64,000 nucleotides of DNA, taken from Clostridia bacterium (GTDB lineage: Bacteria; Bacillota; Clostridia; Christensenellales; Aristaeellaceae). Both the position numbers and the translations under genes were made by a program. Position 1 is the stretch's first letter; the number at the start of each line of letters is the position of its first letter. Positions 1-64,000 of this stretch are shown in pieces. Under the pieces are notes generated by a model. That model searched no databases and was not told where the DNA came from. It was given only the letters and a program-made list of their open reading frames with translations. The stretch spans positions 1 to 64,000 of the forward strand of contig JAFXVR010000023.1 in assembly GCA_017534885.1 (NCBI GenBank). The letters are read 5' to 3'.

Positions 1-2
1 AT

Positions 3-125
3 GCTGACGCTTTCATGACATCGCTGGCCGGTGACGCGAATCATGTCAAAACCTATTTTGAGCACCCCACTCTGGAGCCCTATCGTCAGTTGGATTCAAA
101 TTGCGACGGAAACGGCAATGTTTAG
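3..125 (+). CDS. possible 3' end of an unidentified gene entering from the left
   Basis: From base 3 an open frame of 40 codons runs to a TAG at 123-125 and reads like ordinary protein (it contains VKTYFEHPTLEPYRQLD). It has no start inside the window. It overlaps the last 27 codons of cse1 on the other strand, so both cannot be ordinary genes over this stretch. I read it as possibly the tail of a gene brought next to a broken cse1. The product is not recognised; it may be a chance frame. Confidence 0.25.
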   Translation, partial: ADAFMTSLAGDANHVKTYFEHPTLEPYRQLDSNCDGNGNV

Positions 126-1473
126 TTGCCGGAGTAATAACAGCAAACTCTCCGATATCTTCCGCAGCATTGTTGATGACTTGAAGAGTATCTTGAATCA
201 GAGAAACCCATGGTTTGCCTGCTTCTGTCAATAAGCCCAAACAGAATGAAACACCATCATCATATTCATCTATGATATTTGAATGCTGACCGTTGTCATA
301 TTGGAGTTTTGTATAATGGAAGTAGCATATCTTCTTTTTCATTGGTGAATCCGGTAAATTGCTAATAGCAGAAATCCAGCTGACCACACCTGGCGGCAAG
401 TTTTCCTTAGACGAGATAATTGCTCCAATTTCACGCCATAACTGTGCTGGCATTGGTTCGTCTCTGGGCACCGGCATGAGTGTTTGCCCCTGCTTTCTCA
501 TTTTCCAAATAGTCCACTGTTCTGTGTTTGCATTTTCCTTTATAAAGGCTTCACCAACATACCGCAAGTATCCCAGTATTCTATCCTTGTTACGAATAAG
601 CATCAGTCTTCTGGATAAGAAAGACAATATCTCTGCAGGATTGTCAGGCATTGATACACCAACTTTTTCAACAATGTGCGGTTCCTCATATTCCCATGTG
701 GGTCGTTGTCTTCCCCAAAGGCCATCATTGTCAAGTCTTCCATTCTTCAGCAATACAAGATTAAGCATTAGCGTCTCAAAAAGACTGCTTCCCTCTGCAT
801 AAATGGAGCATAGGTTACCAACCCAGCACACAGCATTCTTTGTGATTTCACTTTTCTGATTCATTGCCGAATTCGGGGTATAGTAATCTTTGATCCCAGC
901 ATCATCATATGCCATGACATATAGCAACCAACGCGCAGCTTCCGGAATAGATACAGAAGCCTTGTTAATCCCGGTTGCAATGTTAAACAATCGCTCTTTA
1001 CTGCTGCTTTCCGCTATTGCACCATTGAGCTTGGATCCTTTTTGAATTGCATTGATCGGCTTGTTATTGAGCAGCCCCGACTTCTCCGCCGCGTTCCCGA
1101 TGGTCAGGCCGTCCTTGCCCCGGGTGACCTGCATGAAGGGTCTGTCCGGATGAAAGAGCCACATCCTATCCCGCCAGCGCGCCAGGTAGGCCTCGATCCT
1201 CTCCTCCGGGAAGCGGCCCGCCTCCCAAAGGTCAAACCAGGCGTCCAGCGCGTCATCCGGCGTATCGAAGGGCTGATCGCCGAACAGCGCCGCGTAGAGC
1301 ACCGCCAGCAGAAAGCGCAGCACCGCCACGTTCTGGGCGGGTGTCTCTCCGCCCAGCGCGCGGCAGTCCTGGCAGCGCAGCAGGGTCTCCCGCAGGGAGT
1401 ATTCCTCCGTGTGCCCGTCCGGCCTCAGCACCAGTATCCATTTTTCATCAGCCAGGTTAAAGCAGGGTTCCAT
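46..1473 (-). CDS. cse1: type I-E CRISPR Cascade large subunit Cse1/CasA, C-terminally shortened
   Basis: Cse1 is the large subunit of the type I-E Cascade complex; it reads the PAM and recruits Cas3. The 475-residue product has the family's N-terminal pattern (LADEKWILVLRPDG, then WLFHPDRPFMQV near residue 105) and a KERLFN segment near residue 160. Family members are usually 500-560 residues with a C-terminal four-helix bundle; here the protein stops soon after DTLQVINNAAEDIGEF, so most of that bundle is missing. The start is supported by an AAGGAGG site. Base composition changes sharply near 1040-1080: the first ~136 codons are GC-rich like the neighbours, the rest is AT-richer. The gene is 180 bp downstream of cas3 with its own promoter. 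Its last ~30 codons look unlike Cse1 and lie antisense to another plausible frame, so it may be broken. Confidence 0.85.
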   Translation of the reverse strand: MEPCFNLADEKWILVLRPDGHTEEYSLRETLLRCQDCRALGGETPAQNVAVLRFLLAVLYAALFGDQPFDTPDDALDAWFDLWEAGRFPEERIEAYLARWRDRMWLFHPDRPFMQVTRGKDGLTIGNAAEKSGLLNNKPINAIQKGSKLNGAIAESSSKERLFNIATGINKASVSIPEAARWLLYVMAYDDAGIKDYYTPNSAMNQKSEITKNAVCWVGNLCSIYAEGSSLFETLMLNLVLLKNGRLDNDGLWGRQRPTWEYEEPHIVEKVGVSMPDNPAEILSFLSRRLMLIRNKDRILGYLRYVGEAFIKENANTEQWTIWKMRKQGQTLMPVPRDEPMPAQLWREIGAIISSKENLPPGVVSWISAISNLPDSPMKKKICYFHYTKLQYDNGQHSNIIDEYDDGVSFCLGLLTEAGKPWVSLIQDTLQVINNAAEDIGEFAVITPATKHCRFRRNLNPTDDRAPEWGAQNRF

Positions 1474-1554
1474 CCGGTTTCAGCCTCCTTTTCAGCGGCC
1501 AGCTGTCTATCTCGTCTTGTGCCCTATGGGTTTTGTTCCTTTTGTATCATCCCA

Positions 1555-1583
1555 ATTCTAAGCGCTTTCATGGCGATTGTCAA
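1555..1583 (-). promoter_or_regulatory. sigma-A promoter for cse1
   Basis: On the minus strand TTGACA (1583-1578), a 17-nt spacer and TAGAAT (1560-1555) make a near-perfect vegetative promoter in the 180-bp gap between cas3 and cse1, about 80 bp ahead of the cse1 start. It implies that Cascade genes can be transcribed separately from cas3. Confidence 0.8.
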
Positions 1584-1653
1584 ACAAGCAAAAGGACCAT
1601 TTTGCGTACAATGCCGCGCATAATGGCCCATACAGGTATTCTTCTTCATATTG

Positions 1654-4395
1654 TCACTCTTTTGCAATGTTTTCCCCGGTTTTCTCACACATCAGCCCCA
1701 GCGCGGGATCATAGCGCAGGCGGTATCCGTTCAGCGTCTTTTCTCCGCCCTCGTCCAGCAGCAGGAGCAGCTCGCCCTGCAGCCAGGGGGACTGCTGCCA
1801 TTCCGGCGCGGCGGTACGGGTTTCCTCCTCGAGTTCCGCGATGGTTCGGTCTATCGTCCATGGCGTGCAGAGCGCCCAGGGCAGCTTCAGCCGCTGGCGC
1901 GCAAGCGTCACCGCCTCCTCAAAGGATGGCATGCGCGCTAAGGACACCGGCTCCGCCTGCTCCGTCAACGGCATGGCGCGGCCCTCCCCGCAGCGGCGCA
2001 GGGCCAGCACCTCCACCGATCCGCCGCTGTCCCGCACAGCCGCCTCGGCCCGCTGCTCACTGCCGGTTTGACGGTTATCAAGAAGCCCATGTAGTGTAAC
2101 TCGACTTCGGCGAGATGACATCGCGGGTTCTGCCAGCCGCCATGCATCTGCCCGCTGCTTCTTGTCATTCTGTTCACGCTCCATTGCCCGCCGGGCTTCC
2201 CTGAAGGCCTCGGTCTCGTCCCCGGGCAGTTTTGTCCCGCTGTAGGCCGCCTGTACCAGCGGCGCGATGTCCTCCGGCAGGGTGAAGGCTTCCGGCAGCA
2301 GGGCGCGGGTGCGCAGCAGCAGATAAGGCGCGTAAATGCGCTGCCTGCCAATCTCCTCATCCGTCAGCGCGGTGACGCAGCACATCGCCTGCCTCAGCCC
2401 TTCGGGGCGCGTCCGCTGATGCCGGTGAAGCCGTCCGATACGCTGCAGCAGCAGATCCATCGGGCACAGGTCGGTGATCAGATAGTCCAGGTCGATATCC
2501 AGGCTCTGCTCGATGACCTGCGTGCCGATCAGCACCATCCGCCGCGGACGCGCGCCGTTTTTCCCCAGCGCCGCCGTCAGACGCTGCTCAATGGCTGTGC
2601 GGTGGGGCATCACAAAGCGCGCGTGGTCGAGGATGATATCGATGTCCGGCATAGCCTCCATCACCTGCCAGGCCAGCTCCTGCGCCCGCTGCACCGTGTT
2701 GCAGATCACCCCCGCACAGCCGTCCTCCGCCAGCGCCTTGGCCAGCAGGGGCAGGCGGTCCTCGTCCGTGATCCGCTTCAGCCGCACGGGCGTTTGTTTC
2801 CCATCCGCCGTCAGCGCCTTTTGCCGCACCGTCCCCGCGTCCGACCAGGTCAGCAGGGGGTATTCGGCGCTGGTCCGCCAGGGCGCGGCGTCGTCTGTCC
2901 GCCGCTCGTGCTCCAGGTAGGCGTCCATCAGCGCGGCGCGCGTCTGGGCGGGCAGGGTGGCCGAGAGCAGAATCACCGGCACGCCCCAGGCGCCCAGCCA
3001 GTGCAAGGCCCGCTGCAGGTACTGGCTCATGTAGGCGTCGTAGGCGTGGGCTTCATCCACGATCACCACTTTTCCGGCCAGGCCCAGCTGGCGGAGCATC
3101 ACATGCTTCCGGCGCAGCGCCGCCATCAGCAGCTGATCCACCGTGCCCACGCAGAAGCTGGCCAGCAGCGCCGTCTTCCGCCCCTGGAAAAAGCGGTGCA
3201 CCTCCAGCCCTGTGCTGTCCTGGTCGTCTTCAAAGGTGTGCACATCCGCTGAGCTGCCCGCCAGCAGATCGCGGAAATCCGGATTCAGCGCGGCCATGCG
3301 GTGGCTCAGCTGAACGCTCTGCCGGCTGTTCTCCGCGTTCTGGGCGAACCAGCTCAGGAGCCGGTGAAAAATAGCGTTGGCGGTGGCCTGGGTCGGCAGA
3401 CCAAAGAAGAGGCCGCCCGCGCCGGTCTTTGCGGCCAGCAGTTCCGCGGCGGCCAGCGCGGCCTCCGTCTTGCCCGATCCCATGGGCGCTTCGAGGATCA
3501 TCAGCCCGGGCCCGCTCATGTCCGCCGCCGCCCGGGCGGTCTCCCGCTGAGCCGCGTGGGGGATGAAGGACTCCTCCCCCTGCCCAAAGCGCAGGTCGAA
3601 GATCGCGTCGCCCCAGTCCGCGCTGGCCTCGGCCTGCCAGGCGGGGTGCAGGCGCAGGCGTTGAATGGCCTTGTTCAGCCGCTCCGCCGTATTCACCGAG
3701 CGCCCATCGTCCCCGACAGGCAGCAGGGGGAAATAGCAGGTGTTGCTGGCGATCCAGTCCGCCATGATCAGCAGTCCGCAGAGCAGGGTCTGCGCCGCCT
3801 GCGAAACGGCAGGCATCTGCTTCACCGCCAGTCCCGCTTCCTCCTCCGCCCGGCGAACCAGCTCATCCTGGGCCTGCTGCCACTTCTCCCTGTCCGCTTT
3901 CCGGCCGACCAGCCGGTGCGCCTTGTTGGCCCAGAGGCTCTCCGGATCAAAAGTCTGATCCTGCGGCCTGCCGTGGTGTCCGCCGATCACCGAGGCCAGG
4001 CCCGGCTCCATGCCAAAGCGCCGGGTGGCCAAGACCTCCCCGGCAGCTGCGTGTTTCGGGTCGTATTCCATCTCCCGGTCGATGTGCCAGCCCGCCGCCT
4101 CCATCCGCTCCGTCAGCGCGGCCTGCCCGCTGCTTTTGGCGATGTGCGCCGCGAAAGCCGGGGTCGCCTTGCCCAGATCGTGCAGGAAGCCCAGCAGGGT
4201 GATTGTCCGGAGTGAGGCCGCCTCATCACAGCCGGGCACCAGGAGACGCTTTTCGCTCTCAGGCAGCCAATGTTCATACAGATGCCGCATCACGCCGGCC
4301 GTGTCCGCCAGGTGCAGCCAGAGGGGCAGCCACTGCCGGCCCAGCGGATCAGCCTTCGCCGGTATGGAAAGGGTCAGGGGGGATAACGCGCTCAT
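1654..4395 (-). CDS. cas3: CRISPR-associated nuclease-helicase Cas3
   Basis: Cas3 degrades DNA bound by Cascade: an HD nuclease domain cuts and an SF2 helicase domain unwinds. The 913-residue product has the HD motif (FLHDLGK, near residue 72) followed by a conserved histidine pair (GGHHG), Walker A (APMGSGKT, near 306), a DEAH box (VIVDEAHAYD, near 447) and helicase motif VI (QRIGRLHRH). Length fits the family. The ATG at 4395 is chosen because it overlaps the stop of the upstream DUF402 gene by 4 nt (ATGA); the open frame extends 27 codons further upstream inside that gene. It is therefore translationally coupled to a gene that is not a usual cas gene. All catalytic motifs seen are intact. 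Confidence 0.95.
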   Translation of the reverse strand: MSALSPLTLSIPAKADPLGRQWLPLWLHLADTAGVMRHLYEHWLPESEKRLLVPGCDEAASLRTITLLGFLHDLGKATPAFAAHIAKSSGQAALTERMEAAGWHIDREMEYDPKHAAAGEVLATRRFGMEPGLASVIGGHHGRPQDQTFDPESLWANKAHRLVGRKADREKWQQAQDELVRRAEEEAGLAVKQMPAVSQAAQTLLCGLLIMADWIASNTCYFPLLPVGDDGRSVNTAERLNKAIQRLRLHPAWQAEASADWGDAIFDLRFGQGEESFIPHAAQRETARAAADMSGPGLMILEAPMGSGKTEAALAAAELLAAKTGAGGLFFGLPTQATANAIFHRLLSWFAQNAENSRQSVQLSHRMAALNPDFRDLLAGSSADVHTFEDDQDSTGLEVHRFFQGRKTALLASFCVGTVDQLLMAALRRKHVMLRQLGLAGKVVIVDEAHAYDAYMSQYLQRALHWLGAWGVPVILLSATLPAQTRAALMDAYLEHERRTDDAAPWRTSAEYPLLTWSDAGTVRQKALTADGKQTPVRLKRITDEDRLPLLAKALAEDGCAGVICNTVQRAQELAWQVMEAMPDIDIILDHARFVMPHRTAIEQRLTAALGKNGARPRRMVLIGTQVIEQSLDIDLDYLITDLCPMDLLLQRIGRLHRHQRTRPEGLRQAMCCVTALTDEEIGRQRIYAPYLLLRTRALLPEAFTLPEDIAPLVQAAYSGTKLPGDETEAFREARRAMEREQNDKKQRADAWRLAEPAMSSRRSRVTLHGLLDNRQTGSEQRAEAAVRDSGGSVEVLALRRCGEGRAMPLTEQAEPVSLARMPSFEEAVTLARQRLKLPWALCTPWTIDRTIAELEEETRTAAPEWQQSPWLQGELLLLLDEGGEKTLNGYRLRYDPALGLMCEKTGENIAKE

Positions 4396-4994
4396 CGGTT
4401 TGCCTCCGGTGGCATGACTGTGTGCACCTCCTGTCTCGCTTCCTGTTTCATCATATCCATCCGCACTTTCCCGCACGTCTCCGCGATCTCCCGCCCGCGC
4501 TCACGCACCAGCGCCTCCAGCTTTTCGCCGGTGCGCAGGGCGTGTTCGTATTCCTCCCGGGAGATGTCCTCCCTGGCCCGGGCCGCTTCCAGCTCCTCCC
4601 GGTCAAGAGTCTTCACGCCGCCGGCCGGGTCGTAGATCACGTCCAGGAAGGCGTCCTCAAAGGTCGGGTTGTCGGGATCGTCAAAGCAGACGCCCGCGGC
4701 GGATGTCACGTCAAAGTAGATCTGGATCAGACGGCCGCTTTCATCGAACTGGGCGGTGGTGAAGACATCGACGCCATTCAGGGCGATTTCCAGCCAGGAA
4801 TAGCCCGCGTCCGCGATGGTCAGCTCCCCGAAGGCGCCCTTCACCCGGAGCGGCGCGGTGACGGCCTCCACCAGCAGAAGACCCGCCACCCCTTCGCGCC
4901 CGGCCAGGCTGACGGGTCTGGCCAGGTAACGCCGCCGGGTGATCCGGTGCCAGTCGCTCCGGCGCATATCCTTGCGCGCCATCAAAGTCTTCAT
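4392..4994 (-). CDS. DUF402 domain protein
   Basis: The 200-residue protein carries the DUF402 pattern: an aspartate-rich core (IYFDVTSAAG, FLDVIYDPAGG) followed by LDREELEAARAREDISREEYEHAL. Characterised DUF402 relatives include the nucleoside di/triphosphatase Ntdp and FomD; the substrate here cannot be deduced. A basic N-terminus and a long charged C-terminal helix flank the core. It overlaps DUF4097 upstream and cas3 downstream by 4 nt each, so it sits in the middle of a tightly coupled operon. A link to CRISPR function is suggested only by position. Confidence 0.8.
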   Translation of the reverse strand: MKTLMARKDMRRSDWHRITRRRYLARPVSLAGREGVAGLLLVEAVTAPLRVKGAFGELTIADAGYSWLEIALNGVDVFTTAQFDESGRLIQIYFDVTSAAGVCFDDPDNPTFEDAFLDVIYDPAGGVKTLDREELEAARAREDISREEYEHALRTGEKLEALVRERGREIAETCGKVRMDMMKQEARQEVHTVMPPEANR

Positions 4995-6232
4995 GCGCCG
5001 TAAACTTCGATGTCGCCGGAAACCGAGCGCAGTTCCATGCGGAAGGGCGCGCCGGCCCGGTTCTGCACGCCGTTCAGGCGCTGTTCGCCGGACACGGAGT
5101 GCGTGGTCACGTCCGCCTCCCTCACGCCCCGCGGCAGGCGCAGCATCAGGTCGCCGCTGGTGGAGGCAAAGCGGAAGCTTCCCGGGCTGCGGACGTCCTC
5201 CGGCTCGGCGATCTGGATGCGGAAGTCCCCGCTGGTGGTGGTGATCATTGTGTTTCCACAGCTGACCGTGCCGCTCATGTCGCCGCTGGTGGTGCGGATG
5301 GTCAGCTCCCCGCAGTCACCCGCCAGCTCGATATCTCCGCTGGTGGTGGTGATGCTGGTCAGCCGGCTGTCGCCCGTCAGTTCCATATCGCCGCTCATGG
5401 TCGTCACGCTGAACTCACCGGTATCGGCCTTCACGTCGATATCACCGCTGACGGTGCGCAGAAACAGGCGGTCAAAGGCGTCCTGATCCCGGCGGATCTC
5501 CACGTCGCCGGAGGTCGTGCTGATCTCCAGGTCGCCGGTGAAGCCGGGCATGGCCGCTTTCACGGTCACATCGCCGCTGACGGACCTGATCCGGGCCTTC
5601 GGCGCGCCGCTGCCGGCCACTTCCACCGTCACCCGCGCGCCGCTGGCGGTCATCACCCGCGCCACACCGCGGAGAGCCTGCTGCAGGATGGTGGTGACAC
5701 TGCCCGCGAGATCGGCCAGGCTGTCGCCGTCGAAGTGATAATTGATCTTTTTGCCGCCGCCCATGACGCCGGTCTGGCGCACCACGACCCTGCCGTTCTC
5801 CTCCTGCACCCGGATGACGCCGTCCTCGTCGTTCTCCACGCGCACCGTCACGCCGTCCCCGGCTCCCGTGCCCTGGACCAGGTAAATGTCCGCCTCCCGC
5901 ACATCGATCTCCAGCTCTTCGCAGCGCAGGAAGGTCTGATTGCTCTCAGCCTTCTCCTCTGTCCGGTCCCAGGACTGCGCGCCGGCGGGCTTCTTCTCCG
6001 CCACCTTTTCCATCGGCTCACGGCGGGGATAGCCGGCCAGGGTCTCCTCCATGCCGGACAGGCTCTCGGCTATGGCCGCCAGCGCGTCATCCTCGGCCAG
6101 ACCGCCGGCCACCAGGTCCGCATAGTGCTCCTGGCAGTTGTTGAGCACTTCCTCACGCATCTCGCTGACTTCCTCGGTCTGTTCCAGCTCCTCAAACAGC
6201 AGGTCCACCAGCCGCTTCACTGTTTCATTCAT
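4991..6232 (-). CDS. DUF4097 (adhesin-like beta-helix) protein with HAAS-like N-terminus
   Basis: The 413-residue product starts with a helical ~65-residue region (VKRLVDLLFEELEQTEEV...) resembling the HAAS signalling domain of PadR-linked operons, then a charged linker, then a DUF4097 region built of repeated strands with the recurring motif TTSGD or TVSGD (at least eight occurrences), as expected for a right-handed beta-helix. No signal peptide or clear membrane span is seen. It lies directly downstream of a PadR regulator with an 8-nt overlap, the usual arrangement for this family, in which such proteins are thought to act in envelope-stress sensing or signalling. The exact role is not known. 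Confidence 0.85.
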   Translation of the reverse strand: MNETVKRLVDLLFEELEQTEEVSEMREEVLNNCQEHYADLVAGGLAEDDALAAIAESLSGMEETLAGYPRREPMEKVAEKKPAGAQSWDRTEEKAESNQTFLRCEELEIDVREADIYLVQGTGAGDGVTVRVENDEDGVIRVQEENGRVVVRQTGVMGGGKKINYHFDGDSLADLAGSVTTILQQALRGVARVMTASGARVTVEVAGSGAPKARIRSVSGDVTVKAAMPGFTGDLEISTTSGDVEIRRDQDAFDRLFLRTVSGDIDVKADTGEFSVTTMSGDMELTGDSRLTSITTTSGDIELAGDCGELTIRTTSGDMSGTVSCGNTMITTTSGDFRIQIAEPEDVRSPGSFRFASTSGDLMLRLPRGVREADVTTHSVSGEQRLNGVQNRAGAPFRMELRSVSGDIEVYGA

Positions 6233-6563
6233 GCTCTTTCCCTCCGATCAGCACGTCGATCAGTCCCTTGGTCTCTTCCCAGTTCAGCCGGTCCTCCTGC
6301 AGCTTCAGCTGGCCCAGCTCGGTCACCGAATAGTAGCGCCGCCGGGCGCCGCTCCCTTCGTTTCCCCAGTAGGAGGCGATATAGCCCGCCTCCTCCATGC
6401 GCCGGAAGGCCGTGTACAGGGTGGCTTCTTTCATGGAGAAGCCCCCGCCGCTGAGCCGGGTCACCTGCTTGTTGATCTCGTACCCGTAACTGTCCCGCTC
6501 GCAGAGCTGCCGCAGGATAATGGTATCCGTGTAGCCCCGCAGCAGATCCTGGGATAAGCTCAT
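6225..6563 (-). CDS. PadR family transcriptional regulator
   Basis: A 112-residue winged-helix repressor of the PadR type: LLRGYTDTIILRQLCERDSYGYEINKQV begins the helix-turn-helix and ATLYTAFRRMEEAGYI with ARRRYYSVTELG forms the recognition helix and wing. The start ATG at 6563 overlaps the stop of a small upstream gene (ATGA) and overlaps DUF4097 downstream. PadR proteins normally repress their own operon; a perfect 12-bp palindrome sits within the operon promoter at 6739-6750, a likely operator. Because cas3 is coupled downstream, this repressor could also affect cas3 expression (inference). Confidence 0.92.
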   Translation of the reverse strand: MSLSQDLLRGYTDTIILRQLCERDSYGYEINKQVTRLSGGGFSMKEATLYTAFRRMEEAGYIASYWGNEGSGARRRYYSVTELGQLKLQEDRLNWEETKGLIDVLIGGKEHE

Positions 6564-6715
6564 CTGGCCTCCTCCTCTCCCCTGCGGTCCTCCCTTTCCA
6601 TCTCCCTGAACCACATTTCCGTCTCCAACCGCCACAGTCCCGTGCCGTTCAGGTTCGGGAAGGGCCGGTGCCTGACAGGCGTCCTTATGCCGGGGCGTTC
6701 TTTCCTGTACAGCAT
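6560..6715 (-). CDS. small protein leading the PadR operon (unknown function)
   Basis: A 51-codon open frame begins at ATG 6715 just after a strong GGAGGTGA site and ends by overlapping the PadR start (ATGA). A near-consensus promoter lies immediately upstream, so the ribosome binding site is within a few bases of the transcript start. The product (MLYRKERPGIRTPVRHRPFP...) is basic at the N-terminus and acidic/basic mixed at the C-terminus, with FPNLNGTGLWRLETEMWF in the middle. No family is recognised. The position and signals argue that it is translated; it could be a leader peptide or a small regulator. Confidence 0.55.
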   Translation of the reverse strand: MLYRKERPGIRTPVRHRPFPNLNGTGLWRLETEMWFREMEREDRRGEEEAR

Positions 6716-6734
6716 AACCTCACCTCCGCGATAG

Positions 6735-6763
6735 ATAATATCACGTGATACTTCGCCTGTCAA
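6735..6763 (-). promoter_or_regulatory. promoter with embedded palindromic operator for the PadR operon
   Basis: Minus strand: TTGACA (6763-6758), 17-nt spacer, TATTAT (6740-6735). The spacer and -10 contain the perfect palindrome TATCACGTGATA at 6739-6750. A repressor bound there would block RNA polymerase, which suits autoregulation by the PadR protein encoded just downstream (inference). Confidence 0.8.
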
Positions 6764-6791
6764 GGTATCTCAGAAAGTTTTAATCTTCGGC

Positions 6792-7607
6792 TCATAATGC
6801 ATCAGGATCCGGCCTGTCCGCCATCACCAGTTCGCCCATGAAATACTGCTCCTGAAACGCGATCCGCTCCAGGACCTCCTCCCGGCCCGGCACCCGGCCG
6901 TCTACGCTGACGATCCACTTGTCCTCGCAGTCGTTCAGCCGGTGATACACGCCCGTGACCCGTCCGCTGAAGCGCTCCAGCGGCCCGTCCGCGCCGAAGA
7001 GGTACACGTCCTGCTCCGCCCCGTCCCCGGCTATCACCCCGTCCACATAGCCGTAGTTCAGGGGGTAGACCATGTCCGGGTGCCGGGGATGCCGGCTGCC
7101 CAGCGGCCTGTCCACCGTGCCGCTGACCAACTTCCCGAGGATTCCGCTGTCGTCCCGATGGCGGATGGCCATGCGGTAGACCCGGGTTTCGCTGCCGTGC
7201 CTGTCCCGCATGACCTGCCAGAAGGTGAAGCCGTACTTCTCATACAGCCCGATCTCCTCCGTGGAGAGGTACAGCCATTGATGCCCCTCCGCCTTGGCGA
7301 GGGCATAAGCCCGCTGCAGCAGCAGCCCCGCCCGCCGCCGGCCCCGGTGCGCAGGATCAGTGTGCACAAAGCCCGCCCAGGGCGTCAGCGCCGGATCGGG
7401 AATCTCATCCTGAGCCGCATAGGTGCAGTAGGAGATCAGCTCCTCCCCCTCCGTCAGCAGCAGCACCCGCGCCCCCGGACCGTAGAGCGCCTCAAAGCGC
7501 CCCTCCCGGAGCGCCCTGGCCAGGAAGGGCCCGGCCCGCCATTCGCACCGCGCCATCTGTTCCACCCAGATTTCAGGCACCGATCCCGCGCAAACCGTGA
7601 TTTCCAT
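6792..7607 (-). CDS. GNAT acetyltransferase fused to an inorganic-pyrophosphatase-like domain
   Basis: The 271-residue protein has two parts. Residues ~1-150 are a GNAT N-acyltransferase domain, with the acetyl-CoA binding loop HRGRRRAGLLLQRA and a terminal EEIGLYEKYGFTFW. Residues ~158-271 resemble a family I pyrophosphatase fragment: VDRPLGSRHP, YPLNYGYVDG, GDGAEQDVYLFG, FSGRVTGVYHRLNDCEDKWIV. This matches a short clostridial pyrophosphatase-like family that often stands alone. The ATG at 7607 is preferred over upstream TTG codons because the GNAT fold starts there (MEITVCAG) and GGGGAGG precedes it. The two activities suggest modification of a small molecule with release of diphosphate, but substrates are unknown. 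It is transcribed away from glf. Confidence 0.75.
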   Translation of the reverse strand: MEITVCAGSVPEIWVEQMARCEWRAGPFLARALREGRFEALYGPGARVLLLTEGEELISYCTYAAQDEIPDPALTPWAGFVHTDPAHRGRRRAGLLLQRAYALAKAEGHQWLYLSTEEIGLYEKYGFTFWQVMRDRHGSETRVYRMAIRHRDDSGILGKLVSGTVDRPLGSRHPRHPDMVYPLNYGYVDGVIAGDGAEQDVYLFGADGPLERFSGRVTGVYHRLNDCEDKWIVSVDGRVPGREEVLERIAFQEQYFMGELVMADRPDPDAL

Positions 7608-7770
7608 CGCTTCATCCTCCCCTTTGCCCACAGTATAGCAAAAGGCTTCCCGTTTGGGAAGAGGCTCTGTTGAACGCAAGATCCGCCTGAAAAGCGGCTG
7701 AAAAGAGGATTCCGGCGGAGGGATGTCGAATCACACAGCATCAGCCTGAATGAATGAGGAGGATCCAGTC

Positions 7771-8895
7771 ATGTATGACTATCTGATTGTCGGCGCGGGA
7801 CTCTACGGCGCGGTCTTTGCGCGGGAAGCGGCCGAGCGCGGCAAGACCTGCCTGGTGCTGGAGAAGCGCGGGCACATCGCAGGCAACGTGTACACCGAGC
7901 AGGTGGAGGGCATCCACGTCCACCGCTATGGCGCGCACATCTTCCACACCAACAATGCGGAGGTTTGGCGCTATGTGCAGCGCTTTGCCGACTTCAACCG
8001 CTTCACCAACTCGCCGGTGGCCAACTATCACGGCGAAATCTACTCTCTGCCCTTCAACATGTACACCTTCAACCGCATGTGGGGCGTGGTGACTCCCGCC
8101 GAAGCTGCCGCCAAGATCGAGGAGCAGCAGCGCGCTGCCGGCATCACCGAACCCCGCAACTTAGAGGAGCAGGCCATCAGTTTGGTGGGCACGGATATCT
8201 ATGAGAAGCTCATCAAGGGCTACACCCAGAAGCAGTGGGGCCGCCCCTGCACCGAGCTCCCGGCCTTCATTATCCGCCGCCTGCCCGTGCGGCTGACCTA
8301 CGACAACAACTACTTCAACGCCCTCTGGCAGGGCATTCCCATGGGCGGCTACACGGCCATGGTGCAGCGCATGCTGGATCACCCGGCCATTGAAGTGCGC
8401 CTGAACACGGACTTCCTCGCAGACCGGGAGGCCTGGAAGCGCCAGGCGGCCCGTATCGTCTACACAGGCCCCATCGATGCCTGGTTTGACTTCCGCTTCG
8501 GCCCCCTGGCCTACCGCTCCGTGCGCTTCGAGACCGAGCTCCTCGACCAGCCCAACTTCCAGGGCAACGCCGCCGTGAACTACACCGACGCCGAGACCCC
8601 CTGGACCCGCATAATCGAGCACAAGTGGTTTGAATTCGGCAAGGACGCCGCCGGAAACGACCTCCCCCGCACGGTCATCTCCCGGGAATACAGCAGCGAG
8701 TGGCAGCCCGGCGCCGAGCCCTACTACCCCGTGAACGACGAAAAGAACGCCGCCCTCCTTGCCCGCTACCAGGCCCTCACCCGCGAAGAGCCCAATGTCC
8801 TCTTCGGCGGCCGTCTGGGCGAGTATAAGTATTATGACATGGATCAGGTCATCGCGGCGGCGCTGGGAAAGGCGAGGGAAGAATTTGGCAGCTGA
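7771..8895 (+). CDS. glf: UDP-galactopyranose mutase
   Basis: Glf is a flavoenzyme that interconverts UDP-galactopyranose and UDP-galactofuranose for cell-surface polysaccharides. The 374-residue product has the FAD-binding start (YDYLIVGAGLYGAVFAREAA), GNVYTEQVEGIHVHRYGAHIFHT, the substrate-site region LIKGYTQKQWGRP and a C-terminal IAAALGKARE helix with EYKYYDMDQ. Length is standard (~365-390). The ATG at 7771 follows AGGAGGA at the right distance; an in-frame ATG 21 bp upstream lacks one. It is a single-gene transcript ending in a strong terminator and is flanked by convergent and divergent genes. Confidence 0.95.
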   Translation: MYDYLIVGAGLYGAVFAREAAERGKTCLVLEKRGHIAGNVYTEQVEGIHVHRYGAHIFHTNNAEVWRYVQRFADFNRFTNSPVANYHGEIYSLPFNMYTFNRMWGVVTPAEAAAKIEEQQRAAGITEPRNLEEQAISLVGTDIYEKLIKGYTQKQWGRPCTELPAFIIRRLPVRLTYDNNYFNALWQGIPMGGYTAMVQRMLDHPAIEVRLNTDFLADREAWKRQAARIVYTGPIDAWFDFRFGPLAYRSVRFETELLDQPNFQGNAAVNYTDAETPWTRIIEHKWFEFGKDAAGNDLPRTVISREYSSEWQPGAEPYYPVNDEKNAALLARYQALTREEPNVLFGGRLGEYKYYDMDQVIAAALGKAREEFGS

Positions 8896-8947
8896 GGGAT
8901 TTGTGCTGTTAGCCTGAATGCTATGACAAAGGAAACAGCTTATTGTG

Positions 8948-8999
8948 AACACCCCGCGCATGGGCTCCTGCTTGGCAGGAGCGGCGCGGGGTGTTTTTT
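8948..8999 (+). terminator. rho-independent terminator of glf
   Basis: A 12-bp perfect GC-rich stem (AACACCCCGCGC with GCGCGGGGTGTT) encloses a second small hairpin (GCTCCTGCTTGGCAGGAGC) and ends in a run of six T. Lies about 50 bp after the glf stop. Confidence 0.9.
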
Positions 9000-9091
9000 G
9001 TTGGAGGGGGGTGTCAGAAGGTTTATCTTATGGCGCACCCTGTTCTTTTTGAAAGCATCATTTTCAAACACAGCATAGCGTCCCCCACCCC

Positions 9092-9138
9092 AAAGCCACC
9101 CCCAGCCGCCCAGCCAGGCACGCTCAGGGGTGGCTTTT
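9092..9138. terminator. hairpin between convergent glf and XRE-IspD genes
   Basis: AAAGCCACCCC pairs with GGGGTGGCTTT across a 24-nt loop, with a TTTT tail on the plus strand and TTTG on the minus strand. It lies 20 bp beyond the end of the minus-strand glycerol operon and could end transcription in both directions. Confidence 0.5.
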
Positions 9139-9156
9139 CATATACTCTCTTTCCCC

Positions 9157-10116
9157 CTACCCCTTCACCAGCGCCTCAAAAACCGCGATATCCTCCTGCC
9201 GCACAATCTTGATGTTGTTCACGCTGCCCTCAATGAAATTGATGTCCCGGCCGAGGGTGTAGCGCAGCATGGCGCAGGTGCTTTCGGTCAGGGAGTGGCC
9301 GCGGCGGCGGGCTTCCTCAAACACGCCGGTGATCAGGTTCAGGCGGTAGGCTTCCGGGGACTGGAGCTCCACCAGGGTGTCCCGGTCCACGTAGGCCGGC
9401 TTGCCGCCTTTTACGGCAAACTGCATGTAGTCCCGCATGGGGTGGCAGATATTGGCGGAGCCGTTCTCATAGGTGGCCTGGAGCAGCTTGGAGATCATAT
9501 CGACCGTCACCATGGGGCGGGTGGCCTCCTGCAGAATGACGATGTCGTCGCCGTTCAGGCGCGCGCTCAGGTACTCTACGGCGTTCCTGACCGAGAGGAT
9601 GCCCGAGGGCCCGCCGGGAATCAGCCCCTTCAGCTTGGTGATGCGGTACTGCTCGGCGTAGGCCTCCACAATCTGATCCCAGCCCTTCAGGCACACGATG
9701 TAGATCTCGTCCACCGCCGGGTGCGCCTGATAGGCCTCCAGGCAGTACACGATCACCGGCTTGCCCAAAATGTGGATGAACTGGCTGGGGATGTTCTGCC
9801 GGTTGCGGCTGGACTTGCCACCGGCTAAGATGACCGCCGCGGTGCGTCCGCCGCCGGGGCGCTCCGGAGCAGGGGCCGCCTCCCCCGCCGGCGCGTCCGG
9901 CAGGCGCTGGAGCGCGGCTCCCCCGGTGATCAGCGCCTCCACCGTGGTATCCAGCGCCTCGGCAAAGCGGGCCAGCTTGCGCTGGGTCAGGTCGTTCTCC
10001 CCGGACTCAATCTTGGCGATGGTGGAGCGGGTCTTGTAGCCGAGGGCGTCCGCCAACTCCTGCTGGGACAGGCGCAGCTCGTACCGCCGCTTTCTGATGT
10101 TTGTTCCGACTGACAT
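9157..10116 (-). CDS. XRE helix-turn-helix fused to an IspD/TarI-like cytidylyltransferase domain
   Basis: Residues 1-65 are an XRE/Cro helix-turn-helix (IRKRRYELRLSQQELADALGYKTRSTIAKIESGENDLTQRK cut short here: LSQQELADALGYKTRSTIAK). After a Pro/Ala linker, residues ~93-319 resemble IspD/TarI nucleotidyltransferases: AAVILAGGKSSRN, IVILQEATRP and a long C-terminal beta arm. The usual PKQF lysine after the glycine-rich loop is replaced (IPSQF), so activity may be altered or lost. It is the last gene of the glycerol operon, 13 bp after the DUF1667 gene. A DNA-binding protein with a CTP/alditol-phosphate-type sensor domain regulating the operon is plausible; a true enzyme (for example making CDP-glycerol) is the alternative. 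Confidence 0.75.
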   Translation of the reverse strand: MSVGTNIRKRRYELRLSQQELADALGYKTRSTIAKIESGENDLTQRKLARFAEALDTTVEALITGGAALQRLPDAPAGEAAPAPERPGGGRTAAVILAGGKSSRNRQNIPSQFIHILGKPVIVYCLEAYQAHPAVDEIYIVCLKGWDQIVEAYAEQYRITKLKGLIPGGPSGILSVRNAVEYLSARLNGDDIVILQEATRPMVTVDMISKLLQATYENGSANICHPMRDYMQFAVKGGKPAYVDRDTLVELQSPEAYRLNLITGVFEEARRRGHSLTESTCAMLRYTLGRDINFIEGSVNNIKIVRQEDIAVFEALVKG

Positions 10117-10129
10117 GGCCTTCCCCCGC

Positions 10130-10483
10130 TCAGACCGTTCTGGTGGCGATCACGTCCACGCCGGTGCCGCACACATTTTTGAGCACGGCAGTACCGGCGG
10201 TGATGGGCGCGGTCAGCCGGAGATCGCCTAAGGCCCGCATGGCCTCGGCAATCTTCGCCTTGGGGATGGGCGAGGCCGTCTTGACGCTCAGCGGGCACAC
10301 GCTTCCCTCCACGGGAATCACCGCGGTCACCATGCGCAGGGGCTCCACGCACTCCTGCCGGGCATAGGTGTCGCCGCGCTTGCAGGTGTAGCCGCTCACG
10401 TCCACTATCTCGCTGCCCTCCAGCCGCACGGTCACCCGGCAGCCCATGGGGCAGTTGATGCAGGTAATCACGCGCTCGGTCAT
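10130..10483 (-). CDS. DUF1667 small cysteine-rich redox partner of glycerol-3-phosphate dehydrogenase
   Basis: 117 residues beginning ERVITCINCPMGCRVTV: the CxxCPxGC motif and a later CKRG cysteine are typical of DUF1667, the small third component found with NAD(P)/FAD-dependent oxidoreductases of the GlpA/LhgO type. The cysteines probably carry a metal or iron-sulfur centre (inference from the family). The start overlaps the stop of the preceding FAD gene (TGATG), so synthesis is coupled. Confidence 0.88.
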   Translation of the reverse strand: MTERVITCINCPMGCRVTVRLEGSEIVDVSGYTCKRGDTYARQECVEPLRMVTAVIPVEGSVCPLSVKTASPIPKAKIAEAMRALGDLRLTAPITAGTAVLKNVCGTGVDVIATRTV

Positions 10484-11757
10484 CAGGCATCCTTCCTTTC
10501 AATGCGCACGGTCAGGCCCTCGTCCTCCGCCTGAAGCAGCTGCGCGGCCTTCACGGTGATCACGGCCATCTCGCCCGGGGTGAAGATCAGCGACCGTTTC
10601 CGGGCCAGTTCCTTTCCGCCTGAAACCACCACCGCTGAAGCATTGCGGTACACCGCGTCCGGGCGGAACATGATGCGCACGTCCTCCTTCAGCCCCTTGC
10701 GCACCTGCTGGGGCACCGCGCCGCGGACGCCCGGGCCGTCCTTCACCGGCAGGATCTCGGCGGGCTGAAGCTCGCCCCGCACATAAGCGGCGGCCATCTG
10801 CCCGGCGCGGAAGCTCTCCTCGGACACAAAGTCCACCAGATCGTGCACGTGCAGCACATTGCCGCAGGCGAAGATGCCGGGGACGCTGGTCTGCAGGCTG
10901 TCGTCCATCACCGCGCCGCTGGTCAGGTTCGAAAGGCTGACGCCCGCGCCCTTGCTCAGCTCGTTTTCCGGGATCAGGCCGACAGAGAGCAGCAGGGTGT
11001 CGCAGTCGAAATGCATCTCGGTGCCGGGAATGGACCGGCGATTGGCGTCCACCTCCGCCACGGTCACCCCCTCAAGGCGCTCCCGGCCCTGGATGTCCGT
11101 CACTGTGTGGCTGAGGTACAGCGGAATGCCGAAGTCCTCCAGGCACTGCACGATGTTCCGGTTGAGGCCCGAGGAATAGGGCATCAGCTCCACGCAGGCC
11201 AGCACCTTCGCCCCCTGCAGGGTCATGCGCCGCGCCATGATCAGGCCGATGTCGCCGCTGCCCAGGATGACCACCCGGCGGCCGGGCATCATGCTCTCCA
11301 GGTTGATGAGCTTCTGGGCTGCGCCGGCGGTGTAGATGCCCGCGCAGCGCGTGCCGGGGGTGCCCAGCGCGCCCCGGGGACGCTCCCTGCAGCCCATGGC
11401 CAGTACCACTGCGCCGGCCTCAAAGACCGTGAGGCCCTCCGTGGGCGACACGCAGGTGACCCGGCGGTTGTTTTCAACACTCAGCACCGTGGTGTCACAG
11501 CGGATGTCAATGCCCAGCTCCGCCGCCCGGTCGATATCCCGCTGGGCGTACTCCGGGCCGGTCATCTCCTCGCCGAAGCGGTGCAGGCCGAAGCCGTTGT
11601 GCACACACTGCCGCAGGATGCCGCCCGCGTGGGCCTCGCGCTCCAGCACGGTCAGGGAGCGGATGCCCGCCTCATGGGCCGCGATGGCCGCCGCAAGCCC
11701 GGCCGGGCCGCCGCCCACAATGACGATGTCCCGGCGCTCCACACGCAGTTCACTCAT
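10483..11757 (-). CDS. FAD/NAD-dependent oxidoreductase, second subunit of a glycerol-3-phosphate dehydrogenase-like complex
   Basis: The 424-residue protein has two Rossmann dinucleotide sites (IVIVGGGPAGLAAAIAA near residue 10 and VVILGSGDIGLIMARRM near 165) and ends with a TlyA-type SGNLTSG-like segment and FACGNVLHVHDLVDFV, the FAD-contacting region of pyridine-nucleotide disulfide oxidoreductases. In clostridia this gene stands between a GlpA-like dehydrogenase and DUF1667, as here; the three are thought to pass electrons from glycerol 3-phosphate to an acceptor. It overlaps the upstream gene by 8 nt. Confidence 0.9.
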   Translation of the reverse strand: MSELRVERRDIVIVGGGPAGLAAAIAAHEAGIRSLTVLEREAHAGGILRQCVHNGFGLHRFGEEMTGPEYAQRDIDRAAELGIDIRCDTTVLSVENNRRVTCVSPTEGLTVFEAGAVVLAMGCRERPRGALGTPGTRCAGIYTAGAAQKLINLESMMPGRRVVILGSGDIGLIMARRMTLQGAKVLACVELMPYSSGLNRNIVQCLEDFGIPLYLSHTVTDIQGRERLEGVTVAEVDANRRSIPGTEMHFDCDTLLLSVGLIPENELSKGAGVSLSNLTSGAVMDDSLQTSVPGIFACGNVLHVHDLVDFVSEESFRAGQMAAAYVRGELQPAEILPVKDGPGVRGAVPQQVRKGLKEDVRIMFRPDAVYRNASAVVVSGGKELARKRSLIFTPGEMAVITVKAAQLLQAEDEGLTVRIERKDA

Positions 11758-13210
11758 GGCTCTCCGCCTCCTTCATCGCCTCAGCCAAGGTGGAGGTCAG
11801 CATCAGGCTCTGTCCGCCGTTCTTGGTGATGGCCGTTATGGGCAGGCCCAGCTCCTCCGCGAGGATCTCCGCCACCCGCGGGGCGCAGAAGCCGCCCTGG
11901 CAGCGTCCCATGCCCGCCCGGGTGCGGCGCTTGATGGCGTCAATGCTTCGCGCGCCCACAGGCCGGTGGATCGCGGCGCGAATTTCCGCCTCCGTGACCA
12001 CCTCGCAGCGGCAGATCAGCCGTCCGTTCAGCGGATCAGCGGCGCAGGCGGCGGCCTGCTCCTCCGGCGTCATCTCGTTGAAGGGCTTCGGGGGCTTCGG
12101 CGCGGGCACGATGTCCGCCTTGTACTTCAAGCCCTCCGCCTCAGCGATGGCCCGGGCCAGCTCCGCCGCGATGGCCGGGGCTGAGGTCAGGCCGGGGCTC
12201 TCGATGCCCACGGTCTCCCAGGCGTTTTTTGCCCCCTCCACCGGCCCGATGATGAACTCACCCCGGGCTTCGTGGGCGCGGATGCCCGAGAAGTTGGTCA
12301 CGGCGCTGCGGGTGCTGACCTGGGGCCAGGTGAGCCGGCAGGCTGCCAGCACGTCCGAAAGGCCCTTGGCCGTGGTGGCGGTGTCCAGCGGGTCGTCAAT
12401 GTCCTCGGCGGTGGGGCCCAGCAGCACATTGCCGTGCACCGTGGGTGCCACCAGCACGCCCTTGCCCATCTTGGTCGGGCACTGGAACATGGTGCGGGTG
12501 AAGGGCTCGGGCTTTGCGTGATCCAGAATCCAGTACTGGCCGCGCCGGCTGATGATCCTGTCCTCGTCCCGGCCGGTCATCATGCGGTGAATCTCCGCGC
12601 TGCCGACGCCCGCGCAGTTGATGAGTGTCCGGCAGGCCATATCTCCCCGGGAGGTGGACAGCATCCAGCCCTCCTCCGTGCGCCGGATGCTTTCGACCTT
12701 GGTGTCGAAGGCAAAGCGCACGCCGTTGACCGCCGCGTGATCCGCTAAGGCGAAGGTCAGCTCATAGGGGCTGACGATGCCGCTGGTGGGAGCCAGGAGC
12801 GCGCAAACAGCCTCCGGGCTGACATTGGGCTCTAAGGCGCGGATCTCCTCCCGCTCGATGACGCGCAGGCCGGGCACGCCGTTTTGCTCGCCCTGCTCCT
12901 TCAGCCGGAGGATGGTCGCCCGGTCGTCCTCGGAGAAGGCCAGCACCATGGCGCCGTTCTGGCGGTAGGGCACGCCCAGCTCCGCGCAGAGGGCGGGATA
13001 CATGGCCGCGCCCATCACATTGAAGCGGGCCTTGTCGGTGCCGGGATGGGCGTCAAAACCCGCGTGCACGATGCCGCTGTTGGCCTTGCTGGCCCCCTCA
13101 GCCGCGTCGCTGCCCATGTCCACCACGGTGATGTCCGCCTCACAGAAGCTCAGTTCCCGGGCGAGGGCGCAGCCCACCACGCCCGCGCCGATAATGATGA
13201 TATCCTGCAT
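11750..13210 (-). CDS. NAD(P)/FAD-dependent oxidoreductase, GlpA-like glycerol-3-phosphate dehydrogenase
   Basis: 486 residues: N-terminal DAO-type FAD domain (DIIIIGAGVVGCALARELSF) and a C-terminal BFD-like [2Fe-2S] domain with ligands in LICRCEVVTEAEI and GRCQGGFCAPRVAEIL. Its position directly after glycerol kinase argues for oxidation of glycerol 3-phosphate to dihydroxyacetone phosphate; 2-hydroxyglutarate oxidase (LhgO) is a related alternative. GGGAGCC precedes the start. It is the first of three overlapping genes encoding the complex. Confidence 0.88.
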   Translation of the reverse strand: MQDIIIIGAGVVGCALARELSFCEADITVVDMGSDAAEGASKANSGIVHAGFDAHPGTDKARFNVMGAAMYPALCAELGVPYRQNGAMVLAFSEDDRATILRLKEQGEQNGVPGLRVIEREEIRALEPNVSPEAVCALLAPTSGIVSPYELTFALADHAAVNGVRFAFDTKVESIRRTEEGWMLSTSRGDMACRTLINCAGVGSAEIHRMMTGRDEDRIISRRGQYWILDHAKPEPFTRTMFQCPTKMGKGVLVAPTVHGNVLLGPTAEDIDDPLDTATTAKGLSDVLAACRLTWPQVSTRSAVTNFSGIRAHEARGEFIIGPVEGAKNAWETVGIESPGLTSAPAIAAELARAIAEAEGLKYKADIVPAPKPPKPFNEMTPEEQAAACAADPLNGRLICRCEVVTEAEIRAAIHRPVGARSIDAIKRRTRAGMGRCQGGFCAPRVAEILAEELGLPITAITKNGGQSLMLTSTLAEAMKEAESHE

Positions 13211-13294
13211 GGCTCCCCTCTCCCGGGCGGACAGCGGCTGACTGCCCGCCCTTCTCCTTTTCCTGAATTGATTCGGTGCCTGAGGCCCTTTGGC

Positions 13295-14791
13295 TCAGGT
13301 GTCCTCCGCCCATTTCAGCGACCGCCTGACCGCCTCATGCCAGCGGCCCATCAGCTCTTCACGCTTTGTCTGGCTCATCTGGGGCTCGAAGGTCAGGTCG
13401 CGTTGCCAGAAGCGGGCGGTCTCCTCCGGTGAGGCGTAAATGCCCACGCCAATGCCCGCCATCAGCGCCGCGCCGAAGGCCGTGGTCTCCATGATGCGCG
13501 GTCTCACCACGGGAATGCCCATGATGTCCGCCTCAAACTGCATCAGGAAGCCGTTGGCGCTGGCGCCGCCGTCCACCTTCAGCTCCTTCGGCAGGAAGCC
13601 GCAGTTCTCCGCCATGGTGGCCAGCAGGTCGGCGGACTGGAAGGCGATGGACTCCAGGGCCGCGCGCACGATCTGGGCCCGGCCCGTGCCTCTGGTCAGG
13701 CCCACCATCAGGCCGCGGGCGTACATATCCCACCAGGGCGCGCCCAGGCCCGTGAAGGCCGGCACCAGGAAGACGCCGCCGGTGTCCTCCACCGAGGTCG
13801 CGATCTCCTCGCTCTCCGCGGCGTTCTTGATGAGCTTCAGCTCGTCGCGCAGCCACTGGATCACCGCGCCGCCGATGAAGACCGAGCCCTCGGTGGCATA
13901 GGAGGCCTTCCCGCCCAGCCGCCAGGCCATGGTGGAGAGCATGCCGCCCTGCTTCTGGGCCGGCTGGCTGCCCGTGTTCATCAGCATGAAGCAGCCCGTG
14001 CCGTGGGTGTTCTTGACCGAGCCGGGGGTGAAGCAGGCCTGGCCGAAGAGGGAGGCGTGCTGGTCGCCCGCCATGGCCGCCACCGGCACCGGCACGCCGA
14101 GGATCTCCGGGTCAAGGGTGCCGATGACCCCGCAGGAGTCCACCACCTGGGGCAGGCAGGCCGCGGGGATGTCCAGCATCTTCAGCAGTTCGTCATCCCA
14201 GCGCTGCTCCCGCAGGTTGAAGAGCATGGTGCGGGAGGCGTTGGTGGCGTCGATCACATGGGGATGCCCGCTGACCAGATGCCAGGCTAAGAAGCTGTCC
14301 ACCGTGCCGAAGCACAGCTCGCCCGAGGCCGCCTTCTCCCGCAGTCCGTGCTTGTCCAGCAGCCACTTCAGCTTGGTGCCGGAGAAGTAGGCGTCCGGGA
14401 TCAGGCCCGTGCGCTTCGTGATTTCCTCCCCGTGGCCAGCCGCCACCAGGGCTTCCACCTGCTCGGCGGTGCGGCGGCACTGCCACACGATGGCGTTGGC
14501 CACGCACTCGCCGGTGTCGCGCTTCCACAGGAGGGTGGTCTCCCGCTGGTTGGTGATGCCGATGGCCGCGATCTCCTCCGGGTGCAGTCCGCTGCGCCGC
14601 ACCGCCCGCTGCAGGGCGGAAATCTGGGTGCGGAGGATCTGCTTCGGATCATGCTCCACCCAGCCAGGCTGGGGGTAGATCTGGGGGAATTCCTCGTTGC
14701 AGACCGCTAACATGCGGCCTTCCAGGTCAAACACAATGGCTCTCGAGCTGGTGGTTCCCTGATCCAGGGCTACCAGAGCTTTCTTTGTCAT
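13295..14791 (-). CDS. glpK: glycerol kinase
   Basis: GlpK phosphorylates glycerol with ATP to glycerol 3-phosphate, the committed step of glycerol use. The 498-residue FGGY kinase shows ALDQGTTSSRAIVFD at the N-terminus, PGWVEHDP, the substrate-binding NQRETTLLW, GDQHASLFGQACF and a C-terminal VDGGASANGFLMQF. Length is typical. The ATG at 14791 follows GGGAGGG; seven extra upstream codons are possible but lack a site. It lies between a lipase-like hydrolase and the glycerol-3-phosphate dehydrogenase genes, forming a coherent pathway. Confidence 0.97.
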   Translation of the reverse strand: MTKKALVALDQGTTSSRAIVFDLEGRMLAVCNEEFPQIYPQPGWVEHDPKQILRTQISALQRAVRRSGLHPEEIAAIGITNQRETTLLWKRDTGECVANAIVWQCRRTAEQVEALVAAGHGEEITKRTGLIPDAYFSGTKLKWLLDKHGLREKAASGELCFGTVDSFLAWHLVSGHPHVIDATNASRTMLFNLREQRWDDELLKMLDIPAACLPQVVDSCGVIGTLDPEILGVPVPVAAMAGDQHASLFGQACFTPGSVKNTHGTGCFMLMNTGSQPAQKQGGMLSTMAWRLGGKASYATEGSVFIGGAVIQWLRDELKLIKNAAESEEIATSVEDTGGVFLVPAFTGLGAPWWDMYARGLMVGLTRGTGRAQIVRAALESIAFQSADLLATMAENCGFLPKELKVDGGASANGFLMQFEADIMGIPVVRPRIMETTAFGAALMAGIGVGIYASPEETARFWQRDLTFEPQMSQTKREELMGRWHEAVRRSLKWAEDT

Positions 14792-14815
14792 GCGGCTCCC
14801 TCCCTTTCTCACATT

Positions 14816-15757
14816 TCAGCCCTTCAGATAGGCGCGGAACCAGTCCAGCAGGTACCCATAGACCTGCTCCCTGTCCGTTTCGTTCAGCACCTCGTGGCGG
14901 TCGCCCTCGATCAGATGGCAGGTCACATCCTTCAGCCCCGCCTGCTTCAGCTGCGTCTCGGTCTCCCGGACGCCCTTGCCGAAGCTGCCCACCGGGTCGT
15001 CCGCGCCGGAAATCAGCAGCACCGGCAGATCCTTGGGGATGCGCGCCGCGCCCTTGGGGTCGCAGGCGTCCCGCACGGCCTCCACCAGGCCCTGATAGCC
15101 GTTCAGGGTGAAGCGGAAGGTGGTGCGCGGGTCGCTGTAATACTGCCTGACGATGTCCTCATCCTTGGTCAGCCAGCTGCGGGACGGCTCCTTTCCGCTC
15201 ATGTCAAAGTGCTGGTAATCGCTGCCGAAGACCAGCTTCTCCACCGTGCGGCTCTTGTGCCGCGCGCCTTTGAGCAGCTCTGCCGAGTGAATGACGGCCA
15301 GGCCGCCTGCCGCCGCCGCGCCGGGCATGAAGCCCGTGCCCATGACCACAGCCCCGCTGAGCCCCTCCCCGTGCCAGGTCAGGTACTTGCGCAGCAGATA
15401 GGAGCCCATCGAGTGCCCCAGCATGAAGTAAGGCAGGCCGGGGTATTCCTTCTGCACCCGCTCCCGCAGGCTGTGGATGTCCTTCACCAGCAGGCCGCTG
15501 GGGTCGGGCGCGCCGAAATAGCCCCAGTCCTCGGGCTTGCCCGTGGCGCCGTGGCCCAGGTGGTCGTGGCCGGCCACCACAAAGCCCTGCCCGGCCAGCC
15601 ACTCGGCAAAGCGCCGGTACCGCCCGATGTGTTCCACCATGCCGTGGATCAGCTGCAGCACAGCCTTCGGCGATCCCTCCGGCCTGAAGATTTCCGCGTG
15701 CACCTGCGTTTTGCCGTCAGCGGAAAGAAACTGGAAGCTTTCCGGCATGTCCGCCAC
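14816..15757 (-). CDS. alpha/beta hydrolase, monoacylglycerol-lipase-like (serine aminopeptidase S33 family)
   Basis: The 313-residue hydrolase has the lysophospholipase/monoacylglycerol lipase signature: oxyanion strand LIHGMVEHIGRY, GHDHLGHG, the nucleophile elbow GHSMGSYL (Ser near residue 118), an acid in ISGADDPVG and the final histidine in EGDRHEVLNE. No signal peptide, so it is intracellular. Only 24 bp separate it from glpK; if it releases glycerol from monoacylglycerols, the next genes would phosphorylate and oxidise that glycerol. Specificity is inferred from context. Confidence 0.88.
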   Translation of the reverse strand: MADMPESFQFLSADGKTQVHAEIFRPEGSPKAVLQLIHGMVEHIGRYRRFAEWLAGQGFVVAGHDHLGHGATGKPEDWGYFGAPDPSGLLVKDIHSLRERVQKEYPGLPYFMLGHSMGSYLLRKYLTWHGEGLSGAVVMGTGFMPGAAAAGGLAVIHSAELLKGARHKSRTVEKLVFGSDYQHFDMSGKEPSRSWLTKDEDIVRQYYSDPRTTFRFTLNGYQGLVEAVRDACDPKGAARIPKDLPVLLISGADDPVGSFGKGVRETETQLKQAGLKDVTCHLIEGDRHEVLNETDREQVYGYLLDWFRAYLKG

Positions 15758-15785
15758 TCTCCCTTCGCCTGAAATCAGTCGCTCA

Positions 15786-17123
15786 TCACTTGCCTGAGAC
15801 CTTCAGCGTGCCCACGTCCGCGGAGGGCGCGCCGATGCCGCTGCCGGGGAAGTTCAGGTCGCAGCCGATGGCGCGGATGTCCCGGAGCAGCTGGTAGAAA
15901 TTGCCGGCGATGGTCACCCGCTCCACCGGGCTGACCTTCTTGCCGTCCTTCACCACATATCCCTTGCTCAGCAGGGAGAAATCGCCGCTGATGGGGTTCG
16001 CGCCTGCGTGCAGGCCGCTGAGATCGGTGATGAGCAGGCCCTCGCCCATGTCCTTCAGCAGGTCGTCGAGGGTCTTCCCGCCGGGCTCCAGGTAAAAGTT
16101 AGTAGGCGCGACGTGCACCGCGCCGCCGGCCTTGGCCGCGTTGCCCGTGGTCTCCACGCCCTGCTTGCGCGCGGTCTTGCGGCTGTGGAGCAGGGTCTTG
16201 AGCACGCCCGCCTCCACCACCGCCTTGGTGCGGCAGGCGGAGCCCTCGTCGTCAAAGGCGCGGCTGGCCAGTCCGCCCGCCCGCAGGGGATCGTCCATCA
16301 GGGTGACGATGGGCGCGGCGATGGTCTCGCCCTCCCGGCCCGCCAGCAGGGAGAGCTTCTGCTGGGCGTTCTCCGCCGAGAAAATGCCGCTGAAGGCGCT
16401 CAGCAGGGACTGCATGGCGTCCCAGCGCAGGACGACCCGGTAATCCCCGGAGGCCACCGGCTCAGCGTGGAGCATCGAAAGCGCCTCGTCCGCCGCCTCC
16501 CGGGCGATTGCGTCCGGATCAAAGTTCTTCAGCTTCCGCCCCACGCGGAAAGCGATGCCGATGGCGGTGGCCTCCCCGTCCCGCGCCACGGGAACCGTGT
16601 AAGCGAAGGCCAGGCTGCCGCGGCGCTCCAGGTTCAGCCCATAGCTGTTGCGCAGCAGGACGCGGTTCTGGCTGACGTTGATGTTCGAGCCCTCGGTCAG
16701 CCTGATCCGCTCGTCCGCCGCCCGCAAGCCGGCCTCCATCCCCAGGGCGATGGCCAGCCGGTCTTCCGCCGGCACTTCCGCAAAGTCGTTTTCCTCTGCC
16801 GCCAGCTCGGGATAGCGCTCCTCGCCGGGGAAGATCTCGTCCTGCTCTTCCTCCTCGTTCAGCGCCGCGCCCTCGATGACGCCCTCCACCAGCTGACGGA
16901 TGGCTTCATCATCAAAGGCCTCGGTGGAGGCGTATCCCATCTTTCCCCCCACCGTGCCGCGCAGGCTCAGGCTGCGGGTGGCGGACACCTCGTACTGCTC
17001 AATCTGCTGATCCATGGCCTTGGCGGAAAAGGACTCCTCCTCCCGCGCATAGGCCTCAGCCGTTTCAATGCCGCCCGCCTTGGCCGCGGCCAGGAGCTGA
17101 TCCACAAACACGTTCATTTCCAT
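15786..17123 (-). CDS. pmbA: metallopeptidase-like TldE/PmbA family protein
   Basis: TldE (PmbA) pairs with TldD to form a protease that processes small peptides and degrades unfolded ones; TldE itself lacks the metal site. The 445-residue product shows the family N-terminus (AYAREEESFSAKAMDQQIEQYEVS), VLRWDAMQSLLSAFSGIFSAENAQQKLS and the C-terminal ISGDFSLLSKGYVVKDGKKVSPVERVTIAGNF cut to GDFSLLSKGYVVKDGK. It lies 15 bp after tldD and has a GGGGAGG site. Confidence 0.93.
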   Translation of the reverse strand: MEMNVFVDQLLAAAKAGGIETAEAYAREEESFSAKAMDQQIEQYEVSATRSLSLRGTVGGKMGYASTEAFDDEAIRQLVEGVIEGAALNEEEEQDEIFPGEERYPELAAEENDFAEVPAEDRLAIALGMEAGLRAADERIRLTEGSNINVSQNRVLLRNSYGLNLERRGSLAFAYTVPVARDGEATAIGIAFRVGRKLKNFDPDAIAREAADEALSMLHAEPVASGDYRVVLRWDAMQSLLSAFSGIFSAENAQQKLSLLAGREGETIAAPIVTLMDDPLRAGGLASRAFDDEGSACRTKAVVEAGVLKTLLHSRKTARKQGVETTGNAAKAGGAVHVAPTNFYLEPGGKTLDDLLKDMGEGLLITDLSGLHAGANPISGDFSLLSKGYVVKDGKKVSPVERVTIAGNFYQLLRDIRAIGCDLNFPGSGIGAPSADVGTLKVSGK

Positions 17124-17138
17124 TGCGCTGTCCTCCCC

Positions 17139-18521
17139 TCAACGGCCGCCCACGGTCAGCGCGCTGACCCGGATCATGGGCTGGCCCACGTTGGCGTAAA
17201 TGCTGCCGCTGATGGAACCGCACACGCCAGCGGACATCTTCATATCCCGGCCCACCCGGTCGATGCGCATCAGCACCTGGCTGCCCCGTCCGATCAGGGA
17301 CGCGCCCCGCACCGGCCGCACAATCCTGCCGTCCTTCACCCAGTATCCCTCCGCCACCGCGAAGTTGAACTCGCCCGTAGCCGGGTTCACCGAGCCGCCG
17401 CCCAGGCGCTTGGCGTACAGGCCCTCGCCCATGGTGGCGATCATCTCGTCCTCGTCGTCTGTGCCGGGGGCGATGAAGGTGTTGCGCATCCGCGAGGTCG
17501 GCGCCCAGGCGTAGCTCTCCCGGCGGCCCGAGCCCGTGGGCGGCATGTTCATCCGCCGCGAGCCCAGCTTGTCAATCATGTAATTCGTCAGGATGCCATC
17601 CTTGATGAGCGTCAGGCTGGTGGTGGGCATGCCCTCGTCGTCCACGTGCAGGCTGCCCCACTCGTTGACCATGGTGCCGTCATCCACGGCGGTCACGCAG
17701 GGCGACGCGATCTGCTGGCCCAGTTTCCCGCTGAACTCGCTGATGCCGTAGGCCACGCTGGTCGCCTCCAGGCTGTGCCCGCAGGCCTCGTGGAAGATGA
17801 CGCCGCCGAAGCCGCTGTCGATGACCACCGGGAAGACGCCGGCGGGGCATTTGTCCGCGTGGAGCATGGTCACGGCCTGGGTAGCGGCGCTGCGCCCGGA
17901 GGCCTCCGGATCCACCAGGCTGTCGAAGAGCTCAAAGCCCATGGCCGCGCCGGGGCCGTCGGAGCCGGACTGGTTTTCCTTGCCGTCGGAGGCCACCGCG
18001 GCCACCCGCAGGCGCGACCACACCCGGCGATCGGTCACAAAAGCCCCCTCGGTATTGCAGATCAGCACGTCCTGCACACTGTCGCTGAAGCCGCTCTGCA
18101 CCTGCACGATCTCCGGTGAAACCGCCCGGGCCGCCGCTTCCGCCGCCCGCACCTTTTCGGCCTTCAGCGCCGCCTTGACCTCGGTGGGCAGGAGGCGGAT
18201 CTCCTCAGGGCGCTCGGCGTGGTTCACCCTAAAGGGCAACACCTGGCAGCCTTTGCCGCCGCGCACTGCCGCAGCCGCCTTGGACGCGCAGTCCATCAGG
18301 CCCTCGCGGGAGGTGTTATTGGTGAAGACGTAAATGGCCCGGGTGCCCTCAAACACGCGCACGCCCGCGCCGTGGATGCGGCCGGACTGCACCGTGTCGA
18401 TCTTGCCGGACTTCATGGACACGCTGTGGTTGACGCGGTCCTCCAGGAAGATTTCGCCGAAGTCGCCGCCGGTGGATACCGCCCGGGCCAGCACTTCCGC
18501 TGCGATGTTCTGGTCAAGCAT
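17139..18521 (-). CDS. tldD: metalloprotease TldD
   Basis: The catalytic partner of TldE. The 460-residue protein has the zinc motif HEACGH in IFHEACGHSLEATSVA near residue 255, the downstream GSRRMNMPPTGSGRRESYA and a C-terminal ISGSIYANVGQPMIRVSALTVGG region. The N-terminus (EIFLEDRVNHSVSMKSGKI) matches the family. It starts after AAGGAGG and leads the tldD-tldE pair inside a long minus-strand gene array. Confidence 0.95.
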   Translation of the reverse strand: MLDQNIAAEVLARAVSTGGDFGEIFLEDRVNHSVSMKSGKIDTVQSGRIHGAGVRVFEGTRAIYVFTNNTSREGLMDCASKAAAAVRGGKGCQVLPFRVNHAERPEEIRLLPTEVKAALKAEKVRAAEAAARAVSPEIVQVQSGFSDSVQDVLICNTEGAFVTDRRVWSRLRVAAVASDGKENQSGSDGPGAAMGFELFDSLVDPEASGRSAATQAVTMLHADKCPAGVFPVVIDSGFGGVIFHEACGHSLEATSVAYGISEFSGKLGQQIASPCVTAVDDGTMVNEWGSLHVDDEGMPTTSLTLIKDGILTNYMIDKLGSRRMNMPPTGSGRRESYAWAPTSRMRNTFIAPGTDDEDEMIATMGEGLYAKRLGGGSVNPATGEFNFAVAEGYWVKDGRIVRPVRGASLIGRGSQVLMRIDRVGRDMKMSAGVCGSISGSIYANVGQPMIRVSALTVGGR

Positions 18522-18569
18522 CTGGGATTCCTCCTTGTTCTGTTTGTGATTCCATTTGATAATTGATAT

Positions 18570-19433
18570 TCAGCCGTCCCCAAAGGCAGCGCTGTGCTCC
18601 TGAAAGAAGCGGTGGTAGGCCCGCACGTTCTCCAGCTCCGTCCAGTCCTTCACCCGGGCTGGGCTGTCGTCCAGGTCGTAGACCCGCGCGCCCCGCATGG
18701 CCAGCAGGAAGAGCGAGTGGGTGGCCAGCACCAGCTGACAGTCGTAAAAGCGGGCTGAATCCTCCAGGAAACGTGCCAGCTCCAGCTGCCGCACCGGCGA
18801 CAGGCTGTTTTCCGGCTCGTCCAGCAGGTAGAGGGCGTTGTCCTGAATCTTCTCGTTGAAGTAGATGAAGGCGCTCTCCCCGTTGGAATGCTCGGGCACA
18901 TTGCCGCCCAGCCGCCGCCTCACAAACTCGCTCTGGGTCATGCGCCGGGAGTCCACCACGCGGCTCAGCTCCTCATAGTCCGCCATGGAGGTCATGCGGG
19001 AGGGGGTCGAGCGATCCCGCACCCAGTCGTCAAAGAGCTCCTGCCGCCGCCGGTTGATGCCCAGGTTCAGCCTCCGCATGTCCAGCATATGGTTGAAGAC
19101 GTCATCGCTGGTGATCATCCGGCTCCCCGGGGGAATGCCGGCCTTGTCCGCTCTGCACATGCTGACGTACCGGTCGAAGAACTCCGAGCGGCTGCCCGGG
19201 GATTCCCTTTCCAGGCCCAGCTTGTCCGCGATCAGGTTGAGCAGGGTGCTCTTGCCGGAGCCGTTGCCCCCGTAGAAGATGGTCACCGCTTCGAAGCGCA
19301 GCTCTTCCAGTCCGCGGCCGGCCAGCACCCGGAAGGGATACCAGGTGGTGTAGCAGGTCCGGCGGATTGTGTTGAGGTATGCCTCCTCCTGATCCTGTGT
19401 GGGCAGAGCGAAGCCCTTCAGCCAGGTTTTCAC
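18570..19433 (-). CDS. AAA family ATPase (ABC/SMC-type ATP-binding protein)
   Basis: 287 residues with Walker A (YGGNGSGKSTLLNLIADKL), a degenerate signature region (NGESAFIYFNEKI), Walker B (LYLLDEPENSLSP) and an H-loop (LVLATHSLFLLAM). This is the short stand-alone AAA/'putative ATP-binding' type found in many bacteria, without membrane segments. The function is unknown. It overlaps the end of the purine nucleoside phosphorylase gene by 4 nt, so it is made with nucleoside-salvage enzymes, and precedes tldD by 48 bp. Confidence 0.88.
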   Translation of the reverse strand: MKTWLKGFALPTQDQEEAYLNTIRRTCYTTWYPFRVLAGRGLEELRFEAVTIFYGGNGSGKSTLLNLIADKLGLERESPGSRSEFFDRYVSMCRADKAGIPPGSRMITSDDVFNHMLDMRRLNLGINRRRQELFDDWVRDRSTPSRMTSMADYEELSRVVDSRRMTQSEFVRRRLGGNVPEHSNGESAFIYFNEKIQDNALYLLDEPENSLSPVRQLELARFLEDSARFYDCQLVLATHSLFLLAMRGARVYDLDDSPARVKDWTELENVRAYHRFFQEHSAAFGDG

Positions 19434-20242
19434 AGCGCCTCCACCGTGGCCGTCAGCAGGGCGGAGAACTGCTCCTTCACCCGGTTGGCCACTTCCACCA
19501 CCTCCAGGTGGTTCAGGGGCTGGGGCAGGATGCCGGCAGCCATATTGGTCAGGCAGCTCAGGCCCAGCACCTCCATGCCGCAGTGCCGCGCCACGATCGT
19601 CTCCGGCACGGTGGACATGCCCACGGCGTCCGCCCCGAGGATGCGCACCATGCGAATCTCCGCCGGGGTCTCATAGCAGGGGCCGTTGAACCAGGTGTAC
19701 ACGCCCTCCCGCAGCGCAATGCCCAGCTTTTCCGCCTGTGTCCGGCAGATCTCCGCCAGGCGGCGGCTGTAAGCCTCGCTCATGTCCGGGAAGCGCGGGC
19801 CGAAGGCGTCCAGATTGGGCCCGATCAGCGGATTCCTGCCGCTGTAGTTGATGAAATCCCGCAGCAGCATCAGGTCGCCGGGCTTCCACTCCGTGTTGAC
19901 GCAGCCCGCCGCGTTGGTCAGGATCAGGGTTTTGACACCCAGCAGCCGCATGACCCGCACATACATGGTCACCGCTTCCAGGCCCAGACCCTCATAGGCG
20001 TGCACCCGGCCCTGCATCAGGAAAACCGTGTGTCCGCCCAGCCGGCCCCGCCACCACAGGCCCGCGTGCCCCGCCACCGTCGAAACCGGAAAGCCCGGAA
20101 TCTCCGCATATGGCAGGCTTTCGGCCTCGGTCAGCCTATCGGCGAAGTCCCCCAGGCCGCTGCCCAGCACAATGCCGATTTCCGCCGTGCCCAGCCGCTG
20201 ACGCACCGTGTCAGCCGCCAGCTGATAGGCTTGCATATCCAT
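19430..20242 (-). CDS. punA: purine-nucleoside phosphorylase (trimeric type)
   Basis: Cleaves purine nucleosides with phosphate to base and (deoxy)ribose 1-phosphate. The 270-residue product has the phosphate-binding GIVLGSGLGDFAD, QGRVHAYEG, TNAAGCVN and the purine-site GPCYETPAEIRMVRILGADAVGMSTVPE, all typical of the trimeric class. It is 36 bp downstream of deoB, which uses its product: (deoxy)ribose 1-phosphate becomes the 5-phosphate. Confidence 0.96.
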   Translation of the reverse strand: MDMQAYQLAADTVRQRLGTAEIGIVLGSGLGDFADRLTEAESLPYAEIPGFPVSTVAGHAGLWWRGRLGGHTVFLMQGRVHAYEGLGLEAVTMYVRVMRLLGVKTLILTNAAGCVNTEWKPGDLMLLRDFINYSGRNPLIGPNLDAFGPRFPDMSEAYSRRLAEICRTQAEKLGIALREGVYTWFNGPCYETPAEIRMVRILGADAVGMSTVPETIVARHCGMEVLGLSCLTNMAAGILPQPLNHLEVVEVANRVKEQFSALLTATVEAL

Positions 20243-20278
20243 GCCGATTTCCTCCCCTTGTGTTTTCAGCCGTTTTCC

Positions 20279-21442
20279 TCAGCCCAGCAGCGCGCAGAAG
20301 GATTCTGCGCCGAAGCGGTCGGGCAGGCCCAGCCACTCCGCGCAGGTGGCGGCGATGTCCGCGTAAGTACGGCGGGTTCCCAGCGGCACCAGATGGTCCA
20401 GCCCCTTGCGGGTGGCCAGCAGCGGCACCATCTCCCGGGTGTGATCCGTGCCCCTGAAGGTGGGATCGCAGCCGTGGTCGGCGGTGAAGATCAGCAGATC
20501 GTCCTCCCGCAGCGCGGCCATGATCTCCGGCAGCTTGCCGTCAATGTACTTCAGCGCCTCCGCGAAGCCCTGCGGATCGCGCCGGTGACCCCAGAGCATG
20601 TCCGTATCCACCAGATTGGTGAAGCACAGGCCCTCAAAGTCCTTGTGCATGTACTTCAGCCAGGCCTCGATGCAGGCCGCGTTGCCCGCTGCGTGATCCG
20701 CCTCGGTGATGCCCTTGTCCGCGAAGATATCGGCGATCTTGCCCACGCCGATGCTGGCCATGCCGGCTTCCTTCACCGCGTCCAGCAGGGTGCGGTCAGG
20801 GGGCACCAGGGAAAAGTCGCGGCGGCCATTGGTGCGTACAAAGGCGCCCGGCTTGCCCGTGTAAGGCCTGGCGATGACCCGCCCCACGCCCAGCTCCGGC
20901 CCCTGGAGCATTTCCCGGGCGATGCGGCAGAAGCGGTACAGCTCCTCCCGGGGGAAGACCTCCTCGTGGCAGGCGATCTGGAACACGCTGTCCGCCGAGG
21001 TGTACACAATGGGCATGGCCTTTGCATAGCTCTCCTCGCCCAGTTCCTCTAAGACGGCTGTGCCCGAGGCGGGCTTGTTGCCGATGACCCTGTGGCCGAT
21101 GGCCTCTTCAAAGGCCCCGATGAAGTCCGCCGGGAAGCCCTCCGGGAAGGTCGGGAAGGCGTGCGCCACCGGCAGGCCCGCGATCTCCCAGTGGCCTGTC
21201 GTGGTGTCCTTGCCCGCGGACACTTCCATGCACCGGCCCGCGCCGCCCGCGGCCCCCGGATCGGGCGGACAGTGCGTCCCCTCGATCTGCCCCAGCCCTA
21301 AGGCCGCAAAATTCGGCAGCTCCGGCTTCGCCGTGTCCATCACATGTCCCCAGGTATTCGCGCCCTCATCACCGTACATCGTGGCGTCCGGGGCATTGCC
21401 GCAGCCCACTGCGTCCAATACTGTCAGAAAGACCCGTTTCAT
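20279..21442 (-). CDS. deoB: phosphopentomutase
   Basis: DeoB converts (deoxy)ribose 1-phosphate to the 5-phosphate for entry into central metabolism. The 387-residue alkaline-phosphatase-superfamily protein shows LDAVGCGNAPDA with metal-binding Asp, GKDTTTGHWEIAG, TNLVDTDMLWGHRRD and FTADHGCDPTF with further metal ligands. The start follows AAGGAG. It heads the minus-strand array and is the first step of the deoB-punA salvage pair. Confidence 0.97.
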   Translation of the reverse strand: MKRVFLTVLDAVGCGNAPDATMYGDEGANTWGHVMDTAKPELPNFAALGLGQIEGTHCPPDPGAAGGAGRCMEVSAGKDTTTGHWEIAGLPVAHAFPTFPEGFPADFIGAFEEAIGHRVIGNKPASGTAVLEELGEESYAKAMPIVYTSADSVFQIACHEEVFPREELYRFCRIAREMLQGPELGVGRVIARPYTGKPGAFVRTNGRRDFSLVPPDRTLLDAVKEAGMASIGVGKIADIFADKGITEADHAAGNAACIEAWLKYMHKDFEGLCFTNLVDTDMLWGHRRDPQGFAEALKYIDGKLPEIMAALREDDLLIFTADHGCDPTFRGTDHTREMVPLLATRKGLDHLVPLGTRRTYADIAATCAEWLGLPDRFGAESFCALLG

Positions 21443-21465
21443 GATTGATCACGCTCCTTGTCTCT

Positions 21466-21494
21466 ATTGTACACCATCTGACCAAAAATGAAAA
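21466..21494 (-). promoter_or_regulatory. probable promoter of deoB
   Basis: Minus strand TTTTCA (21494-21489), 17-nt spacer, TACAAT (21471-21466), 24 bp ahead of the start codon. The -10 is good, the -35 weak. The bases after the -10 (ATAGAGACAAGG) are the same as at the HerA-like gene promoter at 26365. Confidence 0.55.
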
Positions 21495-21542
21495 GACATT
21501 GGGGAGGTTTTCCGGAGAGGCTTTTCATGACTTTCATGACTT

Positions 21543-21661
21543 GATTCGGATGTCAAAAGGGCGCTTTCCTGAACCAAGCCACGACTGGTTGTGGAAGGTA
21601 GCGGAAATTACCACAACCAGTCGTGGCTCTAAGGTCGGAAGCGCCCTTTTGTCACCCTCAA
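21543..21661. mobile_element. MITE-like palindromic element, copy 1
   Basis: About 119 bp with nested inverted repeats: an inner perfect 18-bp pair (AGCCACGACTGGTTGTGG and its complement) and an outer pair around GTCAAAAGGGCGC / GCGCCCTTTTGTCAC. It is bordered on both sides by the direct repeat CATGACTT (21535-21542 and 21662-21669), as left by target duplication. A closely similar copy lies inverted at 39878-39997. It codes for nothing convincing. Together with the deoB promoter it fills the 366-bp gap between deoB and the next gene. Confidence 0.75.
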
Positions 21662-21808
21662 CATGACTTTTCATGATGCAGACTGAAAAAGGACTGAAAA
21701 AGGTTTTTGCGGTAGCCCTCAATTCACTGTTCCCTAAATCTTCATATTGTGCTATAATGTCTTCAGCCTGACAATTCATGCCAAATCTGCGCTCAGGGAG
21801 GTATCCTC

Positions 21809-22678
21809 ATGAAACTGCTGAAAACCCTTTGCCTGCTTCTCGCCGCCTCGCTTCTCTGCCCGATGGTGTCCATCGCGGGCGCGGAGGAAGCCCCGGCCCG
21901 GACCGCCCAGGACATCATTGAGGAGATGGCGGTCTATTACGGCACCTATGGCGCTGAGGCGGATGAAAAGGTCAGCGCCCTGCTGGAGGAGCTGACCGCC
22001 ATTGACCCCACGGCCGGCGCGAAGTGGGCGTCCATCATGGCACTATGGAAGTCCGTAGACGGTGATCTGCCCCTGAACTACGACGTGCTGCCCGACGGCC
22101 TGCCGGACACGGACGAGCTGTGCATTGTGGCCCTGGGCTTCCAGCTGAACCCGGACGGCACCATGCGGGACGAGCTGGTGGAGCGGCTGAAGGTCGTCCT
22201 CGCCAGCGCGCAGAAGTATCCCAATGCCTTCGTGGTGTGCACCGGCGGCGGCACGGCCTCGGCGAACCCGGAAGCCACCGAGTCCGGCCGGATGGCGGAG
22301 TGGCTGATGGAGCAGGGCGTCAGCGCCGAGCGCATCATCGTGGAGGATCGCTCCCTGACCACCGCGCAGAACGCCATCTACACCTTTGATCTTCTGAAAG
22401 AGCGCTGCCCCCAGGTCAGCCAGATTGCCATCGTCTCCAGCGATTACCACATCGCCACGGGCGTGCTGCTCTTCGGCGCGGAGGCCACCCTGCTGGCGGA
22501 GGAAGCCGGCAGCGAGACCGTGCACATCGTGTCCAACGCCGCGTGGAAAGCGCCCTCCGGCCACCTGTCCGCCATGTTCCAGTGCGGCGCGCTGATTGAG
22601 CTCTCCGGCGACGTGCAGACCGCCTTTGACATCTACTACGAGACCTACGACATCCATGAGCTGCCCCCGCTGAACTGA
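21809..22678 (+). CDS. secreted YdcF/DUF218 family protein
   Basis: 289 residues. A signal peptide (KLLKTLCLLLAASLLCPMVS, cleavage after AGA) precedes a YdcF (DUF218) domain: DELCIVALGFQLNPDGT, VVCTGGGTA, ATESGRMAEWL, VEDRSLTTAQNAIYTFDLL and VSSDYHIATGVLLF. DUF218 proteins are thought to bind nucleotides or act on envelope precursors; the reaction is not established. Most relatives are membrane-anchored, whereas this one appears exported. TATAAT at 21753-21758 is a likely -10, with no clear -35. It may be co-transcribed with the next three genes (gaps 12-34 bp). Confidence 0.85.
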   Translation: MKLLKTLCLLLAASLLCPMVSIAGAEEAPARTAQDIIEEMAVYYGTYGAEADEKVSALLEELTAIDPTAGAKWASIMALWKSVDGDLPLNYDVLPDGLPDTDELCIVALGFQLNPDGTMRDELVERLKVVLASAQKYPNAFVVCTGGGTASANPEATESGRMAEWLMEQGVSAERIIVEDRSLTTAQNAIYTFDLLKERCPQVSQIAIVSSDYHIATGVLLFGAEATLLAEEAGSETVHIVSNAAWKAPSGHLSAMFQCGALIELSGDVQTAFDIYYETYDIHELPPLN

Positions 22679-22699
22679 CGGCGGAAGGAGGAAGAGCAA

Positions 22700-22990
22700 G
22701 TGAGCATGCTGGTGCTTTTCATCATCTGCCTGGTCTTCGTGAACGTGTCCGCCTTTGCGCTGATGGCCTACGACAAGCACTGCGCGAAGACCGGCAAGTA
22801 CCGCGTCCCCGAGAAGATTCTCTTCATGGTGACGGCCGCTTTCGGCGGGCTGGGCGGGGTGCTGGGCATGTTCCTCTGCCGTCACAAGACCAAGCACTGG
22901 TATTTCCGCGTCTTCTTCCCCCTGCTGCTGGCCGTGCAGATTCCCATCCTGTGGTATGTCATCAGCCTGCTGCTGAAGACAGGAAGCTGA
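22700..22990 (+). CDS. DUF1294 small membrane protein
   Basis: 96 residues with three hydrophobic spans: residues 3-20, a GGLGGVLGMFLCRHKTKHWYF-type turn and a C-terminal span. The motif YDKHCAKTGKYRVPE followed by AAFGGLGGVLGM and KTKHWYFRV is the DUF1294 hallmark. The role is unknown. GTG at 22700 is chosen since AAGGAGG lies 8 nt ahead; an ATG two codons later is possible. Confidence 0.88.
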   Translation: MSMLVLFIICLVFVNVSAFALMAYDKHCAKTGKYRVPEKILFMVTAAFGGLGGVLGMFLCRHKTKHWYFRVFFPLLLAVQIPILWYVISLLLKTGS

Positions 22991-23024
22991 TCGGACTTTG
23001 CGATCTGAAAAGGAGCTGTTCCTG

Positions 23025-23528
23025 ATGCTGAAGCTGCTGAAGCGGCTGCTGGCCCTGATGCTGGTTTTGCTGCTGGTTCCTGCCCTGGCGGACACCCTGG
23101 ATGAGGAGGATGCACGCCTGCTGACGGTGACCATCGGCCAGACGGACTATGTGCTGGGCATGAGCACCGCCCGGGACCTGATGAACGCCGGCTGGCCCTG
23201 GAACCGGGAGTCTGACGGCGTGTACAGCTTTTACTGCGCGGACTACGGCAGCTATTTCTACGCAGAAACCTTGGGCGGCTCGCCGGACGCGCCCCTCACC
23301 ATGATCGACCTGATGTGGGCGGACGGCGTGCCCGTGCGCTACCTGTCCGTGTCCACCTCGGCCAGCGGCGCGACCTCCGGCTCCCTCTGGGATCTGCTCT
23401 CCGGAAGCTTTGGCGCGTCCATGAATGAGGAGGGCACCCTGGTCGCCCGCATTCCCCTCTCCGACGGCCGCGTGCTGTCCGCCGCCGCCAAGGATTCCTC
23501 CGCCCGGCTCCGACTGACCCTGCGGTAA
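23025..23528 (+). CDS. secreted hypothetical protein
   Basis: 167 residues: a signal peptide (LKRLLALMLVLLLVPALA) and a ~145-residue exported domain with TIGQTDYVLGMSTARDLMNAGWPW and a tail of beta-strand-like segments. The pattern 'G-x-TTxxDLxxAGW' resembles short clostridial lipobox-free secreted proteins of unknown role. Start chosen at 23025 for the GGAG site and signal peptide. It sits between DUF1294 and the methyltransferase and is probably in the same transcript. Confidence 0.75.
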   Translation: MLKLLKRLLALMLVLLLVPALADTLDEEDARLLTVTIGQTDYVLGMSTARDLMNAGWPWNRESDGVYSFYCADYGSYFYAETLGGSPDAPLTMIDLMWADGVPVRYLSVSTSASGATSGSLWDLLSGSFGASMNEEGTLVARIPLSDGRVLSAAAKDSSARLRLTLR

Positions 23529-23540
23529 GAGGAGGCAGGC

Positions 23541-24290
23541 ATGGCACGGCAGAACATCTACGACAACGAAGCCTTTTTCGAGGACTTCAGGGAGAAGCGG
23601 ACCAGCGAGATCAACTTCAACGACTGCATCGAGACGCCCATCCTCTTTTCGATGCTCCCGGACCTGCGCGGGAAGGACGTGCTGGACATCGGCTGCGGCA
23701 TGGGCCAGCACACCCGGAAGTTCGCTGAAATGGGCGCGGCCTCGGTGCTGGGCATCGACATCTCCGAAAAGATGCTGGCCTGGGCGGTGGAGCACAACAG
23801 CGCTGAGGCTGTCACCTACCGGCGGATGGCCATGGAGGACATGGACGCGCTGGAGGAGCGGTTTGATGTGATCATCAGCTCCCTCGCCTTTGACTACGCT
23901 GAGGATTTCGAGGGCCTTCTGCGCTCGATCCACCGTCTGGGCCGGGAGAAGGCGGCGCTCGTCTTCAGCATGTCCCATCCCCTGGCCACCGCCTGGACGG
24001 GCCAGTACACCCGCTACACCTGGTCGGACGCCCGGGAGCGCCTGTACGCGAACCTCAGCCACTACACTGTGGAGGGTCTCCGGAAGGTCAGCTGGGTGGT
24101 GGACGGCTACGAGTGCTACCACCGGATGTTCTCCAGCCTGATCAACGCGCTGGTGCAGGCAGGCTTCGTGATCGAGGAATGCCGGGAGTCGACCATGTCC
24201 GATGAGATGCGCGCAAAGTATCCGGAGACCTTCGGCGGCACCCTTCACCGCCCCGATTTCATCTTCTTCCGCTGCGGATGGGCCGGCTGA
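23541..24290 (+). CDS. class I SAM-dependent methyltransferase
   Basis: 249 residues. Motif I VLDIGCGMGQHTRKFAEMGA with the acidic motif II end VLGIDISEKML and motif IV FDVIISSLAFDY place it among small-molecule methyltransferases of the UbiE/Methyltransf_11 kind. The substrate is unknown. RBS AGGAGGC and a 12-bp gap link it to the preceding secreted protein. Its transcript ends at a strong bidirectional terminator. Confidence 0.92.
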   Translation: MARQNIYDNEAFFEDFREKRTSEINFNDCIETPILFSMLPDLRGKDVLDIGCGMGQHTRKFAEMGAASVLGIDISEKMLAWAVEHNSAEAVTYRRMAMEDMDALEERFDVIISSLAFDYAEDFEGLLRSIHRLGREKAALVFSMSHPLATAWTGQYTRYTWSDARERLYANLSHYTVEGLRKVSWVVDGYECYHRMFSSLINALVQAGFVIEECRESTMSDEMRAKYPETFGGTLHRPDFIFFRCGWAG

Positions 24291-24311
24291 ATCCCGCCCC
24301 CGCACTATACC

Positions 24312-24353
24312 AAAAGGCAGCTCCGGGTTGATTGTTCCCGGAGCTGCCCTTTT
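24312..24353. terminator. bidirectional terminator
   Basis: AAAAGGCAGCTCCGGG pairs with CCCGGAGCTGCCCTTTT over a 9-nt loop, giving T-runs on both strands between the convergent methyltransferase and HerA-like genes. Confidence 0.92.
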
Positions 24354-24371
24354 GTATGGGATGGATTTGGC

Positions 24372-26318
24372 TTACTTCTTGCCGCCCCCGAAGAGGGAGG
24401 TGATGGAGCCCATGAGGCCGCGGGTGATCTGGCGGGTGACCTCGCGGGAGGCGGTGGAGATGGCCGTGTTCGTGACCCGGCCGAGGACGGAGTCGTTCTT
24501 GCGGGCGCGTTCGGCGCGCTCCTCACGCAGCTCCTCGGCGCGCTTGCGGCGCTCTTCGGCCAGGCGGTCGCGCTCGGCCTTCTCCGCTTCCTTCCGCGCC
24601 TTCTCGGCCTCCTTGGCGGCCTTCTCGGCAGCCTTGGGATCCACGGGCTGGGCGGTTTCCGGCTGAATGGGCGTGTACGCGCCGGTCGCGGGATCCAGGC
24701 GCATCCACATCATCTTCTGCACATAAGCGCCGGCCGCGGCGTCGAAGATCATCACGGGCATCTGCACCGCGTCCGCGGGAATGGCGGACTGGGCGGCCAC
24801 AGCGGCCTGGGGCGCGGGCTGGGCAGCCGCCTGGGGCGCGGGCTGCACGGCGGTTTGAGGCACGGGGGTCAAGGTGGGGATGGGCTTCTGCTCATAGCTG
24901 CCGGTGGCGGCGTTGTAGATCATGAAGCCCTGGGGCTTGGCGGCCACGGGCTCGGGCTGCACCGGCGGGGTGTAGACGGGAGCCGGAGCGGTGCTGACCT
25001 GTACCTGGGCGGGGGTGATGGGCGTGGCAGGCTCCTTGCGGAAGGCGTCCACCAGCATCTCATAGGCGGAATAGCGATCCTCCATCTCGTCGTACACGCC
25101 TTGGAAGGGGCTGGTCTCGATCATGGCGGCGCGCAGGCTGGGATCGATGGCGCCCAGAGCCGACTGGGGCGGCAGGATGGTGCAGCGGTCGACAACGCCC
25201 GGCGCGCCGTCCGCGGTCAGGAAGGAGATCAGAGCTTCGCCGGTCTTCAGCGTGGTGATGGCCTCCTCGGTCTCAAAGGCCGGGTTGGCGCGGAAGGTCT
25301 GAGCCGCCACCTTCACCGCCTTCTGATCCAGCGGGGTGTAGGCGCGGAGGGCGTGCTGCACGCGGTTGCCCAGCTGGCCCAGCACACTCTGGGGGATGTC
25401 GGTGGGGGACTGGGTGATGAAGTACACGCCCACGCCCTTGGAGCGGATCAGCCGTACCACCTGCTCGATCTTGTCCATCAGTGTCTTGGAGCAGTTGTCG
25501 AAGAGCAGGTGCGCCTCGTCAAAGAAGAAGACCACCCGGGGCTTGTCCGTGTCGCCCTGCTCGGGCAGCAGCTCATACAGCTCGCTCAGCAGCCAGAGCA
25601 GGAAGGTGGAATACATGGTGGGATTGCGGAAGAGCTTGTCCGCGCTCAGCACGTTGATGAAGCCCTGGCCCTCCTCATCCAGCTGCAGCCAGTCCGCGAT
25701 GTTCAGCGCCGGCTCGCCGAAGAAGACATCTCCGCCCTGGTCTTCCAGCACGGCCACCGCACGCTGGATCGCGCCCACGGTCGCCACGGACACATTGCCG
25801 TACTGCAGGGTGTAATCCCGGGCATGTTCGCCCAGGTACGCCAGCATGGCCTTCAGATCCTTGATGTCCAGCAGGAGCATGCCCTCGTCGTCCGCCACGC
25901 GGAAGAGGATGTTCATCACGCCCGCCTGGGTCTCGTTGAGGCCCAGCATCCGGGAGAGCAGCAGCGGGCCCATCTCGCTGACGGTGGTGCGGACCGGGTG
26001 GCCCTGCTCGCCGTAGACATCCCAGAACACCGTGGGGAAGGAACGATACTGGAAGCTCGGCACTCCGCAGCGGGCCAGGCGCTCCGCCATGGAATCGGAG
26101 TGCTCGCCGGGCTTGACCATGCCGGCCAGGTCACCCTTCACGTCGCTGAGGAACACAGGCACGCCCATGGCCGAGAAGCCCTCCGCCAGCACCTTCAGCG
26201 TCACCGTTTTGCCCGTGCCGGTCGCGCCGGCAATCAGGCCGTGGCGATTGGCCATCCGCGGCAGCAGCATGGCAGGCTGTTCACCCGTGCCCACCCAGAT
26301 TGCGTTTTCGTACAGCAT
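24372..26318 (-). CDS. HerA-like ATPase / DUF853 helicase with long C-terminal tail
   Basis: 648 residues. Residues 1-~420 match DUF853 (HerA-like) ATPases: Walker A GATGTGKTVTLK, LSDVKGDLAGM, Walker B VVFFFDEAHLLF, and FITQSPTDIPQSVLGQLGNR. These are RecA-fold P-loop proteins, cytoplasmic, of uncertain role (DNA translocation is assumed from homology). Residues ~430-560 form a Pro/Ala/Gln-rich linker with three copies of an aromatic motif (YNAATGSYEQK, FDAAAGAYVQK, LDPATGAYTP). A Lys/Glu/Ala coiled coil and a Gly-rich end (TSLFGGGKK) follow. A promoter and AGGAGGA site precede it. Confidence 0.93.
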   Translation of the reverse strand: MLYENAIWVGTGEQPAMLLPRMANRHGLIAGATGTGKTVTLKVLAEGFSAMGVPVFLSDVKGDLAGMVKPGEHSDSMAERLARCGVPSFQYRSFPTVFWDVYGEQGHPVRTTVSEMGPLLLSRMLGLNETQAGVMNILFRVADDEGMLLLDIKDLKAMLAYLGEHARDYTLQYGNVSVATVGAIQRAVAVLEDQGGDVFFGEPALNIADWLQLDEEGQGFINVLSADKLFRNPTMYSTFLLWLLSELYELLPEQGDTDKPRVVFFFDEAHLLFDNCSKTLMDKIEQVVRLIRSKGVGVYFITQSPTDIPQSVLGQLGNRVQHALRAYTPLDQKAVKVAAQTFRANPAFETEEAITTLKTGEALISFLTADGAPGVVDRCTILPPQSALGAIDPSLRAAMIETSPFQGVYDEMEDRYSAYEMLVDAFRKEPATPITPAQVQVSTAPAPVYTPPVQPEPVAAKPQGFMIYNAATGSYEQKPIPTLTPVPQTAVQPAPQAAAQPAPQAAVAAQSAIPADAVQMPVMIFDAAAGAYVQKMMWMRLDPATGAYTPIQPETAQPVDPKAAEKAAKEAEKARKEAEKAERDRLAEERRKRAEELREERAERARKNDSVLGRVTNTAISTASREVTRQITRGLMGSITSLFGGGKK

Positions 26319-26364
26319 AGCTGATCCTCCTTCTGTTCATATGAAAGCGGTTGCCCTTGTCTCT

Positions 26365-26393
26365 ATTTTACACGATACAGCCGGTTTCGTCAA
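26365..26393 (-). promoter_or_regulatory. promoter of the HerA-like gene
   Basis: Minus strand TTGACG (26393-26388), 17-nt spacer, TAAAAT (26370-26365), about 46 bp ahead of the start codon. The bases after the -10 match those at deoB. Confidence 0.8.
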
Positions 26394-26470
26394 CGGGTTC
26401 AGCAATTCCCAGATAACAAATCATGCAAATATGCAGGTGTATGCGAAGGGGTGCAGGGGCGCAAGCCACG

Positions 26471-26499
26471 CGTGTCGCCAGTGGCGACCTTTAGAGCGG
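26471..26499. repeat. dispersed 29-bp repeat, copy A
   Basis: These 29 bases recur exactly, inverted, at 60870-60898. The core GTCGCCAGTGGCGAC is palindromic apart from its central base. A further shared CGTTGGG follows at similar distance. It sits in the 286-bp gap between the HerA-like and Ig-repeat genes, which shows no gene. Confidence 0.7.
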
Positions 26500-26604
26500 G
26501 ACGAGCGTTGGGATACCGCAAAGCCCCCTGCCCGCGCCCGCAGGCGCGGAATCCAAAAATCCGCGGCGTGAGCGAATCACACCGCGGAGAGGAATCATCT
26601 TGTC

Positions 26605-28176
26605 TTATTTGGCGTTGGACTCCAGCTCTTCCATGATCAGGTCGGTCAGGGTGAAGTCGGAATCGGGCAGGGCGGTATAGCCGGAGAGGTAGCACCAGTC
26701 GCTGTAGGCGTACAGGGTCTCCACGCCGTCGGACACAATGGCGATGACCACGAAGCGGCCGTTGAAGCCCGGGGACATGGCGACAGTGGCGGAAGTGGAG
26801 GAGAAGAAGGCCACATTGCGTCCCAGCTCGTCATAGCAGGTGTAGAAATAGGAGTAGGAGCCGGTGCCGCCGGTGACCGAGGGCTGGGTGATGTACATGG
26901 AGCGGTTGTCGCCGGACACCGTGGCGGTGATGGTGCCGATGTTCATGGGCGGCCGGTTCGGATAGCCGGTCAGATCCAGCCAGGGCGACACGATGTTCAG
27001 GGCGGTCAGCCCGTCAGTGACGAAGCAGATCACGTTGAAGTGGCCGTTCTCGCCGGTGTGCAGGGAGACCTCAGCGTCGTCCGCGGCCTGGAAGATCAGG
27101 TTCCGGCCCAGACTGTTGTACACGCTGTAGCTGAAGTGATACCGGCCCGTTCCGCCATAGGCGTTGGGGCGGGTCACCAGGATCTCGCGGCCGGTGGAGG
27201 AAGCCCGGATGGACAGGGTGGCGTCCGTGGTCAGCGGATCGGTGGTGGAGGGCAGGAGCACCCAGTCGGTATGCAGGGTCACCTTGTCCTTGCCGTCGGT
27301 CACGGTGCAGAACACGCAGTAGTTGCCGCCGGTGCCGGGCGTCATGGCCACAGTGGGATCGCTGCTGTAGAAGTAGTTGATGGGGCGGGAGGCGTCGTTG
27401 TAGCACATGTAGGCATACACGTAGCTGCCGCTGCCGCCCACGGCGGTGGGCTGATCCACATAGATGCTCCGCTGATCGGCGGACACATGGTAGACCAGCT
27501 GGGTCTCCAGCAGACGGAAGTCCGTCACGATGCCGATGGTGATCTTGCCGCTGGGCGTCTCAGGCAGGGTTGTGAAGCCGTCAGACACAACAACTGTCAC
27601 GTAATAAACGCCGGGCGTCAGGGGCGAGTTGGCGGAGGTGCCGGTGAAAGTGTAGGTATTCTCCGCGATCGCGCCGGTCTGGTTGAGCAGATTGTCGTTC
27701 TCGTCATAGAGACGGAAAACGAAGGTGGCGTTGTCCTGGCCCACGCTGTAATCCGCCGTCGCGATGACGGAGGCGCCGTCCGAGCCCTCAGCCACGTTCA
27801 GCTTGTTGAGGGTCAGGGTGCCGGGATCGTAGGCCGTGATGCCAAAGCGGGAAGCCGCCACGGTGTTCTCCGCGTCGGTTACCGTCACGATGATGACGTA
27901 CTGGCCCGTCTCCTCGGGGGTGAAGGTGGTGCGCTTGTTGCCGTCAAAGCTGTCCACATAGCGGCCGTTGCGCGTCACTTCCACAAACACATCGTAGGGA
28001 GCGGTGCCGCCCTTGATGGTGTACTGCACGTTGAAGGGCTTGCCCGCCACCATCGCGCTGGGCTGCGCCAGAGTCACTTCCAGCGGATCCGTCGCCTTGG
28101 GGGCGTCCGCCAGCGCCGTACAGGAGAGCATCAGCGCGCACAGCAGCGCCGCGATTACGAATAAGCGTTTGCTCAT
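26605..28176 (-). CDS. secreted protein with Ig-like/PKD-type repeats
   Basis: 523 residues. A signal peptide (KRLFVIAALLCALMLSCTALA) is followed by an Ig/PKD-like domain (IKGGTAPYDVFVEVTRNGRY) and a second (SVGQDNATFVFRLYDENDN). Three ~95-residue repeats share GGTGSYxYxYxxYxxxGR...AxVAMxPGxxGxFxVxxxVxDG. No sorting signal, transmembrane anchor or enzyme motif is visible. Likely an exported surface or extracellular structural protein. ATG at 28176 has AAAGGAAGG ahead and begins the signal peptide. Confidence 0.8.
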   Translation of the reverse strand: MSKRLFVIAALLCALMLSCTALADAPKATDPLEVTLAQPSAMVAGKPFNVQYTIKGGTAPYDVFVEVTRNGRYVDSFDGNKRTTFTPEETGQYVIIVTVTDAENTVAASRFGITAYDPGTLTLNKLNVAEGSDGASVIATADYSVGQDNATFVFRLYDENDNLLNQTGAIAENTYTFTGTSANSPLTPGVYYVTVVVSDGFTTLPETPSGKITIGIVTDFRLLETQLVYHVSADQRSIYVDQPTAVGGSGSYVYAYMCYNDASRPINYFYSSDPTVAMTPGTGGNYCVFCTVTDGKDKVTLHTDWVLLPSTTDPLTTDATLSIRASSTGREILVTRPNAYGGTGRYHFSYSVYNSLGRNLIFQAADDAEVSLHTGENGHFNVICFVTDGLTALNIVSPWLDLTGYPNRPPMNIGTITATVSGDNRSMYITQPSVTGGTGSYSYFYTCYDELGRNVAFFSSTSATVAMSPGFNGRFVVIAIVSDGVETLYAYSDWCYLSGYTALPDSDFTLTDLIMEELESNAK

Positions 28177-28354
28177 CAGAATCCTTCCTTTCACCATAAG
28201 GGAAGTATACAGGCTGATTCTACCATCAACAGCGGAAAAAGTCAATCATAAGTTGCATATTTTTGTCTGTATCGTTACGGGAATTTTTCGCGGCCATTTC
28301 AATTCGTTACGCAGACGTTACGTGCATCCACCCGTTCAGGCTGAAAACGCCGCG

Positions 28355-29011
28355 TCACAGCCGGTTTGAAATGATCGCCCTGCGCTTCACCGGGAAGGTA
28401 AAATATGTCTCCGGATAAGTCTCGTCCTTCAGGGTGAAATGCCACCACTCCGTTTCCAGGGGTTTGAAGCCGCAGTCCAGCATGGTCTCCCGCAGGAGCA
28501 TCCGGCTTTCGTACTGCTCCGGGGTGATGTCCCGGCAGTCCGGGTGGCTCAGCTCCCCGAAGTAGTCGAAGGGGCCGCCCATGTTCACCTCCCGCTGGGT
28601 GCGGGTGTCAAAGAGCGTCAGATCCACCGTGCTGCCCCGGCTGTGGCCGGAGCGCTCGGCGATGTACCCGCCGGGGATCAGGCCGCGCTTGTCCAGCTCC
28701 GGGTAGAAGAAGGCCTTCATGCGGGTGTCCAGCGGATTCTGCGCCCAGCGCATGAAGTGGTCGACGGCCATCTGCGGGCGGTAGGCGTCGAAAATCTTCA
28801 GCCGAAAGCCCCGGGTCATCAGGCTGTCGCTGGCGGCTTTCAGCGCCCTGGCCGCCTCCCGGGTCAGCAGGGCGATAGGCTCCTCGTATCCGTCGATCCG
28901 GTCGCCGATGAAGTTGAAGGTGGAATAGTACCTGATCTCCAGGATGACCTCCGGCACCGCCTCGCCGACGCTGACAAAGCCGGAAGCGTCCTCTGAGAAC
29001 CGCATATGCAC
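28355..29011 (-). CDS. D-alanyl-D-alanine dipeptidase (VanX/DdpX family)
   Basis: Zinc dipeptidase that hydrolyses D-Ala-D-Ala. The 218-residue product has the catalytic arginine context IFDAYRPQMAVD, the zinc motif SGHSRGSTVDLTLFD (His and Asp ligands) and the base/ligand motif EWWHF. It is an isolated gene without vanHA or van regulators, so vancomycin resistance is not implied; a cell-wall turnover role is more likely. Start ATG 29011 or the ATG two codons later. The 178-bp gap after the Ig-repeat gene shows nothing identifiable. Confidence 0.92.
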   Translation of the reverse strand: MHMRFSEDASGFVSVGEAVPEVILEIRYYSTFNFIGDRIDGYEEPIALLTREAARALKAASDSLMTRGFRLKIFDAYRPQMAVDHFMRWAQNPLDTRMKAFFYPELDKRGLIPGGYIAERSGHSRGSTVDLTLFDTRTQREVNMGGPFDYFGELSHPDCRDITPEQYESRMLLRETMLDCGFKPLETEWWHFTLKDETYPETYFTFPVKRRAIISNRL

Positions 29012-29182
29012 CCCTCCTTGCCGCGCCCGCCCGCATCAGGGCCCCTTACGCCCCGCGGGAAATGTGATGCGGCTGACTTTCCTTCATTATAACATATGGC
29101 GGGTAAATGTAAAGCCTGTGCCCGCGGCGCCTGCGCTCCTGCCGCCCGTGATCCACCCGTGATCCGCTTTTTCACTCGATGC

Positions 29183-29211
29183 TTGCATTCCCCCGGGAAC
29201 TGTGCTATAAT
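29183..29211 (+). promoter_or_regulatory. promoter of the pheS-pheT operon
   Basis: TTGCAT, 17-nt spacer, TATAAT. Transcription should start near 29218, giving a leader of about 250 nt that contains the T-box. Confidence 0.88.
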
Positions 29212-29218
29212 CCAACCC

Positions 29219-29446
29219 GTTGACGAACAATGACCGGGCCTGAGTAGGCGGCGGGGAGTCTGTTCAAGAGAGCGGCCGGAGGTGGGAGGGCCGCACAGAT
29301 CCGCCGGGCGAAGTTCATCCCGCGAGTTCTCCCGGAGGGGCGCAGGGCAGCGTTACGGCCCGGACGAGGTGGCGGCCCTGTGCCGCAAGGTGAGTGGTAC
29401 CGCGGAAGAATCCGTCTCACGCAGGCGCGTGGGGACGGTTTTTTTG
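29219..29446 (+). ncRNA. T-box riboswitch (phenylalanine)
   Basis: The leader has the T-box sequence GTGAGTGGTACCGCGGAAG (29390-29408) followed by a terminator hairpin (CCGTCTCACGC / GCGTGGGGACGG) and seven T (29412-29445). Uncharged tRNA-Phe would bind and favour the antiterminator, allowing read-through to pheST. A TTC codon that could act as specifier lies at 29314-29316. The upstream stem I region includes AGAGAG and GGAGGTGGG elements. Phe specificity is inferred mainly from the genes downstream. Confidence 0.9.
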
Positions 29447-29466
29447 AGGAAAATGGAGGAATGGGT

Positions 29467-30525
29467 ATGAACGAGAGAATCAGCGCGCTGCGGGAGCAGT
29501 TCGAGAAGCGGCTGGCCGCTATCCAGTCGCTGCAGGAGCTGGAGGAGATCCGGGTGTCCTTCCTGGGCAAGAAGGGCCTGGTCACCGAGGCGCTGAAGGG
29601 CATGGGCGCCCTGTCTGACGAGATGAAGCGCACCTTGGGCAAGGAGACCAACGAGCTGAAGAGCATGATCACCGTGGCCCTGGGCGAAAAGCTGGAGGCC
29701 ATCCGCCAGCTGGAGGAGCAGCGGCAGATCGACCAGATGCCTGACTTTGACGTATCCCTGCCGCCCGCGGTGGAGGCGGGCAGCTACCACCCCATCACCC
29801 TGGTGCAGCGGCAGTGCGAGCAGGTCTTCCGCTCCATGGGCTTCACCGTGGAGGATTACAGCGAGGTGGTGACGGACTGGGAGTGCTTCGAGAGCCTGAA
29901 CATTCCCAAGTTCCACCCGGCCCGGGACATGCAGGACACCTATTATCTGGAGAACGGCCAGCTGCTGAAGACCCAGACCTCCGCCGCCCAGAACGCCATC
30001 TACCTGAAGTACCGCGACGCGCTGGTGAAGGACGGGGTGCCCATCAAGGCCATCTTCCCCGGCCGCTGCTTCCGCAACGAGGCCACCGACGCCTGCCATG
30101 AGAATACCTTCTTCCAGATGGAAGGCGTGATGGTGGATCGCAACATCTCCATCTCCAACCTGATTTACTTCATGAAAACCATGCTCTCGGAGGTCTTCCG
30201 CAAGGACATCCGGGTGCGGCTGCGCCCCGGCTTCTTCCCCTTCGTGGAACCCGGCTTCGAGCTGGATATCTCCTGCCTGATCTGCGGCGGGAGCGGCTGC
30301 GCCAGCTGCAAGCATTCCGGCTGGCTGGAGCTCTGCCCCTGCGGCATGATCCACCCCGAAGTGCTGCGCATGGGCGGCATCGATCCCGAGGAGTACACCG
30401 GCTTTGCCTTCGGCCTGGGCCTGACGCGCCTGGCCATGATGAAGTACGGCGTTGCCGATATCCGCGACCTGAACTCCGGCAGCCTGGTGCGGCTGAGCCA
30501 GTTCGTGGACGACGTTCAGGTGTAA
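29467..30525 (+). CDS. pheS: phenylalanyl-tRNA synthetase alpha subunit
   Basis: 352 residues. Coiled N-terminal arm (ERISALREQFEKRLAAIQSLQEL), then the class II core: HPITLVQRQCEQVFRSMGF, motif 2 FPGRCFRNEATDACHENTFFQMEGVMVD and motif 3 GFAFGLGLTRLAMMKYGVADIR. The alpha subunit holds the aminoacylation site of the heterotetramer. ATG at 29467 is preferred because GGAGG lies 7 nt ahead. An extra cysteine-rich segment (CLICGGSGCASC) is present near residue 275. It is controlled by the T-box and followed 15 bp later by pheT. Confidence 0.97.
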   Translation: MNERISALREQFEKRLAAIQSLQELEEIRVSFLGKKGLVTEALKGMGALSDEMKRTLGKETNELKSMITVALGEKLEAIRQLEEQRQIDQMPDFDVSLPPAVEAGSYHPITLVQRQCEQVFRSMGFTVEDYSEVVTDWECFESLNIPKFHPARDMQDTYYLENGQLLKTQTSAAQNAIYLKYRDALVKDGVPIKAIFPGRCFRNEATDACHENTFFQMEGVMVDRNISISNLIYFMKTMLSEVFRKDIRVRLRPGFFPFVEPGFELDISCLICGGSGCASCKHSGWLELCPCGMIHPEVLRMGGIDPEEYTGFAFGLGLTRLAMMKYGVADIRDLNSGSLVRLSQFVDDVQV

Positions 30526-30540
30526 GGGGGAGCGACACAT

Positions 30541-32910
30541 ATGCTGATTTCAATGAACTGGATCAAGGAATTCGTTGATCTGCGGGATTATGACAATGAA
30601 GCCCTGCTCAGCCTGATCCACCGCTTTTCCCTGTCCGCCGCGGAGGTGGAAAACGAAATCGCCCTGAAGGGCAGCGATGTGCGCGGCGTGGTGGTGGCTG
30701 AGATTCTCTCGGTGGACGCGCATCCGAACAGCAAGAAGCTCCACCTGCTGAAGGTGGACTGCGGCGAAGCGGCCCCGGTGGACGTGGTCTGCGGCGCGCC
30801 GAATGTGCGGGTGGGCATGAAGACCGCCTTCGCGAAGGTGGGCGCGCGCCTGGGCGAGATCGACATCGCGCCCCGGGAGCTGGCGGGCTGCCTCTCCTAC
30901 GGCATGTGCTGCTCCGAGAAGGAGCTGGGCTTGAGCGAGGATCACAGCGGCATCATGGATCTCGATCCCGTCCTGCCCAACGGCACCGACCTGAAGTCCG
31001 TCTTCGCCATCGACGACATCGTGTTTGAGGTGGACAACAAGTCCCTGACCAACCGGCCCGACCTCTGGGGCCACTACGGCATCGCCCGGGAGTTCGCCGC
31101 CTTAGCCGGACGTCCTCTCCTGCCCCTGCCCGAGGCCGACCTGACCGCCTATGAGCATCTGCCCAAGGTGGATCTGGACATCGAGGATCCCCTCTGCCAG
31201 CGCTATTCCTGCCTGACGGTGGAGCACATCACCCGGAACGTCAGCCCCCTCAACATGCGCATCCGGCTCTTCTACTGCGGCATGCGGGCCATTAACCTGC
31301 TGGCTGACCTGACCAACTACCTCATGCTGGAAATGGGCCAGCCCATGCACGCCTTCGACAGCCGCCGGGTGGAGAAGATCCGCATCCGCCGCTTTGACAG
31401 GCCCTTCACCTTCCAGACCCTGGACGGGGTGGAGCGGGCCATCGACGAGAACACCCTGATGATCTGCAACGGCGACAAGCCCGTAGCCATCGCCGGCATC
31501 ATGGGCGGCCTGGACAGCGAGATCGTGGAGGACACCACCTCCCTGACCCTCGAGTCCGCTACTTTTGACGCGGCCTCCGTGCGCAAGTCCACCGTGCGCC
31601 TCTCTCACCGCACCGATTCCTCCGCCCGCTATGAGAAGAGCCTCGATCCCGAGATGACCACCCATGCCATCGGCCGCTTCCTGTACCTGCTGCAGGGCAT
31701 TGACAGCGGCGTGCAGGTCACCTCAGCCCTCACCGACCAGTATCCCTTCCACTATCCGCAGGTGGAGCTGACCTTCACCAAGGCCTATGTGGACCGCTAT
31801 ACCGGCATCCGCCTCACCGATGAGGATATCGTGCGCCCCCTGAAGGCCTTGGGCTTCGGCGTGCAGCAGGACGGCGACCGGTTCACGGTGCAGGTACCAT
31901 CCTGGCGCGCCACCAAGGACGTGACCATCAAGGCGGACATCATCGAGGAAATCACCCGCATCTACGGCTATGACAACTTCGCGGTCAACACCACCCTCTC
32001 GCCTCTCTACCCGGTGCGCCCCGCCCCCGAGAAGACCATCGAGGACAAGCTGAAGGATCTGCTGGTGCAGCGCTTCCGCCTGCATGAGACCCACACCTAC
32101 ATCTGGCAGTACGCCGACGAGCTCAAGCGCCTGGGCCTGCCCGTGGAGGAGAACGTGAAGCTGCAGGGCGCCGTCAACCCGGGCATCGAGACCCTGCGGC
32201 GCTCCATCGTCCAGACCCAGCTCTGCCTGCTCAAGCCCAACGCGGGCTATGCCGCCGATTTCGGCCTCTTCGAGATCGGCCGCGTGGTGAAGGGGCTGAA
32301 GGCCGACGGCCTCTGCGACGAGCATAAGCACCTGGCCATCACCCTCATGTCCCGCACCGCCGACCACCGGACGCTCTACTTCCGCCTGCGCGATCTGCTC
32401 TGTGCCCTGACCCAGGACATCAAGCATGCGGATCCCGAGTTCGTGCCCACCGCCCCGGCCCACGCCTGGGAGCATCCCAAGAACCTCTGCGCCATCCGTC
32501 TGGGCGGCGTTGAGCTGGGCACCCTCGGCCTGCTGCACCCCTCCGTCCTGGCCAAGGTGGACAAGAAGGCCAGCGTGGTCTTCGCGGAGCTGGACGTGCC
32601 GGCCTTCGCGGACATCCCCGCCTCCCCCATCGACTACCGCGTGCCCAGCAAGTATCCGGGCATGGAACAGGACCTGACGGTCATTTCCGACCGCTACGCC
32701 CCCATCGCCGAGGCGGTGGCTCAGGTGAACAGCCCCCTGGTGACGGGCGTGCAGGTGGTCTCCATCTTCAATGACCTCTCCGGCCAGTCCATCAGCGTGC
32801 GCATCTCCTTTGCCCACCCCGACCGCACCCTCACCGGCGAGGAAGTGCAGCAGGTGATGGATGAGATCGTTGCGGTGCTGGGGGAGAAGGGGATTCGGAT
32901 GAAGGGGTGA
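30541..32910 (+). CDS. pheT: phenylalanyl-tRNA synthetase beta subunit
   Basis: 789 residues with the usual order: N-terminal EMAP/tRNA-binding-like domain (VVVAEILSVDAHPNSKKLHLLKVDCG, VVCGAPNVRVG), B3/B4 editing domain (IRLFYCGMRAINLLADLTNYLMLEMGQPMHAFD), B5, the catalytic-like core (FRLHETHTYIW, LFEIGRVVKG) and the C-terminal anticodon-binding FDX-ACB fold (YPGMEQDLTVI). Length is standard. It follows GGGGGAGC, and a terminator follows its stop. Confidence 0.97.
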   Translation: MLISMNWIKEFVDLRDYDNEALLSLIHRFSLSAAEVENEIALKGSDVRGVVVAEILSVDAHPNSKKLHLLKVDCGEAAPVDVVCGAPNVRVGMKTAFAKVGARLGEIDIAPRELAGCLSYGMCCSEKELGLSEDHSGIMDLDPVLPNGTDLKSVFAIDDIVFEVDNKSLTNRPDLWGHYGIAREFAALAGRPLLPLPEADLTAYEHLPKVDLDIEDPLCQRYSCLTVEHITRNVSPLNMRIRLFYCGMRAINLLADLTNYLMLEMGQPMHAFDSRRVEKIRIRRFDRPFTFQTLDGVERAIDENTLMICNGDKPVAIAGIMGGLDSEIVEDTTSLTLESATFDAASVRKSTVRLSHRTDSSARYEKSLDPEMTTHAIGRFLYLLQGIDSGVQVTSALTDQYPFHYPQVELTFTKAYVDRYTGIRLTDEDIVRPLKALGFGVQQDGDRFTVQVPSWRATKDVTIKADIIEEITRIYGYDNFAVNTTLSPLYPVRPAPEKTIEDKLKDLLVQRFRLHETHTYIWQYADELKRLGLPVEENVKLQGAVNPGIETLRRSIVQTQLCLLKPNAGYAADFGLFEIGRVVKGLKADGLCDEHKHLAITLMSRTADHRTLYFRLRDLLCALTQDIKHADPEFVPTAPAHAWEHPKNLCAIRLGGVELGTLGLLHPSVLAKVDKKASVVFAELDVPAFADIPASPIDYRVPSKYPGMEQDLTVISDRYAPIAEAVAQVNSPLVTGVQVVSIFNDLSGQSISVRISFAHPDRTLTGEEVQQVMDEIVAVLGEKGIRMKG

Positions 32911-32969
32911 GCTGTTAGCTTTTAGCTGTTAGCTGAGTTACTCATTTCTGATTCCCGTTAACAAAACAG

Positions 32970-33000
32970 GCTGCCCCGCTAAGCGAGGCAGTCTTTCTTT
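32970..33000 (+). terminator. terminator after pheT
   Basis: CTGCCCCGCT-AA-GCGAGGCAG forms a stem with one mismatch, followed by TCTTTCTTT. A short run of TTAGCTG-type heptamers (about 32910-32937) lies between the pheT stop and this hairpin. Confidence 0.75.
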
Positions 33001-33012
33001 CTGTTGGCGGGG

Positions 33013-33606
33013 TCAGGCTTGTTCCAGCTTTTCCATTTCCCGGGTGACCTGCTCTTCGGTGGCGGCCATGGCCTGGAGGGTGCGGGAGAGGAGGGTGTCC
33101 AGCTCCCAGTTCAAGCGGGCGGCGCCGGTGCTGATGATGTCCCGGGAGCAGCCGGCGGCGAAGCGCTTGTCCTTGTACTTCTTTTTCAGGCTGGACAGCT
33201 CCATGTCGGTGCAGCTCTTCGAGGGGCGCATCCTGGCCGCAGCGCCCACCAGCCCGGTCAGCTCGTCCGCGGCGAAGAGCACCTTCTCCATATAGTGCTC
33301 CGGCTCTACCTCCGCGCAGATGCCATAGCCATGGCTGCAGATGGCGTGAATCATCTCCGGGGACGCGCCGGCTTCCTCCAGCAGGGGGACGCAGGCCACA
33401 CAGTGCTGCTCCGGATGCTCCTCAAAATCGAGATCGTGCAGGAGGCCCACCATCGCCCAGAAGTCCGCGTCCTCCGCGAAGCCGTCCTGTTCGGCAAACC
33501 AGCGCATTACAGCCTCCACCGTCAGCGCATGCTGGAGGTGAAAGGGCTCATGGTTGTGGGTCTTCAGCAGGGACAGGGCTTCCTCCCTTGTCATGCCTGT
33601 TTCCAT
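33013..33606 (-). CDS. HD domain protein
   Basis: 197 residues. The HD phosphohydrolase pattern is present: HALTVEAVMRWFAEQ (first His), VGLLHDLDFEEHPEQH (HD pair and further His) and LFAADELTGLVGAAA (final Asp). Metal-dependent phosphohydrolases of this type act on nucleotides or signalling molecules; the substrate here is not known. It is convergent with pheT and follows the NYN gene by 52 bp on the same strand. Confidence 0.85.
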   Translation of the reverse strand: METGMTREEALSLLKTHNHEPFHLQHALTVEAVMRWFAEQDGFAEDADFWAMVGLLHDLDFEEHPEQHCVACVPLLEEAGASPEMIHAICSHGYGICAEVEPEHYMEKVLFAADELTGLVGAAARMRPSKSCTDMELSSLKKKYKDKRFAAGCSRDIISTGAARLNWELDTLLSRTLQAMAATEEQVTREMEKLEQA

Positions 33607-33658
33607 CGCAGTACTCTCCCGTTGTTTCCCAATTATCGTTTCTGTGCTGAATCCCGTA

Positions 33659-34660
33659 TCACAGCAGCTTGGCCAGCATGGTCTTCTGATCGTCCATTTC
33701 CACCTGCACCAGGCCGTCCTTCTCCAGCTGCTTGAGCACGTCCGAGAAGCGCTTGAAGCCGATGGCGCGCTCGGTGAAATCGGGATAGGTGGTCAGGATG
33801 TCCGCCTTGAGGATGGACGGGTTGATGCGGTCGAAGCCGCCCTCCTTGTAGGCCCGGAGCTGCGCCTCGAAGGCCTCGCGCCAGTTCTCGCGGTTCAGCT
33901 GCACGCTGTCGTCGTCCGCGGTCTCGCTCTTGGCGGACAGGGAGACCATCACGTTGAAGTTGTCGTTCTTCACCCGCAGGTCGCCGTACTTCTGCTGGAG
34001 CTTCTGCAGCAGCTTGTAGAAGGTGGGCGCGCCGTAGGTCTTTTCGTTGAAGTCAGGCCGCAGGCGCAGCAGCACGCCCTTGAGCTCGGAGGCGTAGATC
34101 TCCTCGGTGTCGCTCTGCTCCTCCAGGATGCTGACCAGCAGCTTGTTGAGCTCGGCCATATCGATGCCTTCCTCGCTGGAAGCCGCACTCTTCTTCTGCC
34201 TGGGGGAGGCGGGCGCCGCGGGCCGGGTGTGCATGCTCTCCAGGAACTGGAACTCGTTGCAGGCGTTGATGAAGATGGTGCTGGCGGCCTCGGACCGGCT
34301 GATGCCCAGCACAAACTTGCCCATGGCCTTGAGCCGGCCCACCAGCGGCGTGTAGTCGCTGTCGCCGGAGACGATGCAGAAGGAGTCGATCAGCGGGTTG
34401 GTGTAGGCCACCTCCAGCGCGTCCACCACCAGCTGAATGTCCGCGTTGTTTTTCTGGGCGATGCCGTAGCGGATGGAGGGCACCACCGTGAAGGTGTTGG
34501 AAAGGAGAATCTGCTTCAGGTCGCTGAAACGGTCGGTATAGCCGTACACGCGCCCCAGCAGGATGTCACCGCGCATTTTCACTTTTTCCAGGATGGAATT
34601 CAGGGTCGCCACCTTGGCGCCGCAGTTCTCCAGATCCACAAAGACTGCATATTTGCTCAA
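33659..34660 (-). CDS. NYN domain ribonuclease-like protein with two OST-HTH/LOTUS domains
   Basis: 333 residues. Residues 1-~145 are an NYN (PIN-like) domain with the acidic active-site residues in YAVFVDLENCG, NNADIQLVVDALE and CIVSGDSDYTPLV. Two OST-HTH (LOTUS) domains follow, about 170-240 (ELNKLLVSILEEQ, YGAPTFYKLLQKL) and 262-333 (ILKADILTTYPDF, GFKRFSDVLKQL). In bacteria this layout suggests an RNA-binding endoribonuclease; targets are unknown. TATGAT with TTTACT 17 nt upstream, overlapping the end of the GntR gene, could be its promoter. Confidence 0.92.
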   Translation of the reverse strand: MSKYAVFVDLENCGAKVATLNSILEKVKMRGDILLGRVYGYTDRFSDLKQILLSNTFTVVPSIRYGIAQKNNADIQLVVDALEVAYTNPLIDSFCIVSGDSDYTPLVGRLKAMGKFVLGISRSEAASTIFINACNEFQFLESMHTRPAAPASPRQKKSAASSEEGIDMAELNKLLVSILEEQSDTEEIYASELKGVLLRLRPDFNEKTYGAPTFYKLLQKLQQKYGDLRVKNDNFNVMVSLSAKSETADDDSVQLNRENWREAFEAQLRAYKEGGFDRINPSILKADILTTYPDFTERAIGFKRFSDVLKQLEKDGLVQVEMDDQKTMLAKLL

Positions 34661-34686
34661 ACAATATCACTCCCAAAAATGATGAA

Positions 34687-34712
34687 TCCGGCGGGTTGCC
34701 TTCCCCGCCGGA
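34687..34712 (-). terminator. hairpin between GntR and NYN genes
   Basis: Minus strand CCGGCGGG and CCCGCCGG form a perfect 8-bp stem over a 9-nt loop, 15 bp after the GntR stop. The tail (ATTCATCATTTTT) is only moderately T-rich, so termination may be partial. Confidence 0.5.
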
Positions 34713-34726
34713 ACTATCATACCCTT

Positions 34727-35443
34727 TCAGATGCGGAAAGTAAAGCGGTCTCCGCGGATTTTTTGCCTGGAGGTGTGCAGCGGACGCCCCTGCTGATCGT
34801 ATATCACCTCGTTGAGGGCGAGGAGGGCGCTGCCGGGCTCCACGTCCAGCTGGCGCGCGTCGGTGGCGGAGGCGTAGCACAGGCTGATCTCATGGGTGGC
34901 CTGCTCGGCCTCGATGCCCTTCTGCCGAAGCAGGGCATAGAGGGAGCCGGTCAGGTTCTCCCGGAGGATCCATTCGTAATCGGCGCTGAAGTGGTTGTTT
35001 TCCAGCATCACCGGCTGACCGTCCGCCAGGCGCACCCGCACCACTTCCACCACGGAATCGCTGCTGTCGCACAGGCCGCTCTCCCGATCCATGCTGTCCG
35101 CCTGGGTCAGCTGAGCCCTGAGCACCTGGGTCTCCGGCCTGCAGTGCATTTCCATGCAGACCTCATAAAAGCTGTTCACATGCCGCAGATCCTTGCGCAG
35201 CCTCGGCACGGCCACATAGGTGCCCTTGCCCTGGTGACGCTCCAGCAGCCCCTCCCGCGTCAGCTCGGCCAGCGCCTTGCGCACAGTGACGCGGCTGACC
35301 TGATAGGTATCGCACAGCTCCTGCTCAGAGGGTATGCGGCTGTGCACGGGATACACGCCCTCGGTGATTTCGGCGCGCAGTTTATGCATGAGCTGTACAT
35401 ACAGGGGTGAAGCGTTTTCCGCGTCCAGAATCGTGACTCGCAT
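34727..35443 (-). CDS. GntR/UTRA family transcriptional regulator
   Basis: 238 residues. N-terminal GntR winged helix (PLYVQLMHKLRAEI, SRIPSEQELCDTYQVSRVTVRKALAELTREGLLERHQGKGTYV in shorter pieces such as RIPSEQELCDTYQVSRVTV) and a C-terminal UTRA ligand domain (VEVVRVRLADGQPVMLENNHF, LALNEVIYDQQGRPLHTSRQKIRGDRF). HutC/NagR-type regulators respond to sugars or sugar phosphates; the ligand is unknown. ATG at 35443 follows GAGGAGG. It is divergent from the glycosyltransferase pair, which it might control. Confidence 0.93.
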   Translation of the reverse strand: MRVTILDAENASPLYVQLMHKLRAEITEGVYPVHSRIPSEQELCDTYQVSRVTVRKALAELTREGLLERHQGKGTYVAVPRLRKDLRHVNSFYEVCMEMHCRPETQVLRAQLTQADSMDRESGLCDSSDSVVEVVRVRLADGQPVMLENNHFSADYEWILRENLTGSLYALLRQKGIEAEQATHEISLCYASATDARQLDVEPGSALLALNEVIYDQQGRPLHTSRQKIRGDRFTFRI

Positions 35444-35523
35444 GCTTGATCCATCCTCCTCAGTTGTCAGACCGTGCTGCCGGTTGTGGAGGCCCCCGCA
35501 CCTGCGGAGCGGCTCTGGGGGAC

Positions 35524-35552
35524 AGTATAGCACATTTTTGTCGTTTCGTGAA
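35524..35552 (-). promoter_or_regulatory. promoter of the GntR gene
   Basis: Minus strand TTCACG (35552-35547), 17-nt spacer, TATACT (35529-35524), about 80 bp ahead of the start. Confidence 0.65.
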
Positions 35553-35637
35553 CAGGTTGCAATGATATTTTTATAAATTTTCTGCAGGCCCGGACAGCGC
35601 AGGTATTCACTCCCGCCGCGCAAATCATCGGTTTCTC

Positions 35638-35666
35638 TCGACAAATGGCAAAAAAGAGGGTACAAT
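35638..35666 (+). promoter_or_regulatory. promoter of the glycosyltransferase operon
   Basis: TCGACA, 17-nt spacer, TACAAT, 24 bp before the ATG. Divergent from the GntR promoter about 90 bp away. Confidence 0.75.
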
Positions 35667-35690
35667 GGAGGCATACAAGGGGGTGAACAC

Positions 35691-36869
35691 ATGGCAGTGC
35701 TTAACGGCCCGCGGCTGAGCGCCTGTGTGGTGCTTTATCAGCCTGATGAGGAAGTTCTGGAGACGGTGCGCTCTCTGGCGGAATCCACCTGTCCGGTGGA
35801 CATATATATCGTCAACAACAACCCCGGAAGCACAGAGATCCCGGCCATGATCAAGGCCGGCTGGCCGCAGGCGGAGATCATCACCTGCAGCCGCAATCTG
35901 GGCTACGGCGAGGGCAACAACCAGGTCATCAACCGCATTCACGGGGATTACCACCTGATCTGCAACCCGGACATCTCCTTTGCGCCTGACCTGCTGCAGC
36001 GGATGATCCGCTGGATGGATGACCATCCCGATGTGGGGGTGCTCAGCCCCCGGGTGCTCAATCCGGACGGCACCGAGCAGTTCCTCCCCCGCCGGGCGCC
36101 CACCGTGCGCTACCTGCTGGGCGGAAGCCTCTCCAAGCACGGCGACCGGCTGCTGGAGAAGGCCGACCGGCTGGCGGAGGAGGGCATGCACCACCGGCTG
36201 TGCGAGGCCTGGTGGCGCTCCCAGGGTCTGCTGCCGGAAGAGCCCCGGCCGGTGGAGGAAGAAGAGCCCGTGCAGCCCTTCGACAAGGAGACCCACGTCC
36301 CCGGCACAGCCATCGAGCGCATGCAAAGCCATGCCCGCCAGGAGCCCCTGGACGAGTCCGGCCGCGCCCAGCCCGTGTACGAGCGCATGGTGCGTTCCTC
36401 CCGGGAGGCCGAGGCGGACCCCAGCCCGGAGGAGACTCTCGAAGCCGCCCTCGCCGAGCGCCGGGAGCGCGGCCTGGTGGGACTGCTTTCGAGGCGGCCC
36501 ACGCTGACCTTCCTGCGCTCGGAGCGGATACGCCGCTGCGCTTACCGCCTCAAGCGCCTCCGCTCCCATTACACCATGGAGGACGCTCCCCCCACAGGCC
36601 CTGTCGAGGTGGACTTTGCCACCGGCTGCTTCCTGCTGATCCGCACCAAGCTCTTTTACCGCCTGGGCGGCTTTGACCGGCATTTCTTCCTCTATCACGA
36701 GGACAGCGACCTGACCCTGCGCGCCAGGGGACAGGCCAAGGTGGTGTACAATCCCGAATTCTGCGTGACCCACGCCTGGCACCGGGCTTCCTCCCATTCC
36801 CTGAAGCCCCGGCTTCACCACATTGTCTCCTCCATCCGCTTCTTCAACAAATGGGGGTGGACCTGGTGA
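35691..36869 (+). CDS. family 2 glycosyltransferase with a large internal insertion
   Basis: 392 residues. The GT-A/GT2 fold is clear: ACVVLYQPDEEVLETVRSL, the nucleotide-binding IYIVNNNPGS, SRNLGYGEGNNQ, a DxD-like NPDISF and, near residue 305, FATGCFLLIRTKLFYRLGGFDRHFFLYHEDSDL. Rhamnosyltransferase-like enzymes join the two halves by 20-40 residues; here about 150 residues (~145-295) intervene, rich in Glu, Arg and Pro and probably disordered. No membrane segments. The ATG follows AAGGGGGTG. It overlaps the next glycosyltransferase gene, so both probably build one surface polysaccharide. Confidence 0.9.
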   Translation: MAVLNGPRLSACVVLYQPDEEVLETVRSLAESTCPVDIYIVNNNPGSTEIPAMIKAGWPQAEIITCSRNLGYGEGNNQVINRIHGDYHLICNPDISFAPDLLQRMIRWMDDHPDVGVLSPRVLNPDGTEQFLPRRAPTVRYLLGGSLSKHGDRLLEKADRLAEEGMHHRLCEAWWRSQGLLPEEPRPVEEEEPVQPFDKETHVPGTAIERMQSHARQEPLDESGRAQPVYERMVRSSREAEADPSPEETLEAALAERRERGLVGLLSRRPTLTFLRSERIRRCAYRLKRLRSHYTMEDAPPTGPVEVDFATGCFLLIRTKLFYRLGGFDRHFFLYHEDSDLTLRARGQAKVVYNPEFCVTHAWHRASSHSLKPRLHHIVSSIRFFNKWGWTW

Positions 36870-37795
36870 TCACCGTACTGCTGGCCGCCTACAACGGCGA
36901 GCGCTTCCTGCCCGAGCAGCTGTCCTCCCTGCAAAGCCAGCAGGGCGTCGAATTCTGCGTCCTGCTTCAGGACGACGGCTCCGCCGACCGCACCCCCGGG
37001 CTCATCCGTCAGATCTGCGCCGAAGACCCGCGCTTCCGTCCCGGCGCCTGTGCGGGGCAGCATTTGGGCGCGTCGCAGAACTTCTTCTCTCTGATCCGCC
37101 AGGCCGGAGAGGGGGACGTGGCCCTCTGCGATCAGGATGACGTCTGGCTGCCCGATCGCCTCAGCGCCTGCGCCGAAGCCCTGCGCCAGGCGGAAGCGGA
37201 GCTGGGCGCGGGCACCCCGATCCTGGTGCACTCCGACGCCGCCGTGACCGACGCTTCCGGGCAGATCCTCCATGAAGGCTTTATCCGCCACCAGGGCTGG
37301 GACCCCCAGGCCCGCTCCCTGCCGCAGCTCCTGGTGCAGAACAACGTGACCGGCTGCACCGTGCTCTTCAACGACGCCCTGCGCCGCCTGATCGCCGCCA
37401 TACCCGACCTGTCCCGCCTCTCCATGCACGACTGGTTTCTGGCCCAGGCCGCCGCGGCCTGCGGGAGCGTTGTGTTTGTGCCCCGGGCGCTGGTGCGCTA
37501 CCGCCAGCACGGGGCGAACGCCATCGGCGCCAGCGGGCAGAGCCTCACCCGCCGGGCGTTCCGGGCGCTCCGCGATCTCCCCGCCGGCAGGGCGCGCATC
37601 CGCCTGACCTACGCTGAAGCCGAAGCCCTGCTGGCTGCCTTGGGGGACGCCCTGCCGGCCCAGAGCCGCCGCGTCATTGAGAATTACCTCGCCCTTCAGC
37701 GCCTGCCCCGGCTCCGGCGGCTGAAGGCCCTGCGGGATGGCGGTTACCTGATGCAGTCGCCCGTGACGCGCCTGGGGCAGCTGTTCTTCTCCTGA
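36866..37795 (+). CDS. family 2 glycosyltransferase
   Basis: 309 residues. ITVLLAAYNGERFLPEQLSSL, LLQDDGSADRTPGLI and ALCDQDDVWLPDRL (DDGS and QDDVW) are the hallmarks of WbbL/rhamnosyl-type GT2 enzymes; TGCTVLFNDAL and a final RYRQHGANAIG follow. GTG at 36866 is chosen: it overlaps the upstream stop (GTGA) and has GGGGGTGG ahead; an ATG at 36851 is in frame but has no site. Probably acts on the same lipid- or wall-linked glycan as its neighbour. Confidence 0.93.
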   Translation: MITVLLAAYNGERFLPEQLSSLQSQQGVEFCVLLQDDGSADRTPGLIRQICAEDPRFRPGACAGQHLGASQNFFSLIRQAGEGDVALCDQDDVWLPDRLSACAEALRQAEAELGAGTPILVHSDAAVTDASGQILHEGFIRHQGWDPQARSLPQLLVQNNVTGCTVLFNDALRRLIAAIPDLSRLSMHDWFLAQAAAACGSVVFVPRALVRYRQHGANAIGASGQSLTRRAFRALRDLPAGRARIRLTYAEAEALLAALGDALPAQSRRVIENYLALQRLPRLRRLKALRDGGYLMQSPVTRLGQLFFS

Positions 37796-37826
37796 CTGCC
37801 TGTACAAGCCAAAGGAGGCCTTTGCG

Positions 37827-39233
37827 ATGAAGAAATGCCTGATCTGTCTGACCCTGATCCTGCTGCTCACCGGCCTGGCCGCGGCAGCCCTGGCCGGCGA
37901 GAACATCCTCGTGGTGGCCACCGACTTGGAGGGCACTCCCGCTTACGCCTCCGCCTCAGGCGGGAAGCAGGCGGGCATCCTGTACAACGGCTTCAGGATG
38001 AGCATTGCCCTGGAATCAAAACAGGGCCGCTATGCCTGCGCGCTGACCAAAGACACGACGGTATGGGTGAATCAGAAGAAAGCGATGAAGTACTCCGATG
38101 TTATCGTAGGAGACACAACCGACATGCCCTGCAGCTGCTATCTGGCGGAGGTCACGGTGGACGGCGCGAAGCTTTGGTCAACCACCAGGCATCAGTACGC
38201 CCTGGCGGAGCACAGGAAGGGCACGCTGGTGCTGGTCTGCGGCGCCTTCGGCAAGGACTTTTACGTCACCCGTGCCGGGCACGGCTTTATGTCCGGCAGC
38301 GTACTGCGCAAGGTTAGGGATCTGACTTTCGACCAGGCGCAGGACCATGTCTTCGGCCTCCTGGATGATCTGGAGGCCGCGACGGTCTACCTGGATCAGC
38401 CGAGCCTTTCCCTGAGCGCCTCGGCCACCGGAATCAGCGAGGAAAGTATGTTCACTTCCGTCAAAAACGGCGGCAAAGTGCTCATCCTGCGGGATCTGGG
38501 GGACTGGGTACAGGTCGCGGTCGCGGAGGTGTACGATCACTACGGCCCCCAGTACGGCGGCTTCATCGAGAAGCGGTATCTCGACCCGGAAGGCGACCAC
38601 AGCCCGCTCACGGCGGTGGTGAAGACCGATCACCCCCTCAACCGCCTGAATGTCCGTCAGGAATCCGACAAGGACAGCTGGTCGCTGATCAAGCTCTGCT
38701 CCGGTGCGCGTGTGCAGGTGATCTCCAGCGCCAACGGCTGGACGGAGATCGAAATGTACGCGGAGGCGGGCCGATGGAAGCAGCACGGCTATGTGAAGTC
38801 CGCCTACCTGGCCTTCGGCGCCGAGGCTGAGTCAGTGCCTGACGCCTGTGTGCGGGTGCGGCTGCGGCGCGATTACAAGGACAAGTACAGCGATGAAGCC
38901 TGGGCGGCCGGCACGGAGGGAAGGCTCATCGGCGTGGAGGAGCCGAACCGCTTTGTCATCCGCCTGGACAGCGGTGAGGTCGTTTCCCTCAGCGAAGAGG
39001 AAACAGAGCCCCTGCTGGAGCCCATCGATCCCCCGCTCTGGGAAGCCAGGACCACCAAGCAGGCGTCCCTGCGCAAGGGACCGAGCGCCGATACCAAAAA
39101 AATCCGGACGCTCAAGTCCGGTGTGACAGTGACCGTGCTCCTGCGCGGTGAAAAATGGGCGCTGGTGCGGGTGAACGGCGAGGAGGGCTATGTCCTCAGC
39201 AATGTGCTCAAGCCGAAGAAGCTCCAGCCCTGA
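37827..39233 (+). CDS. secreted SH3-domain protein
   Basis: 468 residues. Signal peptide (KKCLICLTLILLLTGLAAAALA), an N-terminal exported region of unknown fold, then three SH3b-like domains: around 190-260 (LDQPSLSLSASATG...GDWVQV), 270-335 (RLNVRQESDKDSWSLIKL...GWTEIEM) and 410-465 (KQASLRKGPSADTKKI...EEGYVLSNVLKP). SH3b domains commonly bind peptidoglycan. No catalytic domain is seen, so a wall-binding or sensing role is likely. RBS AAAGGAGG. Probably last gene of the glycosyltransferase transcript (gap 31 bp). Confidence 0.88.
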   Translation: MKKCLICLTLILLLTGLAAAALAGENILVVATDLEGTPAYASASGGKQAGILYNGFRMSIALESKQGRYACALTKDTTVWVNQKKAMKYSDVIVGDTTDMPCSCYLAEVTVDGAKLWSTTRHQYALAEHRKGTLVLVCGAFGKDFYVTRAGHGFMSGSVLRKVRDLTFDQAQDHVFGLLDDLEAATVYLDQPSLSLSASATGISEESMFTSVKNGGKVLILRDLGDWVQVAVAEVYDHYGPQYGGFIEKRYLDPEGDHSPLTAVVKTDHPLNRLNVRQESDKDSWSLIKLCSGARVQVISSANGWTEIEMYAEAGRWKQHGYVKSAYLAFGAEAESVPDACVRVRLRRDYKDKYSDEAWAAGTEGRLIGVEEPNRFVIRLDSGEVVSLSEEETEPLLEPIDPPLWEARTTKQASLRKGPSADTKKIRTLKSGVTVTVLLRGEKWALVRVNGEEGYVLSNVLKPKKLQP

Positions 39234-39254
39234 TCTCCGCCCCCGTGATTCCTT

Positions 39255-39827
39255 TCAGTCCTCCTGCTTTGTATAGAGCTGCAGCGGCCCTGCGGCTTTT
39301 TCGATGTCCGTTCCGGCGGGGAGTTCCGCCGCGTATGCGCCGCTGCCGTAGCTGAGCGCCAGGCGGGTCGCCCCGCTGCGCGTCATCACGGAGGTGGCGC
39401 AGCCGGACACCGTGGGCCCGGGCGCGGCCTGCAGCAGCCAGCCCTCCCGGTCCAGCAGCGCGATGGCCGATGCGGGATAGAAGCTCAGCAGTCTCAGCTC
39501 CCGGCCCTGCTCATCCGTGTAGACGGCCTCGGCCAGCCGCGCCCAGCCGCCCTGCCAGGCGGTGTCGTAGCTTTTCGCTCCCCTGAAAGTCAGTCCGGCG
39601 TTCTCCTTGGCCGCCAGCAGCGCGCCGGGGTACTGGTTGACCATGCTCACCAGCTCCTCCGCGTTGGCCGCGTACAGGGAGGGGGAAGCGCTCACCGGCT
39701 TAGCTGTCGGCGCGGGCGTGGGGCTTGCGTCGCTGGTGATCAGCAGCAGGCCGATATAGAGCAGCGCCAGCAGCAGCACCGTCAGCGCCGCGAGCAGGAT
39801 CTTCCGCAGCGTCTGCCGTTTGCCCAT
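39255..39827 (-). CDS. membrane-anchored hypothetical protein
   Basis: 190 residues. A single N-terminal membrane segment (ILLAALTVLLLALLYIGLLLI) is followed by a Pro/Thr/Ala-rich linker (SPTPAPTAKPVSASP) and a ~130-residue outside domain (NAEELVSMVNQYPGALL, LTFRGAKSYDTAW). No family recognised. ATG at 39827 follows GGGGGAGG; an upstream in-frame start would lie inside the neighbouring mobile element. Convergent with the SH3 gene. Confidence 0.78.
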   Translation of the reverse strand: MGKRQTLRKILLAALTVLLLALLYIGLLLITSDASPTPAPTAKPVSASPSLYAANAEELVSMVNQYPGALLAAKENAGLTFRGAKSYDTAWQGGWARLAEAVYTDEQGRELRLLSFYPASAIALLDREGWLLQAAPGPTVSGCATSVMTRSGATRLALSYGSGAYAAELPAGTDIEKAAGPLQLYTKQED

Positions 39828-39877
39828 GCTTCTTCCTCCCCCTTCTGATACATTTTTCTCTTCAATTTGATAAATGT

Positions 39878-39997
39878 GGTAAGGGTGACAAAAGGGCGCT
39901 TTCAACCTTGGAGCCACGACTGGTTGTGGTGATTTCCGCTGTCTTCCACAACCAGTCGTGGCTCAGTTCATGAAAGCGGCCTTTTGACATCCGAATC
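39878..39997. mobile_element. MITE-like palindromic element, copy 2
   Basis: About 120 bp; its reverse complement matches the element at 21543-21661 at nearly every position, including the inner 18-bp inverted repeat and the outer GGTGACAAAAGGGCGC / CCTTTTGACATCCGAATC ends. It is bordered by the direct repeat AAATGT (39872-39877 and 39998-40003). It lies upstream of the membrane-anchored hypothetical gene. No coding capacity is seen. Confidence 0.75.
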
Positions 39998-40003
39998 AAA
40001 TGT

Positions 40004-40252
40004 TAAGCCGAGGGGTTTCGCGCCTGCGAGGGTTATCACCCAATTCCTCACTGAAATCCAGCCACAGGGAAGGATTTCCGGGCGTTCGGAATCCAGAGGG
40101 CTTTCCGGTCGCCCTCTGGACTCCTTCGGTTGCCTCTCTGTATGACTTATCAGTCGAATTTGAGTTCAGGATAAACCGTAAACTATTTCCCCCTGAGAAT
40201 GCATCAGCCTGAACCCGGTCGCCCCGGATTCAGACTGATGCCGGTCACCCGA
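40004..40252. other. non-coding stretch with two hairpins beyond asnS
   Basis: Together with the element before it, this makes a 425-bp gap without a gene. TCCAGAGGG and CCCTCTGGA pair near 40090-40120, and a long imperfect hairpin (GCATCAGCCTGAA... / ...TTCAGACTGATGC) lies near 40199-40235, just after the asnS stop on the minus strand. The latter may act as a terminator, although it lacks a T-run. Confidence 0.5.
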
Positions 40253-41629
40253 TCAGAAGTCGCAGCTCTGCGGTGTGCGCGGATAGGGAATCACGTCGCG
40301 GATGTTGTCCACGCCGGTCAGATAGATCAGCAGACGCTCGAAGCCCATGCCGAAGCCCGCGTGGGTGCAGCCGCCGTACCGCCGCAGGTTGAGGTACCAG
40401 TACATCTGCTCGCCGCTGATGCCCAGCTCCTTCATGCGGTCTGTCAGCCGGTCGTAGCGGGTTTCCCTCTGGCTGCCGCCCATGAGCTCGCCGGCCCCAG
40501 GCACCAGCAGATCCACCGCGGCGACGGTCTTCCCGTCGTCGTTCTGGTACATATAGAAGGCCTTGATGTCCTTGGGCCAGTCGTACACGAAGACCGGGCT
40601 GTGGAAGTACTCCTCGGTCAGGTATTTCTCGTGCTCCTTGGCCGTGTCCTCGCCGTACTTCGGCTCAAACTGGAAGCGGCCGTCCTTGTTGGCCTCCCGC
40701 AGGATCGTAATGGCCTCCTCGTGGGTGACCCGGGCGCAGCGGCTGTCCTTGAGCGCGGTCAGCTTGTCAATCAGCCCGCCGCCGGTGAACTTGTCCAGGA
40801 AGGCCAGCTCATCGGCGCACTTCACCAGCACTTCAGCCACCAGATATTTCAGGAAGTCTTCCTCCACATCCATCAGCTGCTGCAGGTCGCAGAAGGCGAT
40901 CTCCGGCTCGATCATCCAGAACTCCGCCGCGTGGGTCTTGGTGTTGCTGTTCTCAGCGCGGAACGTGGGCCCGAAGGTGTAGATTTTGCTGAAGGCCATG
41001 GCAAAGGTCTCGCCCTCCAGCTGACCGGTCACCGCCAGAGAGGTCGGCCGCCCGAAGAAGTCTTCCTCCGCCTTGTATGGCTTGCCCATTTCCTGGTTGG
41101 TCACGGTGAAGGTGTTGCCCGCGCCCTCCGCGTCATTCGCGGTGATCAGCGGCGTGTGCACGTACAGATAGCCCCGCTCCTGGAAATAGGTGTGGATGGC
41201 CATGCTGGCCACCGAGCGCACCCGGAACACCGCCTGGAACAGCCGCGTCCTGGGCCGCAGGTAGGCGATCTCCCGCAGGAATTCCACCGAGTGCCGCTTG
41301 GGCTGCAGCGGATAGTCCTCCGCACAGTCGCCCTCCAGCGTGATCTGCCGGGCCTGTACCTCGGGCGTGGTGGGATCCTTGTAGCTCTCCACCACTGTGC
41401 CCACCACCGTCACCGCCGCGCCGATGTGCAGCCCGGTGACCTCTTCCCAGTTCTCAATGCCGCTGTCGTATACCACCTGGGGATTCTTGAAGCAGGTGCC
41501 GTCAAAAAAGTCGATAAAGCCCATATTCTTCTGCTTGCGGTGGTTCCGGATCCATCCCTGCAGACAAACCTCCTGCCCCCGCAGCTCCCCGGCCCGCTCC
41601 TTGAGTTCCCTCGTGGTGATCACGCGCAT
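40253..41629 (-). CDS. asnS: asparaginyl-tRNA synthetase
   Basis: 458 residues. N-terminal OB-fold anticodon-binding domain (QEVCLQGWIRNHRKQKNMGFIDFFDGT) and class IIb catalytic core: motif 2 IYTFGPTFRAENSNTKTHAAEFWMIEPE (FRAENSNT is typical of AsnRS rather than AspRS) and motif 3 GCTHAGFGMGFERLLIYLTG. ATG at 41629 follows GGAGGGATCGCC-type bases. Single gene; no T-box was found in the 350 bp ahead of it. Confidence 0.97.
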   Translation of the reverse strand: MRVITTRELKERAGELRGQEVCLQGWIRNHRKQKNMGFIDFFDGTCFKNPQVVYDSGIENWEEVTGLHIGAAVTVVGTVVESYKDPTTPEVQARQITLEGDCAEDYPLQPKRHSVEFLREIAYLRPRTRLFQAVFRVRSVASMAIHTYFQERGYLYVHTPLITANDAEGAGNTFTVTNQEMGKPYKAEEDFFGRPTSLAVTGQLEGETFAMAFSKIYTFGPTFRAENSNTKTHAAEFWMIEPEIAFCDLQQLMDVEEDFLKYLVAEVLVKCADELAFLDKFTGGGLIDKLTALKDSRCARVTHEEAITILREANKDGRFQFEPKYGEDTAKEHEKYLTEEYFHSPVFVYDWPKDIKAFYMYQNDDGKTVAAVDLLVPGAGELMGGSQRETRYDRLTDRMKELGISGEQMYWYLNLRRYGGCTHAGFGMGFERLLIYLTGVDNIRDVIPYPRTPQSCDF

Positions 41630-41708
41630 GGCGATCCCTCCTTTGCATGTTGCCTGCCCATCATACCACAATTATGTTCCCGGCGCAAGGTGTTGCGAGG
41701 AGACGGAA

Positions 41709-41790
41709 TTGGGGGAGGAGGGGAAACCTTTTTGAAAAAAGGTTTCCCCTCCTCCCCCAAACCCCCTCCACCTTTTCCAAAAACTTTTAA
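41709..41790. repeat. long perfect hairpin repeat element, copy 1
   Basis: A 25-bp perfect inverted repeat with almost no loop (stem beginning TTGGGGGAGGAGGGGAAACC) is followed by ACCCCCTCCACC and TTCCAAAAACTTTT. The same plan, with a similar stem and tail, occurs at 60813-60945. The 351-bp gap between asnS and the GDSL gene holds this element and otherwise nothing identified. Confidence 0.7.
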
Positions 41791-41980
41791 CCTCTTGGTA
41801 TAGTTGTTTTCTCCAGGAGCATATCTGCAGGGCTAGTAGAAGCATCAAGCTGGCTGCCAGTTCAGCAATCTTACCTTCAACCTTCTCCCTTCAACCTCAG
41901 CCTATCTTCCCCCTTGATTTCCTCTCCGTCTCCTGCTATCCTTTCTTCAGCAGACAGCGTCCTGAAAGGAGTGTTTCCAT

Positions 41981-42634
41981 ATGACCGACGCAGAACAGGC
42001 GGCCCGGTTCCAGGCGGACAAGGACAGGAAGCTCGCCAACTACCGGTACATGAACCGCTTCGTGCCCAGGGGGCAGGTGCTCTTCACGGGTTCCTCGCTG
42101 ATGGAGGGCTTTCCGGTCACAGAATACTGCCTGAACGAGGGCCTGCCGCCGGCCTACAACCGGGGCATCGGCGGGTACACCACGGACGAGTTTCTGGCGG
42201 CCATCGATGTGATGCTGCTGGATCCCGCCCCGGCCAAGGTGTTCATGAACATCGGCACCAACGACATTCATCTCTGGCCCGACGGCACGGACTGGCTGGA
42301 GCGCCTGGAGGGACAGCTCCGGCGCATTCTGACCATCCTCCGCGCCTCCCTGCCCGACACCCAGGTCTATCTGATGGCCTACTATCCCGTGAACCCGGTC
42401 TGTCCCCAAGCCCGGGACAACAAGGCCCTGCTGGTGCGCACCAACGCGAACGTGGACCGCGCCAATCTTCGGGTGCAGGCGCTGGCGGAGGAGTTCGGGG
42501 TTCACTATATCGATGTGAACGACGGGCTGAAGGACGCTGAGGGCAATCTGAAGGCCGAGCGCACCACGGACGGCATGCACATGGACGCCGAAGCCTACCG
42601 CAGCGTCTTTGAGCGGCTGAGGCCTTACCTCTGA
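41981..42634 (+). CDS. GDSL/SGNH family hydrolase
   Basis: 217 residues. SGNH blocks: VLFTGSSLMEGFPV (nucleophile Ser in a GSS variant of GDS), YNRGIGGYTTDEFLA (block II Gly), MNIGTNDIH (block III Asn) and TTDGMHMDAEAYR (block V Asp and His). These are esterases or acetylhydrolases acting on lipids or acylated sugars; no signal peptide, so intracellular. RBS AAAGGAG. Confidence 0.93.
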   Translation: MTDAEQAARFQADKDRKLANYRYMNRFVPRGQVLFTGSSLMEGFPVTEYCLNEGLPPAYNRGIGGYTTDEFLAAIDVMLLDPAPAKVFMNIGTNDIHLWPDGTDWLERLEGQLRRILTILRASLPDTQVYLMAYYPVNPVCPQARDNKALLVRTNANVDRANLRVQALAEEFGVHYIDVNDGLKDAEGNLKAERTTDGMHMDAEAYRSVFERLRPYL

Positions 42635-42647
42635 ACCGGCGGACATC

Positions 42648-42680
42648 AAAAAAGCGGCCAGCCCGCCGGGGGTCAGCCGC
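42648..42680 (-). terminator. terminator for the small hypothetical gene
   Basis: Minus strand GCGGCTGACC and GGCTGGCCGC pair around a short GC-rich loop and end in six T. Lies 18 bp after the minus-strand gene and just after the convergent GDSL gene. Confidence 0.75.
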
Positions 42681-42698
42681 CTTTGCGCAGTCAGCCGC

Positions 42699-42926
42699 TC
42701 AGGCCTTCTGCCACTCTTCCGCCTTGGCCGCGGAAATGCGCTTGATGGTCTCCTCCGCGTAGGGGGATTCCTCGCCGCCCGTGCCGTACAGGAACAACTT
42801 GCCGTCGGCGGTCTTGTACAGGCACTCCTCGTAGCCCTTGGGATCGCCGAATTCGCCCACGGTCTTCTTCTGAAGCAGTTCAGAAGTCTCCGTGTCATAT
42901 TCCACCTTGCAAATGACCTTCTTCAT
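42699..42926 (-). CDS. small hypothetical protein
   Basis: 75 residues (KKVICKVEYDTETSELLQKK, GDPKGYEECLYKTADGKLFLYGTGGEESPYAEE...). It looks like a compact beta-rich soluble protein; similar short proteins occur on clostridial chromosomes and mobile elements, but no function is known. ATG 42926 is preferred for an AAAGGA site 10 nt ahead; two upstream ATGs lack one. It has its own promoter and terminator, so it is a real single-gene unit. Confidence 0.75.
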   Translation of the reverse strand: MKKVICKVEYDTETSELLQKKTVGEFGDPKGYEECLYKTADGKLFLYGTGGEESPYAEETIKRISAAKAEEWQKA

Positions 42927-42998
42927 ACTTGCTTTCATCCTTTCGCGGTTGCCCGCTTTCAATCATTGTGTGCGAGGTTTTTTTGCCGCACAGCCGCT

Positions 42999-43027
42999 AT
43001 CATAGCACAATGTGAGACAAGTGGCAA
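42999..43027 (-). promoter_or_regulatory. promoter of the small hypothetical gene
   Basis: Minus strand TTGCCA (43027-43022), 17-nt spacer, TATGAT (43004-42999), about 75 bp ahead of the start. The direct repeat ATGACAT-TTCG-ATGACAT lies a little further upstream (about 43055-43072). Confidence 0.7.
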
Positions 43028-43157
43028 GAGGATTTTGCGCATTTTTTGCGGTTAATGACATTTCGATGACATATTGGACGCTCCGTTTCGCGCCGGAAGC
43101 CGCGGTTCTTCCGCTTTTATCCGGCGGAAACAGCCTGTCCGGGACGGGAGGCCTGCC

Positions 43158-43772
43158 ATGAAAATCCTGCTGACTGCCTTTGAACCCTTTGGCGGCGAGA
43201 TCGTCAATCCCTCCCTGGAAGCCTTGGCCCGTCTGCCGGAGACCGTCAGAAGCGCGCGGCTTCTCCGGCTGACCCTGCCGGTGGTCTTCGGCCGCAGCGC
43301 TGATCTGGCCATAGAAGCCATGGCGGCGGAACAGCCCGACGCGGTGCTCTGCCTGGGCCAGGCCGGCGGGCGCAGCGGGCTGACTCCGGAGCGGGTGGCC
43401 GTCAACCTGCAGGACGCCACCGTCCCGGACAATGCCGGAAACCAGCCTCGGGACTGCCCGGTTGTGCCCGGCGGCCCGGCGGCTTACTTCAGCACCCTGC
43501 CGGTCAAAGCCATGACGGAGGCCATCCGCGCTGCGGGCGTGCCGGCCAGCCTGTCCCTGTCGGCAGGCGCCTATGTTTGCAACCACCTGATGTACAGCGT
43601 GCTCCACGCGGCGGCAACCCGCTGGCCCTGGATGCGCTGCGGCTTCCTGCATCTGCCCTATATGCATCAGCAGGTCATCGCCCGCCCCGGCGTGCCCAGC
43701 CTGTCCCTGGACGACATGGTGCGGGGGCTGGAGGCCGCCATCACCGCCATCGCCGAAGCCCCCCAGGCCTGA
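43158..43772 (+). CDS. pcp: pyroglutamyl-peptidase I
   Basis: Removes N-terminal pyroglutamate from peptides; cytosolic cysteine peptidase of family C15. The 204-residue product shows ILLTAFEPFGGEIVNPS, the catalytic Glu in GQAGGRSGLTPERVAVN, the catalytic Cys in SAGAYVCNHLMY and His in GFLHLPYMHQQ. Length is typical (~200-215). ATG at 43158 has GGGAGG ahead; an upstream in-frame ATG would add 28 unlike residues. Confidence 0.95.
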   Translation: MKILLTAFEPFGGEIVNPSLEALARLPETVRSARLLRLTLPVVFGRSADLAIEAMAAEQPDAVLCLGQAGGRSGLTPERVAVNLQDATVPDNAGNQPRDCPVVPGGPAAYFSTLPVKAMTEAIRAAGVPASLSLSAGAYVCNHLMYSVLHAAATRWPWMRCGFLHLPYMHQQVIARPGVPSLSLDDMVRGLEAAITAIAEAPQA

Positions 43773-43774
43773 GC

Positions 43775-43806
43775 AAAAGGACGAGCCGCCCCGGCCCGTC
43801 CTTTTT
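43775..43806. terminator. bidirectional terminator after pcp
   Basis: AAAAGGACG and CGTCCTTTTT pair across a GC-rich loop, with T-runs on both strands, between the convergent pcp and GNAT genes. Confidence 0.88.
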
Positions 43807-43820
43807 GTGCGCCCCTGCGC

Positions 43821-44366
43821 TTACACTCCTTCGCGCTCCTTGATCAGCACGTGCCGCAGGAAGCCGCCGTACTTCTCCTTTGTCGCCGCCACGCGGTAGC
43901 CCAGCGCCTCGGCGGAGCGGAGGCTGGGCGTGTTGTGCGGGGAGATGGTGCACATGAGATGGCGGTATGGCGTGCCCGCCAGCGCCTCCTCGGCGAAGAG
44001 CAGCATCCGTCTTTCCAGCCGGTGTCCCCGGTGCGCCGGGGCGACACAGGCCGTGTCCATATTGCAGACCCGAGGCAGCTCCTCCTCCGTCAGGCCGATG
44101 TCATAGCCCAGGTTCTCCGGGGTGAGTCCGGGATAGCACACAATCAGCATCCCCGCCAGCTCGCCCGCTTCCGTCCGGGCCGTCACCCCGAAGCCCCCGC
44201 CGTTCAGGCAGCTCGTGAAGAAATCGATGGGCATCTCCCCCACCGCGAACACGTCCTTGTCTGCCAAGCCTGCCCACACTTCCCGCATCAGGGCGAACAT
44301 GGCCTCCGCCTCCGATGGCGCGGCCAAGGCCAGCCGGTAGCCGTCCGCCCGGCTTGGATCTGTCAT
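43821..44366 (-). CDS. GNAT family N-acetyltransferase
   Basis: 181 residues. Typical acetyl-CoA binding segment ACVAPAHRGHRLERRMLLFAEE and end TISPHNTPSLRSAEALGYRVAATKEKYGG (NxxSxxxxxxLGF-like). The substrate is unknown. Start ATG 44366 after GAAGGA; six more codons upstream are possible. It follows the tRNA-Leu gene on the same strand, separated by that gene's terminator. Confidence 0.9.
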   Translation of the reverse strand: MTDPSRADGYRLALAAPSEAEAMFALMREVWAGLADKDVFAVGEMPIDFFTSCLNGGGFGVTARTEAGELAGMLIVCYPGLTPENLGYDIGLTEEELPRVCNMDTACVAPAHRGHRLERRMLLFAEEALAGTPYRHLMCTISPHNTPSLRSAEALGYRVAATKEKYGGFLRHVLIKEREGV

Positions 44367-44387
44367 GGTCTGTCCTTCTTTCATTCT

Positions 44388-44428
44388 GATAAAACACCCG
44401 GCCTGTCCTGCGTGAGGTCAGCCGGGTG
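44388..44428 (-). terminator. terminator of the tRNA-Leu gene
   Basis: Minus strand CACCCGGC and GCCGGGTG pair over an 18-nt loop, followed by TTTTATC, 4 bp beyond the tRNA 3' end. Confidence 0.85.
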
Positions 44429-44432
44429 AGCA

Positions 44433-44727
44433 TGCCGATGGCGGGACTCGAACCCGCACGCCCGCGAGGGCAAGGGATTTTCCTGCCGCACCATGTTGCC
44501 ATGGCCGTGATCCGTTGCGGTCTGGACTATGTCTTCGCCATGCCGGAGCCCGCAGGCCCCGGTACAGGCGGCCGGTGTATAGTCTCTACACATTCCAACT
44601 CTGTTGGTTTAGCTCGGCGTTGCCCCGGTGGGGTTTTCGCCGAATTAGCCGGCATTCACGCGGGCGCTTTCGCCGCCCGGTGCTCTTCTGTCAAAGTCCC
44701 CAGTGTCTGCCATTCCACCACATCGGC
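44433..44727 (-). tRNA. tRNA-Leu (UAA), interrupted by a group I intron
   Basis: Minus strand. Acceptor GCCGATG (44727-44721) pairs with CATCGGC (44440-44434), discriminator A at 44433, no encoded CCA. D-stem GTG/CAC, GAATGGCAGA loop; anticodon stem GGGGA (44701-44697) pairs with TCCCT (44477-44473); long class II variable arm (GCCC TCGC GGGC); T-arm GCGGG TTCGAGT CCCGC. Removing 44693-44482 gives the loop CUUAAAA, that is anticodon UAA, and an 83-nt tRNA. The gene thus has exons 44727-44694 and 44481-44433. Its promoter places the transcript start within about 3 nt of the mature 5' end. Confidence 0.93.
44482..44693 (-). ncRNA. group I self-splicing intron in tRNA-Leu(UAA)
   Basis: The 212-nt insertion splits the anticodon between U34 and A35. 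The 5' exon ends in U and the intron ends in G, as group I introns do. The core signature is present: P7 strands in GTAGAGACTATACAC (around 44576-44590) and AAGACATAGTCC (44535-44524). A GGGGCAACGCCGAGC segment matches the P4-P6 region, a GGGCG/CGCCC hairpin fits P2, and GAGC near the 5' end could be the guide sequence pairing CUU with a terminal U-G wobble. No homing endonuclease frame. Same insertion site as the cyanobacterial/plastid IC3 intron. Confidence 0.9.
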
Positions 44728-44735
44728 ACAAGGTT

Positions 44736-44764
44736 ATTGTATGTCATTCGCGGCCTCCTGTCAA
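44736..44764 (-). promoter_or_regulatory. promoter of the tRNA-Leu gene
   Basis: Minus strand TTGACA (44764-44759), 17-nt spacer, TACAAT (44741-44736): a consensus-strength promoter whose expected start is at about 44729-44730. Confidence 0.9.
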
Positions 44765-44776
44765 GGCGGAACCGCA

Positions 44777-44813
44777 TCAGAAAAGGGGAAGAGACGCTCA
44801 GGCGCTCCTCCCC
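44777..44813 (-). terminator. terminator of the DivIC-like gene
   Basis: Minus strand GGGGAGGAGCG and CGTCTCTTCCCC pair around CCTGAG with a slight bulge, followed by TTTT, 20 bp after the gene. Confidence 0.8.
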
Positions 44814-44832
44814 TGCTGATTCATCGGCACGG

Positions 44833-45204
44833 TCACTCCAGATCGGCCTGCATATAATCGGCCCTCATCTGGGATTCCTCGATGGTGTAATTGTGCAGAT
44901 TGGCCATGTTCTCGATGTGGAAGCGCGTCTCGCCAGGCTTCATATAGCTGTGCTCGGTGCGGGCGCGGTGCTCGATGTCTTCCTTGGAGCCCACATAGTC
45001 CAGTTCCTTCTGCAACTGGGCAGCCTCGTTCTGCCGCTCCGTCAGCACCCGGGAGCGCTCCACTTCCAGACGCGCCGCGCGGCCGGCGTCCGCTGTGTTC
45101 ACTCCCAGCCCAAGGATGAAAAGCACACACAGGCCTATCATGATCAGCCCGGCAGCCCACCAGTTCACGGTCAGGGTGCGCCACCTGTTCAGAACGGTCA
45201 GCAA
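44833..45204 (-). CDS. DivIC/FtsB-like septum formation initiator protein
   Basis: 123 residues: short cytoplasmic N-terminus, one membrane span (AAGLIMIGLCVLFILGLGV), a coiled coil (LEVERSRVLTERQNEAAQLQKELDYV) and a C-terminal segment IEHRARTEHSYMKPGETRF with the family's E-x-x-AR-x-x-x-x-x-KPGE pattern. DivIC/FtsB proteins bridge early and late division proteins at the septum. TTG at 45204 is chosen as start because GGAGG lies 8 nt ahead. The usual DivIC neighbours are absent here. The 308-bp region upstream holds a LexA-like box and the next gene's promoter. Confidence 0.8.
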   Translation of the reverse strand: MLTVLNRWRTLTVNWWAAGLIMIGLCVLFILGLGVNTADAGRAARLEVERSRVLTERQNEAAQLQKELDYVGSKEDIEHRARTEHSYMKPGETRFHIENMANLHNYTIEESQMRADYMQADLE

Positions 45205-45307
45205 GAAAAACACCTCCAGAGGAATATGTCATTAGAAATTCATCATTCAGTGAAAAAATCCTGCTGACTTATTGCAAAAAAATAAAAAAAGTTGAAGTTC
45301 CTGAAAC

Positions 45308-45321
45308 AGAACATTTGTTCG
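45308..45321. promoter_or_regulatory. candidate LexA (SOS) box
   Basis: Minus strand CGAACAAATGTTCT matches the Gram-positive LexA consensus CGAACN4GTTCG except the last base. It lies about 105 bp ahead of the DivIC-like gene and about 130 bp ahead of the plus-strand promoter of the DUF4143 gene. Confidence 0.4.
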
Positions 45322-45451
45322 TATTCATACTTTCGTATCATCTCTCCCGCCATGCCGCATATCTCGCGGTTATGTGCGCTTTTTCCCGCTCGATTGTGAC
45401 GGATGTGTGACGTTTTGGGGGAAAGGAGGGTGAGAAAAGGAGAAAGAGTGC

Positions 45452-45480
45452 TTGCATTCCCGTTGAATATGCGGTAAAAT
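45452..45480 (+). promoter_or_regulatory. promoter of the DUF4143 ATPase gene
   Basis: TTGCAT, 17-nt spacer, TAAAAT, about 42 bp ahead of the ATG. The -35 context (CTTGCATTCCC) is the same as at the pheS promoter. Confidence 0.8.
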
Positions 45481-45521
45481 AAAACCGTACTTTAGATTTC
45501 CGCCAATTGGAGGAATGTGTC

Positions 45522-46745
45522 ATGTATATTCAGCGCGAACTGGAGCGTAAAGTCCTGGAAGCCAACCGTTTTTTCAAAGCCATTTTGGTGATCGGCGCAA
45601 GGCAGGTCGGCAAATCCACCATGCTCAGACATCTGGCCGGAGACGAGGGCCGCACCTATGTGACGATGGACAATGAGCTGGATCGGCAGCTGGCGCTTAC
45701 AGATCCGGTGCTGTTTTTTCAGACCTACCGTCCGCCCATCCTGATCGATGAGATTCAGAAAGCGCCTAACCTGCTGAATCACATCAAGCTGATGTGCGAT
45801 GAGAGTGAGGAGCGGGGGCGCTTCTGGCTGACCGGCTCCCAGCGGAAAAAGCTGATGGAACGTTCTCAGGAGACGCTGGCAGGTCGGCTGGGCATCCTGC
45901 GCCTTTATGGTCTGTCCCAGCGCGAGAAAGCCGGCTATCTGAACGCGCCGTACCTGGATTTCAGCATGGCGAGCCTGACTGAGCGGCAGCAGCATATGCC
46001 CGAAAACGACATCAGAGCTGTCTTTCACCACATCTGGCAGGGCAGCTTTGTGGATGTGCAGAACGCTTCTGCGGAGATGGCGCAGCTCTGGTATCAATCA
46101 TATATTGAGAACTATCTGATGGCGGACGCCGTGAATGACGAGGGCATCCGCGATCTGGCCGGTTTTCGCCGCATAATCCGGGCCAGCGCCGCGCTGACAG
46201 GACAGCAGATCAATTACCACACCCTGTCTGACGCTGCAGGCGTTTCAGAACCCACTGTGAAGAAATGGCTGTCCATTCTTCAGGATATGGATGTGATCTA
46301 TCTGCTGGAGCCTTACTCCAACAACGAGCTGCAGCGGCTGGTGAAAACACCCAAGCTCTATTTCTGTGATACCGGGCTCTGCGCATACCTGAGCCGGTGG
46401 CTGACGCCTGATACCCTGAGAGAAGGCGCGGCCAGCGGGTACTATTTTGAGAACTATGTGGTGATGGAGCTTGTCAAAAACTATGCGTATGCGCCTGACC
46501 AGGCCCTGCTGAGCTATTACCGCGATGACAAAGCCCGTGAAATTGATGTGTTTGTAGAGGAGAACGGCCGCGTTCACGCGCTGGAAATCAAGAAAAGCGC
46601 CAGCCCGGATCGAAAGGCTGTCAGCGCTTTTGATGTACTCCGCAAAACCAGTCTTGAAAAAGGCCCGGGAGGCATTGTCTGCATGGCTCCCAGACCTTTC
46701 CCCATCGATCAGGAGAATCTCTATATTCCCTGCGGCCTGATCTGA
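45522..46745 (+). CDS. AAA_14/DUF4143 family ATPase
   Basis: 407 residues. N-terminal P-loop domain (ILVIGARQVGKSTMLRHLAG; Walker B-like PPILIDEIQKAPNLL; FWLTGSQRKKLME sensor region) and a C-terminal DUF4143 domain ending in a PD-(D/E)XK-like motif (EIDVFVEENGRVHALEIKKS). Such proteins are common, often mobile, and of unknown function; a role linked to toxin-antitoxin or DNA ends has been suggested for relatives only by analogy. Base composition is a little lower in GC than the neighbours. ATG at 45522 follows GGAGG. Confidence 0.92.
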   Translation: MYIQRELERKVLEANRFFKAILVIGARQVGKSTMLRHLAGDEGRTYVTMDNELDRQLALTDPVLFFQTYRPPILIDEIQKAPNLLNHIKLMCDESEERGRFWLTGSQRKKLMERSQETLAGRLGILRLYGLSQREKAGYLNAPYLDFSMASLTERQQHMPENDIRAVFHHIWQGSFVDVQNASAEMAQLWYQSYIENYLMADAVNDEGIRDLAGFRRIIRASAALTGQQINYHTLSDAAGVSEPTVKKWLSILQDMDVIYLLEPYSNNELQRLVKTPKLYFCDTGLCAYLSRWLTPDTLREGAASGYYFENYVVMELVKNYAYAPDQALLSYYRDDKAREIDVFVEENGRVHALEIKKSASPDRKAVSAFDVLRKTSLEKGPGGIVCMAPRPFPIDQENLYIPCGLI

Positions 46746-46749
46746 GTTT

Positions 46750-47655
46750 TCACCCCAGCTCCCTGAGCCTGCTCACCCATTCTTCCGCCCGGTCGGTCTC
46801 CCAGAGCTCCGCGTCCGCCAGGGCCAGCTGCGCGTCCAGCAGGGCGGGGAAGTCACGGCTCGCCAGCGCGGCCTGCATTTCCTCCTTCAGCGCCTGCTGA
46901 TCGGCTGTGCGGCTGGCGGTATCCCGGAGGAAGGCCGCGGTGTCGGAGAGCAGCGCCAGGCCGGGATCCGGCTCCTCCCCGTCCTCTTCATCCCCGTCCT
47001 CCGCTTCTTCGTCCTCCTCGTCTTCATCGCCGGAAAAGCCCAGCAGCGCGTCCAGCAGCCCGAAGCGGAGGCCGCCGTCGAGCACCTCGTCATCCTCGTT
47101 CTCCTCGCGTTCGCCCAGCAGCTTCGTCAGCATCTCATCCTTCTCGCACAGGCCCTCATCCGCGCCGAAGTCCGTCATCAGCCAGAGCCATGCCGCGTCC
47201 ATCCGGCTCCACTCGTCCATCAGCTTGCCGCCGGTGAAGATCATGCCGCCCCGGGGCGCGCCTGGGAAGTCCTGGGCGTAGATCGCGGACATCAGCACAA
47301 AGCCGCTCCTGCGGTGCAGCATCAGCCAGTCGTGCCCCTGAAAGGGCGTTTCTCCCTCATAGCTGAACAGCGCTGTCCACAGCCCGCAGCCCTGCCGTTT
47401 CATGATCAGGCGGCAGCTGGCGGGATCGGCGTCGCCGTAAGCGTCCTCCGCGATCATCTCATAGAGGAAGCTGCCCTCCTCCACATCGTTCGCCAGGCAG
47501 ACATCCTGCATCAGCGCCTGCCAGCCGCTCAGATCCTGTTCGCCGGGGGCGTTCTCCGGTTCCACCCCGAAGTTCAGCAGCATGACCCGCAGCAGCTTGC
47601 ACATCGCCGTGTCCGGGCCGACCGCGCACACCCGCGCCCTGCATAAATCCGCCAT
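46750..47655 (-). CDS. hypothetical protein with acidic central region
   Basis: 301 residues. The first ~165 residues look like a globular domain (ALMQDVCLANDVEEGSF, RQGCGLWTALFSYEG, FVLMSAIYAQDFPG). A strongly acidic stretch (about residues 205-235, mostly Glu and Asp) follows, then a helical C-terminus (KEEMQAALASRDFPALLDAQLALAD). No family, signal or membrane segment recognised. It stands 45 bp after polC on the same strand and 4 bp from the convergent DUF4143 gene. Confidence 0.7.
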   Translation of the reverse strand: MADLCRARVCAVGPDTAMCKLLRVMLLNFGVEPENAPGEQDLSGWQALMQDVCLANDVEEGSFLYEMIAEDAYGDADPASCRLIMKRQGCGLWTALFSYEGETPFQGHDWLMLHRRSGFVLMSAIYAQDFPGAPRGGMIFTGGKLMDEWSRMDAAWLWLMTDFGADEGLCEKDEMLTKLLGEREENEDDEVLDGGLRFGLLDALLGFSGDEDEEDEEAEDGDEEDGEEPDPGLALLSDTAAFLRDTASRTADQQALKEEMQAALASRDFPALLDAQLALADAELWETDRAEEWVSRLRELG

Positions 47656-47700
47656 GATGATCCTCCTCGTCCGCGCAGGAAAAGCCTGCGTTTTTTGTTG

Positions 47701-50700
47701 TCAGAACATGCTGATCTGATTGGATTCCGCCAGCCCTTCCAGCGCGCCGTTAGCCCGCAGCATGTCGATCACGCCCTGGCCCAGCCGGGCGCGGCTGCGC
47801 AGATCCTCCACCGAGATGAAGGGACCCTGCCGCCTGGCCTCCACAATGGGCAGCGCGCTGCTCTCGCCCAGGCCGCCCAGGCTGGTCAGGGGGCAGCGCA
47901 GGTCGCCGTTCTCGATGGTGAAGCGCCGCACGTCGCTCCTGTACAGATCCACAGGCAGCAGGCGGATGCCGCGCATGTTCATCTCCAGCACCAGCTCCAG
48001 GGCGGTCTGGTCTTCCTTGTCCTTGGCCGTGGCCTTGTCCATGCTCCGCAGCTCGCGGATGCGCTGCCGGCAGGTGTGGGGGTCCAGCAGCATGGTGGCG
48101 GCGTCAAAGCCCTTGGCCCGCACGGTCAGGAAGGTGGCGTAATAGGCGGAGGGGTAGTGCAGCTTGAACCAGGCCACCCGCAGCGCCATGGTGACGTAGG
48201 CCACCGCGTGGCCCTTGGGGAACATGTACTTGATCTTCCGGCAGCTCTCGATGTACCACTCCGGCACATGGTGGCTTTCCATGGCCTCCACCATCTCCGG
48301 CTTCAGGCCCTTGCCCTTGCGCACATCCTCCATGGTGGTGAAAGCCATCTTCGGCTCCACGCCCATCTTGATGAGGTAGTTCATGATGTCGTCGCGGCAG
48401 CACACGCAGTCGGACAGGGTTGCCAGGCCATCCGCGATGATCTGCTGGGCGTTGCCCGTCCACACGTCCGTGCCGTGGCTGAGGCCGGAAATGCGCAGCA
48501 GCTCTTCCATGGTGCTGGGGTGGGTTTCGTCCAGCATGTTGCGCACAAAGCCCGTGCCAAACTCCGGCACGCCGTAGGTGCCCGTGTTGCAGAGGATGTC
48601 CTCCGTGGTCACGCCCAAGGCGTCCGGCTTGTGGAAGAGAGAGCGCACATCCCAGTCGTCCAGCGGCACGTCCTGGAAGTGGATGCCCGTCAGCTCCTCT
48701 AACATGTGCATCATGGTGGGATCGTCGTGTCCGAGGCAGTCCAGCTTCACCAGCTTGTCGTGCATGGAGTTGAAGTCAAAGTGCGTAGTGGTGAAGTCGC
48801 TGTCCATGTCGTCCGCCGGGTGCTGCACCGCGGTGAACTCGTTGATGTCGTTCTCCTTGGGCACCACCACCATGCCGCCGGGGTGCTGGCCCGTGGTGCG
48901 CTTGATGCCCACCAGTCCCTCAGCCAGGCGGCTCTTCTCGGTATTGCCGATCTGCCAGCCGTGGTTCTCGGCATACTTGAGCACATAGCCGATGGCCGTC
49001 TTGAAGGCTAAGGTGCCGATGGTGCCGGCGCGGAAGACGTGATCCCGCCCGAAGAGCTCCTCCACATAGTGGTGGGCGCGGTTCTGCTCCTCGCCGGAGA
49101 AGTTCAGGTCGATGTCCGGCACCTTGTCGCCCTTGAAGCCCAGGAAGACCTCAAAGGGGATGTCGAAGCCGTCCTTGGTCAGCCTCCGCCCGCAGATGGG
49201 GCAGTCCTTGTCCGGCAGGTCGAAGCCCACCCGGTAGCGGTTGGTGTCCACGTCGAAGAAGCCCTTGCGGCAGTATATGCAGCGGTAATGCGCGGGCAGG
49301 GCGTTCACCTCGGTGATGCCGCACATCCGCGCCACCAGAGACGAGCCCACCGAGCCCCGGCTGCCCACCAGATAACCGTCCTCCAGGGACTTGCTCACCA
49401 GCTTCTGCGCGATGGAATACAATGTGCAGTAGCCGTAGCCCACAATGGAGGAGAGCTCCTTGTCCAGCCGCTGCTTCACGATGTCCGGCAGGGGGTCGCC
49501 GTAAAGCTCATGGGCGGTCCGCCAGGTCATGGTCTGAATATCGTTTTCCGCGTCGGGCCAGAAGGGCTGGTAGGTCTTCTTCTCATCCGGGAAGAGCTTG
49601 AAGGTCTCCACCTGCGCCGCGATGGCCTGCGGGTTGGCGACAACCACCTCAAAGGCCTTGCTTTTGCCCAGGTAGGCGAAGTCCTCCAGCATCTCCTCGG
49701 TGGTCTTGAAGTACAGGGGCGGCTGAAGGTCGCAGTCGCTGTAGCCCATCCCCTCCTGAATGATGGCCCGGTTGATGGCGTTGTGGGGCTCCAGGAAGTG
49801 CACATCGCCCGTGGCGCACACCGGCTTGCCCAGCTCCTCGCCCAGCCGCACGATCTTCCGGTTGATCTCCCGCAGCTCCTCCTCATCCTTGGCCTTGCCG
49901 TCCCGCACCAGGAAGGCATTGTTCTGGATCGGCTGAATTTCCAGGTAATCGTAGAAGGAGGCGATCTCCCTGATCCGCTCCCAGTCCTCCCCCTCCAGCA
50001 CCGCCTGGTACAGTTCGCCGGACTCGCAGGCGCTGCCGATGATCAGCCCCTCCCGGTGCGCCTGAATGACGCTGCGGGGCATGTGGGGACGCTTGCGGAA
50101 GTATTCCAGGTTGCTGATGGTCACCAGCCGGTTCAGGTTGACCAGGCCGGCAGGGTTCTTCGCCAGCAGGATGATGTGCCAGCTCTCGCCGATGGCCTCG
50201 CCCTCGATGTGGTTCAGCGCCTCATAGCTGTCACAGCCCCGGGCCTCCGCCTCGGTGATCATCCTGGCCAGGCACTGGGCGGTGGCGGTGGCGTCGTGCA
50301 CGGCCCGGTGGGCGTTTTTCAGGCTGACGCTCAGCAGCTTGCAGACCGAGCCCAGCTTGTGGCTCTTCATGGACGGATAGAGCCGCCGCGCTAAGGCGAG
50401 GGTGTCCAGCACCGGCCCCTTCCAGGTGAGACCCAGCCGCTTCAGCTCCGCCTCCAGCAGGCTGACGTCGAAATCCGCGTTGTGGGCGGCAATGGGACAG
50501 CTGCCGATGAATTCCATCAGCTTGGGGATGGCGGTGGCCGCGGTCTCCTTGTCCGCCACCATGCTGTCGGTGATGCCCGTGAGCTTTTGCACCTTCTCCG
50601 GAATGGGCTCCTGGGGATTGACCAGCAGGGAGAGGGAGTCCTCAATCGTGCCGTCCACCAGCCGCACCGCGCCGATTTCGATCACCCGGCAGCGGCGGGT

Positions 50701-52104
50701 CATCAGTCCGGTGGACTCAAAGTCCAGCACTACAATGGGCTGGCGCAGGCCGCCTTCGGGATTCCTGACCACAGGCTTGGAGTCGATCAGGTAGCCCTCG
50801 CAGCCCGCGATCAGCTTGATCTTGCCCGCAGCCGCCCCAAAGGCCGCCGGAAAGCCCTGCAGCGCGCCGTGATCGGTGATGGCCACCGCCGGGTGTCCCC
50901 ACTGGATGGCCCGCTCCACCAGCTTTTCCGGCGGGCTGATGCCGTCCATGTGGGACATGTTGGTGTGCATGTGCAGCTCCACACGCTTTTCCGGCGCATT
51001 GTCGACGCGCTCGATCTTCTTCATGGGCACCAGGTCGCGCACGGTGATGGCCAGCTCGTGGGCAAAGGTGTCGAAGACGCACTCGCCGCGCAGCTTCACA
51101 TTCATGCCCACCTTGATCCGGGCAATGCGCTCCTGCACCGCTTTGCGCTCCTCCTCGGTGATGGGCGGCTGCTCCGTCTGATCGTCCTGGCTGCGGCGGA
51201 AGCTGTTTCTCCGGTAGCGCATGAAGCTCTTGCACAGCACGGAGGAGGTATAGTCCGTCACGGCGAAGGTCACCAGCATGGTCTCCCCGCCCTTGAGCTC
51301 CTTGGCCTCCACGCTGAAGATGTCGCCCTGCACCACCACGGTGCCGCTGTCCGTGTTCAGCTCCTTCATCTCCACGGGGCTGTCAGCGATGCTCCGCCCC
51401 ATGATGGGCCGGCCGTCAGACTTGTCCGTCATCTGCGGAATGGCGGTGTTCCGGGCGGCTTCGGGCTGATCGCCGTCCTTAGGCGCGGCGCTGTCCTTCT
51501 TCGCTGTCCGGGGGCGCTTTTTCTCCTCGTCCTCCGCGCTCCTGCCCTTGACCTCGCTCAGGGAAATTGCCCGCTCGGCCTCCCGGCGGTGCATTTCCCG
51601 CAGCTCGGCGATGCGCTTCTCCTGATCGCCGCTGACGCTCAGCTCCACCCGCATGTCCAGCGCGAATATATCTTTGATGGCCTGGGCGAGACGCGGCTGA
51701 ATGTTCTGCCTTCCCATATAGTCCAGGGCGAACTGGTTGGGCAGGGTCAGGGTCACCAGATCGCCGCTGCAGCGCCAGTCGATGTCGCCCAGCCAGGTCT
51801 CCGAGGCCGGGTAGTTCCGCCGCAGGAAGTCCACCAGCACCTGTTTATAGTCGCCGATGTGCTCCCGGAAATCCCCGCCCAGCGCCGGGCTCACCACCCG
51901 CAGGGCCAGCGGCTTGGATGGAAAGGCCTCGCGCAGCAGTTTTTCCATGCGCAAAAAACTGGTCTCCTCCACCAGCACCGTGCTCTTAAAGGTAATATAC
52001 ACCTTGTCCAGCGCCTTGACGTAAACCACCGTCGGCTTTTCCAGCTTGCCCTTCAGCTGCGGCAGCTCGCTGCCAATCAGCGCCAGCAAATCCTCATAAC
52101 TCAT
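47701..52104 (-). CDS. polC: DNA polymerase III alpha subunit, PolC type
   Basis: The main replicative polymerase of low-GC Gram-positive bacteria, with built-in 3'-5' exonuclease. 1467 residues, standard length. Order: N-terminal domains, OB fold (~residue 255-365), PHP domain split around the exonuclease (VELHMHTNMSHMDGISPPEKL near 375; VVLDFESTGLM near 465 with DFE active site; HNADFDVSLLEAEL; HRAVHDATATAQCLARM), then the polymerase core with a zinc-binding insert (CIYCRKGFF...CPICGRRL), PDIDLNFSG metal site and TTGQHPGGMVVVP. ATG at 52104 preferred (GAGGAG 11 nt ahead); nine more codons are possible. Last gene of the frr-to-polC array. Confidence 0.97.
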   Translation of the reverse strand: MSYEDLLALIGSELPQLKGKLEKPTVVYVKALDKVYITFKSTVLVEETSFLRMEKLLREAFPSKPLALRVVSPALGGDFREHIGDYKQVLVDFLRRNYPASETWLGDIDWRCSGDLVTLTLPNQFALDYMGRQNIQPRLAQAIKDIFALDMRVELSVSGDQEKRIAELREMHRREAERAISLSEVKGRSAEDEEKKRPRTAKKDSAAPKDGDQPEAARNTAIPQMTDKSDGRPIMGRSIADSPVEMKELNTDSGTVVVQGDIFSVEAKELKGGETMLVTFAVTDYTSSVLCKSFMRYRRNSFRRSQDDQTEQPPITEEERKAVQERIARIKVGMNVKLRGECVFDTFAHELAITVRDLVPMKKIERVDNAPEKRVELHMHTNMSHMDGISPPEKLVERAIQWGHPAVAITDHGALQGFPAAFGAAAGKIKLIAGCEGYLIDSKPVVRNPEGGLRQPIVVLDFESTGLMTRRCRVIEIGAVRLVDGTIEDSLSLLVNPQEPIPEKVQKLTGITDSMVADKETAATAIPKLMEFIGSCPIAAHNADFDVSLLEAELKRLGLTWKGPVLDTLALARRLYPSMKSHKLGSVCKLLSVSLKNAHRAVHDATATAQCLARMITEAEARGCDSYEALNHIEGEAIGESWHIILLAKNPAGLVNLNRLVTISNLEYFRKRPHMPRSVIQAHREGLIIGSACESGELYQAVLEGEDWERIREIASFYDYLEIQPIQNNAFLVRDGKAKDEEELREINRKIVRLGEELGKPVCATGDVHFLEPHNAINRAIIQEGMGYSDCDLQPPLYFKTTEEMLEDFAYLGKSKAFEVVVANPQAIAAQVETFKLFPDEKKTYQPFWPDAENDIQTMTWRTAHELYGDPLPDIVKQRLDKELSSIVGYGYCTLYSIAQKLVSKSLEDGYLVGSRGSVGSSLVARMCGITEVNALPAHYRCIYCRKGFFDVDTNRYRVGFDLPDKDCPICGRRLTKDGFDIPFEVFLGFKGDKVPDIDLNFSGEEQNRAHHYVEELFGRDHVFRAGTIGTLAFKTAIGYVLKYAENHGWQIGNTEKSRLAEGLVGIKRTTGQHPGGMVVVPKENDINEFTAVQHPADDMDSDFTTTHFDFNSMHDKLVKLDCLGHDDPTMMHMLEELTGIHFQDVPLDDWDVRSLFHKPDALGVTTEDILCNTGTYGVPEFGTGFVRNMLDETHPSTMEELLRISGLSHGTDVWTGNAQQIIADGLATLSDCVCCRDDIMNYLIKMGVEPKMAFTTMEDVRKGKGLKPEMVEAMESHHVPEWYIESCRKIKYMFPKGHAVAYVTMALRVAWFKLHYPSAYYATFLTVRAKGFDAATMLLDPHTCRQRIRELRSMDKATAKDKEDQTALELVLEMNMRGIRLLPVDLYRSDVRRFTIENGDLRCPLTSLGGLGESSALPIVEARRQGPFISVEDLRSRARLGQGVIDMLRANGALEGLAESNQISMF

Positions 52105-52153
52105 CCGTCTCAGGTCTCCTCGGCCAGCCATTGCTTCAGCTTGCGCTGAAGCG

Positions 52154-52618
52154 TTAAACCACCACTTCCATCCCCACCTTCTGGGGCTTCAGACCGCACT
52201 TTTCATAAAAGCCCAGGGCGCTGCCGTCCATGCACCACACGTTCAGGGTGAGGTTATAGCAGCCGATGTCCCGCGCATAGGCTTTCACGTGCTCCAGCAG
52301 GCCCCGGCCGATCTGCCGGCCGCGCAATGCCTCGTCCACGCACAGGTCGTCGATGTACAGGGTGCGGATGTCCGTCAGGATCGGGTCATCCACGGCCTGT
52401 TTCAGGATGCAGAAGGCGTAGCCCGCCGCCCGGCCGGCTTCGTCCGCGTCCACAAAGATGGGTCGGCTTTCATCCGCAATGATGACTTTTAAATCCGCCT
52501 CGCTGTACTTGGTTCCGTATTTGAACAGGTCGGGACGGCCCCGGTGGTGCACCATGCTGATCTGGCGGAGCAGCCGCAGCAGCTCCGGAATGTCCCTCTC
52601 TTCCGCCCTTCGGATCAC
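52154..52618 (-). CDS. GNAT family N-acetyltransferase
   Basis: 154 residues. RRAEERDIPELLRLLRQI start, acetyl-CoA site LCVDEALRGRQIGRGLLEHV and NLTLNVWCMDGSALGFYEKCGLKPQKVGME end (typical RimI-like). The substrate is unknown. It overlaps the ispG stop by 4 nt and precedes polC by 49 bp, so it is embedded in the housekeeping operon. Confidence 0.92.
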   Translation of the reverse strand: MIRRAEERDIPELLRLLRQISMVHHRGRPDLFKYGTKYSEADLKVIIADESRPIFVDADEAGRAAGYAFCILKQAVDDPILTDIRTLYIDDLCVDEALRGRQIGRGLLEHVKAYARDIGCYNLTLNVWCMDGSALGFYEKCGLKPQKVGMEVVV

Positions 52619-53679
52619 GCTCCCGCCTCCTCCCGCAGGCTGTCCGCCAGCCGCCTGACCTCCGCGATCAGCGCGCCGGCCAGGTCGCCTTCCACCTTGC
52701 GCGGCTCCTGTCCCCGGATGAAGATCACCCCGCAGCCGTCGCCGCCCGCCAGGCCGATGTCCGCCTCCCGGGCCTCGCCTGGGCCGTTGACCACACAGCC
52801 CATCACCGCCACCTTCAGCGGCAGTTCGATGTCCTTCAGCTCCCGCTCCACCCGCTCAGCGATTTCCGGCAGGTTGATGCGCGTCCGGCCGCAGGTGGGG
52901 CAGGACACAAACTGGATGCCCTTGCGCCGCATGCCCAGCGCCCGCAGGATATCCCAGGCCGCCTGCGCCTCGGGCAGGGGATCGCCCGTCAGGCTGACGC
53001 GGATCGTGTCGCCGATGCCGTCCGCCAGCAGCGCGCCGATACCGATGGCGCTCTTGACCGTGCCGATGCCCGGCAGACCCGCTTCCGTCACGCCCACGTG
53101 CAGGGGGTAATCACATCTTTGCGAGGCCAGGCGGTAAGCCGCGATGGTCAGGCGAACGTCGCTGGCCTTCATGGACAGCACAATGTCCTCAAAGCCGGCC
53201 TTTTCCAGCATGGCCGCATGGTTCAGGGCGCTCTCCACCATGCCCTCCGCCGTCGGCCCGCCGTACTTCGCCAGAATCTCCTTCTCGATGGAGCCCGAGT
53301 TGACACCGATGCGGATCGGGATGTGATGGGCTTTTGCGCAGTCCGCCAGCTCCCGCACATGGGCTTCCCCGCCAATATTGCCCGGGTTGATGCGCAGCTT
53401 GTGGATGCCGTTTTCCGCCGCCATGATGGCCAGCCGATGGTTGAAATGGATGTCCGCCACCAGCGGCACCGGCGACCCGTCCACCAGCTCCCGCACCGCC
53501 CGGGCGCAGGCCTCGTCATAGACGCTGACCCGCACGATATCGCACCCCGCCGAAGCCAATGCCCGGATCTGCGTCAATGTCGCCTGCGCGTCCCGGGTGT
53601 CCGTGTTGGTCATGGACTGCACCCAAACCGGGCTGCCCCCGCCTAAAGTCAGCTGACCCAAATGTACCTTTTTGCTCAT
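52615..53679 (-). CDS. ispG: (E)-4-hydroxy-3-methylbut-2-enyl-diphosphate synthase
   Basis: Iron-sulfur enzyme of the MEP isoprenoid pathway converting MEcPP to HMBPP. 354 residues: TIM barrel start VWVQSMTNTDTRDAQATLTQI and HFNHRLAI, NPGNIG, VLSMKASDV; C-terminal 4Fe-4S domain with cysteines in FVSCPTCGRTRIN and VMGCVVNGPGEAREADIG. ATG at 53679 follows GGAGAGG; upstream in-frame codons read through non-coding sequence. It works with dxr in the same gene array. Confidence 0.97.
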   Translation of the reverse strand: MSKKVHLGQLTLGGGSPVWVQSMTNTDTRDAQATLTQIRALASAGCDIVRVSVYDEACARAVRELVDGSPVPLVADIHFNHRLAIMAAENGIHKLRINPGNIGGEAHVRELADCAKAHHIPIRIGVNSGSIEKEILAKYGGPTAEGMVESALNHAAMLEKAGFEDIVLSMKASDVRLTIAAYRLASQRCDYPLHVGVTEAGLPGIGTVKSAIGIGALLADGIGDTIRVSLTGDPLPEAQAAWDILRALGMRRKGIQFVSCPTCGRTRINLPEIAERVERELKDIELPLKVAVMGCVVNGPGEAREADIGLAGGDGCGVIFIRGQEPRKVEGDLAGALIAEVRRLADSLREEAGA

Positions 53680-53833
53680 ATCGTTTCCTCTCCTGACAGC
53701 GCGTACTTTCAAGTTCCCGCAGACTGTATGGTTCTGCGTGTTCCAGCGATCGCCGGGCCAACTATAACACCAATTCGCCCAAAGTTCAACGTCTTTCCGC
53801 GGCAGCGGGACACCGCCATGTCTCTGACGGGTG

Positions 53834-54895
53834 TCACTCCTGAACGGCCGCAGAAGCGTAAATGATCCTGTTCCCGTAGTCAATCTCTATCTGAATACCC
53901 AGGCTTTTGCGGGCAAAATACTGGATCGAGTAAGCGTCTGCATAGAGCTCACCGGCGAACGTTTCCCGGAATAATGGGCCATCTGTTTCCATATGGCAGT
54001 CCAACAATCCGGTTTTGGTATACTGCCGCAGCGGAGCGACGTCATCGTATTTTGCATCTAACATGTAGGCAGTCCCGTTGCAAGAAAAATACATATGTTC
54101 CCAATTCACATCCATTTCCAGGGCATCCATCAGTTTCAGCAGAGGGATGATCAGGTAAGGATTGCCGGAATTGTCCGTTTCATATGCTTCTGTCGTTCCA
54201 ACGGTCTTACCGTCCCTGACAACTTCAAAAACAGCCGTAGTGGAATTCACAGGCTGAATCAGACTGTTCATCTTGACCCAATCGTATTGCGAACCTTCAT
54301 TGATGAAGCTGGCATGGTAATGCTTTGCAAACCAAATATCCCCTGTCAGCGAGGATATGGCCACTCGATACCACTCAAGATCATAGCTGAAATTAACGAG
54401 CCAGATTGGCTCCTGCGTGACATATTTGCCGGAAGGCTTTGAGTAATACAGGCCACCGTCATCATCCGAAAGTTCTGTCAACCCATTGTTTTTCATCCAT
54501 GTTTCTGCAATTCTCCTTGCTTCCTCCGCGGAGACCGGCGTATTCTCAGGTACGGTGTTGACATAATGAATACGTGTAAGTCTGTCATATAACTCATATC
54601 GAATGATGTCGCCGCTTACAGGATCGAGTTCAAATGTGATATTATCCAAACGCTGTTCTTGAGAACTTGAAAAATCACAGTACACCTGAGTATTGCCATA
54701 CCAGCTTTCTTCAATTCGATGCCACTTAGCCTGATAATATGCCGCTTTGTCAAATTCATCATACTGCTGCAAAAAAGCAACCACTATGTCGAGCGCTTCA
54801 TCATCGCTGAGGAGAACATGATTGTTGACTGCCTCCTGTGCCGCAGCTCCGACTGCAAGTGTCAGGATCACAAGCACGCATACTATCATTTTCAT
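53834..54895 (-). CDS. secreted hypothetical protein with PepSY-like and copper-amine-oxidase-N-like regions
   Basis: 353 residues. A signal peptide (KMIVCVLVILTLAVGAAAQ) is followed by a YpeB/PepSY-like part (SAEEARRIAETWMKNNGL; AISSLTGDIWFAKHYH). The C-terminal ~100 residues resemble the copper-amine-oxidase N-like 'stalk' domain (YLIIPLLKLMDALEMDVNWE; SIQYFARKSLGIQIEIDYGNRIIYAS). The GC content is visibly lower than in ispG and rseP on either side. ATG 54895 follows ATGGAGAC. With the next gene it appears to be an insertion into the housekeeping array. Confidence 0.75.
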   Translation of the reverse strand: MKMIVCVLVILTLAVGAAAQEAVNNHVLLSDDEALDIVVAFLQQYDEFDKAAYYQAKWHRIEESWYGNTQVYCDFSSSQEQRLDNITFELDPVSGDIIRYELYDRLTRIHYVNTVPENTPVSAEEARRIAETWMKNNGLTELSDDDGGLYYSKPSGKYVTQEPIWLVNFSYDLEWYRVAISSLTGDIWFAKHYHASFINEGSQYDWVKMNSLIQPVNSTTAVFEVVRDGKTVGTTEAYETDNSGNPYLIIPLLKLMDALEMDVNWEHMYFSCNGTAYMLDAKYDDVAPLRQYTKTGLLDCHMETDGPLFRETFAGELYADAYSIQYFARKSLGIQIEIDYGNRIIYASAAVQE

Positions 54896-54937
54896 GCCCA
54901 TTGTCTCCATTATGATAAAGGTATCTGGATGCCATGA

Positions 54938-55471
54938 TCACAGATTCTTCGCCTTGTCCAACAAGTACTGAAAAATCGTATCAAACGGTCTCGACGATCC
55001 ATCTGTATCATAGAGGATTGCCCATATCTCCAGGGAATCGCTGCAAACAGAGAATTTCGAGGTACAATTTCCGAAAGAGGCGGGAGTCCGAAATGCTTGT
55101 GACAAATTCACACGATTGTACGATCCCTGTGCATGTACCTGTGCATCAGTCTCGCTTCCGTTATCACTTTCAACCAGCCGCACCATCACCAGATCCTTCG
55201 TCCGGTGGTTGCCTGTTGTGGTTTTATACCAGAGCGTTTCCGTATCTTCGTTGTACACTAATTCTGCTTCATCAAGGCTTATCAAATCACTCCACTTCAA
55301 GGCAATCAAATCCATGTTTTCCTTGCTGTACAATGCTGGGTTCAATCTGATCGTTCCTGAGATGTACCGATTGTAAGCAAAGCAAACAACAAGAATGATG
55401 ATGGCAAGAAAGGAAAACCGAACTATCTTCTTCCGTGAATGAATACTGCCAGTCTGCTGTACGGCCAACAT
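54938..55471 (-). CDS. membrane-anchored hypothetical protein
   Basis: 177 residues. A basic N-terminus (HSRKKIVRF) and one membrane span (SFLAIIILVVCFAYNRYI) lead into a ~130-residue outside domain (LIALKWSDLISLDEAELVYNEDTETLWYK; ILYDTDGSSRPFDTIFQYL). No family is recognised. Lower GC than its neighbours; 42 bp ahead of the secreted protein, so the two are probably made together. GGGAGGG precedes the start. Confidence 0.72.
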   Translation of the reverse strand: MLAVQQTGSIHSRKKIVRFSFLAIIILVVCFAYNRYISGTIRLNPALYSKENMDLIALKWSDLISLDEAELVYNEDTETLWYKTTTGNHRTKDLVMVRLVESDNGSETDAQVHAQGSYNRVNLSQAFRTPASFGNCTSKFSVCSDSLEIWAILYDTDGSSRPFDTIFQYLLDKAKNL

Positions 55472-55559
55472 TCTGAATCATCTCCCTCCCTTCAGAAAAC
55501 CGAATCGAATCCATGCTGCTCTTGCTGTCCTGCAAACCGCCGCATCATCAGCCGTCGCC

Positions 55560-56645
55560 TCACTCTCCAAACAGCCTCATCACATCCCTGAAGGTAAACA
55601 CAATCATCACTCCGAACAGGAACACCATGCCCGCCAGATGCACCATGGCTTCCTTTTCGGGGGCGATGGGCTTGCGGCGGATGGCCTCCAGCAGCATGAA
55701 GAGGAAGCGGGAGCCGTCCAGGCCGGGGATGGGCAGCAGGTTCATCAGGCCCAGGTTGATGGAGATGACCGCCAGCAGCTCCAGGTAGGTGTCCAGGCCG
55801 CCCGAGGCCACCTGCTCCGACACAATGCTGATGACGCCCACCGGCCCGGAGGTGTCCTCGAAGCCCTCGCCGGTGGTCACCAGCCCCTTCAATGCCCGGA
55901 GGATCGCGCCGCCGGCATACACGCAGTCGTCCCAGCTGTACCGCAGCGCCTCCCCGATGCTCACAGGCGCGCGGACGATCTCCAGCACCCGCTGGGATAT
56001 CACCACGCCGATCATATAACGGTTTTCCCCGGCGTTCCATTCCGCGTGGTCGATGGTCAGGGCCCGCTCTTCCCCGCCCCGGCGGACGGTCAGCGCGATC
56101 GGCGTCTCCCCGTCCGTCACACGGAGCGCATCAAGAAGGGTGTCCGCCGTGCCGTCCAGCACGTCCACCCCGTTGACCCGGGTGATCACGTCCTCCGCCG
56201 CGAGGCCCGCGATCGCCGCCGGGCTGCCCGGGCTGATCTGGGAGAGGTAGGGCTCCACCGTCGCGCTGGAGGGCACGCCGGCTGCCAGGTAGTAGGCCAT
56301 CAGCACCGCCAGCGCTAAGATGAAGTTCATGCCCGGGCCCATCAGCACCGAGATCATGCGCTTCCACACCGGCTGCTTCGCGTAGGCGCGGCTGTCGTCC
56401 CTGAAGGCGCCCTCCCGGTCGTCCTCCCCGTGGAAGGCGCAGTAGCCGCCCATGGGAATCAGCCGCAGGGAAAAGGCCGTATCGTGCTTTCTGCTCTTCC
56501 AGCCCAGCAGCTTGGGGCCGAAGCCGATGGAAAACTCGTCCACCGCGATGCCCAGCGCCCGGGCCGAGATGAAGTGGCCCCACTCGTGCGCCGCCACCAG
56601 AATGCCCAGGAGCAGGATGGCCGAGAGGATATACAGTATGTTCAT
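55560..56645 (-). CDS. rseP: site-2 membrane metalloprotease RseP (RasP)
   Basis: 361 residues. Intramembrane zinc motif HEWGH in VAAHEWGHFISARALG (first span), a PDZ domain (PGSPAAIAGLAAEDVITRVNG) and the third motif NLLPIPGLDGSRFLFMLLE, plus a final span. RseP-type proteases cleave anti-sigma factors and signal-peptide remnants in the membrane. 21 bp after dxr; this dxr-rseP order is usual in Firmicutes. Confidence 0.96.
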   Translation of the reverse strand: MNILYILSAILLLGILVAAHEWGHFISARALGIAVDEFSIGFGPKLLGWKSRKHDTAFSLRLIPMGGYCAFHGEDDREGAFRDDSRAYAKQPVWKRMISVLMGPGMNFILALAVLMAYYLAAGVPSSATVEPYLSQISPGSPAAIAGLAAEDVITRVNGVDVLDGTADTLLDALRVTDGETPIALTVRRGGEERALTIDHAEWNAGENRYMIGVVISQRVLEIVRAPVSIGEALRYSWDDCVYAGGAILRALKGLVTTGEGFEDTSGPVGVISIVSEQVASGGLDTYLELLAVISINLGLMNLLPIPGLDGSRFLFMLLEAIRRKPIAPEKEAMVHLAGMVFLFGVMIVFTFRDVMRLFGE

Positions 56646-56666
56646 GCTTGTCCTTTCGCTGAAGTG

Positions 56667-57818
56667 TTAGTTTTGCCGCCCGAGCCAGTCCCGCGCGGCC
56701 CGCCTGGCGGCCCGGTCGGCCTCAAAGATATCCTCCAGGCTGTCCGCCGGAAGCCCGGGCAGCGCCTCGAGGGCGGCCTCCACCGCGTCGGTGATCTGGC
56801 CGAAGGTGATCTGTCCCGCTAAGAAAGCCGCCACGGCTTCCTCGTTGGCGCCGTTGAGCACCGTGCAGGCCGCGCCGCCCGCTGCCAGGCACTCCCCTGC
56901 CAGCCTCAACGCGGGGAAGCGCTCCGGGTCGCCCTTCTCAAAGGTCAGCTGGCCGATTGCAAAGAGGTCGAGGGGCCGGCAGCCGGTATCCAGCCGCTCG
57001 GGATAAGCCATGGCCAGCTGAATCGGCACCCGCATGTCCGGCACGCCCAGCTGCGCCAGCACCGCCCCGTCGGCGAAGACCACCGCGGAGTGCACGATGC
57101 TCTGGGGATGCACCACCACCTGAATCTTTTCCGCCGGCATGTCGAAGAGCCAGCGCGCCTCCATGATCTCCAGCGCCTTGTTGAACATGGTCGCCGAATC
57201 GATGGTGATCTTCGCGCCCATGGCCCAGTTGGGATGGCGCAGGGCCTGCTCCCGGGTCGCCCGGCGGATGTCCTCCTTCTTCCAGGTGCGGAAGGGCCCG
57301 CCCGAGGCCGTCAGCAGCAGCTTTTCCGCCGGATTGCCCATCGCGCCCTGCAGGCACTGGAAAATGGCGCTGTGCTCGCTGTCCACCGGCAGCAGGGGCT
57401 TGCCGCATTTGCGCGCCGCCTCCGTCACCAGATGGCCGCCGGTCACCAGCGCCTCCTTGTTGGCCAGCAGCACCTGCCTGCCCGCGCCGAGGGCGTCCAT
57501 CACGCTCTGCAGCCCCGCGATGCCCACAATGCTCACCAGCACCATGTCCGCTTCCGCCTGGGTGGCCGCTGTCTTCAGCCCGCCTGGCCCGAACGCAAAC
57601 TCGCAGAAGGACAGGTCGTCCGGAATCGTCAGCCCGGGCGCCGGGTCAGTCAGGCAGGCGAAGGCCGGGCGGAATTCCCGCACCTGCTCGAAGAGCCTGT
57701 CCGCCTGCCGGTGCGCCGTCAGCGCCGTCACCTGAAAGCGGTCCGGGTGCAGCCGCACCAATTCCAGCGCCTGTGTGCCGATGGAGCCTGTGGAACCTAA
57801 GATCGATATCCGCCGCAT
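56667..57818 (-). CDS. dxr: 1-deoxy-D-xylulose 5-phosphate reductoisomerase
   Basis: Second step of the MEP pathway (DXP to MEP, NADPH). 383 residues: NADPH site RISILGSTGSIGTQALELV, LANKEALVTGGHLV, the metal and substrate site LPVDSEHSAIFQCLQG and LTASGGPFR, and WAMGAKITIDSATMFNKALEIMEARWLF (in part). ATG at 57818; a further 22 codons upstream are unlike the family. Complements ispG four genes on. Confidence 0.97.
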   Translation of the reverse strand: MRRISILGSTGSIGTQALELVRLHPDRFQVTALTAHRQADRLFEQVREFRPAFACLTDPAPGLTIPDDLSFCEFAFGPGGLKTAATQAEADMVLVSIVGIAGLQSVMDALGAGRQVLLANKEALVTGGHLVTEAARKCGKPLLPVDSEHSAIFQCLQGAMGNPAEKLLLTASGGPFRTWKKEDIRRATREQALRHPNWAMGAKITIDSATMFNKALEIMEARWLFDMPAEKIQVVVHPQSIVHSAVVFADGAVLAQLGVPDMRVPIQLAMAYPERLDTGCRPLDLFAIGQLTFEKGDPERFPALRLAGECLAAGGAACTVLNGANEEAVAAFLAGQITFGQITDAVEAALEALPGLPADSLEDIFEADRAARRAARDWLGRQN

Positions 57819-57852
57819 GTTTGCCTGTTTCCGGAAGCCGGAGGGGGAAAGG

Positions 57853-57880
57853 AAGCCCCTTCCATGACAGAAAGGGGCTT
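57853..57880. other. hairpin in the cdsA-dxr gap
   Basis: AAGCCCCTT and AAGGGGCTT pair over a 10-nt loop in the 160-bp space between cdsA and dxr. There is no T-run on either strand, so it is more likely a processing or stabilising structure than a terminator. Confidence 0.45.
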
Positions 57881-57977
57881 TCAAGCCTGTGCCGTTCCGC
57901 GCGTCACCTGCAGCGGCGCACGGCCGTGGTTTCCCCTGGCTCCCTCATCCTTTCTGAATCATTTTGAGCGATGCATG

Positions 57978-58931
57978 TCACGCCAGCGCGAACAGCCGAT
58001 AGCACATCAGCACCAGCGCCATGAAGAGCACGCTGTCCAGCCGGTCCATCATGCCGCCGTGGCCGGGGAAGAGGTTGGAGAAGTCCTTGATGCCGCAGTG
58101 CCGCTTGACCAGGGAGGCGAAGAGATCGCCCGCCTGCGCAGCCACGCCGCCGATGAGGCCCAGGGCGATCACCGCCCACCAGCCCGGAAGAAGGGACTTG
58201 TTCGCGACGCAGAACAGCTCCGCAATGCCCCGGGTAATCAGCGCCGCCATCAGCGAGCCCACCAGGCCGGCAATCGCGCCGGACACCGTCTTGTTGGGGC
58301 TGACCGCCGGGCAGAGTTTGGGCCCGCGCACCTTGCTGCCCACAAAGAAGGCCATGGTGTCCCCCAGAACCGGCACCGCGATCAGCAGGCCATTGAGTGT
58401 CCGCTGCACGGACAGGGGCTGCACCGTCGCCAGGGAGATGATGCCCAGACCCGGCAGCAGCACGAAGAACAATGGGCACACGCTCATCAGCGCGTCCACC
58501 AGCCTGGGCTCGCTGCGGAAGAGGATGCACAGCAGCGTCACCAGGCAACAGGCCATCAGGATGGGGATCAGCACGCGGCTCTGGTAGATCAGTGCCAGCG
58601 GTATGCTCACCACCGCCGCCACCCACGTGGGCCAGCACACCAGCCGGTGTCCCGCCTTGCTCATGGCGTCGTATTCCTCATACAGGGACAGGCAGACCAC
58701 CACAATGGCCACCACCGCGAACACCGCGTTGCCAAAGTAGATCAGCAGCAGTACGATGGCTGACATGATCAGGCCCGTGATGATTTTCTGTGTGCGGGGA
58801 GACCGCTTCCTTTCCGGCTGAGCCGCTTCCGCCGGGGTTTCCGCCGGCGCGTCTGTTTCCGGGATTTGCTGGGTCTGTACCGCTTCCTCGATCCTGTTGT
58901 TCTCTTCGCTCATGCTGTCATCCTCACTCAT
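57978..58931 (-). CDS. cdsA: phosphatidate cytidylyltransferase
   Basis: Makes CDP-diacylglycerol from CTP and phosphatidate, the branch point of phospholipid synthesis. 317 residues with an acidic/Pro-Ala soluble N-terminus (~45 residues), about eight membrane spans and the CdsA signature near the end (SLVKRHCGIKDFSNLFPGHGGMMDRLDS). The N-terminal extension is longer than in most CdsA. The start overlaps the uppS stop (ATGA). Confidence 0.96.
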   Translation of the reverse strand: MSEDDSMSEENNRIEEAVQTQQIPETDAPAETPAEAAQPERKRSPRTQKIITGLIMSAIVLLLIYFGNAVFAVVAIVVVCLSLYEEYDAMSKAGHRLVCWPTWVAAVVSIPLALIYQSRVLIPILMACCLVTLLCILFRSEPRLVDALMSVCPLFFVLLPGLGIISLATVQPLSVQRTLNGLLIAVPVLGDTMAFFVGSKVRGPKLCPAVSPNKTVSGAIAGLVGSLMAALITRGIAELFCVANKSLLPGWWAVIALGLIGGVAAQAGDLFASLVKRHCGIKDFSNLFPGHGGMMDRLDSVLFMALVLMCYRLFALA

Positions 58932-59776
58932 CGTCCGCCAAAGCGCCGCTGACGCCCGCTGAAGGCCATCAGCGCCTCGTCATATTCCTTCACGGAGAAA
59001 TCCGGCCACAGGGTCCTGGGGAAGAGGAATTCCGCGTAAGCCACCTGCCAGAGCAGGAAGTTGCTCAGCCGCATTTCACCGCTGGTGCGGATCATCAGAT
59101 CCACATCCGGCTGATCCCCTGTGTACAGGTGCGCGCCCATCAGCCGCTCGTCGATGTCCTCCGGCTGAAGGCTGCCCGCGGCGCACAGCTCGCCCAGCTC
59201 CCGCGCCGCCCGGGTCAGTTCCGCGCGTCCGCCGTAGTTGATGGCGATGTTCAGGTGCAGTCCGGTATTCTTAGCCGTGCGCTGCTCCGCCTGCAGCAGG
59301 GTGTCCCGCTGGGCGTCGGGCAGGTCGTTCTTGTCGCCCAAGATCAGGATGCGCACATTCTTGGCCTCCAGCTCGTTGATCTCGGAGGCGAAGAAGTCCA
59401 GGATGAGCTGCATCAGCGCGGCCACCTCCTGGGGCGATCGCCGCCAGTTTTCAGTGGAAAAGGCGTAGAGGCTCAGGCTGCCGATGCCCAGTTCGTCCGA
59501 TCTCCGGATGATCTCCCGCAGGTTTTCCGTGCCGGCCCGATGCCCGAAGGCGACCTCAGCCCGGTGCTTCTTGGCCCAGCGCCCGTTGCCGTCCATGATG
59601 ATGGCCACATGCCGCGGCAGGCTGGGGAAATCCTCCCGGTTTTTCGGCTGATAGGTGATGGCCCCGGAGATCTTCCGCTCCAGGTCGTCCACCCATTTCA
59701 CCGAGGGCCGCTGATGGCCGGGGCGCTCGGGATACCTGTGCAGCCGGCTCTGTATCCAGTTGATCAATTGCTTCAT
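58928..59776 (-). CDS. uppS: undecaprenyl diphosphate synthase
   Basis: Makes C55 undecaprenyl diphosphate, the lipid carrier for cell-wall synthesis. Conserved blocks: HVAIIMDGNGRWAKKH (catalytic Asp), GHRAGTENLREIIRRSDELGI, LSLYAFSTENWRRSP, IAINYGGRAELT and DLMIRTSGEMRLSNFLLWQVAYAEFLF. From ATG 59776 the protein has 282 residues, with about 45 extra before the core; no good ribosome site is seen there, so the start is uncertain. Coupled to cdsA. Confidence 0.93.
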   Translation of the reverse strand: MKQLINWIQSRLHRYPERPGHQRPSVKWVDDLERKISGAITYQPKNREDFPSLPRHVAIIMDGNGRWAKKHRAEVAFGHRAGTENLREIIRRSDELGIGSLSLYAFSTENWRRSPQEVAALMQLILDFFASEINELEAKNVRILILGDKNDLPDAQRDTLLQAEQRTAKNTGLHLNIAINYGGRAELTRAARELGELCAAGSLQPEDIDERLMGAHLYTGDQPDVDLMIRTSGEMRLSNFLLWQVAYAEFLFPRTLWPDFSVKEYDEALMAFSGRQRRFGGR

Positions 59777-59897
59777 GGCTCTGCGGCGCGGCGGCAGGAA
59801 GTCCGCGGCGCTCTCTCCTCGCTGATGTTCCAATCCGTACCGTTTCCGCTTCAAGCGCAAAGTGCGCAGGCCCTGTGAAGAGCGTGCGCACTCAGGC

Positions 59898-60119
59898 TCA
59901 TTCGCCCGGTGCGGCGGCAGGCGTTGCGATGCCGGTCGCGTCCGGCTCAAATATCGCCACCGTCCATTCCCCGGGCTTTACGCGGATCACGCGCTTCTCC
60001 CCGGCCCGCTCCGCCTGTCTGAGGTCCCGCGTTTCCACCACGCGCGGCGGCTCCTCCCCTCTCAGGGCCAGATCCGCCAGGGCCTCGCTCAGCGGCCAGC
60101 CGAGATACTGAAAGTCCAT
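59898..60119 (-). CDS. small conserved-position hypothetical protein between frr and uppS
   Basis: 73 residues (MDFQYLGWPLSEALADLALRG..., RVIRVKPGEWTVAIFEPDA). The ATG overlaps the frr stop (TGATG) and has GGAGG 5 nt ahead, so it is translated with RRF. The first half may be a helix with a conserved LGWPLSEAL; the second half looks like two beta strands (VVETRDL, WTVAIF). No function known. The 120 bp to uppS hold no gene. Confidence 0.7.
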   Translation of the reverse strand: MDFQYLGWPLSEALADLALRGEEPPRVVETRDLRQAERAGEKRVIRVKPGEWTVAIFEPDATGIATPAAAPGE

Positions 60120-60679
60120 CAAACCTCCAGAATCTCCTTTTCCTTGGCCGCGTAGACCTCGTCAATCTCCTTGATGAGCTTGTCGGTCAGCTTCTGCGCG
60201 TCCTCTTCCGCCTTGTGCTGCTCGTCCTCGGTGATCTCGCTGTTCTTCTTGAGCTTCTTGACCTGCTCGATGGCGTCCCGGCGGGTGTTGCGCACCGCCA
60301 CCTTGGCCTCCTCAGCCGCCTTGCGCGCCTGCTTCACCAGGTCCTTGCGCCGCTCCTCGCTGGGCACAGGGAAGACCAGACGGATCACCTTGCCGTCGTC
60401 CACAGGGTTGATGCCCAGATCGCTGGCCTGGATCGCCTTGATGATCGGCTTCAGCAGGCTGGCGTCCCAGGGGCTGATGACCAGCAGCCGCGCCTCAGGG
60501 GAGGACACGCCGCCCACCTGCGTGATGGGGGTGGGGGTGCCGTAATAGTCCACCGTGATTCGCTCCAGCACCTGCGGATTCGCCCGGCCCGCCCGCAGCG
60601 CCTGCATATCCCTGTCATAATATCCGACCGTTTTGCCCATCCGCTCTTTCGCGTCGTCCAGAATTTCCTTGACTGTCAT
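60119..60679 (-). CDS. frr: ribosome recycling factor
   Basis: RRF splits post-termination ribosomes with EF-G. 186 residues, standard: ERMGKTVGYYDRDMQALRAGRANPQVLERITVDYYGTPTPI (key RAGRANP), ARLLVISPWD, LNPVDDGKVIRLVFP-like INPVDDGKVIRL and the long helical end. GGAGGCGGAGG precedes the start. First gene of the frr-uppS-cdsA-dxr-rseP-(insert)-ispG-polC array; pyrH and tsf, its usual upstream neighbours, are absent. Confidence 0.97.
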   Translation of the reverse strand: MTVKEILDDAKERMGKTVGYYDRDMQALRAGRANPQVLERITVDYYGTPTPITQVGGVSSPEARLLVISPWDASLLKPIIKAIQASDLGINPVDDGKVIRLVFPVPSEERRKDLVKQARKAAEEAKVAVRNTRRDAIEQVKKLKKNSEITEDEQHKAEEDAQKLTDKLIKEIDEVYAAKEKEILEV

Positions 60680-60741
60680 TTCCTCCGCCTCCTTGCAGTA
60701 TCATTCCGCCTCTCCCCGGGAGAGACCTGTTCGCTGCCTCT

Positions 60742-60770
60742 ATTGTATACGGTTTTGGCCTTCTTGGCAA
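60742..60770 (-). promoter_or_regulatory. promoter of the frr operon
   Basis: Minus strand TTGCCA (60770-60765), 17-nt spacer, TACAAT (60747-60742), about 63 bp ahead of frr. Confidence 0.8.
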
Positions 60771-60812
60771 GGGGAAATTGTTTTGCCTCATGCGTTCTTG
60801 GGGGTATGATGT

Positions 60813-60945
60813 TCTTGGGGGAAGGGGGAACCTTTCTTGAAAGAAAGGTTCCCACCCAACGTCCAATGCCGCTCTAAAGGTCGCCACTGGCGACACGCAG
60901 CAATAGACGGCCCCCAAACCCCCATCCTCTTCCAAAGAACTTTTG
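60813..60945. repeat. hairpin repeat element, copy 2, interrupted by the 29-bp repeat
   Basis: CTTGGGGGAAGGGGGAACC and its inverted partner form a hairpin like that at 41709, and the tail (CCCCCAAACCCCC, then CTTCCAAAGAACTTTT) is also shared. Between hairpin and tail lie about 57 extra bases that contain the exact inverted copy (60870-60898) of the 26471-26499 repeat. With the promoters on either side it accounts for the gap between frr and the next gene. Confidence 0.7.
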
Positions 60946-60963
60946 CCGAATGGATCACGGGGG

Positions 60964-60991
60964 TTGCCGGATTTCATTTTTGTTGTATAAT
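60964..60991 (+). promoter_or_regulatory. promoter of the His/Arg-rich small protein gene
   Basis: TTGCCG, 16-nt spacer, TATAAT, with the GTG start about 52 bp downstream. Confidence 0.75.
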
Positions 60992-61043
60992 GGCAGTATA
61001 GACATGGTACAGTTTTCATGAGCATCCGCCGGAGGTGATTTCA

Positions 61044-61265
61044 GTGCTGCGCCACAGCCGCCGTTCGCCCCACAGGGGGCGGCATCCCCATCCCGGGGGA
61101 CACCGTTACCGTCCGCGGGGCGGGGGACGCCACGACCATCCGCGCGCCATGGGACGCCGTTACCGCCGGCCGCCGCGGCGCAGCGCAGGATGCTTGGGCT
61201 GCCTGGTGTATGTCCTGGGCGTGGCCTCGCTGGCTGCGATGGCCCTGCTGCGTCTCCTCCTGTGA
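61044..61265 (+). CDS. small His/Arg-rich membrane-anchored protein
   Basis: 73 residues. The first ~48 are dominated by His, Arg, Gly and Pro (HSRRSPHRGRHPHPGGHRYR...); the last ~25 are a hydrophobic segment (GCLVYVLGVASLAAMALLRL) with CLGC at its edge. A strong promoter, a GGAGGTGA site with GTG start, and a terminator after it show a real single-gene unit. Possible roles are metal or nucleic-acid binding at the membrane, but nothing is established. Confidence 0.65.
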   Translation: MLRHSRRSPHRGRHPHPGGHRYRPRGGGRHDHPRAMGRRYRRPPRRSAGCLGCLVYVLGVASLAAMALLRLLL

Positions 61266-61283
61266 CAGTCCAAAAATGAAACG

Positions 61284-61308
61284 CCCCAGACTGTCTTCCA
61301 GTCTGGGG
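61284..61308. terminator. bidirectional terminator between the small membrane protein and rpmJ
   Basis: A 10-bp perfect stem (CCCCAGACTG / CAGTCTGGGG) over a 5-nt loop, followed by ATTGTT on the plus and CGTTTCATTTTT on the minus strand. It ends the ribosomal-protein transcript directly after rpmJ. Confidence 0.8.
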
Positions 61309-61318
61309 ATTGTTCTGC

Positions 61319-61462
<144 letters not shown>

Positions 61463-61466
61463 TCAA

Positions 61467-61688
61467 TCAGCTCTTGCTGCGCCAGGTGATCCGGCCTCGG
61501 GTCAGATCATAGGGCGAGAGTTCAACGGTCACCTTGTCGCCGGGGTAGATCCTGATGAAGTTCTGCCGCATCTTGCCGGAGATGTGCGCCATGATCTGGT
61601 AGCCATTCGGCAGCTCAACGCGGAACATCGCATTCGGCAGGGCCTCGACGACCTTGCCTTCCATTTCAATCACGTCGTCCTTGGACAA
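61467..61688 (-). CDS. infA: translation initiation factor IF-1
   Basis: 73 residues, an S1/OB-fold protein that binds the ribosomal A site during initiation: [59 protein letters not shown]. Standard length and sequence. 3 bp after the KOW gene. Confidence 0.98.
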
Positions 61689-61691
61689 ACT

Positions 61692-61988
61692 TCAGTCCTC
61701 CTTGCACAGGGGCTGTTCGGGGCCGCAGCCGTTCTCCCTCAGGAAGGCGCGGATGTCGCTGTCCTGCAGCCGCCCAGAGGGGTAGCCGCCGTCCAGCGCC
61801 AGGCGCAGCGGCTTGGGCCGGATGTGTATCACTTTTTTCTTTTTCGGGTGATCGAGGCGCCGGGTCAGCCCATCGGCGCAGAGCGCATAGCCCTCTTCCG
61901 GGATGGAGAGCACCACGAAGTATCTTCCGCGGTCCCTTCCCTGGGTGGAGAGCACCACGCGCCCTTCTTCGATCGGCAGACGGTCCAT
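61692..61988 (-). CDS. KOW domain RNA-binding protein (L14e/YlxQ-like)
   Basis: 98 residues: PIEEGRVVLSTQGRDRGRYFVVLSIPEEGYALCADG is a KOW motif as in ribosomal L14e/L19e-like proteins; KKKKVIHIRPKPLRLAL and a helix (LQDSDIRAFLREN) follow. This small protein is regularly found between map and infA in clostridia and is assumed to bind rRNA or ribosomes. Start overlaps the map stop (TGATG). Confidence 0.88.
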   Translation of the reverse strand: MDRLPIEEGRVVLSTQGRDRGRYFVVLSIPEEGYALCADGLTRRLDHPKKKKVIHIRPKPLRLALDGGYPSGRLQDSDIRAFLRENGCGPEQPLCKED

Positions 61989-62761
61989 CACGCATCCTCC
62001 TTCCAGACATAACCGGGCAGTGTCAGCAGCTCCGGCAGTCCGTCCGAGATGGCGAGGGTGTGCTCGTAGTGGGAGGCCGGTGAGCCGTCGTGTGTCACCA
62101 CACCCCAGCCGTCGTCCTCCTCGTCCACGTGCCAGTCGCCCGCCGCGATCATGGGCTCGATGGCGATGGTCATGCCGCCGCGCAGCCTCAGCCCGTGCCC
62201 GGCCTGTCCGTACAGATAGACCGTGGGCTCCTCGTGCATTTCCCGCCCGATGCCGTGACCGGTGAGATCCCGCACAGAGGTAAAGCCTGCCGCGTGCGCC
62301 GTGTCCGCCACAGCCTGGCCGATGTCGCCGATGGTGTGTCCGGCCGCCGCTTCCCTCGCGCCCGCGAAGAAGCAGTCTTCCGTCACCCGGATCAGCCGCA
62401 GCATTTCGTCCGACACCCGTCCGACCGGCACAGTCAGCGCTGAGTCCGCCTGCCAGCCGTTCAGCACCAGGCCGCAGTCCAGGCTGATGATGCTCCCCTC
62501 CCGCAGAATCTCTTCCGCGGAGGGAATGCCGTGCACCACCCTGCTGTCCACCGAAGTGCACAGGGAGGCCGGGAAGCCTTCGTAGCCCAGGAAGGACGGT
62601 TCCGCGCCCGCGTTCCGGATGAGCCGTTCCGCCAGGTCGTTCAGCGCCAGGGTGCTGACCCCGGGCTTCACCGCGTCCTTCACCGTCTGGAGCACCTCAT
62701 AGAGGAGCGCTCCGGCTCTGCGCATGGCCGCGATCTGCAAGGGGCTTTTCAGCGTGATCAT
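61988..62761 (-). CDS. map: methionine aminopeptidase, type I
   Basis: Removes the initiator methionine from new proteins. 257 residues with the five metal ligands in context: [20 protein letters not shown] (two Asp), [14 protein letters not shown] (His), TIAIEPM (Glu) and [10 protein letters not shown] (Glu). Start ATG overlaps the adk stop (ATGA). Within the secY-adk-map-infA segment. Confidence 0.97.
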
Positions 62762-63387
62762 GCCTGTGCGCCGAGGGCTGCCATGATGCTGGCAAACACG
62801 TCGTCCATGGGCACATCGCCGTCCACCTTTTTCACCAGGCCCTTGGCGCCGTAGAAGTCCACCAGGGGCGCGGTCTGGGCGTGGTACACCTTCAGGCGGT
62901 TCAGCACGGTCTCCGGCTGATCGTCCGCGCGCTGGATCAGCTCTTCGCCGCAAACCGCGCACTTCGTCTCGCCGTTCAGGAGGGATACATGGTAGGTCGC
63001 GCCGCACTTCAGGCACACACGGCGCCCGGAGATGCGCTCCACCAGCTTCTCGTCTGCCACATCCAGCTCGATCACGGCGTCCATCTTCGCAAAGGTGTCC
63101 AGGGCTTCGGCCTGGGGCACGGTGCGGGGGAAGCCGTCCAGAATGTAGCCGTTCTTGCAGTCGTCCTGCTGAAGGCGCTCCTTCACGATGTCGATGATGA
63201 CATCATCGGGCACCAGGCCGCCGGCGTCGATATAGCTCTTGGCCTTCAGACCAGTGGGGGTCTGTTCCTTGATGGCCCTGCGCAGGATGTCGCCCGTGGA
63301 AATCTGCGGGATGTTCAGCGCCGCGCAGATCCGCTGAGCCTGCGTGCCCTTGCCCGCGCCGGGAGGTCCCAGAAAGATGATATTCAT
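62758..63387 (-). CDS. adk: adenylate kinase
   Basis: Interconverts ATP, AMP and ADP. 209 residues: P-loop [37 protein letters not shown] and a long-form LID with a four-cysteine zinc site (CLKCGATYH ... CAVCGEEL), usual in Gram-positive bacteria. 110 bp after secY; that space holds a GGGGGAGC/GCTCCCCC hairpin without T-run. Confidence 0.97.
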
Positions 63388-63497
63388 CGTTAACTCCTTA
63401 TGTTCCAGGGGGAGCGCTGACCGCCATGGCCGTGCTCCCCCGGACCCCGCACCCTTTCAGGCGGCGGGATCCGGGTACAGCGCACAGGCTGAAATGC

Positions 63498-64000
63498 TTA
63501 CATGAAGCCGCCCTTTTCCACGTCCATGTCGATGCCGCGGATGCTCATCTCGGCCTGAATGGAACGGATGAACTCCAGGGACACGGACACCGCGATCAGG
63601 ATGGAGCTGGCCGCGAAGGGCACGCTCGTGTTGAGGCCGCGGGTCAGCAGGCTCGGGATGGCGGAGAGCACCGCCAGGAAGAGCGCTGCGAAGAGGTTGA
63701 GGCGGTTGACGATCCGCTGCAGGTAGTCAGCGATGTTCTTGCTGCGCTGGCCGGGGATGGTCGCGCCCTGCATGATCAGCTGTTCGGCCTGCTTCTTGGG
63801 ATCGAAGCTGATGGAGGAGTAGAAATAGGTGAAGGCGATGATGAGCAGGGCGGCCACCAGGATGTACAGCCAGCTGCCGTTGCCCATGTTCATCGTCCAC
63901 CAGTAGGCGAAGGTGCCCGGGTCCGGGTTGGAACCGGAGACCATCTGGATGATGGTGCCGGGGAAGGACAGGAAGGAGTAGGCGAAGATCAGCGGCATGA
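63498..64000 (-). CDS. secY: preprotein translocase subunit SecY, C-terminal part
   Basis: Partial: the gene runs in from beyond the right edge and about the last 166 residues are seen. Features are the last four or so membrane spans, YFYSSISFDPKKQAEQLIMQGATIPG (cytoplasmic loop, part of the ribosome/SecA contact region) and SILIAVSVSLEFIRSIQAEM near the end. SecY is the channel of the Sec translocon. It lies upstream of adk as in other bacteria. Confidence 0.96.
   Translation of the reverse strand, partial: MPLIFAYSFLSFPGTIIQMVSGSNPDPGTFAYWWTMNMGNGSWLYILVAALLIIAFTYFYSSISFDPKKQAEQLIMQGATIPGQRSKNIADYLQRIVNRLNLFAALFLAVLSAIPSLLTRGLNTSVPFAASSILIAVSVSLEFIRSIQAEMSIRGIDMDVEKGGFM

Follow-up and report, generated by a model that had tools for sequence, protein, structure and literature searches.

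A group I intron in the tRNA-Leu(UAA) gene of a clostridial bacterium and its relatives in other bacteria and phages

A tRNA-Leu(UAA) gene in the window, the 64,000-nt stretch of a contig from a gut-type Clostridia genome analysed here, is interrupted in its anticodon loop by a group I intron, an observation confirmed by comparison with related introns. The reading we prefer, with a probability of roughly 0.8, is that this intron descends from a mobile lineage of tRNA-Leu(UAA) introns that phages have as well, is itself free of an endonuclease and is removed by self-splicing. This reading builds on the anatomy of the gene, the conserved structure of the intron, its sporadic distribution and its endonuclease-bearing relatives in phages.

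The class II tRNA gene occupies 295 nt on the minus strand (44727-44433). The 5′ exon (44694..44727, minus strand) contains the 5′ strand of the acceptor stem, the D arm, the 5′ strand of the anticodon stem and the loop as far as U34, and is followed by the 212-nt intron (44482..44693, minus strand), inserted between U34 and A35. The 3′ exon (44433..44481, minus strand) extends from A35 through the 3′ strand of the anticodon stem, the variable arm, the T arm and the 3′ strand of the acceptor stem. The coordinates and anatomy proposed in the first-pass annotation, a tRNA-Leu(UAA) split by 212 nt between U34 and A35, are borne out, as is its expectation of a normal class II tRNA after removal of the insert: when the exons are joined in silico, ARAGORN types the product as tRNA-Leu(taa) with all arms present and every stem paired. 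The 5′ exon is 94% identical to an intact tRNA-Leu(UAA) gene of a congener, and the 3′ exon is 98% identical to that of congener G009. The intron terminates in ...GCAGG, and the introns of the family likewise terminate in G. Upstream, a sigma-70-like promoter, TTGACA-17-TACAAT (44736..44764, minus strand), ends 8 nt before the tRNA; in a consensus scan it has 11 of 12 consensus bases, with 0.2 such matches expected by chance. Downstream, a possible terminator recognised by eye, CACCCGGC / GCCGGGTG with an 18-nt loop and then TTTTAT (44389..44428, minus strand), is absent from the output of a terminator scan that permits only loops of 3-8.

As had been anticipated, ordinary annotation would miss this gene. 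ARAGORN detects no tRNA here when given the intact window and, with introns allowed, mistypes the split gene as Phe(GAA), so that a routine pipeline would overlook the tRNA-Leu(UAA). The Rfam group I model RF00028 (Intron_gpI), proposed earlier as a check, aligns end to end with the region (44703-44512, minus strand, model positions 1-253; 36.9 bits, E 7.5e-8), below its gathering score of 50 bits, a curated cut-off that serves as a search threshold and is not a biochemical trait. A default Rfam scan is consequently silent on this intron, and most of the same-site introns of the family also score below 50 bits with RF00028. Our own covariance model scores the intron core at 123.4 bits, the window intron being among the sequences from which the model was built. 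A tRNA that is reported missing from a genome may merely be split.

The assignment of the group I core was evaluated in an alignment of 16 introns of the same family, in which the textbook helices were assigned by hand. Across P1 to P9, 93.2% of 812 cells are paired and 28 of 51 pairs have compensatory changes, with both sides altered. The covariation score is 0.339 as compared with a shuffle mean of 0.130, none of 500 shuffles scores as high, and the signal is lost when partner columns are shifted by one to three. The predicted fold of the window RNA also beats all 200 dinucleotide shuffles (z -3.1). The 3′ strand of P1, GAG (44683..44685, minus strand), pairs with CUU of the exon (44696-44694), placing a U-G pair at the splice site; this first P1 base pair is U-G in 16/16 aligned introns, in agreement with the earlier description of a 5′ exon ending in U and an insert ending in G. 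P2 forms a hairpin (44657..44682, minus strand) in which nine of ten pairs have changes on both sides. P3 (44653-44649 with 44575-44571) encloses P4, P5 and P6a (44571..44653, minus strand) and is supported by covariation, with compensatory changes at all five pairs and 100% pairing in 26 introns from several phyla. The guanosine-binding helix, P7 (GACTAT, 44584-44579, with ATAGTC, 44530-44525; 44525..44584, minus strand), with P8 between its strands, is 100% paired and invariant in sequence in the 16 introns, and an invariant helix has no covariation support of its own. P3, P4, P5 and P8 are backed by compensatory changes in relatives, and covariation extends to P9 and P9b (44486..44520, minus strand), the latter capped by a GCAA tetraloop, with compensatory pairs numbering 2/4 and 4/5, respectively; P6a fits the alignment poorly, as its loop varies in length. 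Both P7 strands noted on first inspection are present, and the P3 to P8 region, then named as the part of the fold that would have to be found, has the RF00028 alignment and compensatory pairs in its favour, P7 being paired but invariant.

This architecture predicts that the window intron is removed by guanosine-dependent self-splicing. With transcription of the split gene driven by its own promoter, the intron RNA would fold and bind guanosine in P7; the U-G pair of P1 would mark the cut, directly after U34, and ligation of U34 to A35 would then yield a normal tRNA. A genome search recovered 32 intact tRNAs, among which those for leucine have the anticodons UAG, CAA and GAG only, and no second UAA tRNA gene was found in the assembly, which is 93% complete and in 71 contigs. 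The split gene is therefore likely, although short of proven, to be the only tRNA-Leu(UAA) of the genome; the earlier statement that it is the sole isoacceptor stands insofar as no other was found among the 32 intact tRNAs, and is tempered by the incompleteness of the assembly. UUA accounts for 4 of 401 leucine codons in the nine window ORFs judged to be genes, so that demand for the UAA tRNA is low but not nil. The source genome has a GC content of 63%.

Within the clostridial family the intron is sporadic. The Rfam group I model has matches in 16 of 308 family genomes, and R1, an intron model built in this analysis, in 19 of 308, spread over 11 of 50 genera. Every family intron that was typed interrupts tRNA-Leu(UAA) and does so at the identical site. 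In the window genus the intron occurs in no other species, and six congeners have an intact tRNA-Leu(UAA). The genes that flank the split gene in the window were not found beside tRNA-Leu in relatives.

Other group I introns are present in these bacteria. The genome that contains the window has a second one (L074:1501-1738; contig C5:1926-2163) that at 51.9 bits is above the Rfam cut-off; it lies in what appears to be a prophage, where it interrupts the gene for a phage major head protein (phrog_10, E 4.8e-34). Elsewhere in the order or class, clostridial genomes have related introns in tRNA-Asn(GUU) (L229, L231, L232), tRNA-Lys(CUU) (L230), tRNA-Thr(UGU) (L237, L238) and tRNA-Tyr(GUA) (L239, L240). 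In every case the insertion follows a U of the anticodon loop, and together these introns form their own clade; we know of no report of group I introns in these four tRNA hosts. A further clostridial locus, L241, has a group I core (32.7 bits), and no split tRNA was found there.

The same intron type is present at the same site well outside this family. A pattern scan of 84,980 genomes gave at least 119 matches; those listed are mainly from Pseudomonadota, Acidobacteriota and Bacteroidota, with a few from Planctomycetota and Clostridia. When exons were joined in silico, 121 of 123 bacterial introns, from the matches listed plus the family set (with a few loci in both sources), typed as Leu(taa). 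In IMG/VR, whose contigs are virus predictions, at least 114 contigs among the matches listed have a split Leu(taa) gene (114 of 120 cases typed); at least 93 of these viral introns are short and at least 21 are 600 nt or more, which leaves room for an ORF. Both scan patterns require an AAAATC 3′ exon and so favour tRNA-Leu(UAA). All of these totals are lower bounds. In the complete genome of the cultured jumbo phage Atu_ph07 of Agrobacterium, a tRNA-Leu(UAA) gene missing from the annotation is split by a 278-nt intron (L372:939-1216), and a 735-kb phage assembly has a tRNA-Leu(UAA) with a 205-nt intron. Intron-like matches in Kolpuevirus, cr111_1, AD45-P1 and pYD6-A were excluded, as no tRNA-Leu(UAA) could be reconstructed; in two of these four phages, the match adjoins a DNA helicase gene. 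When the window gene itself was compared by blastn, there was no match to plasmids, and the sole match to phages was a tRNA-Leu(UAA) without an intron, located on a faecal contig of 6.6 kb whose phage status is unverified. This intact tRNA (L371:3043-3124, MT837901.1, an unverified human faecal phage scaffold) is about 94% identical to the window exons; the scaffold could be host DNA and was set aside as evidence for a vector.

Some of these relatives carry what could be the means of their spread. The longer introns, at about 690-780 nt, have in their 5′ part an ORF for a protein of about 150-170 aa, and the proteins scanned have Pfam matches to HNH endonucleases, some of them below the curated cut-off. 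The intron proteins of Bacteroidales L119 and viral L365 are 72% identical, L256, L310 and L363 are further examples of long introns with ORFs, and in L123 a 61-aa remnant of the protein persists. The window intron was described earlier as having no endonuclease gene, and indeed its 212 nt contain no ORF and hence encode no homing endonuclease. None of the clostridial tRNA-Leu introns seen has an endonuclease ORF, and a search of the family for the HNH protein brought no copy with an endonuclease to light, its three matches all being weak (E about 1e-4).

The intron tree, based on about 200 columns and with modest support, groups the window intron with nine other clostridial introns (97/91). 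All 19 clostridial introns fall, together with a single viral one, in a group with 97/91 support, which is nested in a 100/99 clade that in total has 18 viral members and 3 from Bacteroidales besides the clostridial ones. Monophyly of the clostridial introns is not rejected (p-AU 0.328). Congeneric species fall into different subclades (L076 and L077 in genus g54; L087 and L224 in g7), a pattern suggestive of exchange between family members. The topology favours a lineage common to gut-type bacteria and phages, with transfer possible in either direction. A tRNA-Leu(UAA) in a Bacteroidales MAG from horse faeces (L192) has Bacteroidales-like, CCA-encoding exons, yet its intron is placed in the tree among those of Clostridia and gut phages; it is a candidate for inter-phylum transfer, with contamination possible.

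The first-pass annotation left the intron as either ancient or transferred. The patchy occurrence in the family, the intact genes of congeners and the position of the intron among those of phages and gut Bacteroidales speak for the second of these: a mobile past is more likely than straightforward inheritance of an ancient intron, as judged from a tree that contains no cyanobacterial sequence. Homing into this one site of tRNA-Leu(UAA), driven in part by copies with an HNH endonuclease, is the probable way in which the lineage passed between bacteria and phages. The window copy, having presumably lost the endonuclease, could then have been kept because it is neutral, in a tRNA for a codon that is rare in a 63% GC genome. 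The same splicing would operate had an ancestor of the family acquired the intron a single time, with vertical inheritance, many losses and no recent mobility thereafter, a history that we regard as somewhat unlikely. It would accommodate the near-single clade of clostridial introns (97/91, with one viral row inside) and the AU result, the lack of an endonuclease in every clostridial copy and exons that are native to the family, but it would require many losses to leave the intron in only 19 of 308 genomes, and it sits poorly with the separation of congeners into different subclades and with the viral intron inside the clostridial set.

Decay offers another account, in which the intron is degenerate, the tRNA a pseudogene, and UUA is read by another tRNA or by one whose gene is missing from the assembly. 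The 93% completeness of the 71-contig assembly, the rarity of UUA and the modest Rfam score would be in keeping with this, but the core helices are intact, the exons are complementary in all stems and 94-98% identical to the intact gene of a congener, a near-consensus promoter is present and UUA codons are in use, all of which makes decay quite improbable. A chance resemblance, with an unrelated insertion that happens to look like a group I intron, might be suspected from an RF00028 match below the gathering score. It is refuted by the comparative structure: the match has an E of 7.5e-8 in the region, the compensatory pairing is conserved, and the same type of insert is present at the same nucleotide in more than 200 other genes.

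An endonuclease-free descendant of a mobile lineage, our preferred reading of the window intron, invites a broader proposal, offered tentatively and at somewhat less than even odds, that the tRNA-Leu(UAA) anticodon loop is a common homing site, that phage tRNA-Leu(UAA) genes with HNH introns are a mobile reservoir that has repeatedly seeded chromosomal tRNA-Leu(UAA) genes across bacterial phyla, and that in Clostridia this traffic has ended in copies that have no endonuclease. Split tRNA-Leu(UAA) genes in phages make the spread of this intron a testable question, and we consider the phage reservoir a more novel lead than the window intron itself.

The classic group I intron of cyanobacteria and plastids resides in tRNA-Leu(UAA) between U34 and A35, and the window intron is, as first proposed, at that very position. 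A gammaproteobacterial tRNA-Leu intron was reportedly described by Vepritskiy in 2002. Small anticodon-loop introns that similarly have no endonuclease are found in Azoarcus tRNA-Ile and Agrobacterium tRNA-Arg; these are in other tRNAs and at other sites, and we take the core motifs of the window intron to resemble theirs. By analogy with the Azoarcus and Anabaena introns, it presumably belongs to subgroup IC3. Both PMC4033280 and PMC4476775 deal with the cyanobacterial tRNA-Leu(UAA) intron; the former, a review of tRNA diversity, lists group I introns in bacterial tRNAs for cyanobacteria and alpha- and beta-proteobacteria only. The suggestion that tRNA-Leu(UAA) introns were undescribed outside cyanobacteria does not hold: a tRNA-Leu-TAA interrupted by a group I intron is reported for Thiomargarita (PMC4853749) and for Beggiatoa (MacGregor et al. 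2013, as cited in PMC4853749), and the scans place such introns in over 100 viral contigs and in numerous members of the Pseudomonadota, Acidobacteriota, Bacteroidota and Planctomycetota. As a feature of Clostridia the intron does appear to be new, no earlier report of a tRNA-Leu(UAA) intron in Clostridia, or of an intron in a phage tRNA gene, having been found in a partial coverage of the open-access literature with few subscription papers. A classic tRNA intron is hereby extended to a clostridial family. A 2014 review recorded phage group I introns in protein-coding genes only, despite the many phage tRNA genes (PMC3984707); here, a split tRNA-Leu(UAA), in some cases with an endonuclease, is present in a cultured phage and in no fewer than 114 contigs predicted to be viral. 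With the cyanobacterial and plastid intron, the window intron has in common the gene, the U34/A35 site and a group I core, but its host is clostridial and its presence sporadic. The Beggiatoa and Thiomargarita genes, likened here by their published description, also have a putative group I intron in tRNA-Leu-TAA that annotation missed, but in gammaproteobacterial hosts. The HNH-bearing phage and Bacteroidales introns (L119, the L123 remnant, L254, L256, L310, L365) differ from the window copy in that full copies are about 690-780 nt and contain the HNH ORF that it lacks, yet they occupy the same site and belong to the same 100/99 clade.
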